Shown in pieces: positions 1-64,000 of a DNA stretch of 64,000 nt (the first letter of the stretch is position 1; every line of letters starts with the position of its first letter). Made by a program: the position numbers and the translations under genes. A model generated the notes under the pieces. The model had not been told where the DNA came from. It worked only from the letters and a program-made list of their open reading frames with translations, and searched no databases. Source of the DNA: Caulobacter vibrioides OR37 (lineage in GTDB: Bacteria > Pseudomonadota > Alphaproteobacteria > Caulobacterales > Caulobacteraceae); contig NZ_APMP01000002.1 in assembly GCF_000372645.1 (NCBI RefSeq), forward strand, positions 1 through 64,000. Direction: 5' to 3'.

Positions 1-1
1 G

Positions 2-295
2 TTCGATCGCGAACATCAGATCGGCCACGCTTACTTCATCAAGTGCGCTTCGCGGAACGACCTGGACGCCGTGATGCGCCACAGGGTCATTCCGCTGCTG
101 GCAGAGTATTTCTACGAGGACTGGAGCAAGGTCGCATTGGTGCTGGGCGATGCGGCCACAGACAAGCCTGGCCGGTTCTTGGAGCGCACGGAGCTGAAGC
201 CGCCCATCGGTCCTGACTTCGAAGGCGGCGAGACACGCTGGCGATGGACGGTGCGGAGCGAGTTCGCTACCGACGCCTACGCCGACTTCCAGTGA
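2..295 (+). CDS. mcrB: McrB-type AAA+ GTPase of the McrBC restriction system, C-terminal fragment (5' end outside window)
   Basis: The window opens inside this gene, so only the last 97 residues are visible. They start with FDREHQIGHAYF, close to the LDRxHQIGHSYF motif of McrB motor domains, followed by a helical segment (VIPLLAEYFYEDW) typical of the C-terminal lid. In McrBC systems McrB is the GTP-hydrolysing translocase that recruits the McrC nuclease to DNA carrying modified cytosine. The stop overlaps the GTG start of the next gene as GTGA, so the two are translationally coupled, as in known mcrBC operons. The N-terminal recognition domain, which sets specificity, is not visible. Confidence 0.8.
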   Translation, partial: FDREHQIGHAYFIKCASRNDLDAVMRHRVIPLLAEYFYEDWSKVALVLGDAATDKPGRFLERTELKPPIGPDFEGGETRWRWTVRSEFATDAYADFQ

Positions 296-1611
296 TCCGC
301 CGCACCGTCCTGGAATGGGGTTCGCTGCCCTACGGCAAGGGGAGCGACGCTATCTGTGAGAGCGCCGCTGACCGTCTTGTGGCGGTCGCGAGAGCTTCTC
401 CAATGGGCGGGAAAGACGGCGGCAGCATCCTCATCCATGGGCGTCGAGCTCTTGGCGCGCGGCAGGTGGTCGGCGTGCTCGCCGCTGATGGCGTTACACT
501 GGAGATTCTGCCCAAGATCGACGTATCGGGAGCCGACGGGGCCGCAGCTCATGGCCAGATTCGACGCCGTCTGGTGCACATGCTGGCGGTTGCTCTGGAT
601 CTCGATATTGCCTCCGGCGCCATGACGGAACTGAGCTGGCAGAAGGAGACCCTGCTCGAAATCCTGATCGGCTTATTCGCCCGCAAGCTAGCGGACGAAG
701 TGCGCAAAGGCATGCCGCGTCGCTATTTGGCGCACGAAGACGATCTGACGACCTTGCGCGGCCAGCTGGACGTCACGCGGCAGTTCACGACCTTGATTGC
801 TCGCCCCGACCGCCTGGCCTGCCGCTACGATGACCTGTCGCCGGACATCCTGCTGAACCAGATCATGAAGGCGACCGTGGACCGGCTGATCCGCGCCTCG
901 GCGTCGGCTGAGAATCAGCGCCGGCTGCGCGAACTCGCCTTCTTCTATGCCGACATTCGCAGCTTACGGCCCAGCGCGTTGGCTTGGGACGGCCTAATCC
1001 TAGACCGCACCAACAACCGTTGGCGGGATCTGGTAGAGCTGGCCCGGCTCCTCCTCGGCCACCGCTTTCAAACCACCTCAAGCGGCTCCCAGAACGGGTT
1101 CTCGCTCACATTCGACATGAGCCGCTTATTCGAAGCCTATGTGGCGCGAAGCCTCAAGCGAGCGTTCAGCGGCACTGAGCTAACCGTCCACGCCCAAGGC
1201 GGCCGCCTCTACTGTCTCGAAGATGCGGAGACCGGAACAGGCCGCTTCATGACCAAGCCGGACATATTGGTGAAGCGGAAGGGTAAGGTCGAGCTGATCA
1301 TTGACACCAAATGGAAGCGCATTAGCCGCGCGGTTGACGACCCCAAGCGGGGCGTTAGCCAGGCAGACGTGTATCAGATGATGGCCTACAGCCAGCTTTA
1401 TCAGTGCCCAGAGCTTTTGCTGCTCTACCCTCATCATCGAGGGCTTGGTGAAGACGCCGGAGTGATGTCTATCCACTCGATCCGCACTACGTCCAGCTGG
1501 TTGCGGACGGCGACGATCGATTTGACCGACGCTTCACAACAGAGCTGGGGCGAGGCGGTAGGATCCAGCCGCTTCGGGCTTAGAGGGGACCCGGGATCCC
1601 CACCTTTCTGA
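292..1611 (+). CDS. mcrC: McrC-type nuclease subunit of the McrBC restriction system
   Basis: The protein has 439 residues from the GTG at 292, which overlaps the mcrB stop by four bases. An in-frame ATG at 244 lies deep inside mcrB and is unlikely. The N-terminal half is the McrC-specific scaffold that contacts McrB. The C-terminal half carries a PD-(D/E)XK nuclease core: Asp near residue 324 (KPDILVKR), then the IDTKWK segment with Asp338 and Lys340. McrC supplies the cleavage activity and stimulates McrB GTPase. The family is well known, but the target modification cannot be told from here. CcrM, encoded later in the window, makes N6-methyladenine, which McrBC is not known to attack. Confidence 0.85.
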   Translation: MIRRTVLEWGSLPYGKGSDAICESAADRLVAVARASPMGGKDGGSILIHGRRALGARQVVGVLAADGVTLEILPKIDVSGADGAAAHGQIRRRLVHMLAVALDLDIASGAMTELSWQKETLLEILIGLFARKLADEVRKGMPRRYLAHEDDLTTLRGQLDVTRQFTTLIARPDRLACRYDDLSPDILLNQIMKATVDRLIRASASAENQRRLRELAFFYADIRSLRPSALAWDGLILDRTNNRWRDLVELARLLLGHRFQTTSSGSQNGFSLTFDMSRLFEAYVARSLKRAFSGTELTVHAQGGRLYCLEDAETGTGRFMTKPDILVKRKGKVELIIDTKWKRISRAVDDPKRGVSQADVYQMMAYSQLYQCPELLLLYPHHRGLGEDAGVMSIHSIRTTSSWLRTATIDLTDASQQSWGEAVGSSRFGLRGDPGSPPF

Positions 1612-1730
1612 GTTCAGCTTTCGGGCCTTCGCCCAATGTCCGCTGCTTGAGCGCAGAAACCGAAGACTATGCCCCCTCGATTAACTTGAGGGTCCCTGGT
1701 TCGACTCCCCAAGCTTCTGACCTTAGGCCC

Positions 1731-1753
1731 GGCCTGCCATATGACGGCAGGCC
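1731..1753. terminator. Possible shared hairpin between convergent mcrC and the ParB/RepB-like gene
   Basis: Two perfect 8-base arms, GGCCTGCC and GGCAGGCC, flank a 7-base loop in the gap between convergent genes. There is no clear T-run on either side, so the call rests on position and stem strength only. The rest of the gap 1612-1864 holds no gene; a tRNA-box-B-like string lies near 1699-1709. Confidence 0.4.
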
Positions 1754-1864
1754 TAGCGGGCTTCAGCGGGTTCGCCGCCACTCCCGCCACCGCCATTGAT
1801 CCGTCCCTCCGGCGGCTTCTCCGACGGTCCCGGCGCTTTCGGGTCCCGGTCCCCATCCTCTAGA

Positions 1865-2761
1865 TCACGCCGCGGCCTGGACCTGATCCAAGGAGGCCGC
1901 AGCGACGATCGATCTGAAGTTCTCGAGTATCTCGGGGTGCCGAACGGCCAGGAACCGTTCGACCTCACGCTTGGAAAGCAGCCGCTCTAGAAAGCCCGCC
2001 GCGATAACGAGCAGGAGCATGTCGTCGCCGTAGGTGGCTTCGAGCTCTTTGTAGTCGTGGGTAACGGACGCCATCTCCCGCTCCAGCCGCGCCATCTGCT
2101 CAGTGGTGAGCCCAGTGGCCTTCTTCAGGTCCTCGGGACGATGCAGGTCGGCCGACTTGGTGGTCGCTAGCAGGGCCTTGGCGTAGTTGATGCTGTAGTT
2201 GTTGGCCGACACCATCAGTTCGGCCACCTCAAGCTGCCGGATCGGCTTCATCTTCCGCAGCTTGCTGAAGGTATGCGTACCGACCGGCTTGTCCTTCAGG
2301 AGCTCGGCGACGTCGGCGCTGATACCGTTGAGCAGGTCCCTCCGCTGCCGGATCACGCCGACATCCACGTTAAGCGCCCTGGCGAGTTTCTCTTCCGAGA
2401 CGCCCCTCTTCAGTGCACGAACGATCATGTAGTGCTCTTGGATCGTCGCGAGGCGATTGACCCGCTTGTTGTAGGTAAAGCCCTCGTCGTCGGAGGCGAT
2501 TAAGCAGCGAGCATCCGTGGAGCCCTGATCGCGCAGGGCGCTGAAACGCACGTGGCCGTCCAAGAGAAGATAAGGGCCGCTCCCCTTGGCGCGTGAGACG
2601 ACGAGCGGCTCCACGAGGCCCAACTGCGCGACTGACGCCGCGATCCGGCGGTACTTCGCCGACTCCTTGACCGCCACCGGCAACATCTTCGACGGCAGGA
2701 TGTCGTTGAGCGACAAGATCACGACCCGCTTTTCGAAGGCGATCTTGACCTCGTCCTGCAT
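1865..2761 (-). CDS. ParB-like protein with RepB-type C-terminal domain
   Basis: The 298-residue protein begins with a ParB/Spo0J N-terminal fold. Residues 15-30 match the LxxNDILPSKMLP start, and DGHVR at 68-72 corresponds to the GxxR nucleotide-binding box of ParB CTPases. A helix-turn-helix-like stretch follows near residues 118-135. The remainder resembles the C-terminal domain of RepB plasmid partition proteins. No ParA, RepA or RepC gene is nearby, so ordinary plasmid partition is unlikely. It is the last gene of a three-gene unit, two bases downstream of another ParB-like gene, and that gene in turn overlaps a serine recombinase gene. A role in controlling or assisting the recombinase is inference. 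Confidence 0.7.
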   Translation of the reverse strand: MQDEVKIAFEKRVVILSLNDILPSKMLPVAVKESAKYRRIAASVAQLGLVEPLVVSRAKGSGPYLLLDGHVRFSALRDQGSTDARCLIASDDEGFTYNKRVNRLATIQEHYMIVRALKRGVSEEKLARALNVDVGVIRQRRDLLNGISADVAELLKDKPVGTHTFSKLRKMKPIRQLEVAELMVSANNYSINYAKALLATTKSADLHRPEDLKKATGLTTEQMARLEREMASVTHDYKELEATYGDDMLLLVIAAGFLERLLSKREVERFLAVRHPEILENFRSIVAAASLDQVQAAA

Positions 2762-2763
2762 GG

Positions 2764-3645
2764 TCAGCTCCGATCGTAGCCAATGCGTTCGGCCAGCGCC
2801 GTCGGAACCGAACCGACGCCTTCGGCCCGCATCAGAGCCACGAAATGATCGTCGGCGAGCAAGTGCTTGAGAGCGTTCGTCACAAACATCAGCCGGCCCT
2901 GAGTCAGCGAGGCGCGTTTGGCCAGTTGGCGCTGTCGTTCCGTCTCGCGCTGATAGGCGCGGATCAGCGCCTCCGACGTCACCTGTTTCCCACCTCGGTG
3001 CGGGCTGTTCCTGCGGTGTAGGCCTTTGCCGCTGGCGTTGCGCTGCTCGATGATCTGGCGGATGGCGAGCACCTGGTTGCCGGGGATCGCCTTCTCTTCG
3101 TAAGCCTTGGCGAGGGCCTGCTGCACCTCACCCTCCTTGGCCTTGGCGATCTCCATGGCGATTGTGTGAGGGATGACGCCGCGCTCGACGGCGTTGATCA
3201 ATTTCTCCTCGCCGTTCTCAAGCAGGTAGCAGATCGCGTAGACGTACTCGGCGCTGAAATCGACCTTCGCGGCGATCTCCTGGTAGCTGTAGCCACGCTC
3301 ACGAAGAGCGCCGATCGAGCGGACCAGCTCCAACGGCGTGTGCTGGCGACGAGCCAGGTTCTCGACCAGGCTCATCACGAAGCAGTCGTCTTCGCTCGCG
3401 TCGATGATGATCGCCGGAATCTCGGTCTGGCCCAGCGCCATGAACGCTTCGAGCCGGCCTTGCCCACAGACGAGATCATAGCGCGGCTTACCCGGGCGCT
3501 GGCTGACGGTGATCGGCTTCTTGAGCCCGAGATGGGCGATGCTGGTGACGAGCTCCTGGAAGATGCGCCGGTTACGGACCCGAGGGTTGATCACCGTGAT
3601 GGCGTCCACCGGCACCATGCGGACCTCCGGCGCGACCTGGGTCAT
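2764..3645 (-). CDS. ParB/Spo0J-like DNA-binding protein
   Basis: The 293-residue protein has the ParB N-terminal layout: IxxINPRVRN at 17-25, the GQGR box at 61-64 (family GERR) and ENLARR at 95-100 (family ENxQR) followed by TPLE. A helix-turn-helix fits residues 115-137 (YSYQEIAAKVDFSAEYVYAICYLL region). These boxes form the CTP-binding pocket in characterised ParB proteins. Its ATG overlaps the stop of the upstream recombinase gene as ATGA, so the proteins are made in coupled amounts. The C-terminal 80 residues are basic and not a recognisable ParB dimerisation domain. No partner ParA is seen. Confidence 0.75.
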   Translation of the reverse strand: MTQVAPEVRMVPVDAITVINPRVRNRRIFQELVTSIAHLGLKKPITVSQRPGKPRYDLVCGQGRLEAFMALGQTEIPAIIIDASEDDCFVMSLVENLARRQHTPLELVRSIGALRERGYSYQEIAAKVDFSAEYVYAICYLLENGEEKLINAVERGVIPHTIAMEIAKAKEGEVQQALAKAYEEKAIPGNQVLAIRQIIEQRNASGKGLHRRNSPHRGGKQVTSEALIRAYQRETERQRQLAKRASLTQGRLMFVTNALKHLLADDHFVALMRAEGVGSVPTALAERIGYDRS

Positions 3646-5207
3646 GCGGCACGCAGCGCCGTGCGCCGGGTCAGATCGACAAAGCCATCAAGGTCGTCGA
3701 AGCGATAGGCATCGAGCCCCGCATGATTGTAGGGCGCCAGCCGAAGGTTCGGCGCGGCGCCAAGGTCGATCCACGGGAGCAGGTAGTAGTCCCGCACTGT
3801 GGTGTTGTCGGCGCCCATCCTGGCCGCGATGGTGATGTCGGGCCTAAGCCCCTGATCGAGGCGGACCTTCCAGCGTAGGCTGCCGGCGGCCGTCAGCTGG
3901 CATCGAACGATCACCAGTGAAGCGCTGAACTCGTCGTTAATGTGCAGCAAGTCGGTGTGCTGGTCCCGTTCGACACTGGCGCCGGCGCTACGAATGTTGT
4001 CGATCACCCCGGCGACGACTTCCGGATGGAGAGCTCTCAGGGCGCGATTGGTCTCGATGTAGCGATAGTCCCGCGCCGGCGAGAAACCGACTAGCTGGTA
4101 GGCGCGCAGCAGGCTGCCGAAGCGGTGTCGGAACGTCGAGCTGGACGGCATGTCCTCGATCTCGTCGATCACCAGGCCCGATAGCCAGCCGCGCTGGCTG
4201 AGCAGCGACGATAGCTGCTCCAGGAGCTGCTGATCGGTGAACCGTCGGCTTCGATCGAAGATGATCCGCTGCGCGGCCTCGAAGAAATCCGGCTCGACGA
4301 TCCCTTCGAAGGCGCCGTCGGCGCGCACCCACATGTCGGGATCGTTGGTGACGCGTTTGGCCTTCAGCTTGAAAGAGACGCGATTGTAGACGTTGTTGCC
4401 GATGTACTTCTCGTTGGTCAGGATCTGGTGGACGACGCCCCGCGTCCACGGCCTGCCAAGGTCCGTGACCAGGCCCTCGGCATTCAGGAGAGTGGCGATC
4501 TCGCTCTCCGACCGGCGCTGCAGAACAAACATCCGATAAAGGCGCCGGACGATCTCCACCTCCTCGGGCGGGCCCGGACGGAGCACCACGCGGTCGGTTT
4601 GAAGGCTTTTGTGCTCGCCGCGAGAAAGCTCGGCTTTCGGGGCGCCGTGCTCATCGACCAACAGGCGCCGCAGGCCGTAGCCAGCGGGGCCGCCTTGGCG
4701 AAAGCCGAGCGTGATCAGGCGGCACTGGCCGCTGAATACCTTGACCGAAAGCTCGCGGCTGTACTCACCAGCCATGGCGCGCTTCATGCTCTTTATGATC
4801 GTGGAGCTGAGGCTGCCGTCGTTTTCGAACTGCTCGGCACAGTAGTGGACCGAAATGCCGGCTTCGCGGCACACATACTCATAGAAGCCGCTCTCATCGG
4901 CGTCCTGGAAGCGGCCCCAACGGCTGACGTCGTAGACGAGGATCGCCTCGAAATCCGCGGCGCCGGCGCGGACATCAGCGATCAGGCGTTGGAGCGCCTG
5001 GCGGCCATCCAGACGCAGGCCGCTCTTTCCCTCGTCGGCGTAGGTCCGCACGATTTCAAAGCCGCGTCGCGCGGCATACTGCGCGATCGCGTCTTCCTGA
5101 TTACTGGTGCTGTAGCGCTGGTGTTCAGTGCTCATGCGCACGTATTGAGCGGCGCGCACGATCTTGCGCTCGATCACCGCTTCGTTGCTCGCGCCTACCT
5201 GCAGCAT
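3642..5207 (-). CDS. Large serine recombinase
   Basis: The product has about 521 residues from the ATG at 5207; a GTG at 5219 would add four. The resolvase catalytic domain occupies roughly residues 15-160, with catalytic Ser26 in YVRMS, Arg24 next to it, and a second arginine cluster in DVSRWGR near 93-99. A Recombinase domain spans about 190-300 (PAGYGLRRL, then LNAEGLVTDLGRPWT and ILTNEKYIGNNVYNR). The C-terminal 200 residues lack the usual zinc ribbon and coiled coil of phage integrases and are specific to a subfamily seen with ParB-like partners. It probably moved this island or still does. It leads an operon with two ParB-like genes and is divergent from the gene at 5278. Confidence 0.85.
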   Translation of the reverse strand: MLQVGASNEAVIERKIVRAAQYVRMSTEHQRYSTSNQEDAIAQYAARRGFEIVRTYADEGKSGLRLDGRQALQRLIADVRAGAADFEAILVYDVSRWGRFQDADESGFYEYVCREAGISVHYCAEQFENDGSLSSTIIKSMKRAMAGEYSRELSVKVFSGQCRLITLGFRQGGPAGYGLRRLLVDEHGAPKAELSRGEHKSLQTDRVVLRPGPPEEVEIVRRLYRMFVLQRRSESEIATLLNAEGLVTDLGRPWTRGVVHQILTNEKYIGNNVYNRVSFKLKAKRVTNDPDMWVRADGAFEGIVEPDFFEAAQRIIFDRSRRFTDQQLLEQLSSLLSQRGWLSGLVIDEIEDMPSSSTFRHRFGSLLRAYQLVGFSPARDYRYIETNRALRALHPEVVAGVIDNIRSAGASVERDQHTDLLHINDEFSASLVIVRCQLTAAGSLRWKVRLDQGLRPDITIAARMGADNTTVRDYYLLPWIDLGAAPNLRLAPYNHAGLDAYRFDDLDGFVDLTRRTALRAA

Positions 5208-5277
5208 CACGCACACCACGCTTGGCTTTGGGCCGAAAGGTCTTGCGGAAAGTCAGCGTAAGCGCGGGAGTGAGTGA

Positions 5278-5658
5278 ATGTCTTTTCAGAAAATGGACCG
5301 AAATTTTCAGTCCAAAAAAGGAAAATCTTTTCACGCCGACAACGGGCATGATGACCGGCCATTCGCCGTGTCGATCGCCATGGCCATGCTGGCCGAGTGG
5401 GGCGAGTCCTCCTCGGCGCGCAAGGAAGTCGGGCGCATTACCGCGGCGAATGAGCGGACGGTCCGCAACTGGTTCGAGGGGCGCAACGGCCCGAGCGGCG
5501 AGAACCTCGTCGCCCTCGTCCGCCACTCGGACGCGGTGTTCGGGACGGTTCTGGAACTGTCTGGCCGCCAGGCGCTGCTGCCCGTCGCCGGCATCCTCGG
5601 ACTACGAGACCAGCTCGACGCCTTGGTCCACGCCATCGACGAGCTGCGCGTCCACTGA
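5278..5658 (+). CDS. Small helix-turn-helix-type protein, divergent from the recombinase
   Basis: The 126-residue product has a helical core with a plausible helix-turn-helix at about residues 55-75 (AANERTVRNWFEGRNGPS), like XRE-type regulators. The first 20 codons are AT- and lysine-rich, unlike the rest, and the GTG at 5368 or an internal ATG could be the true start. The ATG at 5278 follows a GGGAG-like site at about 10 bases. It faces away from the recombinase with about 70 bases between the two starts, so it could regulate that operon. Function not recognised beyond DNA binding. Confidence 0.6.
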   Translation: MSFQKMDRNFQSKKGKSFHADNGHDDRPFAVSIAMAMLAEWGESSSARKEVGRITAANERTVRNWFEGRNGPSGENLVALVRHSDAVFGTVLELSGRQALLPVAGILGLRDQLDALVHAIDELRVH

Positions 5659-5688
5659 GCGACGCTCCGAAGGCAGTAGTCGGCTTTG

Positions 5689-5811
5689 GGCCAGTCTTAA
5701 GTTGTCGACATCCCTTTCGGGGCCAGCGTTAAGTGGTGGCCCTAAGTTGTCGATTTGCGCCTCTTCATAAAAATCAATGTCTTACGCGGACCGCGTTAAG
5801 TGGTCCCGACA
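5689..5811. repeat. Cluster of four short repeats, consensus TTAAGT(T/G)GT, at the island edge
   Basis: Copies start at 5697 (TTAAGTTGTCGAC), 5729 (TTAAGTGGT), 5742 (CTAAGTTGTCGA) and 5796 (TTAAGTGGTCCCGAC). They lie between the last island gene and the first core-type gene. Several spaced copies of one short motif resemble the multiple terminal repeats of IS21-family ends or a recombinase binding array; which one cannot be settled here. Confidence 0.6.
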
Positions 5812-5838
5812 CGCCAGGTGTCGCGATAAGCCCCCCCG

Positions 5839-8682
5839 TCAGCGACAGAAGGACCGCGTCGCGAGCAAGGCTTCGCGGTTGCGCGCGAGGTTTTCGCCGG
5901 TGCGGGCGATCGGCTCGGGGCCCTTTCCCAAACCCCGCCACAAGGCCGTGTTGAACCGCGCGGTGTCCAGCTGATCCTCCTTGGCGAAGTTCTGGCCGGC
6001 CATGGCGTCCGCCCAGAACGCGGCGGTCCTCACCGGGCAGGCTTCGCCCGTCTGGACAGACTCGAAGCGGTCGGCGGGGATGGGCAAATCCGTCGCCTTC
6101 AGCACGTCGGACGCGACCGCGCGGTAGGACCAGGTCGGGGACTGATCGAGGTCGAAGACATCGGCCATGGGCGGCGTCATCCGCGCATTGAGGCTCAAAG
6201 GCTTGAGGCCCAGCAGATCGCCGATCGAGCGCACCATGCTGACCGTCGTGTAACGCGTCGAGACCACCGCCTTTTGGCGCACATAGGCGCCCAGCACGAA
6301 GGCGATCGAACGGCGCGCGTCGACGTGGTCGGCGCCGTTCTGGGCGTCGTCCTCGATGATGAACACCACGGTCGACTTGGCGAAGGGGCTGTTGGCCAGG
6401 GTTTCCAGCACGAGACCGACCGAGAAGTCGTTGTCGGCCATCTGGGTCTCGACCGTGTTGACCCGGTCAAGCGCGTCCTTGAAGTCGCCGAAGTGATCGT
6501 GGCTCAGGCGCAGGAGGGTAAGGCTGGGCATGGCCCCGCGCTTGACCTGCGCCGCGAACTCGCGCCGCCACTCCATCACGCGCCAATAGTCCGCCAGACG
6601 CTGATCGAAGCCGCGGAAATAGGGATCGCTGCGGGTCGCCAAAAGCTTGTCGGTGGCGGTGTGGATGCGCGTGTGGGTTTTCCAAGGCTCGCGCAGCGGC
6701 GCGACATCGCCCGGTTCGCCCTGGTCGTAGACCGATGCGTCGGCCATGCCGTAGTTGCGCACCGAAACACCCGCCTTGATCGCGGCGCTCCACAGGAAGC
6801 CAGCGCCCTTGGCGTCGTCGTCGTCCCCATCGGCGTCGGGGGCCGTGAGCAGGGCCTTTCCGGGCATCAGATCCGGATCGTTCGGCGTCGCCGGATTAGT
6901 CGCCCGGCGTTCGGCGAAACCTAGCGCCGTCGGCACATTGCGGTCCGCCTGCTCGGCCTCGTAGGAGAGCCCGCGCCCCGAATAGTTGACCGGCGCCGTC
7001 TTCTCGAGAAGGTCCGGCGCGCGGGCGGCGGTGGTCCAGGTCCATCCCGTGCTCGACTGCTCGCCGCTGTCGTAGAAATTGTCCAGGGTGACGAACTGTT
7101 CGGCCAGACGGTGGTGATTGGGGGTCAGGCGGCGGCCGAGGATCGCGAGACTGGGGTCGCCATTGCCGACGGGCAGATCGCCGAGCACCTGATCATAGGT
7201 GCGGTTTTCCTTGATGATGAACACCACGTGTTTGATGCGCTTGCGCAGCTCAGCCATGGTTCTGGCGGCCGCCGCGCGCTCCCGCGCCCTATCCGCGCCC
7301 AGGTTCTTCGCCACTTGCGCCGTGGTCCGCGCAAGCGCCGCGCCGGACGGCAGCGGAAAGGTCAGCAGGCCCGCCTTCTCGAGCTGGAACACATACTGAT
7401 TGGCGGCGCCGCAAGCGCTGGCCTGCGACTTGATCGACGCCACCTTGGGTCCGCAGCCTCGCGGATTGGGGCCCGGCGGGCTCTTGCGGTTGATCACGAA
7501 GGCGCGCCCGGCCGCCGGGTCGAAGGCGACCCCGCTCGGATACCAGCCGGTGGGGACGGCGCCCGCGGTCTTGCCATCCGCCGACAGGACGAGCAGCGCG
7601 TTGACGCCGCCCAGCGTGACCAGCAGGCGCCCGTCCGGCGTGAGCGCCAGGCCATTGGGGTTCAGGCCCTTTCCAGCGGAAGGATCGAGGCCGGGCAGCG
7701 CGAGTTTCCATTCCGCGATCAGCCGCCCCGCCTCGACGTCCGCGACCGCGACGCGGTCGGCGTTGTCCTCCGCGGCGTAGAGCCGCCGGGCCTTCCCATC
7801 CCAGAGCAGCGCGGTCGGTTCGCCGATCGTCGCGATCCGGCCAGTCACCTCGACGCCGTCCGCCGTGACCCGCAGCAGGACCAGTTGTCGATCGCGCGGG
7901 GCCGAGACCACCGCGTGGGAAGCGTCCGTCCAAACGACGGCGAACGGGAATTCGCCGCCCGGCGCGCCGACCCGCGCCGGATCATTCTTGCCCGGGCGCA
8001 GATCGCGTTCGGAAATCACCTGGCCCTTGGTCAGATCGATCAGGCTGACCGAGTCGTTGTAGTAGTTCGCGACCAGAGCGCGGGCGCCATCGGGGCTGAC
8101 TCCGACGCCGGCGGCTTCGGGCTTCACATTGACGCCGTTGCCCTGGGCGTGACCCAGCTTGACCGGGCCGCCGGCCGCGGGGCGGAACCCCTCGGGGGTC
8201 CGAACAAAGCGATGGACGTTGTCGTCCACGCCGCCGCCGACGAGAAATCCGTTACCGTCGGGCGTCCAGGCCACGCCGGAAAAGCTGTTGGGCGTCTGAA
8301 CCGTCTCGAGGAAACGCGCGCCGGTCGGTTCGACGGCGTAGCGGAAGACATAGTCCGTGGACTGTCCTGCGACGACCTTGCCATCGGGGCCGTTCACGCG
8401 GTTGAAGCCGCTGGTGAGCACCAGCACCTCGCGGCCGTCGGGGCTCAGCGCGATGGCCGAGGCGCCGTCCGCCAAGGTGTCGGGGAGCGGACCGATACGC
8501 GCCGGAAGCGGTTCGAAGACCGCGCCCGGCGCGGCGAGTGGCGTCAGCATCTGCCCGGTGGGCAAGGGCGTTGGCCCCGCCGCGTTCGACGCGGCCTGGG
8601 CGGGCGACAAAAGCGACCAGAACACGAACGCCGACAAGATCGGCGCCGCTCGACGTCCGATGCCCGATTTGAAACGCGCCAT
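5839..8682 (-). CDS. Secreted beta-propeller plus phosphoesterase (alkaline phosphatase family) protein
   Basis: The 947-residue protein starts with a signal peptide (residues 1-31, cleavage after PAQA). Residues about 45-440 form a YVTN/YncE-type beta-propeller with repeats such as SPDGREVLVL, TPDGNGFLVGG and TPDGRLLVTLGG. From about residue 480 a phosphoesterase domain begins (HVVFIIKENRTYDQVLGD) and continues with DNFYDSGEQSSTGW and the metal-binding-type FIIEDDAQNGADHVDARR. This fused architecture is known in alphaproteobacteria; the substrate is not. A strong site, GGGAGCGGGAC, precedes the ATG. It probably acts in the periplasm. It reads toward the island and has no clear operon partner. 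Confidence 0.85.
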   Translation of the reverse strand: MARFKSGIGRRAAPILSAFVFWSLLSPAQAASNAAGPTPLPTGQMLTPLAAPGAVFEPLPARIGPLPDTLADGASAIALSPDGREVLVLTSGFNRVNGPDGKVVAGQSTDYVFRYAVEPTGARFLETVQTPNSFSGVAWTPDGNGFLVGGGVDDNVHRFVRTPEGFRPAAGGPVKLGHAQGNGVNVKPEAAGVGVSPDGARALVANYYNDSVSLIDLTKGQVISERDLRPGKNDPARVGAPGGEFPFAVVWTDASHAVVSAPRDRQLVLLRVTADGVEVTGRIATIGEPTALLWDGKARRLYAAEDNADRVAVADVEAGRLIAEWKLALPGLDPSAGKGLNPNGLALTPDGRLLVTLGGVNALLVLSADGKTAGAVPTGWYPSGVAFDPAAGRAFVINRKSPPGPNPRGCGPKVASIKSQASACGAANQYVFQLEKAGLLTFPLPSGAALARTTAQVAKNLGADRARERAAAARTMAELRKRIKHVVFIIKENRTYDQVLGDLPVGNGDPSLAILGRRLTPNHHRLAEQFVTLDNFYDSGEQSSTGWTWTTAARAPDLLEKTAPVNYSGRGLSYEAEQADRNVPTALGFAERRATNPATPNDPDLMPGKALLTAPDADGDDDDAKGAGFLWSAAIKAGVSVRNYGMADASVYDQGEPGDVAPLREPWKTHTRIHTATDKLLATRSDPYFRGFDQRLADYWRVMEWRREFAAQVKRGAMPSLTLLRLSHDHFGDFKDALDRVNTVETQMADNDFSVGLVLETLANSPFAKSTVVFIIEDDAQNGADHVDARRSIAFVLGAYVRQKAVVSTRYTTVSMVRSIGDLLGLKPLSLNARMTPPMADVFDLDQSPTWSYRAVASDVLKATDLPIPADRFESVQTGEACPVRTAAFWADAMAGQNFAKEDQLDTARFNTALWRGLGKGPEPIARTGENLARNREALLATRSFCR

Positions 8683-8792
8683 GTCCCGCTCCCGCTTGCT
8701 TCAAGAGCATCGCTAGGGCGAGGTTGCGACAGTCTCGTGTCGGTCCGCCCTTAGGGGAACGCGCCGCTCATGGAGGGGCGTTGGCGGCGGAC

Positions 8793-9977
8793 CTAAAGGG
8801 GCCGGTTCGCGCTCCCCGCCGCGTCGCGCTTGATCTTCTTGGCCAGGCTCCATTTGTGGACCTCGGTCGGGCCGTCGTAGATGCGGAAGGCGCGGACCTC
8901 GCGGAACACCTGCTCGACGATGGTGTCGCCGGTGACGCCCGTACCGCCCATCACCTGGACGCAGCGATCGGCGATGCGCATCAGGGCCTCGCTGACGGCG
9001 ACCTTGGTCATCGAGCTTTCGGTGGTCCCCGGCGCGCCGGAATCGAGGACGTCGGCGCACCAGTCGATCATCAACTCGGCCTGTTTGAGCTCGATCAGGT
9101 TCTCGGCCAGCATGAAGCCGACGCCCTCGTGATCGATCAGCGGCTTGCCGAAGGCGTGGCGCTTGACCGCGTAGGCCGTGGCGATCTCGTGGGCCCGCGC
9201 GCAGGCGCCCAGCCAGCGCATGCAGTGGGTCAGGCGCGCCGGGGCCAGGCGCACCTGGGCCAGCTTGAAGCCGTCGCCCGGCTGGCCCAGGATCTGGTCG
9301 GCCGAAACGCGAAGACTCTCGATCGACACGACGGCGTGGCCGCCGGGCATGGAGCTGTCGATGGTGTCCAGCACCCGCTCGATACGGATGGCCGGATCGG
9401 GCAGGTCGACCAGGAACAGCGTGGCGCCGACCTCCGCCTTGGCCATGACGATGCCGACCTTGGCGCCGTCGGCGCCGGTGATGAAGGCCTTGCGGCCGTT
9501 GATCACCCAGTGATTGCCGTCCTGGGTCGCCGTGGTCATCAGCATCGACGGATCCGATCCCGCCCCGCCATCGGCGGCCGGCTCGGTCATGAAGAAGGCC
9601 GAGCGCGCCTCGCCGGCGATCAACGGCGCCAGGAAGCGCGCGCGCTGCTCGCTGGAGGCGGCCTTGCCCAGCAGGAACATGTTGCCTTCGTCGGGCGCGG
9701 CGACATTGACCGCCTGCGGTCCCAGCGGCGACAGGCCGGCGGCCCGCAGCACCTGGGCCGTCTCGTGGTGCGAGAGGTGCGAACCGTCCGCCAGGATGTG
9801 CGGGGTCAGCACCCCGGCCGCCCGGGCCTTGGCGCGCAGCTCGGCGATCAATGCGTCCGACGGACCATGCGCCCCGCGCCGAGGATCCTGCTCATAGGGG
9901 GCCACGACCTCGCGCACGAAGGCCTCGACCTTGGCGGCGATCGCCGCGCCCCTGGCGTCGTCTCGCGCCCCGCTCAT
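8793..9977 (-). CDS. Acyl-CoA dehydrogenase
   Basis: The 394-residue flavoprotein has the full acyl-CoA dehydrogenase layout: helical N-terminal domain, FFMTEPAADGGAGSDPS (about residues 135-150, FAD/substrate loop), GRKAFITGADGAK, and the C-terminal helical domain with QVMGGTGVTGDTIVEQVFREVRAFRIYDGPTEVH split across residues 340-375. It resembles the ACAD10/11-like branch. It would oxidise an acyl-CoA to the enoyl-CoA. Its ATG overlaps the stop of the upstream SDR gene as ATGA. It is the last gene of the thiolase-SDR-SDR-dehydrogenase operon governed by the TetR regulator at 13048. Longer in-frame versions run into the SDR gene and are rejected. Confidence 0.9.
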   Translation of the reverse strand: MSGARDDARGAAIAAKVEAFVREVVAPYEQDPRRGAHGPSDALIAELRAKARAAGVLTPHILADGSHLSHHETAQVLRAAGLSPLGPQAVNVAAPDEGNMFLLGKAASSEQRARFLAPLIAGEARSAFFMTEPAADGGAGSDPSMLMTTATQDGNHWVINGRKAFITGADGAKVGIVMAKAEVGATLFLVDLPDPAIRIERVLDTIDSSMPGGHAVVSIESLRVSADQILGQPGDGFKLAQVRLAPARLTHCMRWLGACARAHEIATAYAVKRHAFGKPLIDHEGVGFMLAENLIELKQAELMIDWCADVLDSGAPGTTESSMTKVAVSEALMRIADRCVQVMGGTGVTGDTIVEQVFREVRAFRIYDGPTEVHKWSLAKKIKRDAAGSANRPL

Positions 9978-10738
9978 AGCGATTGTCCGTCGTCGATGGT
10001 GAAGTCCGCGCCGGTGACGCCCTTGCTCTCGTCGGACAGCAGATAGACCAGCATCGGGTCCAGGGCGTCCTCGTCCAGCATCCGACGGCGCGGCCATTTG
10101 CCGATCTGCTTGCGACCGCCCTCGGTCTCGAACCAGTCGCCGGCCAGCTCGGACTTGATGTAGCCGGGACAGAGGTTGTTGACGTTGGGCCCATGCCGCG
10201 CCCATTCGCGCGCCAGATGCCGGCCCATATGGCTGACGGCGGCCTTGGAGGCGCTGTAGGCCGTCACACCCGGCGTCACCATCCTGGCGGTGATCGACGA
10301 GACCAGCACGACTCGGCCGCGCTCGGCGATCCCGGCCTTCCGCATCCGCCGCGCGCCCTCGCGCGCGGTCAGGAACACGCCGCGCACATTGACCGCGAAC
10401 ACCTGGTCGAAGTCCTCGACGGCGATCTCCTCGGCCAGGCCGTCGGCGGTGATCCCGGCATTGGCCACGACGCCGTCGACCGGCCCGAAGGCGGCCTCGG
10501 CGGCGTCGTAAGCGGCGATGGTCGAGGCTTCGCTGGCGACGTCCAGGGCCACGGCCAGGCAACGCCCGCCCTCGGCCACGATGTCGTCGCGCAGCGCCTC
10601 CAGCCGGTCCACGCGCCGCGCGCCGATCACCACCGCCGCGCCCTCGGCGGCCGCGACGCGGGCGAACCGCGCGCCGATTCCCGAGGAGGCGCCGGTGATC
10701 AGCACCGTGCGGCCAGCCAGTCGCTGGGTCTTGCTCAT
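9974..10738 (-). CDS. Short-chain dehydrogenase/reductase
   Basis: A classical SDR of 254 residues: cofactor glycine motif TGASSGIG at 15-22, NAG at about 93-95, catalytic Ser in VSSITAR and YSASK at about 160-164. The C-terminus (DFTIDDGQSL) is typical of FabG-like reductases. It sits 66 bases after another SDR gene and overlaps the dehydrogenase gene downstream, so it belongs to the same acyl-CoA operon and may act on a 3-oxoacyl or 3-hydroxyacyl intermediate. The exact substrate is inferred from context only. Confidence 0.88.
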   Translation of the reverse strand: MSKTQRLAGRTVLITGASSGIGARFARVAAAEGAAVVIGARRVDRLEALRDDIVAEGGRCLAVALDVASEASTIAAYDAAEAAFGPVDGVVANAGITADGLAEEIAVEDFDQVFAVNVRGVFLTAREGARRMRKAGIAERGRVVLVSSITARMVTPGVTAYSASKAAVSHMGRHLAREWARHGPNVNNLCPGYIKSELAGDWFETEGGRKQIGKWPRRRMLDEDALDPMLVYLLSDESKGVTGADFTIDDGQSL

Positions 10739-10804
10739 GTCGGTCCCCCGTCGGATCGAGCGCGTTCGAACGGCTTGCCGCTCATGCCTTCAGCGTGACG
10801 CCGA

Positions 10805-11587
10805 CTATCGCGGCGCCATGCGGATGCCGCCGTCGAGGCGGACGTCCTCGCCGTTGAAGTAGCCGCAGGTGATCATGGTCACCGCCAGCTGGGCGTATTC
10901 CTCGGGGTTGCCCAGGCGCTTGGGGAACGGCACCGAGGCCGCCAGGCCCGCCTTCACCGCCTCGGGCGCGCCGTTCATCAGCGGGGTGTTGAAGATCCCC
11001 GGCAGGATGGTGTTGACGCGGATGCCCTCGCCCATCAGGTCGCGAGCGATCGGCAGGGTCATGCCGACCACGCCGCCCTTCGACGCCGAATAGGCCGCCT
11101 GGCCCATCTGGCCGTCCTCGGCCGCCACCGAGGCGGTGTTGACGATCGCGCCGCGCTCGCCGTCCTCCAGCGGCGCCAGGTCCAGCATCCCCTTGGCCGA
11201 CTTGGCGATGCAGCGGAACGTGCCCACCAGGTTGATCTGGATGATGCGGTCGAAGGCGTCGAGCGGGAAGTGCTTGGTCTCGCCGGTGGCCTTGTCGCGG
11301 CTGGCGGTCTTGGCCGCGTTGCCGGTGCCGGCGCAATTGACCAGGATCCGCTCCTGCCCATGGGCGGCGCGGGCCTTCTCGAAACCGGCGTCGACGTCGG
11401 CGTCGCTGGTCACGTTGACCTTGCAGAACACCCCGCCGATCTCCTTGGCGACTTCCTCGCCCCGCGCTTCGTTCATGTCGAAGATCGCGACCTTCACCCC
11501 TTGGGCCGCCAGGGCGCGGGCGGTCGCCTCGCCCAGCCCCGAAGCGCCCCCCGTGACGACGGCGGCGACGGTGTTGTCCAGTTTCAT
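10805..11587 (-). CDS. SDR, 3-hydroxyacyl-CoA dehydrogenase type II-like
   Basis: The 260-residue protein carries TGGASGLG at 12-19, NCAG at about 85-88, and YSASKGG at about 166-172. The extended stretch between residues 92 and 110 (ASRDKATGETKHFPLDAFDRII region) and the LPGIFNTPLM motif match the HSD10 branch, which oxidises 3-hydroxyacyl-CoA with NAD. Position nine bases after a thiolase gene fits the last two steps of beta-oxidation: this enzyme makes the 3-ketoacyl-CoA that the thiolase cleaves. Substrate range is not visible. Confidence 0.9.
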   Translation of the reverse strand: MKLDNTVAAVVTGGASGLGEATARALAAQGVKVAIFDMNEARGEEVAKEIGGVFCKVNVTSDADVDAGFEKARAAHGQERILVNCAGTGNAAKTASRDKATGETKHFPLDAFDRIIQINLVGTFRCIAKSAKGMLDLAPLEDGERGAIVNTASVAAEDGQMGQAAYSASKGGVVGMTLPIARDLMGEGIRVNTILPGIFNTPLMNGAPEAVKAGLAASVPFPKRLGNPEEYAQLAVTMITCGYFNGEDVRLDGGIRMAPR

Positions 11588-11596
11588 GAGCGTTTC

Positions 11597-12856
11597 CTAG
11601 GCTTGCAGGCGTTCGATGATGATGGCCGGGGCCATGCCGCCGGCCGCGCACATGGTGACCAGGCCGTAGCGGCCGCCGGTCCGTTCCAGCTCGTCCAGCA
11701 CCGTGCCGATCAGGATCGCGCCCGTGGCGCCGATGGGGTGGCCCAGGGCGATGGCGCCGCCATTGACGTTGACCTTCGAGCGATCGAGTTTCAGGTCACG
11801 GATGAACTTCTCGGCGACGACGGCGAAGGCCTCGTTGATTTCCCAAAGATCGATGTCCTCGACCGTCAGGCCCGCCTTGGCCAGCACCTTGCGCGCGGCC
11901 GGGACCGGGGCGTTCAGCATCAGGGTCGGATCATCGCCCATATTGGCCATGGCCACGACGCGCGCGCGGGCCTTCAGCCCGTGCTTTTCGGCATAGGCCG
12001 GCGAGGCCAGCAGCACCGCCGCCGCGCCGTCCACCACGCCCGAGGAATTGCCGGCGTGGTGCACATGCTCGATCTTCAGGTCCGGATAGCGACGGTTGAT
12101 CTGCTTACGGAAGGTCGAGCCCTTGTCGTCATAGGGGAAGTCAGCGATCGCCGTAAAGGCCGGCTTCAGCTGGGCCAAACCCTCGGCGGTCGTTTCGGGG
12201 CGCGGATATTCGTCATGGTCCAGCGCCACCGCGCCGTCCTCGTTCAGGACCGGCACGATCGACTTGGAGAACCGTCCTTCGGCGATGGCGCGGGCGGCGC
12301 GCTTCTGGCTCTCCAGGCCCAGGGCGTCGAGCTCCTCGCGGGTGATGCCCTCCAGGCTGGCGATGGCGTCGCCGCAGATCCCCTGGTGCGACTGCGGATG
12401 CAGGTCGTCGAGGTGGGGGTTGCCCGAGCCCATCAGCGCCGGCGGGAAGCCGGCCGCCTGCTCCTGGGCGGCCATGGCGGCGGTCAGGCTCATCATCTCG
12501 ACGCCGCCGGCGACGATCAGGTCTTCCATGCCGCTCATGATCTGGGCGGCCGCCAGGTTCACCGTGGTGATGCCGCCGCCGCAGAAGCGGTCCAGCGTCA
12601 TGCCCGAGGCCTTGATGTCGTAGCCGGCGTCCAGCGCCGCCATGCGGCCCAGATCGCCGCCCTGCTTGCCCTTCTGGGTCGAGGTCGACCAGATCACGTC
12701 GTCGACCTCGGCGGTGTTGAGATTGTTGCGCTCGGCGATGGCCTTCAGGACCGTGGCCGCCAGATGCTGCGGATGCAGGTGCGCCAAGGCGCCCTTGCCC
12801 ACCTTGCCGACGCCGCGGGGCGTGCGCACCGCGTCGATGATTAGCGCCTCGGCCAT
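11597..12856 (-). CDS. Acetyl-CoA C-acyltransferase (thiolase)
   Basis: The 419-residue protein has all thiolase hallmarks: N-terminal [16 protein letters not shown], active-site cysteine in [13 protein letters not shown] (about residue 90), [18 protein letters not shown] with the catalytic His (about 365-380), and the second cysteine in [11 protein letters not shown]. It releases acetyl-CoA from a 3-ketoacyl-CoA. First gene of a four-gene operon with two SDRs and an acyl-CoA dehydrogenase; a palindromic operator candidate lies 38-59 bases upstream of its start. Confidence 0.92.
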
Positions 12857-12893
12857 GGCCGTCTCCTCCTGGTGCGTGTTCTGTTCTCGGACA

Positions 12894-12915
12894 AGCGATT
12901 AATCGCTCGATTAAT
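12894..12915. promoter_or_regulatory. Palindromic operator upstream of the thiolase operon
   Basis: Positions 12898-12915 read ATTAATCG, CT, CGATTAAT, a perfect 8-2-8 inverted repeat; an overlapping perfect 14-base palindrome AGCGATTAATCGCT covers 12894-12907. This AT-rich site in a GC-rich gap between the operon and a TetR gene is a likely TetR-type operator. A related string lies before the TetR gene at 13719. Confidence 0.75.
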
Positions 12916-13047
12916 TTCGGTCAAGAGGCGCTCCCGGATCGAGGCGAGGACCGAAACCTCGGCCTCTCTTGAGTGCGCCAACAAGTGTTTGAAGATTGGA
13001 GCCCCGTTATCGTTGCGGAACGCAAGCCCTATCGTGGCGCGCACGGT

Positions 13048-13692
13048 TCAGACCGCGCGCGGCCGCGCCAGAACGCCGTGGAACACGAGATCCAGCACGT
13101 GCTGGACGTACTGTTGGCGCACCTGCTCGGTCAGCTCCGACAGCCCCAGCGTCGTGGGCAGCGAGTAGCCCGCGTAGAAGACGTGCTCGCAGGCTCCGAC
13201 GACGCTGTAGTACAGCATCCCCGGGTCCATGGGCCGGAACGCGCCCTCGGCCACGCCCTGGGCGACCATGGCGCGATACGCCGCGACCATCGGCTCGACG
13301 AAGATCTTCGCCACCTTCTGGCTCGAGGCCGGGTCGCCGCGCGCGATCATGTAGTTGATCAGGCGGTTCAGATACGGCGAGCGGTAATAGGTGTTGATAA
13401 TGCCGCCAATATGGATGCGCAGCTTCTGCTCGGCCGGGATCTCCATGGCGACCAGATTGGCCAGATCGGCCATCGAGCGCTCGGCCACGCGTTCCAGCAG
13501 GGCCAGCAACAGCCCTTCCTTGCCGCCGAAATAGTATTTGATCAGCGCCGAGTTCAGGCCCGAGGTCTTGGCGATCTCGCTCAGCGAGACCTCGATCGTC
13601 GACCGCTCCGACAGAAGGCTGGCCGTCGCGTCGAGCAGCGCCAAGCGTGAGTCGCGCCGCTCCCCCATGTCTCCGCCCTTGGTCCGCGCCAT
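13048..13692 (-). CDS. TetR/AcrR-family transcriptional regulator
   Basis: The 214-residue protein has a TetR N-terminal helix-turn-helix at about residues 18-60 (ATASLLSERS, VSLSEIAKTSGLNSALIKYYFGGKEGLLLALL in part) and an all-helical ligand domain after it. It is encoded upstream of, and in the same direction as, the acyl-CoA operon, with 190 bases between containing the palindrome at 12894. By analogy with fatty-acid regulators of this family it probably represses that operon and itself, released by an acyl-CoA. That ligand is inference. An internal ATG at residue 9 is an alternative start. Confidence 0.88.
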   Translation of the reverse strand: MARTKGGDMGERRDSRLALLDATASLLSERSTIEVSLSEIAKTSGLNSALIKYYFGGKEGLLLALLERVAERSMADLANLVAMEIPAEQKLRIHIGGIINTYYRSPYLNRLINYMIARGDPASSQKVAKIFVEPMVAAYRAMVAQGVAEGAFRPMDPGMLYYSVVGACEHVFYAGYSLPTTLGLSELTEQVRQQYVQHVLDLVFHGVLARPRAV

Positions 13693-13718
13693 CGATCACC
13701 CCGCCCCGTCGCGCCTCA

Positions 13719-13735
13719 ACTAATCGATTGACTAG
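13719..13735. promoter_or_regulatory. Operator-like sequence upstream of the TetR gene
   Basis: ACTAATCGATTGACTAG contains the half-site TAATCG shared with the palindrome at 12898 and a central AATCGATT. It lies 27 bases upstream of the TetR start codon, fitting autoregulation. The dyad is less perfect than the other site. Confidence 0.45.
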
Positions 13736-13740
13736 AAAGG

Positions 13741-13925
13741 TCAACCGGCGAGCGGGAATAACACACACTTGGCGGCGGAGGCTTCGCGAAGCTTGGCGAG
13801 ATAGTCCTCGGCGCGCCTGTGTATCGTGTTGCGACGGCTCGAAAGCCCTCGAACGTGTTGAAGAAGCAGTCGACGAGGTTCGCTAGCGATAGAGGAGGCC
13901 GCTGAAGGCGGGGACGTTCTCGCGC
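13741..13925 (-). pseudogene. Remnant of an IS5-type transposase, C-terminal end, frameshifted
   Basis: In one frame the minus strand gives LANLVDCFFNTFEGFRAVATRY, split here as a match to the LVErFFnrlKhFRavATRY block of IS5/IS427-type DDE transposases. After a frameshift near 13815 the next frame continues RRAEDYLAKLREASAAK and ends at a stop at 13741, matching the usual C-terminus. A third frame upstream gives ENVPAFSGLLYR, again as in the family. At least two shifts and loss of the rest of the gene mark it as dead. No terminal inverted repeats were found. Confidence 0.7.
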
Positions 13926-13954
13926 TTCAAACCTCCCGTCCCAATAGACTTGAA

Positions 13955-14542
13955 TCAGCCTCGATCCGTCTCGGGTTCCGTGACCTGGAGTCTCCGTCCG
14001 CTCCGCCGCGCGCGCCACTGCTCGGCCGTCTGCCCCCAGAACTCCACCTTGCTGGCTTCATAGGGCGGCGGCAGCCAGCCCGGGCCTCGGTTGGTCGCCC
14101 CCAGCCGCTGGGCCACCTTCTGGGACGGCGTGTTCAGCGGATCGATGCAGTGGATGATGTCGGTCCATCCCAGGTGGTCGACAGCCCAGTCCATGCTCGC
14201 CTCGGCGGCCTCCACGGCATAGCCCTTGCCCCAGGCCGAGGGGTGCAGGCCCCAACCGATCTCGGTCCCCGGCCAGCCCTCCGGGACCCAGGGTCCGATG
14301 CGGCCCACCCAGGCGCCGCTCGCCTTTTCGATCACCGAGAACATGCTAAAGCCGCTCAAGGCCCAGGCGCCGGCCACCGACGCCATGCCCCGCCAGGCCG
14401 CCGCGCGCGACTGGGTCCCGCCGATGTGACGCGCCGCCGTCTCGTCGGCCATCATCTCGGCCCAGCCGTCCAGGTCGGCGGCGGCGGTCGGCCGCAGGAT
14501 CAGGCGCGATGTCTCCAGCGTCGGCCCAGGCGCTATCCGCAT
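13955..14542 (-). CDS. GNAT-family N-acetyltransferase
   Basis: The 195-residue protein fits the RimJ/RimL-like GNAT branch: TSRLILRPTAAADLDGW at the start, GRIGPWVPEGWPGTEIGWGLHPSAWGKGYAVEA across residues 76-110 with the acetyl-CoA loop (WGKGYA), and NTPSQKVAQRLGA. A good site (AGGGGGAG) precedes the ATG. It would acetylate an amine of a protein or small molecule; the target is unknown. It lies 15 bases beyond the mtgA stop on the same strand in reverse order, so mtgA may be cotranscribed upstream of it. Confidence 0.85.
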   Translation of the reverse strand: MRIAPGPTLETSRLILRPTAAADLDGWAEMMADETAARHIGGTQSRAAAWRGMASVAGAWALSGFSMFSVIEKASGAWVGRIGPWVPEGWPGTEIGWGLHPSAWGKGYAVEAAEASMDWAVDHLGWTDIIHCIDPLNTPSQKVAQRLGATNRGPGWLPPPYEASKVEFWGQTAEQWRARRSGRRLQVTEPETDRG

Positions 14543-14557
14543 GAGACGTCTCCCCCT

Positions 14558-15238
14558 CTAATCCGTCACGCAGTCGGCCAGGCCGTCGCGGCGCACCGCG
14601 CCCGAGGCCTTGCCGATCTTCTGGCTGCGCTTGGCGACATAGCGCCCCGGCTTGACGGCGTTCCACTTCAACGGGCTGGGCAGGATCGCCGCCAGGCGCG
14701 AGGCCTGGGCCGGCGTCAGCTTGTCGGCGTCGACGCCGAAATAGCGCTGCGAGGCCGCCTGGGCGCCATAAATGCCCGAGCCGAACTCGATCGAGTTCAT
14801 ATAGACCTCCATGATCCGCTGCTTGCCCCACAGCGTCTCGATCAGCACCGTGAACCAGGCCTCCAGCCCCTTGCGGACATAGGAGCGGCCCGGCCACAGG
14901 AAGACGTTCTTGGCGGTCTGCTGACTGATCGTCGAACCGCCGCGAATCTTCTTGCCGGCCTCGTTGTTCTCATAGGCCTTCTGCAGGGCGTCGAAGTCGA
15001 AGCCGTGATGCTCGCAGAAGCGGGCGTCCTCCGCGGCGATCAGCGCGCGCGGCAAGGCCGGAGCGACCTTGTGGATGCCGCGCCAGCGGTGGTCCAGCCC
15101 CCGCCCTTCGATCGCCCGGATCACCATCAGCGGCGTCACCGGCGGCGGGATGAAGCGATAGAGCAGCACGGTCGCGATCGGTCCCGCCACCAGGACGATG
15201 AACAAAGCCAGCGCGATGTTACGCAGAAGCCGCCGCAC
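14558..15238 (-). CDS. mtgA: Monofunctional peptidoglycan transglycosylase
   Basis: A family 51 glycosyltransferase: one N-terminal membrane segment ([19 protein letters not shown]), then [16 protein letters not shown] with the catalytic Glu, [12 protein letters not shown], and [27 protein letters not shown] in the usual order. It polymerises lipid II into glycan strands at the inner membrane. I chose the GTG at 15238 because GAGGGG lies seven bases before it and it leaves room for promoters toward the divergent nitroreductase. The ATG at 15316 would add 26 residues and leave only 27 bases between divergent starts. Length of 226 residues is normal for the family. Confidence 0.85.
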
Positions 15239-15343
15239 GAAACGCCCCTCGAAGTCCTGCTTGTCTTTACGCTGCGGACGGATGCTAACCAGAGCGGCCG
15301 CCGCTGTCGCGGGCATAAGAGCACAGGGTTAAGGGAGCCTTCG

Positions 15344-16006
15344 ATGGACGTGATCGACGCCGTCAACCGCCGCATGTCGGTGCGGGCCTTCAAGCCCGAT
15401 CCGGTCGATCCGGGCCTGATCCGCGAGCTCCTGGAAGCCGCCGCCCGCGCGCCGTCCGGCGGCAACCTCCAGCCCTGGCGCGTGCAGGTGGTCGCCGGCG
15501 CGCCGCTGGAGGCCCTGAAGGCCGCCATGCTGACCCGCGCCGCCTCTCCCGACCCCACCGAATACGACGTCTATCCGGCCAATCTTTGGGAGCCTCTGCG
15601 CTCGCGCCGCTTCCAGGTCGGCGAGGACATGTACGGGGCGCTGGGCATCCCGCGCGAGGACAAGCTGGCGCGCCTGCAATGGTTCGCCAACAACGGTCAG
15701 GGCTTCGGCGCGCCGGTGCAGCTGTTCTTCTCGATCGACCGCCGTTGCGGTCCGCCGCAGTGGAGCGACGTCGGGATGCTGATGCAGACCTTCATGCTGC
15801 TGGCCGTCGAGCGCGGCCTCGACACCTGCCCGCAGGAGTTCTGGTCGCACTACAACAAGCTGGTCGACGAGCATGTCGGCCTGCCCGAGGGCCACATGCT
15901 GTTCTCCGGCATGGCCCTGGGCTACCGCGACGCGGACGCGCCGGTGAACAACTTCCGTTCGCGACGGGCGCCGTTCGAGGAGTGGGCGGAGATGAAGGGG
16001 TTTTAA
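15344..16006 (+). CDS. Nitroreductase-family flavoprotein
   Basis: The 220-residue protein matches the FMN nitroreductase fold: RRMSVRAFKPDPVD at 8-21 with FMN-phosphate-binding arginines, APSGGNLQPWRVQVV at about 36-50, and GLDTCPQEFWSHY near residue 165, then GMALGYRDADAPVNNFRSRR. It probably reduces quinones, nitro compounds or enals with NAD(P)H; no substrate can be named. The ATG at 15344 follows AAGGGAG. Divergent from mtgA. Confidence 0.88.
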   Translation: MDVIDAVNRRMSVRAFKPDPVDPGLIRELLEAAARAPSGGNLQPWRVQVVAGAPLEALKAAMLTRAASPDPTEYDVYPANLWEPLRSRRFQVGEDMYGALGIPREDKLARLQWFANNGQGFGAPVQLFFSIDRRCGPPQWSDVGMLMQTFMLLAVERGLDTCPQEFWSHYNKLVDEHVGLPEGHMLFSGMALGYRDADAPVNNFRSRRAPFEEWAEMKGF

Positions 16007-16015
16007 AGTCTCACT

Positions 16016-16195
16016 TCCCCGGCGAATGCCGGGGGCCCGGATGCCAAAGCGCGGGGTCTGATTGGAAGGGCTCTAAATCAAATGCTTAGAGCGTGAGATA
16101 AGCTGAAACCGGTTCCCACTTTCAGCCTCACGCTCTAATGCCCCCACCTCGGCGCCTTTCCATCTGGGTCCCGGCATTCGCCGGGAAGTTCGGCG
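16016..16195. repeat. Pair of GAATGCCGGG palindromic repeats flanking a long hairpin
   Basis: CCCGGCGAATGCCGGG at about 16019-16034 and its inverse CCCGGCATTCGCCGGG at about 16169-16184 form a large inverted pair. Between them, arms AGAGCGTGAG (16088-16097) and CTCACGCTCT (16127-16136), with inner GCTGAAA/TTTCAGC, make a long hairpin. Both units recur elsewhere in the window. Confidence 0.8.
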
Positions 16196-16202
16196 TATAA
16201 CT

Positions 16203-17249
16203 TCACCCCGCGAACTGGCGCGGACCGCTCAGGTCCGGGATCTCCAGCACGCCCGCCTCGCCGTTCTCGTCGCCCCAGGCGAAGAACTTGCCGTCGGCGC
16301 TGGTGGAGAGGGCGCTGATCGGGGCGCCCTTCTCGGCCTTCAGGGTCTCGATGCGGCCGTTGCGCATGTGGGCGGCCCAAATCTTACCGTTGTCCTGGCC
16401 GGCCAGGCACACCGGCTGGGCGTCGATCCCCGCCACCCGCACCACCATCGAATCGCGCGAGAAACCGATCTCGGCGGCTTCCTTGCCCATCGGGCCGTTG
16501 GCGCCGGCGAACGGCCAGATGACCGCGCCCGAGGCCCCGGCCGTGGCCAGCAGATTGCCCTTGTCGAAGAAGGCCAGGCTCTTGATCTTGGCCGGATAGC
16601 CGCCCATCCGCATGTCCTTGCCGTCCGACAGCCGCCAGCCGTGCAGCTGATTCTCCTGCATCGACGAGATCAGGAACTTGCCGTCGGGGCTGAAGGCCGC
16701 GGCGATGTGGCTGCCGGCCCACTTCAGCAGGGTGGGCTTCTGGTCGGCGATCCGCGCGTACCACAGCTGGGCCCCGCCATAGGTGGCGCTGGCCAGGCGG
16801 CGGCCCTTGGGCTCGAAGGCCAGGCCCGACACCGTCTTCTCGTGCGCGAACACGCGCGCGAAGGCCGGGTCGGCGGCGTCGCGGACATGGACCTCCTTGC
16901 CGGCCGTGAAGGCGATCAGGCCCGAGGCGGCGCTGGTCGCCACGTGCTCGATCCACTTGCCCTTCAGCTCGGCGATCACCGTGGCGATGACCTCGCCCTG
17001 GTCGATGCGGCTCCACACCACGCGGCCGTCGTCGCCGCCCGTGACGACGCCCAGCCCGCTGGGATGGACGGCGGCGGCCAGAACGGCCCCGCCCCCTAAG
17101 CCGCCCATCTGGGGACCGCCATGGGCCTCGACCGTGACGAATCCCTCGTCGGTTCGCAGGCGCACGGTGCCGTCGCCCAGGGCGAAGGCGGCCCGGCCAG
17201 CGCGGTCGAACAGGGCGTCGGTGACGAAGGCGTCGAAAGAAAAGATCAT
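16203..17249 (-). CDS. WD40-repeat protein
   Basis: The 348-residue protein from the ATG at 17249 consists of seven-or-so propeller blades with WD40-like endings: VVTGGDDGRVVWSRI, LASATYGGAQLWYAR, ISSMQENQLHGWRL, LATAGASGAVIWPF, FFAWGDENGEAGVLEI. No signal peptide or extra domain is seen, so it is probably a cytoplasmic scaffold of unknown partner. Upstream in-frame ATG at 17372 would add 41 low-complexity residues and is less likely. The C-terminal end abuts a repeat cluster. Confidence 0.8.
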   Translation of the reverse strand: MIFSFDAFVTDALFDRAGRAAFALGDGTVRLRTDEGFVTVEAHGGPQMGGLGGGAVLAAAVHPSGLGVVTGGDDGRVVWSRIDQGEVIATVIAELKGKWIEHVATSAASGLIAFTAGKEVHVRDAADPAFARVFAHEKTVSGLAFEPKGRRLASATYGGAQLWYARIADQKPTLLKWAGSHIAAAFSPDGKFLISSMQENQLHGWRLSDGKDMRMGGYPAKIKSLAFFDKGNLLATAGASGAVIWPFAGANGPMGKEAAEIGFSRDSMVVRVAGIDAQPVCLAGQDNGKIWAAHMRNGRIETLKAEKGAPISALSTSADGKFFAWGDENGEAGVLEIPDLSGPRQFAG

Positions 17250-17508
17250 GCGCGCGAGATAAGGCGCCGAGGCCGCGACGGCCAGACTCTTTCCAAAACC
17301 CCGCCCATCCCGCCCATTTCGCGCCGCGCGCGAGCCGAACGCGCGCGCGGCGCCCATCAGAACGGCGTTCATCCAAAAAGAGTCGAAAAGGGGTTGCCAT
17401 CGCGGCGCGTCGTCGGGCTTTACTTCCGCGCCCGTCTGCGCCAGACGTGGCTCGGTAACGACATTTCAGGCGCGCGCGATGGCGCGGCCTTTGGGAGACA
17501 GTCAGGCT

Positions 17509-17958
17509 ATGGCGGCTAAACTTGCTGGCGGCGGCGGTGGCCGTTACTCGCTCGGCCAGAATTCCGAAATCAACGTCACGCCCTTCGTGGACATCCTGCT
17601 GGTTCTGCTGATCATCTTCATGGTCGCCGTGCCGATGGCCGTGACCTCGATCAAGATCGATCTGCCCCCGGCGGTTCCGCCGCCCCCCGGCGCGCCGAAG
17701 CCGAAGGAGCCGGTGTTCATCTCGATCCAGAAGTCGGGCGCGATCTTCATCGCCGAAAAGCAGACCAGCCTGGACAATCTGGAAGGCGATCTGACCGCGA
17801 AGTTCGCCGCCAACGGCCAAGCCGGCCCGAAGGACGATCAGCGCATCATGATCCGCGCCGACGCCGACGTGCAGTACGCCGACTTCATGGGCGTGCTGAA
17901 CCAGCTGCAGACCTCGGGTTGGTTCAAGGTCGGCCTGATCAACGAGGACATCCACTAA
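17509..17958 (+). CDS. exbD: ExbD/TolR-family biopolymer transport protein
   Basis: The 149-residue protein has a short glycine-rich cytoplasmic start, the motif INVTPFVDILLVLLIIFMV holding the transmembrane proton-path aspartate (Asp at about residue 29), then a proline-rich linker (PPAVPPPPGAPKP) and the periplasmic domain. Such subunits couple proton flow to TonB or Tol machines together with ExbB/TolQ. No exbB or tonB neighbour is present, so it must work with a partner encoded elsewhere. The ATG at 17509 has GGGAGA upstream; ATG 17479 is an alternative. A strong terminator follows. Confidence 0.9.
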   Translation: MAAKLAGGGGGRYSLGQNSEINVTPFVDILLVLLIIFMVAVPMAVTSIKIDLPPAVPPPPGAPKPKEPVFISIQKSGAIFIAEKQTSLDNLEGDLTAKFAANGQAGPKDDQRIMIRADADVQYADFMGVLNQLQTSGWFKVGLINEDIH

Positions 17959-17985
17959 GGATCCTCGGCGACAGCCAAGAACACG

Positions 17986-18017
17986 AAAGCCCCGGAACCC
18001 AGGTTCCGGGGCTTTTT
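17986..18017 (+). terminator. Rho-independent terminator after exbD
   Basis: A 14-base perfect stem (AAAGCCCCGGAACC with GGTTCCGGGGCTTT) closes a 2-base loop and runs into TTTTTG. It may also stop the convergent gene at 18076. Confidence 0.92.
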
Positions 18018-18075
18018 GTTGGTCTGATCTTCGACCCGAAGGCCGCCCCTCCCACGAGGAGGGGCGCGCTAGTGA

Positions 18076-19137
18076 TCAAGCCGCCGTGGCTTCGAAGCCC
18101 CGGCGCAGTTCGGCCTCGTCGAGGTCGCGGCCGATGAAGACCATGCGGCTGTAGCGCTTGTCCTTGTCGGTCCATTCCCGCTGGAAGTCGCCCTCCAGGA
18201 TCATGTGCACGGCCTGGAAAACCAGGCGCTTGTTCTCGCCCTTGACGTCGATGATGCCCTTGGCGCGAAGGATGTCGGGGCCGCGGGTCGCCAGCAGATC
18301 GTTGAGCCAGGCGGTGATCTTCTGACCGTCGACGGGCTTGTCCAGCGTCAAGGAGATCCCCTTGACGCCGTCGTCGTGGATCGCGCTGGCGTGGCCATGA
18401 TCGTGGTCATGGTGATGATGGTCGTGGCCGCAGTGCTCGTCATGCACATGGCCCGGCTCGCCATGGGCCGGATTGAGGAAGTCCGGCTCCAGCTCGGCGA
18501 TCCGCTCCAGGTCGAAGCTGTGCTTGCCCAGGATGGCGTCCAGCGGAACGTTCGAACGCTGGGCGCGATGGATCGGCGCCAGCGGATTGATCCGGCGGAT
18601 GCGGGCTTCTACGTGGCGCAGGTCGTCTTCCGAGACCAGGTCGGTCTTGTTCAGCACGATCTGGTCGGCGAAGGCGATCTGCTCGACGGCCTCCTTGCTG
18701 TCGCCCAGCCGCAGCATGATGTGCTTGGCGTCGACCACGGCGGTGACCGAATCGAGCGCGGTGCGGGCCTTGACGTCCTCGTCGACGAAGAAGGTCTGAG
18801 CCACCGGGCCAGGATCGGCCAGCCCCGTGGTCTCGACGATGATGGCGTCGAAGCCGCCCTTCCTCTTCATCAGGCCCTGGAGGACGCGGATCAGGTCGCC
18901 GCGCACCGTGCAGCAGACGCAGCCGTTGTTCATCTCGAACACTTCCTCGTCGGCGCCGACCACCAGGTCGTTGTCGATGCCGACCTCGCCGAACTCGTTG
19001 ACGATCACGGCGTAGCGCTTGCCGTGCGCCTCGGTGAGGATGCGGTTCAGGAGCGTGGTCTTGCCGGCGCCGAGATAGCCGGTCAGCACGGTGACGGGGA
19101 TCTTGCCGGAGGCGGCCGAGGACGTTTCTTGGGTCAT
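18076..19137 (-). CDS. CobW/COG0523 GTPase, probable zinc metallochaperone
   Basis: The 353-residue protein starts with a G1 loop GYLGAGKTT (about residues 19-27), followed by VNEFGEVGIDNDLV, the metal-binding CVCC motif (about 72-75), ETTGLADP and NKTDLV. A histidine-rich stretch (HCGHDHHHHDHDHGH, about 250-265) and a CobW C-terminal domain complete it. Members with this layout (ZNG1, YeiR, ZigA) deliver or handle zinc. The gene follows a membrane transporter gene by 53 bases, and a Zur-like palindrome lies before that gene, supporting a zinc-starvation role. The longer in-frame version overlaps the transporter and is rejected. Confidence 0.9.
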   Translation of the reverse strand: MTQETSSAASGKIPVTVLTGYLGAGKTTLLNRILTEAHGKRYAVIVNEFGEVGIDNDLVVGADEEVFEMNNGCVCCTVRGDLIRVLQGLMKRKGGFDAIIVETTGLADPGPVAQTFFVDEDVKARTALDSVTAVVDAKHIMLRLGDSKEAVEQIAFADQIVLNKTDLVSEDDLRHVEARIRRINPLAPIHRAQRSNVPLDAILGKHSFDLERIAELEPDFLNPAHGEPGHVHDEHCGHDHHHHDHDHGHASAIHDDGVKGISLTLDKPVDGQKITAWLNDLLATRGPDILRAKGIIDVKGENKRLVFQAVHMILEGDFQREWTDKDKRYSRMVFIGRDLDEAELRRGFEATAA

Positions 19138-19190
19138 ACCCGCTATGTAAGCGCTCGAAACGCCAAGCGGAACACCTTCTGGAATTCCAG

Positions 19191-19832
19191 CTAGAGCTCC
19201 AGGAAGGCGACGCCCATGCCCATGGCGATCAAGGCCACGCCCAGGATCGTCGACTCGTAGCGGGCGATCCTGTCCAGGCCCAGGCGCCGCACGCCCAGCA
19301 GGCTCAGGGTCGTGAACAGCAGCATCCCCGTGGCGGTGGCCGCCATCAGAACGGTGCTGAGCGCCATGAAGCCGGTCCAGCCGTGCTTCATGCCGGCCAG
19401 ATAGACGGGCAGGAAGGCCTCGCAGGGCGACAGGGTCAGCAGCGCGACCAGGGCGATGATCGCGGCGCGATCCGAGGCGTAGCGCCGGTGGATCACCTTG
19501 TCCTCGCCATGGCTGTGCGCGTGCGCGTGACGTCCGCGCCATAGATAGAAGACGCCCAGCAGCGTCATCAGCCCGCCAACCAGCCAGCCGAACATGTCGC
19601 CCAGGCGCGGTTGCACGGCCAGACCGGCGCCGACCAGCACGACGCCCAGCACGATCGTGAAGGCGACATGGCCCAGGCCCGCCAGGACCGTGACGCTCAG
19701 CGTCTTGCCCGTCGACCATTGTTGGCCGCGCCCGACCAGGACGAACGGCAGCCAGTGCGTCGGCAGGGCCGCGTGCAGGAAGGCCACCGCGAAGCCCGTG
19801 GCGGCGATGGGGGCGAAGAGCGTTGGGTTCAC
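19191..19832 (-). CDS. Multi-pass membrane transporter, RcnA/UreH-like, probable metal transport
   Basis: The 213-residue product from the GTG at 19832 has about six membrane helices, a histidine-rich cytoplasmic loop (RHAHAHSHGED, about residue 100-110), HAALPTHWLPFVLVGRG near the start and LTLSPCEAFLPVYLAG in the middle. The arrangement resembles nickel/cobalt exporters and UreH-type proteins. Together with the downstream CobW-type zinc GTPase and the Zur-like site 12 bases upstream, zinc or another divalent metal is the likely cargo; direction of transport is unknown. The long in-frame extension upstream reads through the rplU region antisense and is spurious. Confidence 0.75.
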   Translation of the reverse strand: MNPTLFAPIAATGFAVAFLHAALPTHWLPFVLVGRGQQWSTGKTLSVTVLAGLGHVAFTIVLGVVLVGAGLAVQPRLGDMFGWLVGGLMTLLGVFYLWRGRHAHAHSHGEDKVIHRRYASDRAAIIALVALLTLSPCEAFLPVYLAGMKHGWTGFMALSTVLMAATATGMLLFTTLSLLGVRRLGLDRIARYESTILGVALIAMGMGVAFLEL

Positions 19833-19844
19833 GGACGCTCTATA

Positions 19845-19865
19845 GCGTGTTATAAAGTAACACGC
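19845..19865 (-). promoter_or_regulatory. Zur-like palindrome before the metal transporter-GTPase operon
   Basis: GCGTGTTA, TAAAG, TAACACGC form a perfect 8-5-8 dyad; the core GTTATAAAGTAAC resembles bacterial Zur boxes (GTTATA-N-TATAAC type). It overlaps a TATAAC string that could be the -10 of the minus-strand promoter. Confidence 0.65.
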
Positions 19866-19918
19866 CAGGGCTCCGGAGCACCAATTCGGGGGGCGGCTGG
19901 GAATCGGCGGCTTCGGCG

Positions 19919-19946
19919 TTGACTCCAAGGCCCGTGACTGTATAAG
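19919..19946 (+). promoter_or_regulatory. Sigma-70-type promoter for rplU-rpmA
   Basis: TTGACT at 19919, a 16-base spacer and TATAAG at 19941 form the best housekeeping-type promoter seen in the window, about 80 bases upstream of the rplU start. Confidence 0.7.
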
Positions 19947-19958
19947 TCGCGCCCTCTT

Positions 19959-19983
19959 CGCCCGCCGGGTTTCCGAGCGGGCG
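19959..19983 (+). promoter_or_regulatory. Hairpin in the rplU mRNA leader
   Basis: Arms CGCCCGC and GCGGGCG enclose an 11-base loop between the predicted start of transcription and the rplU start codon. Ribosomal protein leaders often carry such structures for autogenous control; that use here is inference. Confidence 0.5.
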
Positions 19984-20024
19984 TTCCCTATTTTGCGAAC
20001 GCACGTTTTTAAGGCGCTAAACCT

Positions 20025-20597
20025 ATGTACGCGGTGATCAAAACCGGCGGCAAGCAGTACCGGGTTCAAGCCGGCGACCTGCTGGTTGTCGAAAAGCTCG
20101 AAGGTGAACCCGGCGCGGCCGTGGCCTTCGGTGAAGTCCTGATGCTTGGCGAAGGCGAGGCCGTGACGGTCGGCGCCCCCACCGTGGACGGCGCTGTCGT
20201 CTCCGGCACACTCATCGAAACCCGCAAGGGTGAGAAGGTGAAGATCTTCAAGAAGATCCGTCGCCAGGGCTATCGCCGCACCCGCGGCCACCGCCAGCTG
20301 GAATCGGTCGTGCGCGTCACGTCGGTCGCCGGCGCCGGCAAGGAAGCCAAGTGGGAAGGGTCGATCGACCTGACCCCGAAGGTCATCCTGGACGCCCGCG
20401 CTCGCGGTCTGGGCGACGCCGCCGTGCCGTTCACGGTTCCGGCCGCCGTCGAAGCGACCCCGGTCGTGAAGAAGGCGACCAAGGCGAACCCGGTGGTGAC
20501 GGCTGAAGTCGTCGAACACGCCGACGCCGTGGCCGAAGCGCCGAAGAAGAAGGCCGCCCCTAAGAAGGCCGCCAAGACGGAAGACGGCGAAGCCTAA
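20025..20597 (+). CDS. rplU: 50S ribosomal protein L21 with long C-terminal extension
   Basis: The first 100 residues are a standard L21 (MYAVIKTGGKQYRVQ start, RRQGYRRTRGHRQ near residues 78-90). L21 is normally about 103 residues; this one has 190. The extra 85 residues are alanine- and lysine-rich (KKATKAN, PKKKAAPKKAAK) and probably disordered or RNA-binding. Extended L21 proteins are known in alphaproteobacteria. It forms an operon with rpmA 30 bases downstream. Confidence 0.96.
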   Translation: MYAVIKTGGKQYRVQAGDLLVVEKLEGEPGAAVAFGEVLMLGEGEAVTVGAPTVDGAVVSGTLIETRKGEKVKIFKKIRRQGYRRTRGHRQLESVVRVTSVAGAGKEAKWEGSIDLTPKVILDARARGLGDAAVPFTVPAAVEATPVVKKATKANPVVTAEVVEHADAVAEAPKKKAAPKKAAKTEDGEA

Positions 20598-20627
20598 GGC
20601 GACGCCCCCAGAGGATAGGAGAGCAAG

Positions 20628-20897
20628 ATGGCTCACAAAAAATCTGGCGGTTCGTCCAGCAACGGCCGCGACTCAGAGTCGAAGCGCCTTGGCGTGAAGA
20701 AGTTCGGCGGCGAGAAGGTTCTCGCCGGCAACATCCTCGTGCGCCAACGCGGCACCAAGTTCTACCCGGGTTCGGGCGTGGGCATGGGCAAGGATCACAC
20801 CCTCTTCGCGCTCGTGCAGGGCGCGGTAGGCTTCGTGACCAAGAAGCACAACCGCACCTACGTGACCGTGACCCCGGCCGCTCAGCCGGCCGAGTAA
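20628..20897 (+). CDS. rpmA: 50S ribosomal protein L27
   Basis: The 89-residue protein is a complete L27: [55 protein letters not shown]. Its N-terminus reaches the peptidyl transferase centre in bacterial ribosomes. The start is MAHKKSG, with no cleavable Firmicutes-type leader. A GATAGGAGAG ribosome binding site precedes the ATG. Second gene of the rplU operon, closed by a terminator. Confidence 0.97.
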
Positions 20898-20962
20898 GCA
20901 CGAACCAGAGTTCTTCGGGATCGTGCTTCTCACACAGAAGACGATCCGGACAGACGATCTCT

Positions 20963-20999
20963 AGCGGGGAGTCCGGAACGCCGGGCTCCCCGCTTTTGT
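20963..20999 (+). terminator. Rho-independent terminator after rpmA
   Basis: AGCGGGGAGTCCGG pairs with CCGGGCTCCCCGCT (one G-T pair) around an AACG loop and ends in TTTTGTTTTG. Confidence 0.9.
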
Positions 21000-21090
21000 T
21001 TTGTCTCGTCGCCGCCACGAAAATCGAAAGCTTCGCCATGGCGGCGTCACGGTCTCCGACGAGAAGGGACCGGAACTCTGGGAGGCGCCG

Positions 21091-21624
21091 ATGTGCGTCA
21101 TCGAACAAAGACCCGTCATCGAGACCGAGCGGCTGACGCTGCGCGCGCCGCGTCGCCATGACGTCGAGCGCGTGGCCGCCTTCTGCGTCGACCACGACGT
21201 CGCGCGGATGACGACGCGGATGCCCTCGCCCTATACCCGGGCTCACGCCGAGGACTTCGTGGCCCGCTGCGGAACCCAGGACCGGTCGCGCGACAACACC
21301 TTCGCGATCGAACTGGCGGACGAGGGCCTGATCGGGGTGGTCGGAATGTTCACCCACCTCGATGGCCAGGTGGAGATGGGATACTGGATCGGCCGGCCCT
21401 ACTGGGGCCGAGGCTACGCCACCGAGGCGGCCAAGGGCGCGCTCGACTGGGCCCGCGCGACCTGGAAGAAGCGCTACGTCACCGCCGGCCACTTCGCCGA
21501 CAACGCCGCCTCGGGCCGCGTGCTGATCAAGGCCGGGTTCCTCTACACCGGCGTCGTCGAGCACAAGCCGTCGATCGCGCGTGGCGAGCCCGCGGCGACG
21601 CGGATGATGGTGTGGCTGGCGTGA
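21091..21624 (+). CDS. GNAT-family N-acetyltransferase
   Basis: The 177-residue RimJ/L-like protein contains IETERLTLRAPRRHDVERV, then MGYWIGRPYWGRGYATEA, the acetyl-CoA loop at about residues 100-117, and a closing NAASGRVLIKAGF block. The ATG at 21091 has GGGAGG eight bases upstream; the open frame extends to 21001 but the extra residues are not family-like. The stop TGA directly abuts the stop of the convergent gene at 21625. Substrate unknown. Confidence 0.85.
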   Translation: MCVIEQRPVIETERLTLRAPRRHDVERVAAFCVDHDVARMTTRMPSPYTRAHAEDFVARCGTQDRSRDNTFAIELADEGLIGVVGMFTHLDGQVEMGYWIGRPYWGRGYATEAAKGALDWARATWKKRYVTAGHFADNAASGRVLIKAGFLYTGVVEHKPSIARGEPAATRMMVWLA

Positions 21625-24982
<3,358 letters not shown>

Positions 24983-24994
24983 GCTCTTTCCGAT

Positions 24995-25122
24995 TTCCAC
25001 GGCGAACGCCGGGGCCCAGATCGAACCCGCGAGCGCCGCCGGATCGTCGCGACATTGGTCGCCAAACCCCAACCTCAAGGGGTGAATCTGGCCCCCGGCA
25101 TTCGCCGGGGAAATCGGGAGTT
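24995..25122. repeat. Inverted pair of palindromic repeats between proB and ubiD
   Basis: The left arm GGCGAACGCCGGGGCCCAGAT (about 25002-25022 region) and the right arm ATCTGGCCCCCGGCATTCGCC (about 25086-25106) are near-complementary and belong to the same family as the units at 16016 and 16165. Together they could fold as one long hairpin in RNA from either strand. Confidence 0.8.
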
Positions 25123-25177
25123 GGGGTTCAGTTCTCGAACCGCCCGGTCTAGGTTCCGCCCGTTCCCAGGAGTCCCC

Positions 25178-26713
25178 ATGGCCTACCGATCCCTTCGCGA
25201 GTTCATCGACGTCCTGGAGGCCAAGGGCGAGCTGGTCCGGGTCACCGAGCCCGTCTCCAGCGTGCTGGAGATGACCGAAATCCAGACGCGCCTCCTGGCG
25301 ACCGGCGGGCCGGCCGTGCTGTTCGAGCACGTCCTGCTGCCCGACGGCTCGCGCTCGTCGATGCCGGCGCTGGCCAACCTGTTCGGCACGGTCAAGCGCG
25401 TGGCCATGGGCGTCACCCTGGGCGGCGAGCCGCGCGAGACCGCCGGCGAGCTGCGCGAGGTCGGCGAGCTGCTGGCCTTCCTGCGCCAGCCCCAGCCGCC
25501 GAAAGGGATCAAGGACGCACTCGACATGCTGCCGCTGGCCAAGACGGTCATGTCGATGCGGCCCGGGACAGTGAAGAAGGCCCCTGTGCAGGAGGTCGTC
25601 CTGACCGGCGACCAGATCGACCTCTCCAAACTGCCGGTGCAGACCTGCTGGCCAGGCGAGCCCGCGCCGCTGATCACTTGGCCGCTGGTCGTGACCAAGG
25701 GCCCCGGCAAGGACCGCGAGGACGACTTCAACCTCGGCATCTACCGGATGCAGGTGCTGGGTAAGGACAAGTGCATCATGCGCTGGCTGGCGCATCGCGG
25801 CGGCGCCCAGCACTACGCTCGCCACAAAAAGTCGGGAACCCGCGAGCCCCTGCCCGCCTGCGCCGTCCTGGGCGCCGATCCGGGCACCATCCTGGCGGCC
25901 GTGACGCCGGTGCCCGACACCCTGTCGGAATACCAGTTCGCCGGCCTGCTGCGCGGCGCCAAGGTCGATCTCGTGCCCGCCAAGACCGTGCCGCTGATGG
26001 TGCCGGCCCACGCCGAGATCGTCATCGAGGGTCACGTCCTGCTGGACGAATTCGCCGACGAGGGCCCCTACGGCGACCACACCGGCTACTACAACAGCGT
26101 CGAGAAATTCCCGGTCTTCCATGTGACGGCCATCACCATGAGGAAGGACCCGATCTACCTGACCACCTTCACCGGCCGTCCGCCGGACGAGCCCTCGGTG
26201 CTGGGCGAGGCGCTGAACGAGGTGTTCATTCCCCTCATTCGCCAGCAGTTCCCCGAGATCGTCGACTTCTGGCTGCCGCCCGAAGGCTGCAGCTACCGCA
26301 TCGCCGTGGTGTCGATGAAGAAGGCCTATCCCGGCCACGCCAAGCGCGTGATGCTGGGCGTCTGGAGCTATCTGCGCCAGTTCATGTACACCAAGTGGGT
26401 GATCGTCGTGGACCACGACATCAACGCCCGCGACTGGAAGGACGTGATGTGGGCGATCAGCACCAAGATGGACCCGGCGCGGGACATCACGGTGATCGAG
26501 CACACCCCGATCGACTATCTGGACTTCGCCTCGCCCGAGAGCGGCCTGGGTTCCAAGATCGGCCTCGACGCCACCGACAAGTGGCCGCCCGAGACCAAGC
26601 GCGAATGGGGCCAGGAGATCCGGATGGACCAGGCCGTGATCGACGCGGTCAGCGAGAAGTGGGCGCGGCTCGGCCTGCCGGGGGATGGTAAGCCGATCTG
26701 GAAACGATCCTAA
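25178..26713 (+). CDS. ubiD: UbiD-family prenylated-FMN decarboxylase
   Basis: The 511-residue protein fits 4-hydroxy-3-polyprenylbenzoate decarboxylase of ubiquinone synthesis: N-terminal [28 protein letters not shown] (about residues 188-196), and [17 protein letters not shown] (about 289-305) with the glutamates that bind the cofactor and metal, then [16 protein letters not shown]. It removes the ring carboxylate with prenyl-FMN made by UbiX, which is not in the window. AGGAG lies ten bases before the ATG. The frame extends upstream through a repeat, which is not coding. Confidence 0.93.
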
Positions 26714-26733
26714 GTCTGATAGCGAGTACGAGC

Positions 26734-28500
26734 ATGGCCCCGATCAAAGCCCCCTGGGACGAAGCCTTCCTGCCGCCCGCCCTGCCCTGGCAGGGCGCCA
26801 GCCAGGCGCTTCTCCGCGACGCTTCCAATCCGTGGGTGACGCCGTTCGAGGCCGACGGCGAGCATGATTTCTCGCCGAACTATGTCGACACCCGCGCCTG
26901 GTTCGACCGGCTGGAGGCGGCCTCCGACCTGGTCCGGATCGAGCCCTTCGGAACCTCGCCCCAGGGGCGTGAGATCTACGCGGTCATCGCCAGCAAGGAC
27001 GGCGCGACTCTCGATCCGGCAAAGCCGCTGCTGCTGGTCCAGTGCGGCATCCACCCCGGCGAGATCGACGGCAAGGACGCCGGCATGATGCTGCTGCGCG
27101 ACATGGCCTTTCACGGCAAGGATGGCCTGCTGGACAAGGTCAACCTTGTCCTGATCCCGATCCTGTCGGTCGACGGCCACGAGCGCTCGGGCCCCTATTC
27201 GCGCCCCAACCAGCGCGGGCCGCGCATCCAGGGCTGGCGCAACACGGCGACCAACCAGAACCTGAACCGCGACTTCATGAAGCTGGACCAGCCGGAGATG
27301 CGGGCGCTGAAGCGGCTGCAGGCCAAGTACAGGGCCGATCTCTATGTCGACGTCCACGTCACCGACGGCATGGACTACCAGTATGACGTCACCTACGGCT
27401 TCAACGGCGAGAACGGCGTCTGGTGCCGCTCGCCGGCCATCGCCCGCTGGCTGGACGCCGTGCTCAAGCCGATCATGAACGCCAGCCTGGAGGCCGAGGG
27501 CCACATCCCGGGCGAACTGGTGTTCGGCGTCGACGAGCGCGATCCCAAGGCCGGGCTCAATGACGGGGGCCTGGGCGAGCGCTTCTCGAACGGGTGGGGC
27601 GCGGCGGCCCACGTCCCAACCATCCTGATCGAGAACCACAGCCTCAAGCCCCACGCCCAGCGCGTGCTGGGGACCTATGTGTTCATCGAGACGGCGCTGA
27701 GGCTGCTGGCCGAACGGGGCGGCGACCTGCGGGCCGCCATCGCCGAAGACAGCGCCCTGCGTCCGGCCGAGATCCCGACCAACTTCGTCCCCGACGACGC
27801 GCCGGCCTACATACGCGCCTTCAAGGGGGTCAAATACGAACACTATGACAGCCCCGCCTCGGGCCGGAAGGAAGTGCGCTGGCTGGGCGAGGCCGATCCC
27901 GAGATCTGGAGCCTGCCTTTCCACGGCTCCAAGCCGTCGCTGACCCTGAAGCGCCCGGCCGCCTACTACGTGCCGAGCCACCGGGCCGACATCATCGAGC
28001 GCCTGGCGCTGCATGGCGTGGCGCTGGAAATCCTGGCCGAGGACAGGACGTTCGAGGTCGAGATGATCCGGCTGATCGACCCCAAGCTGGCGGATCGCGC
28101 CAACGAGGGTCACGTTCAGGTCAGCGTCGACCAGGTCGCGACCGAGACCCGCGCCTGGACCTTTCCCAAGGGCTCGGCGCGCGTGTCGACCGACCAGCCG
28201 CTGGGCGATCTTGTCGTGCTGCTGCTCGAGCCCCAGTCCAGCGAGAGCGTCTTCGCCTGGGGCATGGTCCCCGAGGTGCTGAGCCGGGTGGAATATATCG
28301 AGCCCTACGCCATCGCCCCGCTGGCCGAGGCGATGATGGCGGCCGACCCGACGCTGAAGGCCGCGTTCGAGGCCAAGCTGGCGGCGGAACCCGCGTTCGC
28401 CGCCGATCCCGAGGCGCGCCTGGCCTGGTTCTACGAGCGCACGCCCTTCTACGACGACCACTACCTGCTCTATCCCATCGCCCGCGAAATCGCGCGATAG
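26734..28500 (+). CDS. M14-family zinc carboxypeptidase-like protein
   Basis: The 588-residue protein carries the M14 zinc signature HPGEIDGK (His107, Glu110) with LNRDFMKLDQPE and the third ligand in YVDVHVTDG near residue 210. The catalytic Glu region IENHSL follows near residue 305. The last 200 residues form an extra domain with no clear family. No signal peptide is seen. It starts 20 bases after ubiD and may be cotranscribed, but a functional link is not evident. Confidence 0.85.
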   Translation: MAPIKAPWDEAFLPPALPWQGASQALLRDASNPWVTPFEADGEHDFSPNYVDTRAWFDRLEAASDLVRIEPFGTSPQGREIYAVIASKDGATLDPAKPLLLVQCGIHPGEIDGKDAGMMLLRDMAFHGKDGLLDKVNLVLIPILSVDGHERSGPYSRPNQRGPRIQGWRNTATNQNLNRDFMKLDQPEMRALKRLQAKYRADLYVDVHVTDGMDYQYDVTYGFNGENGVWCRSPAIARWLDAVLKPIMNASLEAEGHIPGELVFGVDERDPKAGLNDGGLGERFSNGWGAAAHVPTILIENHSLKPHAQRVLGTYVFIETALRLLAERGGDLRAAIAEDSALRPAEIPTNFVPDDAPAYIRAFKGVKYEHYDSPASGRKEVRWLGEADPEIWSLPFHGSKPSLTLKRPAAYYVPSHRADIIERLALHGVALEILAEDRTFEVEMIRLIDPKLADRANEGHVQVSVDQVATETRAWTFPKGSARVSTDQPLGDLVVLLLEPQSSESVFAWGMVPEVLSRVEYIEPYAIAPLAEAMMAADPTLKAAFEAKLAAEPAFAADPEARLAWFYERTPFYDDHYLLYPIAREIAR

Positions 28501-28590
28501 GTAGGACCAGGTTGCCGACGTCCGGCGGAAGGGCTCATATGCCGCCTTTCCGCGCGGCGGCGGAAGCGACAGACCAAGGCTTTCGACGAC

Positions 28591-28992
28591 ATGGACACGA
28601 TCACTTCCGGCCACGCGGCGGCGCTGTGGGCCGGCCTGCATCTTTTCCTGCTGCTGGCGCTGTCGATGCTGGTCGTGCGCCTGCGCCAGAAGCACAAGGT
28701 CGCCCTGGGCGACGAGGGCATTCCGGAACTGGCCCGCGCCATCCGCGCCTTTGGAAACGCCGCCGAATATGTGCCGGCCGGTATCGCCGCCCTGGCCGTG
28801 CTGGCCGTGACCGGCGCCGCGCCGCTGGCCATCCACGTCGTCGGCCTGCTGCTGTTCGCCGGCCGCGTGCTCCACGCCATCGGCCTCTCCAACAGCGGCG
28901 GCGCCTCGATCCCGCGCGCGGTGGGCATGGTCGCCACCTGGCTGGCCTACATCTTCGCGGGCGTGGCCCTGTTGTTGTCGGCGATCGGGTAG
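28591..28992 (+). CDS. MAPEG-family membrane protein
   Basis: A 133-residue protein with four membrane segments and the MAPEG motif set: RLRQKHKVALGDEG, ELARAIRAFGNAAEYVPAG (contains the conserved Arg and Asn), LLLFAGRVLHAIGL. MAPEG proteins in bacteria are often glutathione transferase-like enzymes; no substrate can be assigned. Short gaps on both sides suggest it lies in the run of genes from ubiD to cysQ. Confidence 0.9.
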   Translation: MDTITSGHAAALWAGLHLFLLLALSMLVVRLRQKHKVALGDEGIPELARAIRAFGNAAEYVPAGIAALAVLAVTGAAPLAIHVVGLLLFAGRVLHAIGLSNSGGASIPRAVGMVATWLAYIFAGVALLLSAIG

Positions 28993-29030
28993 CGCTTGCC
29001 CCTCCGGGGGGCGGTCGTCCATAAGACCGC

Positions 29031-30362
29031 ATGGACGATAATCTGCTGCATGACGTGGTCGCCGCCGCGCGCAAGGCCGGGGCCGACGCGGCCGAGGCCG
29101 TTTTCGCCGAGCGCCAATCCCTCTCCGTCTCGGTCCGCCTCGGCGATCTGGAGGAGGTCGAGCGCGAGGAAGCCCGCGATCTGGGCCTTCGCGTCTTCAT
29201 CGGGGCTCGCAGCGCCACCGTCTCCGGCTCCGACATCTCGGCAGAGGCCCGCGCCAAGCTGATCGAGCGCGCCGTGGCCATGGCCCGTCTGGCGCCGGAA
29301 GACCCCTATGCCAGCCTGGCGCCGCCCGAGCGCCTGGCGCGCGGCCCGTTTCCCAACCTCGACCTGATCGATCCCTACGAGCCGTCGGCCGAGACCCTGG
29401 AGAGCCAGGCCCGCACGGCCGAAGAGCACGCGCGCGCGGTCAAGGGCGTGACCAATTCCGACGGCGGCTCGGCCACCTGGTCATCGTCGCGCTGGACCCT
29501 GGCGACCAGCGAGGGCTTCAGCGGGACTCACGCCGCCACCGGCCATTCCGTCTCGGCCTCGGCCATCGCTGGAGAGGGCGCGGGCATGGAGCGCGGCGGC
29601 GAGGGCCGCTCGACCCGCCATTTCGGCGACCTGCCGGCCGCCGGCGACATCGGCATGGAGGCTGGCCGCCAGGCCGTGGCCCGCCTGAACCCGCGCAAGA
29701 TCGCCTCGACCACCGCGCCGGTGATCTTCGAGAACCGCCTGGCCATGAGCCTGATCGGCCCGCTGCTGGGCGCCATCTCCGGCCCGTCGATCGCCCGCGG
29801 GACCTCGTTCCTCAAGGACAAGCTGGGCCAGCGGATCTTCGCCAAGGGCGTCGACCTGCTGGAGGACCCGCACCGGGTTCGCGGCTTGGGTTCGGCGCCG
29901 TTCGACGACGAAGGCGTGGAGACGCAGGCCCGCGCCCTGATCGACGACGGGGTCCTGACCACCTGGCTGCTGAACACCAGCTCGGCCAAGCAGCTGGGCC
30001 TGGTCACCACCGGCCATGCCTCGCGCGGCTTGGCGGGCCCTTCCGGCGTCTCGACCCACAACCTGACGCTCCAGCCGGGCGAGAAGGATCTGGCCGGCCT
30101 GATGAAGGACGCCGGAACCGGCCTCGTCGTCACCTCGATGTTTGGGCCGTCGCTGAACGGCAACACCGGCGACTGGTCGGTGGGCTGCTCGGGCTACTGG
30201 TTCGAGAATGGCGAAAGCACCGGCCCGGTCACCGAGATCACCGTGGCCGGCAACCTGATCGACATCTATGCCCGCCTGATTCCGGGATCGGACCTTGAGT
30301 TCCGGGGCGCCAGCAACAGCCCGTCGATCCTGGTCGACGCCCTGGCGATCGCGGGTAAATGA
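29031..30362 (+). CDS. pmbA: TldD/PmbA-family metallopeptidase
   Basis: The 443-residue protein matches PmbA (TldE): VAAARKAGADAAEAVFAER at the start, EVEREEARDLGLRVFIGAR, SSRWTLATSEGFSG, and the C-terminal NTSSAKQLGLVTTGHASRG and WSVGCSGYWFENGE. PmbA lacks the complete metal motif of TldD and works with it to mature peptides such as microcins and in CcdA turnover in E. coli. tldD is not here. The stop overlaps the next ATG as ATGA. Confidence 0.92.
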   Translation: MDDNLLHDVVAAARKAGADAAEAVFAERQSLSVSVRLGDLEEVEREEARDLGLRVFIGARSATVSGSDISAEARAKLIERAVAMARLAPEDPYASLAPPERLARGPFPNLDLIDPYEPSAETLESQARTAEEHARAVKGVTNSDGGSATWSSSRWTLATSEGFSGTHAATGHSVSASAIAGEGAGMERGGEGRSTRHFGDLPAAGDIGMEAGRQAVARLNPRKIASTTAPVIFENRLAMSLIGPLLGAISGPSIARGTSFLKDKLGQRIFAKGVDLLEDPHRVRGLGSAPFDDEGVETQARALIDDGVLTTWLLNTSSAKQLGLVTTGHASRGLAGPSGVSTHNLTLQPGEKDLAGLMKDAGTGLVVTSMFGPSLNGNTGDWSVGCSGYWFENGESTGPVTEITVAGNLIDIYARLIPGSDLEFRGASNSPSILVDALAIAGK

Positions 30363-31138
30363 ACGACCTGGACCTGATCATCGCGGCCGCGCGGGAGGCC
30401 GGCGAGCTGGCGCTCGGCGCGCGCGAAGGCGGCTTGAAGATCTGGTCCAAGGAAGGCGGCTCGCCCGTCACCGACGCAGACCTGGCCGTCGACACCCTAT
30501 TGAGGACGGAGCTGACCGCCGCGCGGCCGGGCTACGGCTGGCTGTCGGAGGAAACCGCCGACGATCCGGCTCGCCTGGCCACGACGCGCCAGTTCGTGGT
30601 CGACCCGATCGACGGCACGGTGGCCTTCATGAAGGGCAAGCCCTGGTTCGCGGTCTCGATCGCCGTGGTCGAGAACGGCAAGCCCGTCGCCGCCGTCGTC
30701 CACGCGCCCGCCCTGGACGAGACCTACGCCGCCACGGCCGAGACGCCCGCCACCCTGAACGGCGCGCCGATCGCTCCCAGCGCGACCGACCGGTTGTTCG
30801 GCGCGGCCATGCTGGGCGACGCCAAGATGTTCACCCATCCCGCCTGGCCCGAGCCCTGGCCGGACATGCGGGTCGAGACCCGCAACTCCATCGCCTACCG
30901 CGTGTGCCTGGTCGCCTCCGGCCACTTCGACGCGGCCATCGCCCTGTCGCCCAAGAGCGAGTGGGACCTGGCCGCCGCCGACCTGATCCGGCGCCAGGCC
31001 GGGGCGCTGCTCACCGACCACAAGGGCCGGGAATTCGCCTATAATCGTCCCGTTCCCCTGGTTCCCAGCCTCGTTTGCGCCAATAAGGCGCTTCACCCGT
31101 TGATCCTGTCACGTGTCGGGCATATCGAGCTGCCATAA
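30359..31138 (+). CDS. cysQ: Inositol monophosphatase-family phosphatase, CysQ-like
   Basis: The 259-residue protein has the metal-binding motifs of the family: DADLAVDT (about residues 40-47), SEETADD, DPIDGTVAFMKG (about 83-94) and WDLAAADLI near residue 203. Likely substrate is 3'-phosphoadenosine 5'-phosphate or an inositol phosphate; the sequence does not settle which. It is translationally coupled to pmbA, a pairing often seen in alphaproteobacteria. Confidence 0.87.
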   Translation: MNDLDLIIAAAREAGELALGAREGGLKIWSKEGGSPVTDADLAVDTLLRTELTAARPGYGWLSEETADDPARLATTRQFVVDPIDGTVAFMKGKPWFAVSIAVVENGKPVAAVVHAPALDETYAATAETPATLNGAPIAPSATDRLFGAAMLGDAKMFTHPAWPEPWPDMRVETRNSIAYRVCLVASGHFDAAIALSPKSEWDLAAADLIRRQAGALLTDHKGREFAYNRPVPLVPSLVCANKALHPLILSRVGHIELP

Positions 31139-31168
31139 AACCAATTCCTCGCAGGAACCTTGCTCCAA

Positions 31169-31393
31169 ATGCCCGATAAGCAGCTGCTCCATATCGTCGT
31201 CGGCGGTGAACTGAAGGAAGTCGCCGGCAACGAGTTCCGCGACCTGTCGAAGGTCGAGTTCGTCGGCGCGTTCCCGAACTACGAAGAAGCCCACAAGGCC
31301 TGGAAGGCCAAGGCGCAGGCCACCGTCGACAACGCCCACGCCCGCTATTTCATCATCCACGCCCACAAGCTGCTGGACCCGAGCGAGGACTAG
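31169..31393 (+). CDS. DUF4170 family small protein
   Basis: The 74-residue protein reads MPDKQLLHIVVGGELKEV, then FVGAFPNYEEAHKAWKAKAQ and ARYFIIHAHKLLDP. It matches the DUF4170 family of small cytoplasmic proteins found downstream of cysQ-like genes in alphaproteobacteria; the function is not known. ATG 31169 has AGGAA 11 bases upstream; a TTG at 31160 could add three residues. Confidence 0.88.
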   Translation: MPDKQLLHIVVGGELKEVAGNEFRDLSKVEFVGAFPNYEEAHKAWKAKAQATVDNAHARYFIIHAHKLLDPSED

Positions 31394-31406
31394 GGGCCGG
31401 AGCGCT

Positions 31407-32741
31407 CTACCCCGCCAGGGTCTCCAGGAAGCGCACCGGCTCGCCGCGGCCTTCGGCGATGACCTCGTCGTCGCGCATGACGACGATGCCGCGCACGATG
31501 GTCGCCTTGGGCCAGGCCTTGACCTCGAAGCCGTCAAACGGGGTCCAGCCCGAGCGGGTGGCCATCCAGTCATGGGTGATGACGCGGCGGGCCTTCATGT
31601 CGACGATGGTGAAGTCGGCGTCGAAGCCCTCGGCGATGCGGCCCTTGTCGGCCAGGCCGAAGACGCGGTTGACGCCATGGCTGGTCAGGTCGACGAAGCG
31701 CTCCAGGGTCAGCTTCCCGTCGACCACGTGGGTCAGCATGATCGGCACCAGGGTCTGGACGCCGGGCATACCCGAGGGCGAGGCCGGATAGGGACGGGCC
31801 TTCTCCTCGCGGGTGTGCGGGGCATGGTCGGAGCCGAGCACGTCGGCGACGCCGGTGTCGATCCCGCGCCAAATGCCGGCCACGTGCTCGGCCTCCCGGA
31901 TCGGCGGGTTCATCTGAGCAAAGCCCTTGAGGCGCTCATAGGCTTCCGGCGCCACCAGGGTCAGGTGCTGCGGCGTGACCTCGACCGAGGCGACGTCCTT
32001 GTTCTGGGCCAGGAAGTCGATCTCTTCCTTGGTCGTCACGTGCAGCACGTGGATGCGCTTGCCCAGACTCTTGGCGATACGGACCAGGCGGTGAGTCGAT
32101 TGCAGGGCGGCCTGGGCGTCGCGCACCTCGGGGTGGCTGGTCCAGTCGCCGGGACGCGCCAGGCTCCGGCGCTCGGCCAGGCGGTACTCGTCCTCGGAGT
32201 GGAAGGCCGCGCGGCGATTGACGTGGCGCAGCACGTTCTCGACGCCCTCGTCGTCCTGCACCAGCAGCGAGCCGGTCGAGGCGCCCATGAACACCTTGAT
32301 GCCGCAGCAGCCCGGGAGCCGCTCAAGTTCGCCCAGGAACGTGGCGTTCTCGTGGGTGCCGCCGACATAGAAGGCGTGGTCGGTGTGCATCCGGCCTTTG
32401 GCGCGCGCCAGCTTGTCGGCCAGGGCGTCCGGATCGGTGGTCGTCGGCTCGGTGTTGGGCATCTCGAAGACGGCGGTGACCCCGCCCAGGGCCGCGCCGC
32501 GCGAACCGCTTTCCAGGTCCTCCTTCCACTCCAGCCCCGGCTCGCGGAAGTGGACCTGGCTGTCGATCACGCCGGGCAGCACGGTCAGGCCCGAGGCGTC
32601 GAAGACCTCGCCCGCCGAGGCCTGGGACAGGTCGCCGATCGCGACGATCTTGCCGTTTCGCACGCCGATGTCGGCATGGCCCCTGCCCGCGTGGTTCACC
32701 ACCTCGCCGCCGCGCACGATCAGGTCGAAGGTCTGGGTCAT
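31407..32741 (-). CDS. Dihydroorotase family amidohydrolase
   Basis: The 444-residue protein has the class I dihydroorotase layout: LPGVIDSQVHFREPG (metal-binding HxR), GIKVFMGASTG with the probable carboxylated lysine, HVLHVTT, and GSDHAPHTREEK with the catalytic aspartate. It converts carbamoyl-aspartate to dihydroorotate in pyrimidine synthesis, or a related cyclic amide; allantoinase-like activity cannot be excluded. No pyr genes adjoin. The start was placed at the ATG of MTQTFDLIVRGG; an upstream in-frame reading lacks family similarity. Confidence 0.88.
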   Translation of the reverse strand: MTQTFDLIVRGGEVVNHAGRGHADIGVRNGKIVAIGDLSQASAGEVFDASGLTVLPGVIDSQVHFREPGLEWKEDLESGSRGAALGGVTAVFEMPNTEPTTTDPDALADKLARAKGRMHTDHAFYVGGTHENATFLGELERLPGCCGIKVFMGASTGSLLVQDDEGVENVLRHVNRRAAFHSEDEYRLAERRSLARPGDWTSHPEVRDAQAALQSTHRLVRIAKSLGKRIHVLHVTTKEEIDFLAQNKDVASVEVTPQHLTLVAPEAYERLKGFAQMNPPIREAEHVAGIWRGIDTGVADVLGSDHAPHTREEKARPYPASPSGMPGVQTLVPIMLTHVVDGKLTLERFVDLTSHGVNRVFGLADKGRIAEGFDADFTIVDMKARRVITHDWMATRSGWTPFDGFEVKAWPKATIVRGIVVMRDDEVIAEGRGEPVRFLETLAG

Positions 32742-32809
32742 GGGACGGTTCCTCGCGAAGGTTTGGGCGGTCGTAGGACCGGCCTTCACCCATCGCAACA
32801 AATATCCGC

Positions 32810-32904
32810 CGATCCCGGCGAAAGCGGGGACGTCAGTGGGGCCAGCCGGATCAGCCGCGCGAAGCCGTCACGCTCAGCTCGGGTCCCCGCTTTCGCCGGG
32901 ATGA
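32810..32904. repeat. Inverted pair of palindromic repeats, one arm inside a coding end
   Basis: GATCCCGGCGAAAGCGGGGAC at about 32812 and GTCCCCGCTTTCGCCGGGATG at about 32882 are near-perfect inverses. The right arm overlaps the 3' end of the glycosyltransferase gene at 32874 and encodes its last residues. Confidence 0.85.
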
Positions 32905-33968
32905 GCGGCGGCGGGGCCCGTGTCTTCAAGCGCCTCGATCATCGGTTCCTCGAAGAGGGCTTCCTCGGACGGCGCTTCGGCGATCACCGCCTCGATAGGC
33001 GCGGTGCGGGCGAGGAGGTCCTTGGCCGCCCGGACCACCGTCGCCACGGGCAGGTCGCTCATGTGGCGGATGGTCTGGGAGAGGTCGGGGTCGATGGCCA
33101 GGAACTGATCGAAGCTTCGCGGCCCCCGCACGGCCAGGGCGTGCTCGCCCCACGGCCCGTAGCGGCGCTCGTCGGAGGGTCCGAACAGGCCGACGGTCGG
33201 GGTCCCCGCGGCGGCGGCGATATGCATCAGGCCCGAGTCGTTGCCGATGAACAGGCGCGCGCGCTTGAGGCAGGCATAGGCGGTCAGCAGGTCGACCTTG
33301 CCGGTCAGGTCGATGCAGCGGCCGCGCGCGGTGGCCATGCGCAGTTCCTCGACCATCCGGGAATCCTCGGGGCCGCCCAGGATCAAGAGACGCCCGCCCG
33401 CCATCGGGCCGTCGCGGTCCAGCAGCTGGGCGGCGGTCTGGATGAAGCGCTCGATCGGCCAGATCTTGCCGATCCAGTTCGAGGCCGGCCCCATGGCCAG
33501 GATCGGCCCCTCCCCGCCCTTCAAGAGGTCGTCGGCCAGGGCCTGGACCTCGGGCGTGATGTAGAGGTGCGGCGGCGGCGGATCGCCGTCCAGCTTCAGG
33601 GTGCGCGCCGCGTCGATCACCTTGTGGACCGGCTCGCCCGGCGTCTTCTTCCAGATCGCCCGCTTCTCGCGGCGCAGGAACAGCGCCGTGCCCGACCCCC
33701 GCAGGTCGACGATCAGGCCCCATTTCCGATGGCGCACCTGGTTCCACAGCTTGAACCAGTGGCCCTTGCCCTTGCCCTTCTCCATCACGATCACGCGGTC
33801 CAGGCCCGGCACGTGGGCGAACAGCGGCGCGGCCAGGGGGCCGGCGACGATCGTGAAGCGCGCGTTGGGGATCTGATCGGCCAGCATTTTGATCAGGCCG
33901 GACGAGAGCACCGCGTCACCGATGCGCGTCGCCGTGATGAAGAGAATCGGGAAGGCCCGCTGTGTCAT
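32874..33968 (-). CDS. Glycosyltransferase family 9 protein, heptosyltransferase-like
   Basis: The 364-residue protein shows GT9 features: ITATRIGDAVLSSGLIKML at the start, WGLIVDLRGSG, the acceptor/donor cleft segment MGPASNWIGKIWPIERF and the ADP-sugar binding FIGNDSGLMHIAAAAGTP then TVGLFGPS. It probably transfers a sugar during lipopolysaccharide core assembly at the inner membrane. The C-terminal tail ends HPGESGDPS, encoded by a palindromic repeat, so the original stop was probably further in. An ATG at 34004 would add 12 residues. Confidence 0.85.
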   Translation of the reverse strand: MTQRAFPILFITATRIGDAVLSSGLIKMLADQIPNARFTIVAGPLAAPLFAHVPGLDRVIVMEKGKGKGHWFKLWNQVRHRKWGLIVDLRGSGTALFLRREKRAIWKKTPGEPVHKVIDAARTLKLDGDPPPPHLYITPEVQALADDLLKGGEGPILAMGPASNWIGKIWPIERFIQTAAQLLDRDGPMAGGRLLILGGPEDSRMVEELRMATARGRCIDLTGKVDLLTAYACLKRARLFIGNDSGLMHIAAAAGTPTVGLFGPSDERRYGPWGEHALAVRGPRSFDQFLAIDPDLSQTIRHMSDLPVATVVRAAKDLLARTAPIEAVIAEAPSEEALFEEPMIEALEDTGPAAAHPGESGDPS

Positions 33969-34099
33969 CGGTCCATCTATAGGCCGCTCCTTGAGTCGGC
34001 GCATCCCACGTTAACGGTTGAGCTTTGGGCTTTCCGCGACCGAACGTCGCGGCGACTCCGGACATGGCGGCCGCGCGAGGCCGGGACTATATCGCCGTC

Positions 34100-34888
34100 A
34101 TGAGCATCGCCGTCGCCCATCTCGCCTCTCGCGCCGTCATCGCCGTCTCCGGTCCAGACTGGCGGAGTTTCTTGCAAGGACTGCTGACCCAGGAGGTCGA
34201 GACCCTGGCCCCGGGCGAGCTGCGCTTTGGCGCCCTGCTGACGCCGCAGGGCAAGCTGCTCCAAGACCTGTTCATCGCCGGAACCGAGGACGGCGCCCTG
34301 CTGGACGTCGCCGCCGCCGATCGCGACGCGATCCTGCGACGCCTGTCGATGTACCGCCTGCGGGCCAAGGTGACGCTGGACGCCGTGGACACGCCGGTCT
34401 TCGCCCTGTTCGGCGGCAAGGTCGCGGGCGAGGGCCTCCACGCCGATCCCCGCCTGCCGACCCTCGGCGCGCGGGCCTATGGCGCGCGGGAGGCCAACGC
34501 CGACGAGGACGCCTACGAGGCCCATCGGCTGGCCCTTGGCGTCCCCGGTCCAGCCGACTGGGGCAGCGAGACGACCTATCCGATCGAGGCGAACTTCGAT
34601 CTCCTGGCTGGCATCGACTTCAAGAAGGGCTGCTTCGTCGGCCAGGAGACCACCAGCCGGATGAAGCGGCGCGGGACCATCAAGAACCGCATGATGCCGA
34701 TCGTCTTCGAAGGCCCCGCCCCGGCCTTCGGGACCGAGGTGCTGGCCGGCGCGCTGCGCGCGGGCGAGGTGCTGGCCGGCCGCGACGGCCGCGCCATGGC
34801 GCTCCTGCGCCTGGACCGCATCGCGGACGCCGACCTGACCGCCGACGGCCGCCTGGTGCGCGTCGAGCGGCCGGATTGGCTCGTTTAG
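34100..34888 (+). CDS. ygfZ: YgfZ/GcvT-like folate-binding protein for iron-sulfur cluster maintenance
   Basis: The 262-residue protein has the folate-binding GcvT-like fold and the signature KGCFVGQET at about residues 178-186 with the conserved cysteine. FLQGLLTQEV near residue 22 also matches the family. In E. coli YgfZ supports certain Fe-S enzymes. It is distinct from the true GcvT at 56485. The open frame begins at 34025 but the start was put at the ATG of MSIAVAHLASR, where similarity begins. Confidence 0.9.
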   Translation: MSIAVAHLASRAVIAVSGPDWRSFLQGLLTQEVETLAPGELRFGALLTPQGKLLQDLFIAGTEDGALLDVAAADRDAILRRLSMYRLRAKVTLDAVDTPVFALFGGKVAGEGLHADPRLPTLGARAYGAREANADEDAYEAHRLALGVPGPADWGSETTYPIEANFDLLAGIDFKKGCFVGQETTSRMKRRGTIKNRMMPIVFEGPAPAFGTEVLAGALRAGEVLAGRDGRAMALLRLDRIADADLTADGRLVRVERPDWLV

Positions 34889-34926
34889 GGGCTTTTGTTC
34901 CCGAAAAGTTCTGCTAGCGTCACCGC

Positions 34927-35520
34927 ATGATCGAGCATACGCGCTGCACCTGGAAGGGCATGAACGGGGACCCGTTCTACGAGGCCTATCACGACCACGA
35001 GTGGGGCGTGCCCGAGTGGGACAGCCGCGCCTTGTGGGAAAAGCTGGTCCTGGACGGCTTTCAGGCCGGCCTGTCGTGGATCACCATCCTGCGCAAGCGC
35101 GAGGCCTTCCGCGCCGCCTTCGCCGACTTCGATCCGGAAAAGGTCGCCCGCTTCGGCGACGCCGACCGGGCCCGGCTGATGGCCGACGCCGGCATCATCC
35201 GCTCGAACGGCAAGATTGACGCGACCATCGCCGGCGCGCGGATCTATCTGGACATGCGCGAGCGCGGCGAGGACTTCGGCCGGTTCCTGTGGGACATGGT
35301 CGGCGGCGCGCCGATCCAGAACCGCTGGCGGGCCGGCGAGGTCCCCGCCCAGACGCCGCTGGCCGTGGAGATGTCCAAGGCCCTGAAGGCCAAGGGCTTT
35401 AAGTTCTGCGGCCCGGTGATCGTCTACGCCTTCATGCAGGCGACGGGGCTGGTCAACGACCACCTGGTGACCTGTTTCCGGCACGAGGCGTGCGGCGCCC
35501 TAGCCAACCGCCCCGATTGA
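34927..35520 (+). CDS. tag: DNA-3-methyladenine glycosylase I
   Basis: The 197-residue protein follows the Tag family: RCTWKGMNGDPFYEAYHDHEWGVP (zinc ligand Cys6 and His near 18), GFQAGLSWITILRKR, FDPEKVARFG, and the closing zinc ligands in NDHLVTCFRHEAC. It excises 3-methyladenine from alkylated DNA. It starts 38 bases after ygfZ on the same strand and may share its transcript. Confidence 0.94.
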   Translation: MIEHTRCTWKGMNGDPFYEAYHDHEWGVPEWDSRALWEKLVLDGFQAGLSWITILRKREAFRAAFADFDPEKVARFGDADRARLMADAGIIRSNGKIDATIAGARIYLDMRERGEDFGRFLWDMVGGAPIQNRWRAGEVPAQTPLAVEMSKALKAKGFKFCGPVIVYAFMQATGLVNDHLVTCFRHEACGALANRPD

Positions 35521-35609
35521 GGCCGGAGTCGCGCGCGGGACGACGGCGCGCGGCTTTCGCCGTTTGCCTCGCCGACACAGGCCGCCAGTAATAGGCTCTG
35601 AATCAGTTT

Positions 35610-35659
35610 AGAGCGCGTTCGAGCGGTTTAACCGCGCGCACTTGGACCCAACGCGCTCT
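35610..35659. repeat. Hairpin repeat with AGAGCGCGTT arms
   Basis: AGAGCGCGTT at 35610 and AACGCGCTCT at 35650 are perfect 10-base inverses around a 30-base loop. This is the same type of unit as the AGAGCGTGAG hairpin at 16088. Confidence 0.7.
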
Positions 35660-35694
35660 GGTGATTTGCGTGTCGACGAGAAAGCCCATCCTTC

Positions 35695-36984
35695 GTGCCT
35701 GAACCGGGAAGCCTGCTCCAGGCCTGGAAGCCGCATTTGAAATGGGGCGTGGTCAGCGTCCTGGTCGTCGCCGCCATCGCCGGCGTGGCGCTATCGATCC
35801 ACCCCAAGCCCTCGCGCCCCGTGGCGCCGCTGGCGGTCGGCGAACCGGCCCAGCCGCTGCCGACCGCCCCGTCCGACTGGCACGGCAAGATCGGCTACAA
35901 GGCCCTGGACGCCCGGTTCAAGGTCATGATGACCGATCCGTCGATGACCGGCCTAGCCGTGGCGGTCGTCGAGGACGGGCGATTGTCGTTCGTGAAGGGC
36001 TATGGCGTCACCGCCAGCCAGGACGGCCGGCCGGTCGATTCCGAGACGGTCTTCCGCTGGGCCTCGCTGTCGAAGACGGTGTCGGCGACCCTGGCCGCGC
36101 GCCTGGCCTCCGAGCGTCTGTTCTCGCTGAGCGACACCCTGGGCGGGTTTGACACCAGCCTGCGCCTGCCGGGCGACGCCCAGAACAGCCTGACCATCGA
36201 ACAGCTGCTGTCGCAGCGGACGGGCCTGGGCAAGAACGCCTTCGACGGCCGGCTGGAGGACGGCGAGGACCCGGCGACCATCCGCCGCTCGCTGGCGACC
36301 CTGCATACGGTGTGTCCGCCGGGGGCCTGCCACACCTATCAAAACATCGCCTTCGACACGATCACCGAGGTGATCCAGGACCGCACCCACCAGCCCTACG
36401 CCCAGACGGTGGAAGCGCGCCTGTTCAAGCCGCTGGGCATGATCGGCGCCTCGATCGGCCAGGGCGGCCTGACCGGGGCGAAGAGCTGGGCCAAGCCCCA
36501 TCGCCAGGGCCACGTCCTGCCGCTGTCCGACGCCTATTACCGCCTGCCCGCCGCGGCCGGGGTCAATTCGACCATCGTCGACCTGGCCCTGTGGATGCAG
36601 GCCCAGATGGGCCTGCGGCCCGACGTGCTGTCGCCCTCGGTGCTGAGCGACGTCCAGCGCCCCCGCGTCGCCACCATGGCGCCCTATGGCCGCCTGCCGA
36701 TCGCCCGTCAGCTGAAGAACTCCGGCTATGGCCTGGGTATGAGGAGCTTCACCTACAAGGGCCATCGCCTAATTGGTCACAGCGGCGGCGTCTCCGGCTA
36801 CCGCTCGACCATGATGTTCGACCCGGCGACGCGGACCGGGATCGTCATGCTGTGGAACAGCGACGCCAACCTGCCCTTCCGCTTCCAGGCCGAGTTCTTC
36901 GACCGCGTCTACGACCTGCCGTTCCAGGACTGGCTGGAGCTGAAGAACGGCGCCTCGGCCGCCGATCCGGGCGAGGTGTCTTAG
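35695..36984 (+). CDS. Serine hydrolase, beta-lactamase/penicillin-binding-protein-like (class C fold)
   Basis: The 429-residue protein starts at a GTG, has one N-terminal membrane segment (about residues 17-34), then the serine hydrolase domain: SLSK at 124-127 (SxxK nucleophile motif), a TYQN motif near residue 217 (YxN) and a GHSGGVSGYRS block near 360 (HxG-like third motif). Likely anchored in the inner membrane and facing the periplasm. It may be a D-aminopeptidase, esterase or cell-wall peptidase; lactamase activity cannot be assumed. Confidence 0.85.
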   Translation: MPEPGSLLQAWKPHLKWGVVSVLVVAAIAGVALSIHPKPSRPVAPLAVGEPAQPLPTAPSDWHGKIGYKALDARFKVMMTDPSMTGLAVAVVEDGRLSFVKGYGVTASQDGRPVDSETVFRWASLSKTVSATLAARLASERLFSLSDTLGGFDTSLRLPGDAQNSLTIEQLLSQRTGLGKNAFDGRLEDGEDPATIRRSLATLHTVCPPGACHTYQNIAFDTITEVIQDRTHQPYAQTVEARLFKPLGMIGASIGQGGLTGAKSWAKPHRQGHVLPLSDAYYRLPAAAGVNSTIVDLALWMQAQMGLRPDVLSPSVLSDVQRPRVATMAPYGRLPIARQLKNSGYGLGMRSFTYKGHRLIGHSGGVSGYRSTMMFDPATRTGIVMLWNSDANLPFRFQAEFFDRVYDLPFQDWLELKNGASAADPGEVS

Positions 36985-36995
36985 ATCCCCTAAAC

Positions 36996-37544
36996 CTAGT
37001 CGGCCTTCGCCTCGGCGATCTCGCAGGTCTGGCGATCCCAGGGGGCGGCGGCCTTGCCCAGGTTGACGGCGGCGAAGATCAGTCGGCCGCCAGGCGGGAT
37101 CGCGTCCGCCACCGTCGCGCCGACGGTCCCGGCCGCCGCCGCGCCCTTGGCCATCCGGCAGCTCAGACGCGTGTCGCGGATCGAAAAGGCCGTCGTGTTG
37201 ACCACCGCCCCGGTCAGCAGCACCGCGCCGTCGGCCTTGCGAAAGGCGGTGACGCTTTCGAGGGTCAGATAGGCCTGGGGCCGCGCCTGGACGGCGGCGC
37301 GATCGGCGACCAGAGGGCTTGTCGGCGCGGGCGGCGGGGCGGCCGGACGCGGCGACGGCGACGGCGCCTTCGGCGTCAGCAGGCCGACCACCAGCGCCAC
37401 GACGCCCAGCGCGCCCAGCACCATAAGCGACCGTCCGCGCGTGGCGAAGACCGGCAGCCGCGGGCTGGGCCGGATGACGAAGCTGAGCGCCAGGACGCCG
37501 GCGATCAGCCAGACCACCGGCAGGACGTGCGAGGCGAAGGACAT
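36996..37544 (-). CDS. Small membrane protein with C-terminal FxLYD-like domain, function unknown
   Basis: The 182-residue protein has two N-terminal membrane helices (VLPVVWLIAGVLALSFV and SLMVLGALGVVALVVGLL), a proline-rich linker and a beta-rich C-terminal domain (VLLTGAVVNTTAFSIRDTRLSCRMA, IPPGGRLIFAAVNLG) that resembles FxLYD-type domains. No catalytic motif. It is convergent with the serine hydrolase upstream. ATG 37544 was preferred over one at 37580. Confidence 0.75.
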   Translation of the reverse strand: MSFASHVLPVVWLIAGVLALSFVIRPSPRLPVFATRGRSLMVLGALGVVALVVGLLTPKAPSPSPRPAAPPPAPTSPLVADRAAVQARPQAYLTLESVTAFRKADGAVLLTGAVVNTTAFSIRDTRLSCRMAKGAAAAGTVGATVADAIPPGGRLIFAAVNLGKAAAPWDRQTCEIAEAKAD

Positions 37545-37671
37545 GCCCTTCTCTAAACCGCCTTCCGCCCGGTTTTCCAAGCCTCAAGACGTCGAAGCCC
37601 AGGCCCAGCCCCTTTCGACCTTCCGCTTCGAGCCGCTTCCCCGCGCCCGCGAACACGCCTAAACAGCGGGC

Positions 37672-38310
37672 ATGGCGACCGGACCGGACATGATGCTGGA
37701 ACTGGCCTGCGGACAGGGACCGGTCTGCGGGGTGGACGAGGCCGGGCGCGGCCCCTGGGCGGGACCGGTCAGCGCCGGCGCGGTGATCCTGGATCCCGAT
37801 CGCGTGCCCAAGGGGCTGAACGACTCCAAGAAGCTCTCGGCCAAGGCGCGCGCGGCCCTGGAGGAAGAGATCAAGGCCGTCGCCATCGCCTGGTGCGTCG
37901 GCATGGCCTCGACCCAGGAGATCGCCGAGCTCAACATCCTGCACGCCGCCGGCCTGGCCATGCGGCGGGCGGTCGAGGGGCTCTCGGTGACGCCGGCCTT
38001 CGCCCTGGTCGACGGCAACTACGCCTTCAAGCTGCCCTGTCCGGTGAAGACGGTGGTCAAGGGCGACAGCCTGTCGTGCTCGATCGCCGCCGCCTCGATC
38101 CTGGCCAAGGAGGCCCGCGACCGGATCATGATCGAGGCCGACGCCCTCTATCCCGGCTACGGCTTCGCCGGCCACAAGGGCTATCACGCGCCGATCCATG
38201 TCGAGGGCCTGCGCCGACTGGGCCCCTCGCCGATCCACCGCCTGGGCTGGGCGCCGGTCAAGGCCGCCCTGGCCGGCGAGCTGGCCGTCAATGCCGAGCT
38301 AGATCTTTGA
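37672..38310 (+). CDS. rnhB: Ribonuclease HII
   Basis: The 212-residue protein has the RNase HII active-site motif [13 protein letters not shown] (Asp22, Glu23), [12 protein letters not shown], and the third acidic residue in [30 protein letters not shown] follows as expected. It removes ribonucleotides from DNA. It is directly upstream of ccrM, an order I recall from C. crescentus. Confidence 0.96.
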
Positions 38311-38321
38311 TCGCTCGAAGA

Positions 38322-39513
<1,192 letters not shown>

Positions 39514-39550
39514 ACACCTTGTGGGAAAGGCGTCGGCGTAATCGACGGTC

Positions 39551-39594
39551 GGAGGGTCCCGGGAAGACCCTTCGGCTGATCCGCTCGGCGGATC
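39551..39594. terminator. Two consecutive hairpins between ccrM and a convergent gene
   Basis: GGAGGGTC/GACCCTTC (one G-T pair, 7-base loop) is followed by GATCCGC/GCGGATC with a 3-base loop, then GGGTTTTCT. They may end ccrM transcription. Confidence 0.55.
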
Positions 39595-39662
39595 GCCTGC
39601 CCGCCAGGGTTTTCTATAGCCCGTTCCGAGCTGATTAGATCAGTCAGCTTGGAGGAAAAAGA

Positions 39663-39681
39663 CTCTAAATCAAAGACTTAG
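39663..39681. repeat. Copy of the CTCTAAATCAAA repeat
   Basis: CTCTAAATCAAAGACTTAG matches 16071-16089 (CTCTAAATCAAATGCTTAG) at 17 of 19 positions, marking a dispersed intergenic repeat. Only part of the longer unit is present. Confidence 0.6.
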
Positions 39682-39715
39682 GGCTCCACCCGACGCATTC
39701 AGGCCGCAAAATGCT

Positions 39716-40318
39716 CTAGTGAACCGTCGCGGCGCGGAAGCTATCGAATTCCAGGGCGATATCGGAAAAGGGCTTGCCCTGCTCTGTGGCGCCCGCAGCC
39801 TCGATCTCGATGCGCCCCAACCCGGTCATGACGTCATATTCGCCGAGGGCCCGATCGAGCATCAGGAAGCCGATCATGGTTCTCTGACGCTGATCCCAAT
39901 CCCCACGCAGATACAGGGTCAAATCCAGCCTACCATCTCCTCCATCCTCCGCGATGTAGCGAAGGTCGTCCACGGCGACATTGGTGTCGAAAACACAGAG
40001 GCTCAATCCCGGCCAGCGTCGCCTGAAAGCAGTGAAAACAAAACCTTGCACGCGCGGCGCGGCTTTGGTCAGCGCGAGCACACCTGCAATATTGGCCTTA
40101 ATGCCGTCGGCGGAAAGTATAAGTTCGACAGTGTGACCGTCCAAACGGCCAATCTCATGCACTACGCCGGGCGCGGCCTTAGCGATCCGATCTCCCAATT
40201 CATGAATGATGACGGAGTGATCCTGTCGATCGACGGCTTTTGTGATCCGGATGGCGTTTTTCTCGAACCAAGTCCAGAACGCCTCGACCTCGTTTCGTGC
40301 GCGGAAAAGGCCGAACAT
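39716..40318 (-). CDS. Hypothetical protein, 200 residues
   Basis: Not recognised. The protein begins MFGLFRARNEVEAFWTWFEKN and has a mixed alpha/beta pattern with VELILSADGIKANI, FDTNVAVDDLRYI, and RTMIGFLMLDRALGEYDVMTGLGRIEI. No membrane segment or signal peptide. A G-rich site (GGTGGGGG) precedes the ATG. It lies between ccrM (convergent) and mutY (same strand, upstream, 62 bases). Confidence 0.75.
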   Translation of the reverse strand: MFGLFRARNEVEAFWTWFEKNAIRITKAVDRQDHSVIIHELGDRIAKAAPGVVHEIGRLDGHTVELILSADGIKANIAGVLALTKAAPRVQGFVFTAFRRRWPGLSLCVFDTNVAVDDLRYIAEDGGDGRLDLTLYLRGDWDQRQRTMIGFLMLDRALGEYDVMTGLGRIEIEAAGATEQGKPFSDIALEFDSFRAATVH

Positions 40319-40380
40319 GCAAACCCCCACCTCAGGCCGAAAAATCTGAAACACAACCCAAGCATTCGGCGCAAGTCGAT

Positions 40381-41430
40381 TTAGATCAGCCGCTCGGCCG
40401 CCCGCGCCGCTTTCAGGAATACGCTGGGCAGGGCGCCTAGCCCCTCGCGCGGGGTCCAGACGAAGTCGCCCGCGTTCGCGCCCTCGGCGGCAAACACCCG
40501 CAGCGTCAGCGAAAAGTGCGTGAAGACGTGCTCGACCGCGCCCAGGTCGCGCCAGGACGCGGCGACCGGCGCGGCGGCGACCGCCTCGGCGTCGTCGTAA
40601 GGGCTCGCCCGCCACGCCGAGGTCGGCAGGCCCAGCATCCCGCCCAGCAGGCCCTTGGGCGGACGGCGGACCAGGGCGACCGCGTCCCCGCGCGTCAGGA
40701 TATAGGCGACGCCGTGACGGCGCGGACGATCGGCCTTCCTGGTCTTCCTCGGATAGGTCTCGGGCGCGCCGCCCTTGAACGCCGCGCACCAGGCCGAAAC
40801 CGGGCAGCGGTCACAGAGCGGTCCCTTCGGCTTGCAGACGGTCGCTCCGAGATCCATCAGCGCCTGGGCCCAGTCGCCCGGGCGGTCGTCGGTGACCAGC
40901 CCGCCGGCCAGGGCCTTAAGCTCCGGCTTGGCGTCCGGCAAAGGGGTCTCGACCGCGAACAGCCGCGACATCACCCGCTCGACATTGCCGTCGACGACAT
41001 TGGCCGGCCGGTCGAAGGCGATCGCGGCCACGGCGGCGGCGGTATAGGCCCCGACGCCGGGCAGGGCGCGCAGGCCCTCCTCGGTGTCCGGAAAGACCCC
41101 GTCGTGCAGGCCGGCCACGGCGCGGGCGCAGGCCAGCAAGTTACGGGCGCGGGCGTAGTAGCCCAGCCCCGCCCAGGCGGCCATCAGGTCGCCGTCATCG
41201 ACGGCCGCCAGGTCCGATACGGTCGGCCAACGCTGGGTGAAGCTCAGGAAGTACGGCGTGGCGTGCGGCACGGTGGTCTGCTGGAGCATCACCTCCGACA
41301 GCCAGACGCGGTAGGGATCGGCGCGGACGCCGGCGCGGCGGTCGGCCGGCGAGACGCGCCAGGCCAGAGCCCGCGCCTGGCGGTCGTACCAGGCCAGCAG
41401 GGCCGAACGGAGGGCGTCGCGGTTCTTCAT
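40381..41430 (-). CDS. mutY: Adenine DNA glycosylase
   Basis: The 349-residue protein has the helix-hairpin-helix LPGVGAYTAAAVAAIAF with the catalytic Asp in VVDGNVERV, and an iron-sulfur cluster motif C-x6-C-x2-C-x5-C (CKPKGPLCDRCPVSAWC). The N-terminal catalytic Glu lies in LSEVMLQQTTV. A C-terminal NUDIX-like domain (about 225-345) reads 8-oxoguanine. It removes adenine mispaired with 8-oxoguanine. The start was set at MKNRDAL; an upstream frame to 41463 is low-complexity. Divergent from dciA-like. Confidence 0.95.
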   Translation of the reverse strand: MKNRDALRSALLAWYDRQARALAWRVSPADRRAGVRADPYRVWLSEVMLQQTTVPHATPYFLSFTQRWPTVSDLAAVDDGDLMAAWAGLGYYARARNLLACARAVAGLHDGVFPDTEEGLRALPGVGAYTAAAVAAIAFDRPANVVDGNVERVMSRLFAVETPLPDAKPELKALAGGLVTDDRPGDWAQALMDLGATVCKPKGPLCDRCPVSAWCAAFKGGAPETYPRKTRKADRPRRHGVAYILTRGDAVALVRRPPKGLLGGMLGLPTSAWRASPYDDAEAVAAAPVAASWRDLGAVEHVFTHFSLTLRVFAAEGANAGDFVWTPREGLGALPSVFLKAARAAERLI

Positions 41431-41477
41431 GCCCCCTCGCCTACCGCGAAGGGCCGCCCTCATGCTAGCTTTCGTCC

Positions 41478-42017
41478 ATGCGCCGCCCCCTGCCCACGCC
41501 CGAAGAAGCGATCGCGATCCTGCGCGCCAAGCGGACCAAGCCGCAGCGCCGCCCCCCGCCGCCGGCCGGCAAGAGCCTGGCGCCGCTGCTGAAGGATCTC
41601 GAGACCCGCTTCGGCCAGGGTCCGGCCGCGCTGCGGGCCCGCTGGCGCGAGATCGTCGGCGACACGCTGGCCCGCCGCACCGAGCCCGTCCGGATCATCA
41701 AGGGCCGAAGCGGCCAGGGCGGGGCGCTGGAGTTGCGGGTCGACGGCCCGGTGGCCTCGCTGATCCAGCACCAGGCCCCGCAGATCACCGCCCGCCTCGA
41801 CATGCTGCTGGGCAAGGGCGTGGTCACGCGCCTCCGCATCGTCCAGGGCCCGATCCAGGCGCCCGTCGCCCCCGCGCCCCCGCGCCCCCGCCGCAAGCCG
41901 CCGCTGGACGCGGCGCTGGAGAAGCAGCTCGCCGACAGCCTGGCCGACCAGCCCGATGGCGCGCTGAAGGACGCCCTGATGAAGCTGGGCCGAGGCGTGC
42001 TGCGCGATCAGACCTGA
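41478..42017 (+). CDS. DUF721 protein, DciA-like helicase-loading factor
   Basis: The 179-residue protein has an N-terminal proline/arginine-rich stretch, the DUF721 core at about residues 40-120 (LLKDLETRFGQGPAALRARWREIVGDTLARRTEPVRI in part, ELRVDGPVASLIQHQAPQI), and a charged C-terminal tail. DciA proteins load the replicative helicase DnaB in bacteria that lack DnaC or DnaI. Function here is by family. Divergent from mutY with about 47 bases between starts. Confidence 0.85.
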   Translation: MRRPLPTPEEAIAILRAKRTKPQRRPPPPAGKSLAPLLKDLETRFGQGPAALRARWREIVGDTLARRTEPVRIIKGRSGQGGALELRVDGPVASLIQHQAPQITARLDMLLGKGVVTRLRIVQGPIQAPVAPAPPRPRRKPPLDAALEKQLADSLADQPDGALKDALMKLGRGVLRDQT

Positions 42018-42162
42018 GCCGCCGGTCCGACGATCCGATTGACAACGCCGCCACGATCACGCTGTTGCGGAGCCTTATCGACGCCCTTTTCCGTGGTCCT
42101 CTTTGGGGGCCTAAGAATCGCGCTTAAACTTCGCCGTTCTCGTTTCGAGGAAACCACCGACC

Positions 42163-42786
42163 ATGCGTCCCCTGACCCGCCGGATCCTGACCGCCGTCGC
42201 CCTCACCGCCTCGCTGGGCGCGCTCGCCGCCTGCGGACCCAAGGGCGGCAAGGTCACCGCCGAGGACATGACCCTGGGCAATCCGAACGCCAAGGTCACG
42301 GTCATCGAGTACGCCTCGGTCGCCTGCCCGCACTGCGCCAGCTGGAACGCCGAGGTGTTCCCGGCCTTCAAGGCCAAGTACATCGACACGGGCAAGATCA
42401 ACTATGTCTATCGCGAGGCCCTGACCGGCGAGCCGCGCCTGGCCAACGCCGGCGCCATGCTGGCCCGCTGCGCCGGCAAGGATAAGTACTTCCAGGTCAC
42501 CGAGGCCCTGTACCGCGCCCAGCGGAACATCTTCACCAGCGGCGACATCCGCGGCGAGCTGCTGACCATCGCCCAGGCCGCCGGCATGAACGAGGCCCAG
42601 TTCACCGCCTGCCTCAGCGACGACAACGCCGCCAAGTCGGCCGAGCGCATCGAGAAGATGATGAAGGACAACAACGTCCAGGGCACGCCGACCTTCGTGG
42701 TCAACGGCAAGCGCCTGGGCGGCGAGGACGGCGGCGAACAGACCCTGGCCCAGCTGGACGCGGCCATCGCGGACGCCTCGAAATAA
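42163..42786 (+). CDS. DsbA-family thioredoxin-fold lipoprotein
   Basis: The 207-residue protein has a lipoprotein signal with lipobox LAAC (Cys24) and a CPHC redox motif (Cys55, Cys58) in IEYASVACPHCASW, followed by the DsbA helical insertion and cis-proline GTPTFVVNG. It is probably anchored in the envelope and catalyses thiol-disulfide exchange. The stop overlaps the next ATG by one base (TAATG), so the two DsbA-like genes are coupled. A CGAGGAAACC site precedes the start. Confidence 0.9.
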   Translation: MRPLTRRILTAVALTASLGALAACGPKGGKVTAEDMTLGNPNAKVTVIEYASVACPHCASWNAEVFPAFKAKYIDTGKINYVYREALTGEPRLANAGAMLARCAGKDKYFQVTEALYRAQRNIFTSGDIRGELLTIAQAAGMNEAQFTACLSDDNAAKSAERIEKMMKDNNVQGTPTFVVNGKRLGGEDGGEQTLAQLDAAIADASK

Positions 42787-43394
42787 TGGACCGGCGCGCG
42801 CTTCTCTTGTCCGGCCTCGCCGTCGCGGCCGCCCCCGAGCTGGCGCGCGCCGCTCACCTGCCGCCGCTGCCCGGCGACATGGTCCTGGGCGCGCCCAAGG
42901 CGCCCGTGCAGTTCGTGGTCTACGCCTCGGCCAGCTGTCCGCACTGCGCCCACTGGTGGACGACGGTGCTGCCGTCGGTGCGCAAGGCGTTCATCGATAC
43001 GGGCAAGGTGCGGCTGGTGTTCCGCGAATTCCTAACCCCGCCCAACGAGTTCGCCGCCGCCGGCTTCATCCTGGCGCGCCGCGTCCCGGGCAAGTATTTC
43101 GAGGTGCTGACCACCATTTTCGAGAAGCAGCAGGCGATCTACGACAGCGAGCATCTGTTCGAGGGCCTGGAGGCGATCGGCAAGCAATACGGCCTGACCG
43201 AAAAGCAGTTCAGCGACGCCCTGGCCGATCCCGTGGCGCTGAAGGGCGTCAACGACCGCTTCGCCCGGGCGATGAATGAGCAGAACATCGAGCACACGCC
43301 CACCTTCTTCGTGAACGGCGCGGAATATCTCGGCGACTTCGAGTTCGCCGGCCTGTCCAAGGCCTTCGCCGCCGCCGCCGCGAAGAAGGGCTAG
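42786..43394 (+). CDS. DsbA-family thioredoxin-fold protein, periplasmic
   Basis: The 202-residue protein is a paralogue of the preceding gene with a cleavable signal peptide ([21 protein letters not shown] in part, first 23 residues), CPHC at 51-54 in [15 protein letters not shown] and cis-proline HTPTFFVNG. It may be the soluble partner of the lipoprotein. Together they precede smc with a 20-base gap, so all three may be on one transcript. Confidence 0.9.
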
Positions 43395-43414
43395 GCCCCG
43401 CCGGGGAGGGCCTC

Positions 43415-46400
43415 ATGCAGTTCCAGCGCCTTCGCCTTTCGGGCTTCAAGTCCTTCGTCGAGCCGACCGAGTTCCGGATCGAGCCGGGGCTGACGGGGAT
43501 CGTCGGCCCGAACGGCTGCGGCAAGTCGAACCTGCTGGAAGCCCTGCGCTGGGTGATGGGCGCCAACTCGGCCAAGGCGATGCGCGCCGGCGGCATGGAC
43601 GACGTGATCTTCGCCGGCAGCGGCGGCCGTCCGCCGCGGAACCACGCCGACGTCGCCCTGACCATCGACAATTCCGACCGCACCGCCCCGGCCCAGTTCA
43701 ACGACGACCCGGTGCTGGAGGTGATCCGCCGCATCGATCGCGGGGCCGGCTCGACCTACAAGATCAACGGCCGCGAGGTGCGGGCCCGCGACGTGCAGCT
43801 GTTGTTCGCCGACGCCTCGACGGGGGCCAACTCGCCGGCCCTGGTCCGCCAGGGCCAGATCAGCGAGCTGATCGGCGCCAAGCCGCAGAACCGCCGCCGC
43901 ATCCTGGAAGAGGCCGCCGGCGTCTCGGGCCTGCACACCCGCCGCCACGAGGCCGAGCTGCGCCTGCGCGCCGCCGAGGCCAATCTCGCCCGGCTGGAGG
44001 ACGTGGCCCGCGAGCTCGAGACCGCCCTGAACCGCCTCAAGCGCGAGGCCCGCCAGGCCGAGAAGTACAAACGCCTGTCGGCCGAGATCCGCGCCGTGCA
44101 AGGGGCGGTGCTCTACACCCGCTGGACCGAGGCCCGCGACACGCTGGAGCGCACCCAGCGCGAGGCCACCGAGGCCGCGCGGCTGGTCGAGGACACCGCC
44201 CGCGCCAGCGCCGCCGCCCAGGTGGCGATCACCGAGGCCGAGGCCGCGATGCCGCCGCTGCGCGAGGAGGCGACGATCGCCCAGGCGGTCCTGGGCCAAC
44301 TGGCTATCCAGAAGGACCGCGCCGAACGCGAGGCCGAGGCCGCCGCCGCCGAGTTCGAGCGCCTGAAGGCCGATCTCGACCGCATCGACGCCGATCGGGC
44401 GCGCGAGAGCCAGGCCAAGGACGACGCCGCCACAGCGCTGTCGCGGATCGACGCGGAGCTTGAGGAGGTCCGCGCCCTGGTCGCCGCCGCGCCCGAGCGG
44501 GGTCCCGAACTGGCCGCCGCCGCGCAAGCCGCCGAGGAAGCTCGCGCGGCCGCCGAGGCCGCCGTCGAAACCCTGGCCGCCCGGGTCGCCGCCGAGGAGG
44601 CTCAAGGCCGCGCCGCCGCCACGCGCCTCGCCGAAGCCGAGGCCCGCGCCAATCGCACGAACCGCGCCCTCGACCAGGCCAAGGCCGAGCGGGCGGCGAT
44701 CGGTCCCGAGATCGATCCCGCCGCCGCCGACGCCCGCCAGCGCTTCGCCAACGCCGAGGCCGCCCTGGCCGCCGCCCGCGCGGCGCTGGAGGAAGCCGAG
44801 GCCGAACGCGTCAAGGCCGCCGAACAGGAGGCCCTGGCCCGGCAGCTGGCCCGCAATGTCGAGGATCAGCTAGGCCGCCTGCGCACCGAAGCCCGAGGCC
44901 TGGCCCAGCTGACCGCGCCGCGCGCCAAGAGCGGCCACACCCCGGCGCTGGACAGCGTCTCGCCCGACAAGGGCTATGGCGCGGCGCTGGCGGCGGCGCT
45001 GGGCGACGACCTGGACGCGGCCCTGGACGCCAAGGCGCCGTCCTACTGGGGCGGAGCCGAGGCGTCCGCGCCGATCTGGCCGGAAGGCGCCGAGCCGCTG
45101 GCCCCGCGGGTCAAGGCGCCGGCCGCCCTGGCGGCCCGCCTCTCGCACGTCGCCGTGGTGGCGCGCGCCGATGGCGACCGGCTCCAGAAAGACCTCAAGC
45201 CGGGGATGCGCCTGGTCTCCCGCGAGGGCGACCTCTGGCGCTGGGACGGCTTCGTGGCCCGCGCCGACGCGCCCAAGCCCGCCGCGATCCGCCTGGAGCA
45301 GCGCACGCGCCTGGCCGAGGTCGAGGCCGAGATCGATGTCCTGGCGCCGCGCGCCGACGCCACCGCCGCCGCCTTGAAGGCCGCCGCCGACCGGATGCGC
45401 GCCGTCGAGGACCTGCTGCGCGACCGGCGGCGCGGCCCGCCGGACGCCGAGCGGCTGCTGAACGGCGCGCGCGAGCAGGTCGCCAAGCTGGAACGCGAAC
45501 AGGCGCTGCGGGCGGCCCGCGCCCAGTCGTTGGACGACACCATCGCCCGTTTCGAGGCCGAGAAGACCGAGGCCGACGCGGCCCTGGCGGAGGCCCGCCA
45601 GGCCCATGCCGCCGCCCAGACCTCGGGCGACCTGCGACCGCAACTCGCGGAGGCCCGCCAGGCCTCGGCCCAGGCGCGCGAGGCGGCCAGCGCCGCCCGC
45701 ACGGCCCTGGATGTCGAGACCCGCGAACGCGCCGGCCGCCAGCGCCGGCTGGAAAGCCTGGAGCGCGATCGCGGCGATTGGGCCCGCCGCGCCGAGACCG
45801 CCGCCAAGCGCGCCGACGCCCTCGAAGACGATCGCGTCAAGGCGGCCGCCGCGCTGGAAGCCGCCCGCGAGGCGCCGGCCGTCCTGCAAGAGCGACTCTT
45901 GGTCCTGCTGGACCAGTTCGCCGCCGCCGAGGCCCGCCGCGCCAAGGCCAGCGACGCCCTGGAGACCGCCGAGACCAACCGGATCAATGCCGACCGCGCC
46001 GCCCGCGCGACCGAACAGGCGGCCGGCGAGGCCCGCGAGGCGCGCGCGGCCCTGGTCGCCCACCTGGACGGCGCCCGCCAGCGCTTCGCCGAGGTCGCCG
46101 CCGCGATCCGCGAGCAGGCCCGGATGGAGCCGGAGGAGCTGGGCCGCCACGTCGCGGGCGAGGCCGTGGCCGTGCCCAAGGACGCCGCGGGCGTCGAGGC
46201 CCACCTGTTCGCCCTGGAACGCGAGCGCGACGCCATCGGGCCGGTCAACCTGCGCGCCGAGGAGGAGGCCCAGGAATACGCCGGACGCCTGGAGACCATG
46301 CGCACCGAACGCGCCGACCTGTCGGGCGCGGTGACCAAGCTGCGAGCCGGCATCGAGGAGCTGAACGCCGAGGGTCGTGAACGGCTCTTGGCCGCCTTCG

Positions 46401-46858
46401 ACGTCATCAACGCCAATTTCCAGACCCTTTTCCAGGCCCTGTTCGGCGGCGGTCAGGCCGAGCTGAAGCTGATCGAGAGCGAAGACCCTCTGGAGGCGGG
46501 CCTGGAGATCTTCGCCTGCCCGCCCGGCAAGCGCATGGCCAGCATGAGCCTGATGAGCGGCGGCGAGCAGGCCCTGACCGCCAGCGCCCTGATCTTCGGC
46601 GTGTTCCTGGCCAATCCGGCCCCGATCTGCGTGCTGGACGAAGTCGACGCGCCGCTCGACGACGCCAATGTCGATCGCTACTGCAACATGCTGGACGAGA
46701 TGCGCCGCCGCACCCAGACGCGCTTCATCGCCATCACCCACAATCCGGTGACCATGAGCCGCATGGACCGCCTGTTCGGCGTCACCATGGCCGAGCGCGG
46801 CGTGAGCCAGCTGGTCAGCGTGGACCTGAGCACGGCCGAAAAGCTGGTCGCGGCTTAG
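43415..46858 (+). CDS. smc: Chromosome segregation protein SMC
   Basis: The 1147-residue protein has an N-terminal ATP-binding head with Walker [10 protein letters not shown] at about residues 32-40, two long coiled coils rich in Ala/Glu/Arg, a hinge at roughly 500-630 ([20 protein letters not shown] onward) and a C-terminal head with [16 protein letters not shown] and Walker [17 protein letters not shown]. It forms the condensin ring with ScpA/ScpB, not in this window, and organises the chromosome arms. GGGGAGGG precedes the ATG. Confidence 0.97.
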
Positions 46859-46866
46859 AAGCCGAC

Positions 46867-47008
46867 CGCCCCCCTCTGTCTCGTCGCGTATCCGCGCCGA
46901 TCCACCTCCCCCGCTTTGCGTGGGAGGAGAAGAGCGCGGTTCCTCCTCACCCGTGAAACAGGGGAGGTGGCGCGCTGCGGATACGCAGCGTGACGGAGGG
47001 GGGCGCTC
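46867..47008. repeat. Long imperfect inverted repeat after smc
   Basis: Left arm around 46867-46895 (CGCCCCCCTCTGTC, then CGCGTATCCGC) pairs with right arm 46977-47005 (GCGGATACGC, then GACGGAGGGGGGCG); an inner pair CCACCTCCCC/GGGGAGGTGG strengthens it. The unit resembles long GC-rich intergenic elements and may serve both convergent genes as a terminator. Confidence 0.8.
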
Positions 47009-47014
47009 AGCGGC

Positions 47015-47794
47015 TTAGAAGCCGATCGCCTGTCTGATCGGATTGGCCGGATCGGCCAGCAGCTTCACCGCCATGGCGCACGAGATCACCACCAGCAGCG
47101 GCCGGATCAGCCGGGGTCCAAAGCGCATGGCCAGGCGCGAGCCCACCTGGGCCCCGATGAACGCTCCCAGCGCCATGGCCAGGCCCACCGGCCAGATGAC
47201 CACGCCCTTCAGGACGAACAGGGACAGACTGCCCAGATTGCTGGCGGCGTTGGCCAGCTTGGTGTGGGCGGTGGCCTTCAGCACGCCGTAGCCCAGCAGG
47301 GTGACGATCGCCACCATGTAGAAGGCGCCGGCGCCGGGTCCGAAGATCCCGTCGTAGAAGCCGACCAGGGGCGCGACGAAACAGGCGAACGGGATCAGCG
47401 CCAGGCGCGGCGCGACGTCCTCGCTCTTGAGCGCGCGGGAGAAGCCGAAATAGAGCGCGATGCCGATCAGCAGGATGGGCACGACGGCGCGCAGCAGCTG
47501 AGGGGACAACAGGCTGGCGCACAGCGCGCCGCACAGACCCGCTGCGGCGGCGGCCAGCGCGACCGGCAAGGCGGACTTCCAGTCGATCAGCCCGCGCCGG
47601 GCGAAGGCGCTGGTCGAGGAGATGGCGCTGACCGCCCCCTGCAGCTTGTTGGTGCCCAGGGCCTGCACCGGCGACAGCCCCGCCAGCAGCAGGGCCGGCA
47701 GGGTCACGAGACCGCCGCCGCCGGCGATGGCGTCCAGCGCGCCGGCCAAGGCCGCGACCACGAACAGGCCAGCGATGACGTCGAGATGAACCAT
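47015..47794 (-). CDS. TSUP (TauE/SafE) family membrane transporter
   Basis: The 259-residue protein has about eight membrane helices in two repeats with the TSUP signatures AIAGGGGLVTLPALLLAGLSPVQALGTNKLQ at residues 24-54 (shortened here) and GFYDGIFGPGAGAFYMVA near 145. The family exports sulfite, sulfoacetate or related anions; substrate unknown. It is convergent with smc. Confidence 0.9.
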   Translation of the reverse strand: MVHLDVIAGLFVVAALAGALDAIAGGGGLVTLPALLLAGLSPVQALGTNKLQGAVSAISSTSAFARRGLIDWKSALPVALAAAAAGLCGALCASLLSPQLLRAVVPILLIGIALYFGFSRALKSEDVAPRLALIPFACFVAPLVGFYDGIFGPGAGAFYMVAIVTLLGYGVLKATAHTKLANAASNLGSLSLFVLKGVVIWPVGLAMALGAFIGAQVGSRLAMRFGPRLIRPLLVVISCAMAVKLLADPANPIRQAIGF

Positions 47795-47829
47795 GGACGG
47801 CTCATCGCGCGGATCGCCTTTTCAGGCAA

Positions 47830-47856
47830 AGAAAAAGGGGCCCCGAAGGACCCCTT
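47830..47856 (-). terminator. Rho-independent terminator after the DUF6481 gene
   Basis: On the minus strand AAGGGGTCC pairs with GGGCCCCTT (one T-G pair) around a TTCG tetraloop and continues TTTTTC. It lies six bases past the stop. Confidence 0.92.
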
Positions 47857-47861
47857 GTCTC

Positions 47862-48251
47862 CTAGCCCAGCAGGCTGGCCCACTGGTGGGCGCGGGACTG
47901 CTTGCTGTTGGTCGGCTTGCCCAGGGCGCGGAGCTCTTCGCGCTCCTTGGCCTTTTCTTCCTTGCGAACCCGCATCTCGGCGGCTTCGAGGGCCTTGCGC
48001 TCCTTGCGCTCGGCGCGCTTGGCGGCCATCAGCTCTTCCTCGCGGGCGAGGGCTTCGAGGCGGGCCTTTTCCTTGGCTTCGGCGCGGGCGGCGCGGACGG
48101 CTTCCAGTTCGGCGGCGCGCAGCTCCTCACGCTTGTCGAAATCAGGGTCCTGGACGGCGGGCTTTGGCTTGAACTTGGCCAGCATCGCCTTCTTGGCTTC
48201 CTGTTGGGCGGAAATACGATCGGCGAATCCGGTGTTCTTCAGGTGCGACAT
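47862..48251 (-). CDS. DUF6481 family protein, highly charged helical
   Basis: The 129-residue protein is almost entirely charged alpha helix (AKKAMLAKFKPKPA, REELRAAELEAVRAARAEAKEKARLEALAREEELMAAKRAERKERK in part), predicted coiled coil from about residue 40 to 110. It fits DUF6481, a small family without a known function. It stands alone, with its own terminator, and is divergent from atpI across a 404-base gap. The ATG lies after a leader containing GTTGTTTGGAGG-like bases on the minus strand that do not give an obvious site. Confidence 0.8.
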   Translation of the reverse strand: MSHLKNTGFADRISAQQEAKKAMLAKFKPKPAVQDPDFDKREELRAAELEAVRAARAEAKEKARLEALAREEELMAAKRAERKERKALEAAEMRVRKEEKAKEREELRALGKPTNSKQSRAHQWASLLG

Positions 48252-48324
48252 GAATCTTCGTGTTGTTTGGAGGCGGCGGCTCTTAAACCCAGATTGGCGA
48301 AAAAATCAATGCGTCATCGGGCTT

Positions 48325-48352
48325 CGCCGCCTCTTGCCTAGGGGAGGCGGCG
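48325..48352. other. Perfect hairpin in the 404-base gap upstream of the atp operon
   Basis: The gap 48252-48655 has no gene I can support. It holds CGCCGCCTC/GAGGCGGCG arms around a 10-base loop here, followed by TATAAAGAAC on the plus strand, and a weak promoter-like TTGACG (48553) and TATAGG (48574) 15 bases apart upstream of atpI. Confidence 0.5.
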
Positions 48353-48655
48353 TATAAAGAACACACATCAGATAGGGTCGGGTTCCCGCTCGCGGTAGGG
48401 CCCGGCGCCCAGGATCGAGGGATCGCGCCGAAATAGAGGCGAGCGGTTTCCGTAGCGGCGAAAAGGCGGAAAAGGAGACGGTTTTGCCCCTCCTTGAAGC
48501 CGCGGCCGAAATCCTTAAGTAATACCGTCACTTGCCCTCTGAAGCGCTCACCTTGACGCACCGCGGCGAGGTCTATAGGTTCCGCGCCGATCAAGCCGGC
48601 CGGAAAAGCGCCTCGTTTAGGCGCGTCCGCGGCGTTTTCGGACCTGCCGCTTCCC

Positions 48656-49036
48656 ATGCCCAAGGCCGACGAACCGAACGACAAGGCTCTAAGCAGCCTC
48701 GACGCTCGGCTCGACGCGTTCGAGGCGAGGAAGGCGGCGGAAAAGCCCGCGAAAGCGGCGACCGAAAGGGCCCAGCAGGACGGCTACCGTCTGCTGGCGG
48801 ACATGATCGGGGGCGTGCTGGTGGGTCTTGGCTTCGGCTGGCTTCTCGACCACTACGTCCATACGAGCCCCTGGGGCATGGTCGGCGGCCTGCTGATCGG
48901 TCTGGGACTCGCGATTTTCTCCGTCGTCCGCAAGGCGACGAAAATGAGCGCGCAGGCGTCGGCGGCCACCTCGCAAGGGACCGACGACGGACACACGGGA
49001 GACGGGTCAACCGTCCCCAAGCAGAAGAGAGACTAG
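48656..49036 (+). CDS. atpI: ATP synthase protein I
   Basis: The 126-residue protein has two membrane helices (MIGGVLVGLGFGWLLDHYV and GMVGGLLIGLGLAIFSVV) flanked by a charged N-terminus (DARLDAFEARKAAEKPAK), the pattern of AtpI, which helps assemble the c-ring of F0. It opens the F0 operon, five bases before atpB, as is common in alphaproteobacteria. Confidence 0.9.
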   Translation: MPKADEPNDKALSSLDARLDAFEARKAAEKPAKAATERAQQDGYRLLADMIGGVLVGLGFGWLLDHYVHTSPWGMVGGLLIGLGLAIFSVVRKATKMSAQASAATSQGTDDGHTGDGSTVPKQKRD

Positions 49037-49041
49037 GGCCG

Positions 49042-49803
49042 ATGGCCGATCCGATGCACCAGTTCCAGATCCAGAAGATCGTGGAACTGCCCACCGTGAC
49101 CGTTCCCGGCCTGGGCGCTATCGACCTGTCGATCACCAACTCGGTGGCCGCGATGATCTCGGCCTCGCTGCTGGTCATGGGCTTCTACGCCCTGGCCGCG
49201 CGCCGCGCCGTGGTGCCGGGCCGCCTGCAGGCGGTGGGCGAGATGCTGTACGGGCTGGTCGACGGCCTGGCCGAGTCGATCATGGGCCACGACGGCAAGA
49301 AGTTCCTGCCGTTCGTCTTCACCCTGTTCGCCTTCGTGCTGTTCATGAACATGCAGGGCATGTTCCTGGTCTTCACCTCGACCTCGCAGCTGGCCGTGAC
49401 CCTGACCCTGGGCCTGATGGTCATCGCCACCGTGGTGATCGTCGGCTTCGCCAAGAACGGCTTCAAGTTCTTCAAGCTGTTCTTCCCGTCGGGCGTGCCG
49501 TGGCCGCTGTACATCCTGCTGACGCCGATCGAGATCATCTCGTTCCTGATCCGTCCGATCACCCTGGGCCTTCGTCTGTTCGGCAACATGCTGGGCGGCC
49601 ACGTGGTGCTCAAGATCTTCGCCGGCTTCGTGATCGCCCTGGGCGGTCTCGGCGTCCTGGGCTGGGCCGGTTCGGCCCTGGCCCTCACTTCCGTCGTCGC
49701 CCTGACGGCCCTCGAGTTCATGGTGGCCTTCCTTCAGGCCTTCGTGTTCGCGGTGCTTGCCTGCGTCTATCTCAACGACGTGCTGCACCTCGACAGCCAC
49801 TGA
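49042..49803 (+). CDS. atpB: F0F1 ATP synthase subunit a
   Basis: The 253-residue protein is a complete subunit a with about six membrane helices, FVFTLFAFVLFMNMQGM, and the proton-path helix ITLGLRLFGNMLGGHVVLK, which holds the essential arginine (near residue 180). The start was set at MADPMHQFQIQ six bases after atpI; the longer frame overlaps atpI. It forms the half-channels next to the c-ring in the inner membrane. Confidence 0.96.
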   Translation: MADPMHQFQIQKIVELPTVTVPGLGAIDLSITNSVAAMISASLLVMGFYALAARRAVVPGRLQAVGEMLYGLVDGLAESIMGHDGKKFLPFVFTLFAFVLFMNMQGMFLVFTSTSQLAVTLTLGLMVIATVVIVGFAKNGFKFFKLFFPSGVPWPLYILLTPIEIISFLIRPITLGLRLFGNMLGGHVVLKIFAGFVIALGGLGVLGWAGSALALTSVVALTALEFMVAFLQAFVFAVLACVYLNDVLHLDSH

Positions 49804-49852
49804 TCACCCTCTAGTCTTTCAACCTACATACCCTTCTCAAGGAGTCTCAATC

Positions 49853-50077
49853 ATGGACGCTGCTGCTGCTAAGTACATCGGCGCTGGTCTGGCCATGCTC
49901 GGCATGATCGGCGCGGGCGTTGGCCTGGGCGTGATGTTCGGCAACTACTTCCAAGGCGCCCTGCGCAACCCGACGGCCGCCGCTCAAGAGCGCCCGATGC
50001 TGTTCCTGGGCATGGCTCTGACGGAAGCCCTGGGCATCTTCGCCCTCGTCATCGCCTTCCTGATCCTGTTCTCGTAA
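49853..50077 (+). CDS. atpE: F0F1 ATP synthase subunit c
   Basis: The 74-residue hairpin protein has two membrane helices, the polar loop ALRNPTAAAQERP and the proton-binding Glu58 in LGMALTEALGIF. A strong AAGGAG precedes its ATG, more than for its neighbours, consistent with many copies per complex. GXG packing motif GAGVGLGV lies at 20-27. Confidence 0.96.
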   Translation: MDAAAAKYIGAGLAMLGMIGAGVGLGVMFGNYFQGALRNPTAAAQERPMLFLGMALTEALGIFALVIAFLILFS

Positions 50078-50209
50078 TCCCATCCCCGGGGCGTGGCGCC
50101 TTCCCTCGGGAGGCGCGCGCCCCGGATCTCGTCATATTCTCGCGTCGTCCAGGCGCCGGGCGCTTTCGCTCCGCCGGGACAACGCTCTAGCTGAGAGGCG
50201 CCTTCGCCC

Positions 50210-50746
50210 ATGGCGACGGAACATCAAGGCACGGTCGAGACGACGGGAGCCCCCCAGAAGCACGAAAGCGGCGGCCTTCCGCAGCTGCAGTTCGAGCACT
50301 GGGGCGGCCAGATCGTTTGGCTGCTGCTCATCTTCGCCGTGCTCTACACGGTGCTGTCGAAGGGGCTGCTGCCCCGCGTCAGCGGCGCGATCGAGGAACG
50401 CGGCGCCAAGATCGCCGGCGACATCGCCGACGCCCGTCGCATGAAGGACGAGGCCGAGGCCCAGGCTCGCGCGGCCGCCGCCGAGGTCGCCGAGGCGCGC
50501 GCCAAGGCCCAGAAGACCGCCGCGGACGCCAAGGCCAAGGCCTCGGCCGAAGCCGCCGAGCGTCAGGCCAAGGAAGAGGCCGTGCTGGCCGAGAAGCTGG
50601 CCGCGGCCGAGGCTTCGATCCAGACCGCCCGCGACCAGGCCATGAGCCACGTCCGCGAGGTGGCCCAGGACACCGCCGGCGCGATCGTCGAGAAGCTGAC
50701 CGGCAAGGCGGCCACGGCCGCCGAGCTGAAGTCGGCGCTGGCTTAA
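50210..50746 (+). CDS. atpG: F0F1 ATP synthase subunit b'
   Basis: The 178-residue protein has a hydrophilic 30-residue N-terminus, one membrane helix ([18 protein letters not shown]) and a long Ala/Glu-rich stalk coiled coil (residues 60-160). It pairs with the b subunit encoded next; alphaproteobacteria use such b/b' heterodimers in the peripheral stalk. The symbol atpG is used for b' in some genomes but also for gamma, so it should be read as b'. Confidence 0.92.
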
Positions 50747-50756
50747 GGGGCTGAAG

Positions 50757-51266
50757 ATGGAACACGAATCCCTGTTCAGCCTGTCGAACCCGGAATTCTG
50801 GGTTCTGGTCGCCCTGGTGATCTTCTTCGGCCTACTGGTAGTTCTGAAGGTCCTGCCGGGCGCGCTGTTCGGCGCCCTGGACGGCTACGCGGCCAAGATC
50901 AAGGCCGAGCTCGACGAAGCCCAGCAGCTGCGGGAAGAGGCCCAGGCCCTGCTCGCGGACGTCAAGGCCCAGCGCGAGGAAACCGAGCGCCAGGCCGCGG
51001 GCATGTTGGAAGCCGCCAAGGCCGACGCCCAGCGTCTGGCCGTGGAAGCCAAGGAAAAGCTCGAGGAGCAGATCAAGCGCCGCGCCGAGATGGCCGAACG
51101 CAAGATCGCCCAGGCCGAGGCCCAGGCCGCCGCCGACGTCAAGGCCGCCGCGGTGGACCTCGCCGCCCAGGCCGCGGAGGCCGTCCTGGCCGCCCGCCTG
51201 GCCGGCGCCGCGAGCGACCCGCTCGCCGACGCGGCCATCAGCCAGCTGGGCGCCAAGCTGCAATAG
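50757..51266 (+). CDS. atpF: F0F1 ATP synthase subunit b
   Basis: The 169-residue protein has one N-terminal membrane helix ([19 protein letters not shown]) and a long charged coiled coil from about residue 40 to 140, the classic b-stalk. It follows b' by ten bases and ends the F0 operon; F1 genes are not in the window, as in other Caulobacter. A strong terminator follows at 51297. Confidence 0.95.
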
Positions 51267-51296
51267 CGGCCGGCGTCACGGGTAGACAAAAGGAAG

Positions 51297-51325
51297 GGCG
51301 CGGATCGCAAGGTCCGCGCCTTTTT
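51297..51325 (+). terminator. Rho-independent terminator of the F0 operon
   Basis: GGCGCGGA pairs with TCCGCGCC around an 8-base loop, followed by five T residues; flanking AAGG/CCTT can extend the stem. Confidence 0.9.
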
Positions 51326-51377
51326 CCTTGCCCGCAACTCCAACGTTTGAATACTCGCCACGGACCGGAGAGGTGTT

Positions 51378-51521
51378 GTGACGAAGACCGTTAAGCTTGC
51401 GCTCGCCCTTTGCCTTGTCGCCCTCGTGGCCGTCGTCGGATATAGGCTGTGGGCGGTCTATTCGGCCAAGCAGCGTTTCGAAGCGACCGTCGCCGAGCAG
51501 CAGCGTGGGAAGCGCCGTTAG
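51378..51521 (+). CDS. 47-residue single-pass membrane protein
   Basis: GTG start with GGAGAGG six bases upstream, 47 codons, TAG stop. The product is VTKTVKLALALCLVALVA with a membrane helix at residues 6-22, then a basic/helical tail (YSAKQRFEATVAEQQRGKRR). The ribosome binding site, the clean hydrophobic segment and its place directly after the atp terminator support a real small gene. Function unknown. Confidence 0.6.
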   Translation: MTKTVKLALALCLVALVAVVGYRLWAVYSAKQRFEATVAEQQRGKRR

Positions 51522-51677
51522 CGCCAGGTCCGAGCGGCACCTTAGGCGAACCTTCGACGGGGGATATCTGGCCAGCTTCTGTTCGGCGCGCGTGGCGAGC
51601 TCCGTCTTGGCGGGTTCGTCTTCGCCCACGTGACGTGGGCCGGAGACAAGTGAAGGCGGCGCCGCTAGCCTGGGCGG

Positions 51678-52085
51678 GTGAACCATCTCCTCGCGCCGCT
51701 CTTCACGGTCTTGCAGGCCCCCCCTCAGGGTTGGGGCCTCATCGCGCTCGTCCCCCTATTGTGGGCGCCTCTCACCCGCTGGCGCCATGAACTCGGCCTT
51801 TCCCGTCGGCTCATCTGGGCTATGGTCCTACCGCTGCCGTGGGTCTTGCTCGCTTACTGGACGTCGATGAACTGGGCGCCGGCGGGAGCGTATGGCCGCA
51901 TTTTGCCGCTCGCTGGACCATTCGCGCTCGCGGCCCTCATCTCGACCCTGCTGTCGTCGATCGCTAGTGCGGTTCTCAACAGGGACACGCGTCTATTCTT
52001 CGTAGGCTGGGGCTTGGCCAACACTTGGTTCGCGGCGATCGGCGCCCTGCTTTGCCTGATGGCGACCAGCGGGGACTGGATCTAG
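51678..52085 (+). CDS. Hypothetical membrane protein
   Basis: The 135-residue product starts with GTG and has four membrane segments (around residues 18-34, 46-62, 76-97 and 108-128). Trp-rich loops (LIWAMVLPLPWVLLAYWTSMNW) but no motif of a known family. Convergent with the gene at 52089, with stops three bases apart. Its base usage is slightly lower in G+C at third positions than neighbours, a weak sign only. Confidence 0.65.
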   Translation: MNHLLAPLFTVLQAPPQGWGLIALVPLLWAPLTRWRHELGLSRRLIWAMVLPLPWVLLAYWTSMNWAPAGAYGRILPLAGPFALAALISTLLSSIASAVLNRDTRLFFVGWGLANTWFAAIGALLCLMATSGDWI

Positions 52086-52088
52086 CCC

Positions 52089-52514
52089 CTACCCCGCCTT
52101 CGCCATCTTCCGCGCGACGTAGGTCTTCACGCGCTTGCGGGTCTTGACCAGCAGGCGCCAGCGGGCCTTGCGCAGGACCATCTTCTCGGTGCGGAGCATC
52201 TGCTGCCAGACGACCAGCAGCACTTCCGGCTCGCGGCGCATCAGGCGGCGGATCGGGAAGACCAGCTTGGGGTGGCGCTTCTGCCAGCGGATGAAGGTCT
52301 TACGCGCCTGGAACGAGTAGCGCAGCACGATCATCAGGCCGATGACCAGCAGCGGCAGGCCCAGGTGTCCAGGCAAGGGCGTCAGCACCGCGCCGGCCAG
52401 GATGATCAGCGCGCCGAAGCCGATGGCGATCCAGCGGAACGCGCGCGCGGCCGATTCCCGCAGCAGCAGGGCCAGGCGCGCCCGGCGCCGCAGTCTGTGC
52501 TTGATGTCGTCCAT
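52089..52514 (-). CDS. Small membrane protein, first of a tandem duplicated pair (downstream copy)
   Basis: The 141-residue protein has a positive N-terminus, two close membrane segments (FRWIAIGFGALIILAGAVL and LGLPLLVIGLMIVL) joined by TPLPGHLG, and a conserved basic C-terminal block: HPKLVFPIRRLMRREPEV and VWQQMLRTEKMV. The P-L-P-G-x-x-G turn resembles PGPGW-type small transmembrane proteins. It lies 17 bases downstream of a paralogue, so both are probably one transcript. Function unknown. Confidence 0.8.
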   Translation of the reverse strand: MDDIKHRLRRRARLALLLRESAARAFRWIAIGFGALIILAGAVLTPLPGHLGLPLLVIGLMIVLRYSFQARKTFIRWQKRHPKLVFPIRRLMRREPEVLLVVWQQMLRTEKMVLRKARWRLLVKTRKRVKTYVARKMAKAG

Positions 52515-52531
52515 GGTCGAGGCCGCGACGT

Positions 52532-52939
52532 TCACCGCTGGCCTCGCTGGGCCGCGCGCCGCTTGAGAGACCGACGCCAGCGGGCGGCGACCCGCCACCG
52601 GCGCGGCGCCACGACGCGCTCGACCCGCAGCGTCTGCTGCCAGGCCACGGCGACCACCTCGGGCTCGCGGCGCAGCAGCCGGCGGATCGGGAAGACCAGC
52701 TTGGGATGGGCGTGCTGGAAGCGGACGAAATGCTTCCGCGCCTTGAACGAGTTGCGCAGGATGAGCATCAGGCCGATCACCGCGACCGGCAGGCCCATCG
52801 GCCCGGGCAGGGGCGCGATCAGGAAGCCCGCCACGACGATCAGCGCGCCCAGCGCCACCAGCAATAGACGCAGAACACGCGCCGCCAGGTCATCGGCGGA
52901 GCGGCGGACGCGCGGCGAGGCGAACGAAAGGGCGGTCAT
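52532..52939 (-). CDS. Small membrane protein, paralogue of the gene at 52089 (upstream copy)
   Basis: The 135-residue protein shares with its neighbour the layout of two membrane segments around APLPGPMGLP, RNSFKARKHFVRFQ, and HPKLVFPIRRLLRREPEVV followed by WQQTLRVERVV. The extents match closely, so the pair arose by tandem duplication and then diverged at both ends. The start was set at MTALSF; a longer frame begins at 52993. Both could act as a heteromer. Function unknown. Confidence 0.8.
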   Translation of the reverse strand: MTALSFASPRVRRSADDLAARVLRLLLVALGALIVVAGFLIAPLPGPMGLPVAVIGLMLILRNSFKARKHFVRFQHAHPKLVFPIRRLLRREPEVVAVAWQQTLRVERVVAPRRWRVAARWRRSLKRRAAQRGQR

Positions 52940-53072
52940 CGGACGGACAAAACGGGCTGGCGCTTCGCTTGCTCCCTGGAACAGCCAGATCACCCGACGC
53001 GCATCCCCGATATGTGGACCCGAGAGGGCGCCGTAAAGGCGCCCTCCGGTCGCACCGGGGGTATGGAGAATG

Positions 53073-54647
53073 CTATTCAGCCGCCAGTGGCGCCTCGGCC
53101 ACAGGTTTCCACCTCAACCGGGGCTTGCGGGCCGCCAAGGTCTCGTCGAGACGCCGCAGCGGCGCGTGGAACGGCGCGCCTTTGAAGCGCTCCGCGTCCC
53201 CTGCCTTGGCCGCGCCGGCCAGGGCCCGAAGCGCTTCGATGAAGCGGTCCAGCTCCTGCTTGCTCTCGGTTTCCGTCGGCTCGATCAGCATCGCGCCGTG
53301 GACGACCAGCGGGAAGTACATGGTCATCGGGTGGAAGCCCTCGTCGATCATCGCCTTGGCGAAGTCGAGCGTGGTCACCCCCGTGCCTTCCAGCCAGCTG
53401 TCGTCGAACAGCGCCTCGTGCATGCACGGACCGTCCGGGAAGGCCGGGCTCATCACGTCCTTCAGGCGGGCCTTGACGTAGTTGGCGTTCAGGACCGCGT
53501 CCTCGGCGACCTGGCGCAGGCCGTCGGCGCCGTGGCTCAGCATGTAGGCATAGGCGCGGACGTACATGCCCATCTGGCCGTGGAAGGCGCTCATCCGGCC
53601 GAAGGCGGTTTCCGCCCCCGCCTCGCCGGCGTGCTCGACCAGCGAGAAGCCGCCCGCGTCATGGACCAGCCACGGGGTGGGGGCGAACGGGGCCAGGGCT
53701 TCCGACAGCACCACCGGACCCGCGCCCGGACCGCCGCCGCCGTGCGGCGTCGAGAAGGTCTTGTGCAGGTTGATGTGCATGGCGTCGACGCCCAGGTCGC
53801 CCGGCCGCACCCGGCCGACAATGGCGTTGAAGTTGGCGCCGTCGCAGTAGAAATAGGCCCCCGCCGCGTGGGTCAGGCGGGCGATCTCGACGACGTCGCG
53901 CTCGAACAGGCCGCAGGTGTTGGGGTTGGTGACCATGATGGCGGCCACGTGGTCGCCGAGCTTGGCCTCCAGGTCCTTCAGGTCGACGCGGCCGTCCTCG
54001 GTCTGGGCGATCTCGACGACGGTGTAGCCGACGAAGGCCGCCGTGGCCGGGTTGGTGCCGTGGGCGCTGGTCGGGGCCAGCACCGTCTTGCGGTGGCCGT
54101 TGCCGGCCGCCTCGTGGGCCGCCCGGATGGCCAGCAGGCCGCAGAGTTCCCCGTGCGCGCCGGCCTTGGGCGACAGGGCGACGGCGGGCATGCCGGTCAG
54201 GGTCTTCAGCCAGTGGGCCAGGCGGTCCATCAGCTGCAGGGCGCCCTGCACCGTCGACTGCGGTTGCAGCGGGTGGATGTCGGAGAAGCCCGGCAGGCGC
54301 GCCATCTTCTCGTTCAGGCGCGGGTTGTGCTTCATCGTGCACGAGCCCAGCGGATAGAGCGCCAGGTCGATCGCGTGGTTCTTCTGCGACAGGCGCACAT
54401 AGTGGCGAACGGCTTCGGGCTCGGAGAGGCCCGGCAGGCCGATCGGTTCGGACCGCAGCAGGCCGGCCAGGTCGCTCGACGGCGCGGCGGCGTCCGGCAG
54501 GTCGACCCCGGTCTTGGTCCAGCCGTTCAGCTCGAAGATCAGGGCTTCGTCCTGCAGCAGGCCGCGACCGCCGGTCAGGGTTTCATGGCCGCCAGCATCG
54601 TTGGCGGTTTCGGGGCGCGTGGGGCGGCCGACGTTGTTCATGCTCAT
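53073..54647 (-). CDS. gcvPB: Glycine dehydrogenase (decarboxylating) subunit 2 (P-protein, C-terminal part)
   Basis: The 524-residue protein has [22 protein letters not shown]-type [19 protein letters not shown], and the pyridoxal phosphate lysine segment [24 protein letters not shown] (Lys near residue 290). Subunit 2 carries the cofactor in split P-proteins. It decarboxylates glycine and passes the aminomethyl group to the H-protein lipoyl arm. Its ATG overlaps the stop of gcvPA as ATGA. Last gene of the gcv operon. Confidence 0.95.
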
Positions 54648-55990
54648 TGGCCCACCACCTTGGTCAGCAGCTTGGTCAGGAAAGTGATGTCGACGTCCAG
54701 CGTCGTCTCGGTGGCGGCGACCAGCAGCACGTCGTCCATGCCCGCGCTGGCGTCGAGACGCGAGAACGGCACGCCAAACAGCGCGCCGTGGCTGGCCAGG
54801 GTCTCGACCAGTTCGGCCGCGTTGCCCGGGACGCGGACCGCGAACTCGTTGAAGAAGCGCGGCGTCAGGATCTCATAGCCGGGCACGGCCGCCAGGGCGT
54901 CGCGCAGGGCCAGGGCCTTCTGGTGATTGAGCCCGGCCAGCTTGCGCAGCCCCACCTCGCCCAGCAGGCTCATATGGATCGAGAACGCCAGGGCGCAGAG
55001 GCCGCTGTTGGTGCAGATGTTCGACGTCGCCTTGTCGCGGCGGATGTGCTGCTCGCGGGTCGACAGGGTCAGCACGAAGCCGCGCTTGCCGTCGGCGTCG
55101 ACCGTCTCGCCGCACAGGCGGCCCGGCATCTGGCGGACGAACTTTTCCTTGCAGGCGAACAGGCCGACATAGGGGCCGCCGAAGTTCAGGCCGTTGCCGA
55201 TCGACTGGCCCTCGGCCACGGCGATGTCGGCGCCCATCTCGCCGGGCGACTTCAAGAGGCCATACGAGACCGCTTCGGTCGTGACGACGATCAGCAGGGC
55301 GCCGGCGGCGTGGGCCGCCTCGGCGATCTTGGTCACGTCGGTGACCGTGCCGAACACGTTCGGGGTCTGGACGACGACGCAGGCGGTGTCGGCGTCGATC
55401 GCGGCGATCACCGCGTCCTCGGCGTCGATGGCCGCCGGCATCCGGGCTGTCTCGACGCCAGCGGCGTGAGCCAGGGTCTCGATCGCGCCGACATAGTGCG
55501 GATGGACGCCGCCCGACATCACCGCCTTGCTCCGGCGGGTGACGCGGTGGGCCATCATCACGGCCTCGGCCGCGCCGGTCGAGCCGTCATAGAGCGAGGC
55601 GTTGGCGACCTCCATGCCGGTCAGGGCCGCGACCTGGGTCTGGAACTCGAACAGGACCTGCAAGGTGCCCTGGGCGATTTCCGGCTGGTAGGGCGTGTAG
55701 CTGGTCAGGAACTCCGACCGCTGGATGATGTGGTCGACCGTGGCCGGCACGTGGTGGCGATAGGCGCCGGCCCCGCAGAAGAACGGCCCCTCCCCCGCCG
55801 AGCGGTTGCGACGGGCCAGGGCCGTCATCTCGCGCTCGACGTCGAGCTCGCCGGCGAAGCGCGGCAGGTCGACGGGCGCGTCGCGGCGCGCCGAGGCCGG
55901 CACGTCGACGAACAGGTCGTCGATCGACTTGACGCCGATCACGCCGAGCATCTCGGCGCGATCTTCGGGGGTCAGGGGGAGGTAGCGCAT
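54644..55990 (-). CDS. gcvPA: Glycine dehydrogenase (decarboxylating) subunit 1 (P-protein, N-terminal part)
   Basis: The 448-residue protein has the split P-protein start [57 protein letters not shown] (shortened), and [18 protein letters not shown]. It resembles the N-terminal half of the dimeric P-protein and pairs with GcvPB. The order gcvT-gcvH-gcvPA-gcvPB under one riboswitch is clear from spacing and strand. Confidence 0.95.
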
Positions 55991-55992
55991 GT

Positions 55993-56095
55993 TTCTGTCC
56001 TGCTCCCTTCCCTCTTAGGGGAAGGGTGGGGATGGGGTGGCTAGGGCGGCGGGGTCACCCCCGCCCCTGGCCTTCCCCCATCAAGGGGGGAGGTT
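55993..56095. repeat. Pyrimidine-rich/purine-rich intergenic repeat between gcvPA and gcvH
   Basis: CTCCCTTCCCTCTTAGGGGAAGGG and CCTTCCCCCATCAAGGGGGGAGG units (each shortened from the full stretch) form C-rich/G-rich inverted pairs within the operon. Similar strings occur at 46867 and 61337. Confidence 0.7.
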
Positions 56096-56096
56096 C

Positions 56097-56462
56097 TTAC
56101 AGAGTGCCCAGGTAGGCTTCGTAGGCGTCGCGGTCCATCAGAGCGTCGACCTCGGCCGGGTTGGCGAGCTTGATCTTGGCGAACCAGCCGCCGCTTTCCG
56201 GCAGGGCGTTGACGGTTTCCGGGGCGTCCGACAGCTCGGCGTTGCCCTCGACGACGTCACCCGACACCGGGGCGTATACGTCCGAGGCGGCCTTGACGCT
56301 CTCGACGACGGCCAGCTGGTCGCCTTGCTTGACGGTCTTGCCGGCCTCGGGGACTTCCACGAACACCACGTCGCCCAGTTGCTCGGCGGCGTAGGCGGTG
56401 ATGCCGACGGTGGCCACGTCGCCCTCGACGACGACCCATTCATGATCCTTGGTGAAGCGCAT
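56097..56462 (-). CDS. gcvH: Glycine cleavage system H protein
   Basis: The 121-residue protein carries the lipoylation motif [15 protein letters not shown] with Lys59 or nearby as the attachment site, plus [22 protein letters not shown] at the start and [16 protein letters not shown] at the end. It shuttles the aminomethyl group between GcvP and GcvT. It lies 22 bases after gcvT. Confidence 0.96.
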
Positions 56463-56484
56463 CTGTGTCGGCCCTTGGCTTGAT

Positions 56485-57594
56485 TTAGAGTTTGCGGACG
56501 TAACGGTTCGGAACGAACGGGCTGGCGACCACCTCGGCGGCGGCGGCCTTTCCGCGGACGATGACCTTTAGCTTGGTCCCGATCGCCGCGTAGGCGGGAG
56601 GCGCGAAGCCGATCGCGATGGGGTAGCCCAGGCTGGGGGCGAAGCCGCCGCTGGTCACCTTGCCGATCACGGCGCCGGCCTCGTCGGCGATCTCGGCGCC
56701 TTCGCGGGCCGGAGCACCCTCCAGAACCTTCAGGTTCACGCGGACGCGGGTGAGCTCGCCGGCCAGTTCCTTGGCGATGCGATCCGCGCCGAGGTAGTCG
56801 CCGGCCTCGCGGCGCGACTTGCCGACGGCGAAGTTCAGGCCGGCCTCGATCGGCGAGACGGTCTCGTCCAGGTCGTGGCCGTACAGCGGCAGGCCGGCTT
56901 CCAGGCGCAGGCTGTCGCGAGCGCCCAGGCCGATCGGCTTGACGCGTTCGTCGGCCAGCAGGGTGTTCCAGACGCGCTCGGCGGCGTCGGCGGGCACCGA
57001 GATCTCGTAGCCGTCCTCGCCGGTGTAGCCCGAGCGGGAAACGATGGCGTCGACGCCGAAAGCGGTCAGGGCCCTAGCGTCCATGAACACCATCTCAGCG
57101 GCTTCCGGGACGTGGGCGGCCAGCACGGCGGCGGCCTCCGGGCCTTGCAGCGCCAGCAGCGCGCGGTCCTCCAGGCGGGTCACCGTGGCCTCGCCGGCCA
57201 GCTCGCGGGCGATGATGGCGTAGTCGTTGTCCTTGCAGGCGCCGTTGACCACCACGAACAGGCCGTCGTCGTCCGGACGCGCGGTCATCAGGTCGTCGAT
57301 GATCCCGCCCCCGGCGTTCAGCAGCACGCCGTAGCGCTGCTTGCCAGGCTTGAGGCCCTGATAGTCGGCCGAGACGACCTTCTCGAAGCTCTTGGCCGGG
57401 TTTTCGCCGCGCAAGCGCGCCTGGCCCATGTGCGAGACGTCGAACAGGCCGGCGTGCTCGCGGGTCCAGAGATGCTCCTTCAGCACCCCGTCCTTGTACT
57501 GCACCGGCATGGAATAGCCCGCGAACGGAACCATGCGCGCGCCGGCGGCGACGTGGGCGTCGTACAGCGGGGTCTTCTTGAGATCTTCGGACAA
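56485..57594 (-). CDS. gcvT: Glycine cleavage system T protein (aminomethyltransferase)
   Basis: The 369-residue protein starts at a TTG (57594) with GGAG nine bases upstream and reads [36 protein letters not shown], the folate-binding [14 protein letters not shown], and [22 protein letters not shown]. It hands the methylene group to tetrahydrofolate. First gene of the operon, directly behind the tandem glycine riboswitch, which probably controls it. Confidence 0.95.
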
Positions 57595-57650
57595 GGAACG
57601 GGCTCCAAGCGGGGTCGGCGACGGGACCGGCGTCCGCCGGCAAGTCGCCC

Positions 57651-57850
57651 CCGCTGTCCCTTTGACCTGAGAGATTCCGGCCTTCCCCCTCTGCTGCTTG
57701 GGGTCAGCCTTGCTCCTTCGGCGAGCCGCCTTGTCGGACGGCTACTTTCCAGCGTTCCTAAACCCGAGCGGTCCTTTTGCCTGAGCGTTTCCGGGGCGGT
57801 TGCGCCTTCGGCCTCGGGAGCGAATCCCGATGTCTCCCGCTGGGGTCCTG
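57651..57850 (-). ncRNA. Tandem glycine riboswitch upstream of gcvT
   Basis: Read on the minus strand, two similar aptamer units follow one another. The first (about 57842 to 57765) has GGGAGACATC, GCCGAAGGCGCAA, then CAGGCAAAAGGACCG; the second (about 57765 to 57651) has GGAAAGT, GCCGAAGGAGCAAGG, then TCTCAGGTCAAAGGGACAG. This layout is characteristic of the glycine-sensing cooperative riboswitch. Glycine binding likely turns on gcv expression. The gap 57595-57950 holds only this and the ORF6N promoter. Confidence 0.95.
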
Positions 57851-57939
57851 GGCTCTTAGGGCGAGGCGGGGACGAGAGTCAACGACGGAGGTGGCGTCGC
57901 GCCCGGCGATTGCGAACAATTGTAGAACATGTCAAAGTT

Positions 57940-57960
57940 GATATCCTAAAATGGGATATC
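57940..57960. promoter_or_regulatory. Palindrome at the start of the ORF6N gene
   Basis: GATATCC, TAAAATG, GGATATC is a perfect 7-7-7 inverted repeat that includes the first ATG of the downstream frame. It is the kind of AT-rich dyad expected for an autoregulated phage-type gene. Confidence 0.6.
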
Positions 57961-57974
57961 GACGAGCGACCCAC

Positions 57975-58775
57975 ATGGAGGGGACCTTGCCGGCGGAAAC
58001 TCCGCAACGCCTCGACGTGTTCGAACTGCGCGGCCAGCACGTCATCCTGGATTCCGATCTCGCGCGACTGTTCGCCGTCGAGAGCAAGCGGCTGAACGAA
58101 CAGGTCAAGCGCAACCCCGAGAAGTTCGAGAACTTCGCCTTCCAAATGACCGCCGCTGAGTTTGAATCTTTGAGGTCGCATTTTGCGACCTCAAACGCGG
58201 GCCGAGGCGGCCGGCGCCACCGCCCCTACGTCTTCACCGAGCACGGCGTGGTCATGGCCGCGACCGTGGTGAAATCCGAGCAGGCGATCGTCGCCACGCG
58301 CTTCATCATCAACGTCTTCGTCGAGACTCGGCGCAAAGCGCCCGATGGCAGCAACCTTCCAAGGCTGATCGACGCTCGGCGACTGCCCCCGCTGGAGGTA
58401 CAGGCCCGCGTCACTCTGGCGGGAAAGCTCAACGACGCCCTGGGTCGTGTGTTGGACGCCATCGCCGATCCCGTCGCCCAGACCACCATCCGCGACGAGG
58501 CCAAGGCGCTGGCCGCCGAAGGCCTGGCCAGCCTCAAGGAGTATCTCCGCAAGGCCGGCGTCCAGAACGAGAAGACCCTGGCCGAGGTTCGCAAGCTGCT
58601 GGCCGAAGCCGAGGCGTTGGAGGCCGAGACCGCCCTTCGCGCCACCGAGAATCAGCATCGCCAACTGGCCCTGCTGGCCAAACAGCTGCGCCTCGTGCTG
58701 GCAGCCCAGCAATATCTCGAGCGCGGCGGCGTCGAGGACTTGCTGGGCGTGCTGAAGGACCTGGAGCGGGCCTAA
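57975..58775 (+). CDS. ORF6N domain protein, phage-derived
   Basis: The 266-residue protein starts MEGTLPAETPQRLDVF (ATG 57975; ATG 57951 would add eight residues but lies in the palindrome). ORF6N core at about residues 15-95: LRGQHVILDSDLARLFAVESKRLNEQVKRN in part, FAFQMTAAEFESL and RPYVFTEHGVVMAAT. A long helical C-terminus follows (AEVRKLLAEAEALEAETA). ORF6N domains are DNA-binding and common in phages and their remnants; no other phage gene is nearby. Its stop overlaps the stop of the convergent protease gene. Confidence 0.8.
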   Translation: MEGTLPAETPQRLDVFELRGQHVILDSDLARLFAVESKRLNEQVKRNPEKFENFAFQMTAAEFESLRSHFATSNAGRGGRRHRPYVFTEHGVVMAATVVKSEQAIVATRFIINVFVETRRKAPDGSNLPRLIDARRLPPLEVQARVTLAGKLNDALGRVLDAIADPVAQTTIRDEAKALAAEGLASLKEYLRKAGVQNEKTLAEVRKLLAEAEALEAETALRATENQHRQLALLAKQLRLVLAAQQYLERGGVEDLLGVLKDLERA

Positions 58776-61270
58776 AGCGCCAGGTCGCCGAACCAGTCGT
58801 CTTCCCCGATCGGCGGACCGGGCGGGACGGCGACCTTGCCCTTGCCGTCGGCGACCAGGGCCGCGAGGCGCCCGCCGCTCGGGTCCGAGACCACGCCGGA
58901 CAACACCAGCGCCTGGGCGCGATCGGCCGCGTCGCCTGGCGTTAGGGTCTTCAGCCCCTTGCCCCACTCGGAGAGGCGGGCGCGGATCAGGGCCGCGGCG
59001 GTCGGCGAGAGGTCCCGGTCGGCCAGGGTCTGGGCCAGGCTGGTCACCAGACGCTGGCGAACGCGCCGCGTCAGCTCGGCCTGGCGGCCCGTCGCCTTGC
59101 CGTCGAAGGCGACGAAGGCCAGGGCCTTGTCCAGCAGGCCGTCGACGCCTGGTTGGGCCGGATCGCGGCGCTTGGCCTCGACCAGGCGGTTCAGGCGCGC
59201 CGCGGCGAACAGGTCGCTCCAGACCAGATCGGCGGCCACCTCGGCGGCGGCGGGCAGATCGAAGACCGGTCCCTGGCCCAGGGTCTCGATCTCGTAGGCG
59301 TGGTCGGTCGATTGCGACTGGCCCGAGCTCAGCAGGTCCAGGGTCTTGTCGGAAAGATCCAGCGCCGCCGGCGCGAGGGTCCGCAGCAGGGCGTCGATGG
59401 CGGCGACCTGGCGATCGGCCGGCACGATCCTGGAGGCCTCGTGGCCGTCGCCCTCGGCGCCGTAGGTGAAGTCGACCCCGCCGACCAGCTTGGCCGTCGA
59501 GTCGACCTGATAGCGCTGGAAGATGTAGATCGGCGCGATGACCCGCCTCAGGTCGGCCACCGAGGCGCCCTTGGGCAGATTGCCCAGGCCGAAGCGATCG
59601 AGCGCGATCTTGCGCACCGCCATCACGTGTTCCAGCTCGGCCACTGGATCGGAGCCGTTGTCCCATACCGCGCCCAGCGGATGGGGCGTGTCGGCCGCGC
59701 GGGCGTCCTCGTCAGAGACATAGCGCAGGCCGTCGGCCTGGCTCTTGTCGGCCTTGGCCTTCAGCCAGGCCTTCTCGTCGCTCCCCGCCGGGGCGGGCGC
59801 GTACAGCCAGTCGATCACGAACCGGTCCCAGACGCCCACGCCGCGCGCATAGGCGTCGGAGAAGTCCAGCTGGCCGTCCTTGATCGCGATCTTCGGCGCC
59901 GGATAGTCCATCACCGAGGCGCGGCCGCCATAGGTGCTGGCGGCGAAATTGTGCTGCAGACCGATCGAGTGGCCGATCTCGTGCGTGGCCAGCTGGCGCA
60001 GGCGCGCCAGGGAGATCTGGATCGGGTCGTTAGGCCCGCCCTTGCCGGTCTTGTCGGCGCCTTCCAGCCCCTCGAAGATCAACCGGTCCTGGCGGATGCG
60101 CTGCGAGCCCAGCAGCACGTCGCCCTTGACGATCTCGCCCGTGCGCGGGTCGACGACCTCGTGGCCGTAGGACCAGCCGCGCGTCTGGCGGTGTACCCAA
60201 TTGACGACGTTGTAGCGCGCGTCCAGCGGACTGACGCCCTCGGGCAGCACCTCGACCCGGAAGGCGTCGATGAAGCCGGCGGCCTCGAACGCCTGGTTCC
60301 ACCAGCGACCGCCCTCGATCAGCGCCGAGCGCACCGGCTCGGGCGCGGCGCGGTCGACGTAGAAGACGATCGGCTTCTTGACCGGCGAGCGGGCGGCGGC
60401 GGGATCGGTCTTCTCCAGGCGGAAGCGATGGGCCAACCGGTAGACGATCGGCTCGCTCAGCGGCGCGGAATAGTCGGCCACCACGTGGTCGATGACCCCG
60501 ACGCGCGGATCGTTCTGGCGCGGGACGAAGCCCGGCTCCGGCAGGGCCACCAGCGAGTGGTGCAGCACCAATGTGACATTGCGCGGGTCGGGAACGATGC
60601 CGCGCACCTCGCCCCCCGGATCGTCGCCGACGAAGGTCTCGACCGCCTCCAGCTCGACGTTCCGGGGAAAGACGTTCACCTCGCCGGTGTCGGCGTAGGA
60701 GAGGCCGTCGTTCAGGCGGAAGTCGCCCTGCTTGCTGCGCTTGAGGGTCTTGGCGATCCCCTGGGCGTCGCGGGTCAGGAAGGTGGTGACGTCGACCAGC
60801 AGCCGGCCGTCCGGGCCTTGCGCCTCGACGGTGTTGGACCACACGCTGGAGATCGGGAAGGACTCGGCGACCGCCGCGCGCTCGTCGGCCGAGCCGCGCG
60901 CGGCCGAAAAGCCCCAGTTCTCGAACTGGGCGACGACCTTGCCGCCCACCTTGCGGAACGCGATGATCTGGGTGTCACCCGGCGCCGAACGGTCCAGCCC
61001 CGTCGGGTTCGAGCCCAGGCCGGCCCGCAGATAGGTCTGGTAGAGATACCGCCCGGCGATCCCGTCCGCGCCCGGCTTGGGCAGCAGCAGGTAGACGCGG
61101 TTGTCCTTCCGATCGACGAACACCGGGACCAGGCCGTCCTTGCGCTCGAGACCGGCGGTCAGCTCGGCGAACTTGTCGGTCTGGGGCTTGGCCTTCTCCG
61201 CCCAGGCCGGCGCGGCGATGGCGCTGACGCAGACACTCGCCAACAAGCTGACGACCACGGACGACTTCAT
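58772..61270 (-). CDS. Secreted zinc metalloprotease, metzincin type (DUF5117/DUF4953-like)
   Basis: The 832-residue protein begins with a signal peptide (cleavage near residue 24, AAPAWA). The zinc motif HEIGHSIGLQH at about residues 390-400 fits HExxHxxGxxH and is followed by a Met-turn VMDYP about 16 residues later, as in metzincins. Upstream regions match the DUF5117 type with VVNWVHRQTRGWSYGHEVVDPRTGE. GGGAGGGG precedes the ATG at 61270. Substrate unknown; likely periplasmic or surface-exposed. Confidence 0.85.
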   Translation of the reverse strand: MKSSVVVSLLASVCVSAIAAPAWAEKAKPQTDKFAELTAGLERKDGLVPVFVDRKDNRVYLLLPKPGADGIAGRYLYQTYLRAGLGSNPTGLDRSAPGDTQIIAFRKVGGKVVAQFENWGFSAARGSADERAAVAESFPISSVWSNTVEAQGPDGRLLVDVTTFLTRDAQGIAKTLKRSKQGDFRLNDGLSYADTGEVNVFPRNVELEAVETFVGDDPGGEVRGIVPDPRNVTLVLHHSLVALPEPGFVPRQNDPRVGVIDHVVADYSAPLSEPIVYRLAHRFRLEKTDPAAARSPVKKPIVFYVDRAAPEPVRSALIEGGRWWNQAFEAAGFIDAFRVEVLPEGVSPLDARYNVVNWVHRQTRGWSYGHEVVDPRTGEIVKGDVLLGSQRIRQDRLIFEGLEGADKTGKGGPNDPIQISLARLRQLATHEIGHSIGLQHNFAASTYGGRASVMDYPAPKIAIKDGQLDFSDAYARGVGVWDRFVIDWLYAPAPAGSDEKAWLKAKADKSQADGLRYVSDEDARAADTPHPLGAVWDNGSDPVAELEHVMAVRKIALDRFGLGNLPKGASVADLRRVIAPIYIFQRYQVDSTAKLVGGVDFTYGAEGDGHEASRIVPADRQVAAIDALLRTLAPAALDLSDKTLDLLSSGQSQSTDHAYEIETLGQGPVFDLPAAAEVAADLVWSDLFAAARLNRLVEAKRRDPAQPGVDGLLDKALAFVAFDGKATGRQAELTRRVRQRLVTSLAQTLADRDLSPTAAALIRARLSEWGKGLKTLTPGDAADRAQALVLSGVVSDPSGGRLAALVADGKGKVAVPPGPPIGEDDWFGDLAL

Positions 61271-61336
61271 GACCCCTCCCGACACACGCGAAGCGGCGGG
61301 ACTGTCGGGCGGGTTTTCGGGGATTGCAACGCTGAT

Positions 61337-61450
61337 CTCCCCTCCCCCTTGCGGGGAGGGGCCGGGGGTGGGGGTGTGCGCTCCGAATAGGCAGGCTCAG
61401 CGCCAGCGGCCCCATCCCTACCCCCTTCTCCGCGAGGGGGACGGGGCGAG
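61337..61450. repeat. GC-rich inverted repeat between argS and the protease gene
   Basis: CTCCCCTCCCCCTTGCGGGG, then GGGGTGGGGGTG, and on the far side CCATCCCTACCCCCTTCTCC with CGAGGGGGACGGGG form an inverted pattern. It lies between argS and the protease start and resembles the unit at 55993. Confidence 0.7.
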
Positions 61451-61456
61451 CGGAGT

Positions 61457-63259
61457 CTACATCCGCTCCGGCGCTTCGATGCCCAGAAGGTCCAGGGCCA
61501 GTTCCAGCTGACGCAGGGTGGTCTGCGCCAGCGACAGGCGGGAGGCGCGGAGGTCTTCGGTGTCGGCGCTGACGATCGGGCAGGCGGCGTAGAACTTCGA
61601 GAAGGCCTGGGCCAGCTTGTAGGCGTGCTCGGCCACGAAGTTCGGCGCCTTTTTGTCGTAGGCCTCGCTGAGCGCGCCCTCGAAGGCGTCGAGCAGCATG
61701 GCCAGGTCACGCTCGGCGGGCTCGTGGATCACGATCCGGCCCGCCGTCGCGCCGGCCTCGGCCGCCCGGCGCAGCACGCTCTTGATGCGCACCGACTGGT
61801 ACAGCAGGTAGGGACCGGTCTTGCCCTCGAAGCTGGTGAAACGGTCGAGGTCGAACACGTAGGACGTGCCGCGGAAGTTCTGCAGGTCGGCGAACTTCAG
61901 CGCCGCGACGCCGACCTTGTGGGCCGTGTCCTCGAACTGCTCCTCGGAAAGCTCGGCGCCCAGGCCGGCTTCGCGCAGGCGCTCGCGGGCCTTCTCGCGG
62001 GCCATCTCGATCAGGTCGTGCAGCTTCAGAACGCCGCCGGCGCGGGTCTTGAAGGGCTTGCCGTCCGTGCCGTTCATGGTGCCGAAGCCGATGTGCTCCA
62101 GCGCGCCCTCGGCGGCGTAGCCGGCCAGATAGGCGGCGCGGAACACGGTCTCGAAGTGCAGGGCCTGACGCTGGTCCACGCAATAGAGGATCAGGTGCGG
62201 GTCGAACGACTTGCGACGGTCCAGGATGGTGGCGAGGTCCGTCGTGCCGTACATGGCCGAGCCTTCCGACGACACCACCAGCAGCGGCGGCACGTCGTGC
62301 TTGTCGCCCTCGCGGGCCACGCGGACGATGCGGGCGCCCTGGTCCTCGACCAGCAGACCCTTGTCCTCCAGCTGACGGACCATCGGCTCGATCAGGTCGT
62401 TGACGTCGCTTTCGCCCTTCCAGAGGTCGAAGTCGACGCCCAGGGCGTGGAACTCGCGCTCCAGCGCCACGCGGCTGACCTTGACGAAGTGACGCCACAG
62501 CAGACGATAGCCGAAGCGGCCGTTCTGCAGCTCGGCCGTGGCCTTGCGGGCCCGCTCCTTGAAGGCCGGGTCTTCCTTCTGGCGGATCGAGGCGGCCGGA
62601 TAGATGCGGTCGAGATCGGCCAGGGTGATCCGGCTCTCGAACTCGGCCATCACCTTGGCTTCATCGGCGGCCGAGAAGCCGCGCGGGGCCTCCGGCAGCT
62701 TCTCCATCAGGGCGTTGATGAAGGCGTCCTCGTCCATGATGGCGCTGATCAGCAGCCCCATCTGGAAGCCCCAGTCGCCGAAGTGGGCGTCGCCCACCAC
62801 GTCGTCGCCCCGGAAGCGATAGAGGCGCTTGACCGACTCGCCGATGATCGAGGCGCGCAGGTGGCCCACGTGCATCGGCTTGGCCACGTTGGGGCCGGCA
62901 TAGTCGACCAGGACGCGGCGCGGCTGCTCCAGCAGCTGGGCGCCGACGCGCTCGTCGGCCGCGATCTCGCGGACGCGAGCCGACAGGGCCTCGTCGCTGA
63001 CGCGCATGTTGATGAAGCCGACGCCGGCGATCTCCACCGAGGCCAGGCGCGGATCGCCCTTCAGGATGTCGACCACCTGAACGGCGATTTCGCGCGGATT
63101 GCGCTTGGCGCTCTTGGCCGCCGCCAGGGCGCCGTTGCATTGGAAATCGGCCAGGTCGGGCCGGTCGGAGGCCGTGACGCGTCCGAACTCGGGAGGCAGT
63201 CCGGCGGCCTGGAAAGCGGCCGCGGCCGCCTCGCTCAGGGACCGCTTCAAATCGTTCAT
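61457..63259 (-). CDS. argS: Arginyl-tRNA synthetase
   Basis: The 600-residue class I synthetase has the HIGH-type motif [16 protein letters not shown] (about residues 125-140), [27 protein letters not shown] and a KMSK-like [10 protein letters not shown] near residue 405, plus the DALR anticodon-binding end ([25 protein letters not shown] in part). It charges tRNA-Arg. Its ATG overlaps the stop of the next gene upstream (ATGA), making a small operon. Confidence 0.97.
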
Positions 63260-63987
63260 TGCTTGGTGGAAGTCCCTGCTTGGGTTTGACCCGCTTGCCC
63301 GGCCTGCTGGGCTTGGGCGGTCTGGCCGGCGTTGACGCGGAAGCGCTTGCCCTCACGGTTGAAGGCGGCCATTTCCGGCGTCACGTCGAAGCCGATCAGC
63401 ACCTCGAAATTGCCGCCGCTGACCTTGGCGTCGGCGCGCGGAATGGTGATCTGCTCGATGGTGTCGCGGGCGTAGGTGCGGTCCTGGCCGGGGGCGAAGG
63501 TCACCGGCAGGTCGAAATATTCCTTGGCGATCACCGACTGGTTCCGCTCGGTCACGGCCACCCAGTAGCGATAGTCGTGCTTTTCGCCCTCGGCCTTGGG
63601 GCCGCGGCCCAGCTGGAACAGCAGCTCGACGCGGATCTTGATCGGCTCGTCGCTCTTGTAGGCGCAGCCCGAGGAAATGTTCTGGATCTCGCCGGTGAAA
63701 CCGGCCTGGGACGCCGATTCCTTGCCGCCCGCGAACTCGATATAGCGGCTGGCGTCGTACAGCACCTTCACATAGGGGCAGGGGCCGGCGTTGCGCAGCT
63801 GGGGCAGCGGCGCCTTGGGCTGGTTCCACTCCTCGTCGCGCTTCTTCTTCTTGCCGGCCTCGTCGTCGTCGCCCTGCCCGCTGCTCGGACCGCCGCGCCC
63901 GCCCCGCTGGGCGTGAACAGTCGTCGCCGTCGCGGCGAGCGAAACGGCCATCAGGGCGCTGAGGGCGAGCGTGAAGGTGCGGCGCAT
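63256..63987 (-). CDS. Secreted protein of unknown function upstream of argS
   Basis: The 243-residue protein has a signal peptide (cleavage near VHAQ, residue 26), an acidic/lysine-rich linker ([16 protein letters not shown]), a beta-rich central domain with [18 protein letters not shown] and two cysteines ([16 protein letters not shown]) that may form a disulfide, and a glutamine/alanine-rich tail ([18 protein letters not shown]). Translationally coupled to argS. I do not recognise the family. Confidence 0.75.
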
Positions 63988-64000
63988 GAAACGTCCGGTT

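Follow-up and report, generated by a model that had tools for sequence, protein, structure and literature searches.

A serine recombinase and two ParB-like proteins, here called RepB1 and RepB2, are a conserved system, and together with a small divergent gene they probably make up a stand-alone integrative mobile element of ~3.8-4 kb. The copy described here lies in the window, a stretch of 64,000 nucleotides of Caulobacter vibrioides OR37 DNA. Genome comparisons show that otherwise near-identical replicons differ at one site by a unit with just these genes, and that the unit recurs as a discrete block in different contexts. An earlier note on this DNA had called the module undescribed, and no published description was found in the literature searched.

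The gene calls of that note stood: three genes on the minus strand overlap or nearly touch, with the recombinase gene (3642..5207) overlapping RepB1 (2764..3645) by 4 bp and RepB1 separated from RepB2 (1865..2761) by 2 bp. The three-gene module it proposed was as claimed but missed a fourth gene on the plus strand (5278..5658), which belongs to the unit. This fourth conserved gene, recognized by tblastn and ORF clustering, encodes a probable DNA-binding regulator of 126 aa for which no Pfam family reached the cut-off. PADLOC gave no match for any module protein. The recombinase (521 aa) combines a Resolvase domain bearing the catalytic Ser and Arg with a Recombinase domain after it (PF00239 and PF07508; 3.6e-23 and 9.9e-22), as expected of a large serine recombinase. 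Its residues Y22, R24, S26, D93, R96, and R99, which we take to have catalytic roles, are invariant in 46 aligned sequences, confirming the assignment of Ser26 made from the window alone. In these domains and in the catalytic serine it is like the large serine integrases (PHROG 95; SPbeta YokA, PDB 9dxh; TnpX), but, as had been proposed, it lacks their C-terminal zinc ribbon. No Pfam match to the zinc-ribbon model (PF13408) was found at E up to 1, the last 200 residues match no Pfam family, and the only invariant cysteines among the 46 sequences, C113 and C123, both lie in the N-terminal part.

Noc, ParB/Spo0J, and KorB are CTP-dependent DNA clamps. RepB1 and RepB2 each have matches to structures of Noc and Spo0J (for RepB2, Noc structure 7ol9 at 5.5e-9), and RepB1 matches KorB as well. 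RepB1 (ParB_N, 2.8e-11; RepB, 5.6e-27) would qualify as a ParB-type CTPase, having both the GxxR and the ENxxR boxes in alignment with Spo0J and Noc, with G61, G63, R64 and E95, N96, R99 invariant in 46 aligned sequences. RepB2 (RepB, 7.7e-45; ParB_N, 0.0052, below the cut-off) keeps the first box as DGHxR, with D68, G69, and R72 invariant in 46 sequences, but its second box is altered to YNkrV instead of ENxxR. Judged by these motifs, the earlier view of two CTP-switch proteins is well founded for RepB1 only. The RepB-type C terminus, attributed to the second ParB-like protein, is indeed present there, but it is found in the first one too: both have the PF07506 domain of repABC plasmid RepB above cut-off, and they are the sole PF07506 matches (E up to 0.001) across the 4.43-Mb genome. 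At the same time, RepB1 scores 37.5 bits against a TIGR03454 equivalog cut-off of 201.5, and RepB2 has no TIGR03454 entry.

Membership in the RepB/ParB families, together with location on plasmids, could mean that the unit is a partition or stabilization module for plasmids and islands, built on ParB without ParA. We regard this as highly improbable. One RepA and one ParA query matched only 2 of 104 loci, in both ~6 kb away, and neither matched in the 64-kb window; ordinary partition is therefore unlikely, as had been argued from the absence of ParA, RepA, and RepC. Whereas ParABS and repABC loci include a ParA or RepA ATPase, the module lacks one, and it has no RepC; RepB1 and RepB2 instead share an operon with a recombinase, to which they are fixedly tied. 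Agrobacterium plasmid pAt C58, a carrier of the unit, has its own RepABC, and one relative is inserted into a comM-type gene. The ParB-like proteins likely have a role in DNA mobility rather than plasmid segregation. The system offers a concrete context beyond segregation in which ParB-like proteins lacking a ParA can be tested. It also suggests that many database genes named "plasmid partitioning protein RepB C-terminal domain-containing" are unrelated to plasmid partition.

The three genes are usually linked, as the co-occurrence check suggested earlier required of a true module. Among 289 genomes of the class, the order recombinase-RepB1-RepB2 is intact at 19 of 21 places where the recombinase occurs; of 86 loci spread over several phyla, all have RepB1 after the recombinase and 81 have RepB2. 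Correlations between the identity matrices of the proteins (0.76, 0.77, and 0.90) were not equaled in any of 2000 permutations, indicating co-inheritance. A tight recurrent module is supported by these comparisons, and the result is a small self-contained recombinase system present in several phyla. A relative of the divergent gene was found upstream by tblastn in 52/86 loci, a count for which divergent orientation alone was searched; by free ORF clustering its family is present in 67/105 loci, and on the opposite strand in all 67. A recombinase with 45% identity occurs without RepB proteins in genome G178, and a RepB2 relative occurs without recombinase in G175. These two cases, and the presence of the regulator in just 52 of the 86 loci, are points against a four-gene unit.

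Evidence of movement comes from Sinorhizobium sp. K101, where a 3,887-bp insert with these four genes only interrupts a comM/yifB-type gene. The empty site is found in a Sinorhizobium meliloti replicon with ~96% identical flanks and a 4-bp overlap (L177 versus L183), and insertion with a short shared core is a further likeness to large serine integrases. K101 thus offers one clean target site. As a general target comM was rejected: it recurs at one other of 104 loci (L106), where the gene is interrupted at that same residue but the module lies 8 kb away. The second good empty site, and there are two only, is on pAt, where a second copy of 3.9 kb (L006, 9454-13357) lies between degenerate 21-bp direct repeats, and a pAt plasmid without the module has a single 21-bp motif at the site. 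The right flank of this empty site has no counterpart. In a third case (L008/L164) the difference includes one extra gene and lies between ~75-bp repeats found elsewhere on such plasmids. The precise presence or absence at one site that marks an integrative element is seen for the relatives L177/L183 and pAt and not for the window copy. Among the matches listed from two genera, no clean empty site was recognized. The K101 and pAt units also change an earlier idea: rather than governing a larger island, the module is probably a small mobile element itself.

Consistently, relatives L191 and L192 are 96.2% identical over 3,805 bp and differ in their immediate flanks, which marks a discrete block; L142/L143, L124/L125, and L095/L098 are further such blocks. 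Longer common blocks, which speak against a stand-alone element, were found in L080/L081/L084/L085 (4.4-6 kb to the left), L135/L137 (to +7.2 kb), L082/L087 (to +5.3 kb), L144/L146 (to +4.1 kb), L089/L090 (to +9.5 kb), and L042/L075 (over 9 kb). Repeats around the unit exceeded shuffled sequences in 12/97 loci when direct and in 9/97 when inverted, and there is therefore no general excess of direct repeats. A repeat score of at least 17 was reached by direct repeats in 5 of 111 comparisons (L160 twice) and by inverted repeats in 1 of 114. The block limits of 11 pairs showed no convincing direct repeats, open frames at block limits gave no clear result when searched for interrupted genes, and terminal overlap indicative of a circular form was seen in none of 11 short contigs.

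The unit could instead be passive cargo that depends for its movement on other integrases, Tn7-like transposases, or homologous recombination, with its own recombinase doing something else, such as inverting DNA. Integrases are indeed annotated near some copies (a site-specific integrase ~24 kb off in pAt C58, others 5-6 kb off in pAtCFBP6624 and ~1 kb off in Roseomonas), a second canonical serine recombinase adjoins the L051 copy, and a neighboring Fic unit, which other plasmids share on its own, also begins at the 21-bp motif seen on pAt. We nevertheless think this explanation quite unlikely: the unit's recombinase is the only recombination gene in the K101 insert, and in the empty replicon the genes on either side are annotated as housekeeping genes.

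The window copy itself probably travels as a passenger on a putative Tn7-like transposon that carries defence genes, and lies at its right end. The right end of this transposon (5689..5811, minus strand) contains four TTAAGTKG-type repeats and has the terminus TGTCGGGACCACTTAACGCGG, read inward; beyond 5811-5813 related Caulobacter copies are no longer homologous. A similar end in the opposite sense (18/21 bases, E 0.14) is located at G000:C3:222619, and the tns-type genes of the carrier, with a Thoeris pair, are probably those at the end of contig C3. In the window's genome, which has a contig gap between C3 and C2, TniB scored above cut-off, TnsA and Mu-C below, and TniQ had no match. In related locus L077 the TnsA, Mu-transposase-C, and TniB models were above cut-off with no TniQ match; in L042 TniB was above cut-off and TniQ below. 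An McrC-type restriction gene outside the unit (244..1611, plus strand; Pfam McrBC, 7.1e-75) is probable transposon cargo. No target duplication was seen at the carrier ends. An empty site for the window copy is not shown by G339: its sequence aligns with the host side beginning at 5824, but the genes next to it map elsewhere in the window's genome, to contig C1. Gamma-mobile-trio elements, which use a tyrosine recombinase, are alike in having three linked genes including a recombinase and in being rich in defence cargo.

In Tn5053/Tn402-like elements, tniR resolves cointegrates. The Caulobacter unit is convergent to a tniQ/tniB/tniA/tnsA-type operon at a transposon end, the unit of Agrobacterium pAtCFBP6624 adjoins annotated TniQ, TniB, and Mu-transposase-C genes, and many copies are on plasmids. 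The recombinase might accordingly use a site close by to resolve cointegrates or multimers, with the ParB-like proteins as accessory site-binding factors. This is unlikely, since the three tni-type families occur in just 9, 8, and 7 of 105 loci, some counted twice. With its tnsA/B/C-type genes and repeat-bearing ends, the probable carrier of the window copy resembles Tn7-like and Tn5053-like transposons; in most loci examined, none of these gene families was seen in the flanks covered. A resolvase also leaves unexplained the lone unit inside a comM-type gene.

For the stand-alone element, we infer the following mode of action. The serine recombinase would cut and join attachment sites at both element ends and in the target. 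The unit, unlike large serine integrases, encodes no separate small directionality factor and fixedly pairs its recombinase with two ParB-like proteins; therefore RepB1, RepB2, or the regulator would have to supply control. RepB1, of Noc/ParB type with intact CTP motifs, and RepB2 may bind paired palindromes between the regulator and the recombinase. From this position they could repress the operon, reach the ends to help synapsis or set direction, or do both. Tentatively, the two proteins, loaded by CTP at these internal palindromes, could provide both synapsis and directionality for a zinc-ribbon-less serine recombinase, a DNA clamp replacing the classical directionality factor. Plasmids and transposons would carry the unit from cell to cell; for the window copy, the carrier would be the Tn7-like transposon with defence cargo.

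The paired palindromes are candidate binding sites. Palindrome I (GGACCGAAATTTTCAGTCC, 5295..5313) is a candidate loading or operator site; in 34/104 loci (a few of them counted twice) its consensus is present at -104 to -225 relative to the recombinase, against 7 other matches in all loci. Palindrome II (AGGAAAATCTTTTCAC, 5319..5334; consensus CGGAAAnnnTTTTCCG) is about 22 bp from it. The pair scores at least 18 in 25/103 loci compared with 2/308 control stretches, the consensus being drawn from the same loci. The earlier suggestion of a DNA loading site for the ParB-like proteins thus gains a conserved palindromic candidate inside the module, where they could load.

At the other side of the unit, just past RepB2, a terminator-like inverted repeat with 8-bp arms (1731..1753) lies beside the end of the block common to related Caulobacter copies (1722-1730). 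A tRNA T-arm-like motif at the outer unit edge (GGTTCGACTCCCCAAGC, 1698..1714, plus strand), possibly an attachment-site remnant, bears by eye a weak resemblance to the 21-bp repeats that flank the pAt copies; a motif scan allowing up to 4 mismatches missed it in the window. The motif was rejected as a universal attachment site: among 104 loci it is on both sides only in L006 and L159, plus L163. In the last of these, on pAt1D1460, the 21-bp motif scan gave two additional sites at a distance from the unit, one with 2 mismatches and one with 4.

The serine recombinase (3642-5207, minus strand) and the two ParB-like proteins RepB1 (2764-3645, minus strand) and RepB2 (1865-2761, minus strand) were confirmed on the sequence at the places assigned by an earlier note, and family profile searches supported the assignment of all three. 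As had been claimed, the recombinase lacks a zinc ribbon: no zinc-ribbon model matched it. The RepB-type C-terminus ascribed to the second ParB-like protein is present there but is not confined to it; PF07506 was found in both RepB1 and RepB2, and nothing else in the 4.43-Mb genome matches it. RepB2 also matches, over nearly its whole length, phrog_31451, a phage family of unknown function (3.8e-57), and therefore has relatives in phage records.

The proposed linkage of the three genes was borne out in a survey of the class (289 genomes; E at most 1e-60 for the recombinase and 1e-20 for RepB1 and RepB2). At 21 recombinase places, RepB1 was found at 20 and both RepBs, in the same order, at 19; the two misses are G178, where the recombinase is 45% identical and no RepB was found nearby, and a contig edge (G287:C34). 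Reciprocally, the recombinase adjoins 20/20 RepB1 places and 19/20 RepB2 places, the exception being the RepB2 of G175. In a wider scan with one genome per species (best 80 of 232 relatives, plus six viral contigs), RepB1 followed the recombinase in 86/86 loci, some RepB1 being cut by contig ends, and RepB2 did so in 81. It was missing at four contig edges (L118, L139, L141 and L158) and from L079, a disrupted-looking locus with only a partial RepB1. When the window's recombinase was aligned with 45 non-redundant picks from the 77 complete sequences of these loci, Ser26 was invariant in all 46. The identity matrices of the three proteins are correlated (0.76, 0.77 and 0.90; as high in 0 of 2000 permutations).

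Hosts of the module include Alphaproteobacteria, Planctomycetota, Verrucomicrobiota, Acidobacteriota and one Binatota bin; in the recombinase tree, copies cluster largely by phylum, with Acidobacteriota at two places. A 13-kb record labelled as a Lactiplantibacillus plasmid (L004) holds a proteobacterial-type copy, perhaps through contamination or mislabelling. In two Planctomycetes (L129, L151) tRNA gene arrays, of 11 and 28 genes, are found close to the module, and in G066 a second, canonical serine recombinase adjoins it (L051 12904-14658).

The fourth gene (5278-5658, plus strand) encodes 126 aa, is divergent from the recombinase and matched no Pfam family; its size and position suggest a regulator. 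Relatives occupy the equivalent position in 52/86 loci (tblastn, divergent orientation only), and free ORF clustering placed an ORF family there in 67/105 loci, on the opposite strand in all 67. The clustering also returned a small cysteine-rich protein gene, co-oriented with the recombinase and ~500-800 bases before it, in six loci (e.g. L158).

No RepA, RepC or ParA query (one each) matched the window, in line with the reported lack of a partition partner. Against the flanks of 104 loci, the RepA and ParA queries gave matches in two loci, ~6 kb away, and the RepC query gave none. We found no description of this gene set in the opening parts of abstracts of the open-access literature searched, nor in passages of PMC10853773; this absence is not proof of novelty, because most subscription papers and preprints lie outside that literature.

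Among loci with similar DNA, many pairs have in common a block from about -450 to -900 to about +3270 to +3630 relative to the recombinase start, outside which the DNA differs. G326 and G313, for example, share 3,805 bp at 96.2% identity between unlike immediate flanks; farther left they have another 2 kb in common (91%). The right limit of the L152/L153 block is a contig end. Cargo or common descent also plays a part, since longer blocks are shared within the L080 group, by L135/L137, L082/L087, L144/L146 and L089/L090, and by the transposon copies L042/L075. No general excess of direct repeats was seen between the two sides of the unit (12/97 loci direct versus 9/97 inverted).

An insertion was delimited in Sinorhizobium sp. 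K101 (L177) by comparison with the empty site of S. meliloti Ak57 (L183). The left match extends to L177 7451 and the right resumes at 11339, the two overlapping by 4 bp; the insertion point lies inside a gene of L183 annotated as YifB/Mg-chelatase-like, where it falls on the codons of the NLLMVGPPGSGKS stretch. Strains C101 and M103 are identical with K101 over 17.5 kb. By tblastn, the insert contains the regulator, recombinase, RepB1 and RepB2 only. Recombination at the unit ends by its own recombinase is the simplest reading, since the K101 insert holds no other recombination gene. A comM-type gene in L106 is interrupted at this residue too, 8 kb (8095 bases) past the recombinase start; the junctions are similar (CTGCT|AAGTTTGTG versus CTGCT|AACGTTGTG), in opposite orientation.

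The Agrobacterium plasmid pAt C58 is ~92.5% identical up to the unit, on the left flank, with a module-less A. salinitolerans pAt; the case is weaker because the right flank has no match in that plasmid. Sites resembling CGCCTTGAAnGGArTTGAACC occur twice in 46 kb of pAt C58, exactly at the unit ends, whereas the module-less plasmid (45 kb) has a single one, in the corresponding position. pAt1D1460 has two exact sites at the unit ends and two elsewhere with 2 and 4 mismatches. In L163, a Fic-gene unit adjoining the module (20607-23015) begins at the same 21-bp motif, with none seen at its other end; this unit alone is common to Shinella, Rhizobium and another Agrobacterium plasmid, possibly as part of a cassette array. 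In Sphingobium, L008 differs from L164 by an insert of the module plus one extra gene between ~75-bp leader-like repeats (L008 ~2717-2792 and 8379-8505), one further copy of which lies on the L164 plasmid.

The window begins at base 1 of contig C2, and its homology to the Caulobacter copies L042, L043 and L044 ends at 5811-5813, the point at which L042 and L075 also diverge; L042 and L043 have ~44 more bases in common beyond it. The terminal 125 bp of the window copy, which read inward TGTCGGGACCACTTAACGCGG, contain four repeats. TniB- and transposase-type genes come after the unit in L042 and L077, together with a TnsA-type gene in L077; a TniQ match was under the cut-off in L042 and absent from L077. 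In the window's genome, tni/tns-type genes (scores above the cut-off for TniB and below it for TnsA and Mu-C, TniQ unmatched) lie at the extreme end of contig C3. An end similar to the window's transposon end (18/21 bases, E 0.14) occurs in opposite sense at C3:222619, with a ThsA/ThsB (Thoeris) pair between it and these genes; an McrC gene lies near the window start. G000:C3:222619-237066 (L182) and window 1-5811 probably make up a Tn7-like transposon that carries Thoeris (ThsA, ThsB) and McrC-type genes as cargo and is interrupted by a contig gap; that both stretches are parts of one transposon we infer. The bases flanking the two ends, AGCGC and CGCCA, showed no 5-bp target duplication. Three Caulobacter-genus genomes carry 220-280 bp of transposon-end-like sequence without the module (L045 9654-9877, L046 9944-10165, L047 9959-10183), mutually 86-88% alike, which may be solo transposon ends or a small repeat.

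Both ParB-like proteins had been called CTP-switch proteins. This fits RepB1, in which both CTP motifs are kept (G61, G63, R64, E95, N96 and R99 invariant, aligned to Spo0J and Noc); in RepB2, G69 and R72 are invariant but the ENxxR box is altered to YNkrV. Fixed linkage, conserved motifs and conserved palindromes suggest that RepB1 and RepB2 may act on the recombination. The palindrome GAC[C/T]GAAnnTTTCGGTC is found between -104 and -225 relative to the recombinase in 34/104 loci (a few duplicated in the set), with two further matches at -624 and five elsewhere, and a second palindrome, CGGAAAnnnTTTTCCG, lies ~21-22 bp from the first. The pair scored at least 18 in 25/103 loci versus 2/308 controls, with a consensus derived from the same loci. 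Perfect palindromes with 8-bp arms were found in 15/103 upstream regions, versus 2 recombinase-gene controls and 2 shuffles. Both window palindromes fall within the first codons of the putative regulator gene.
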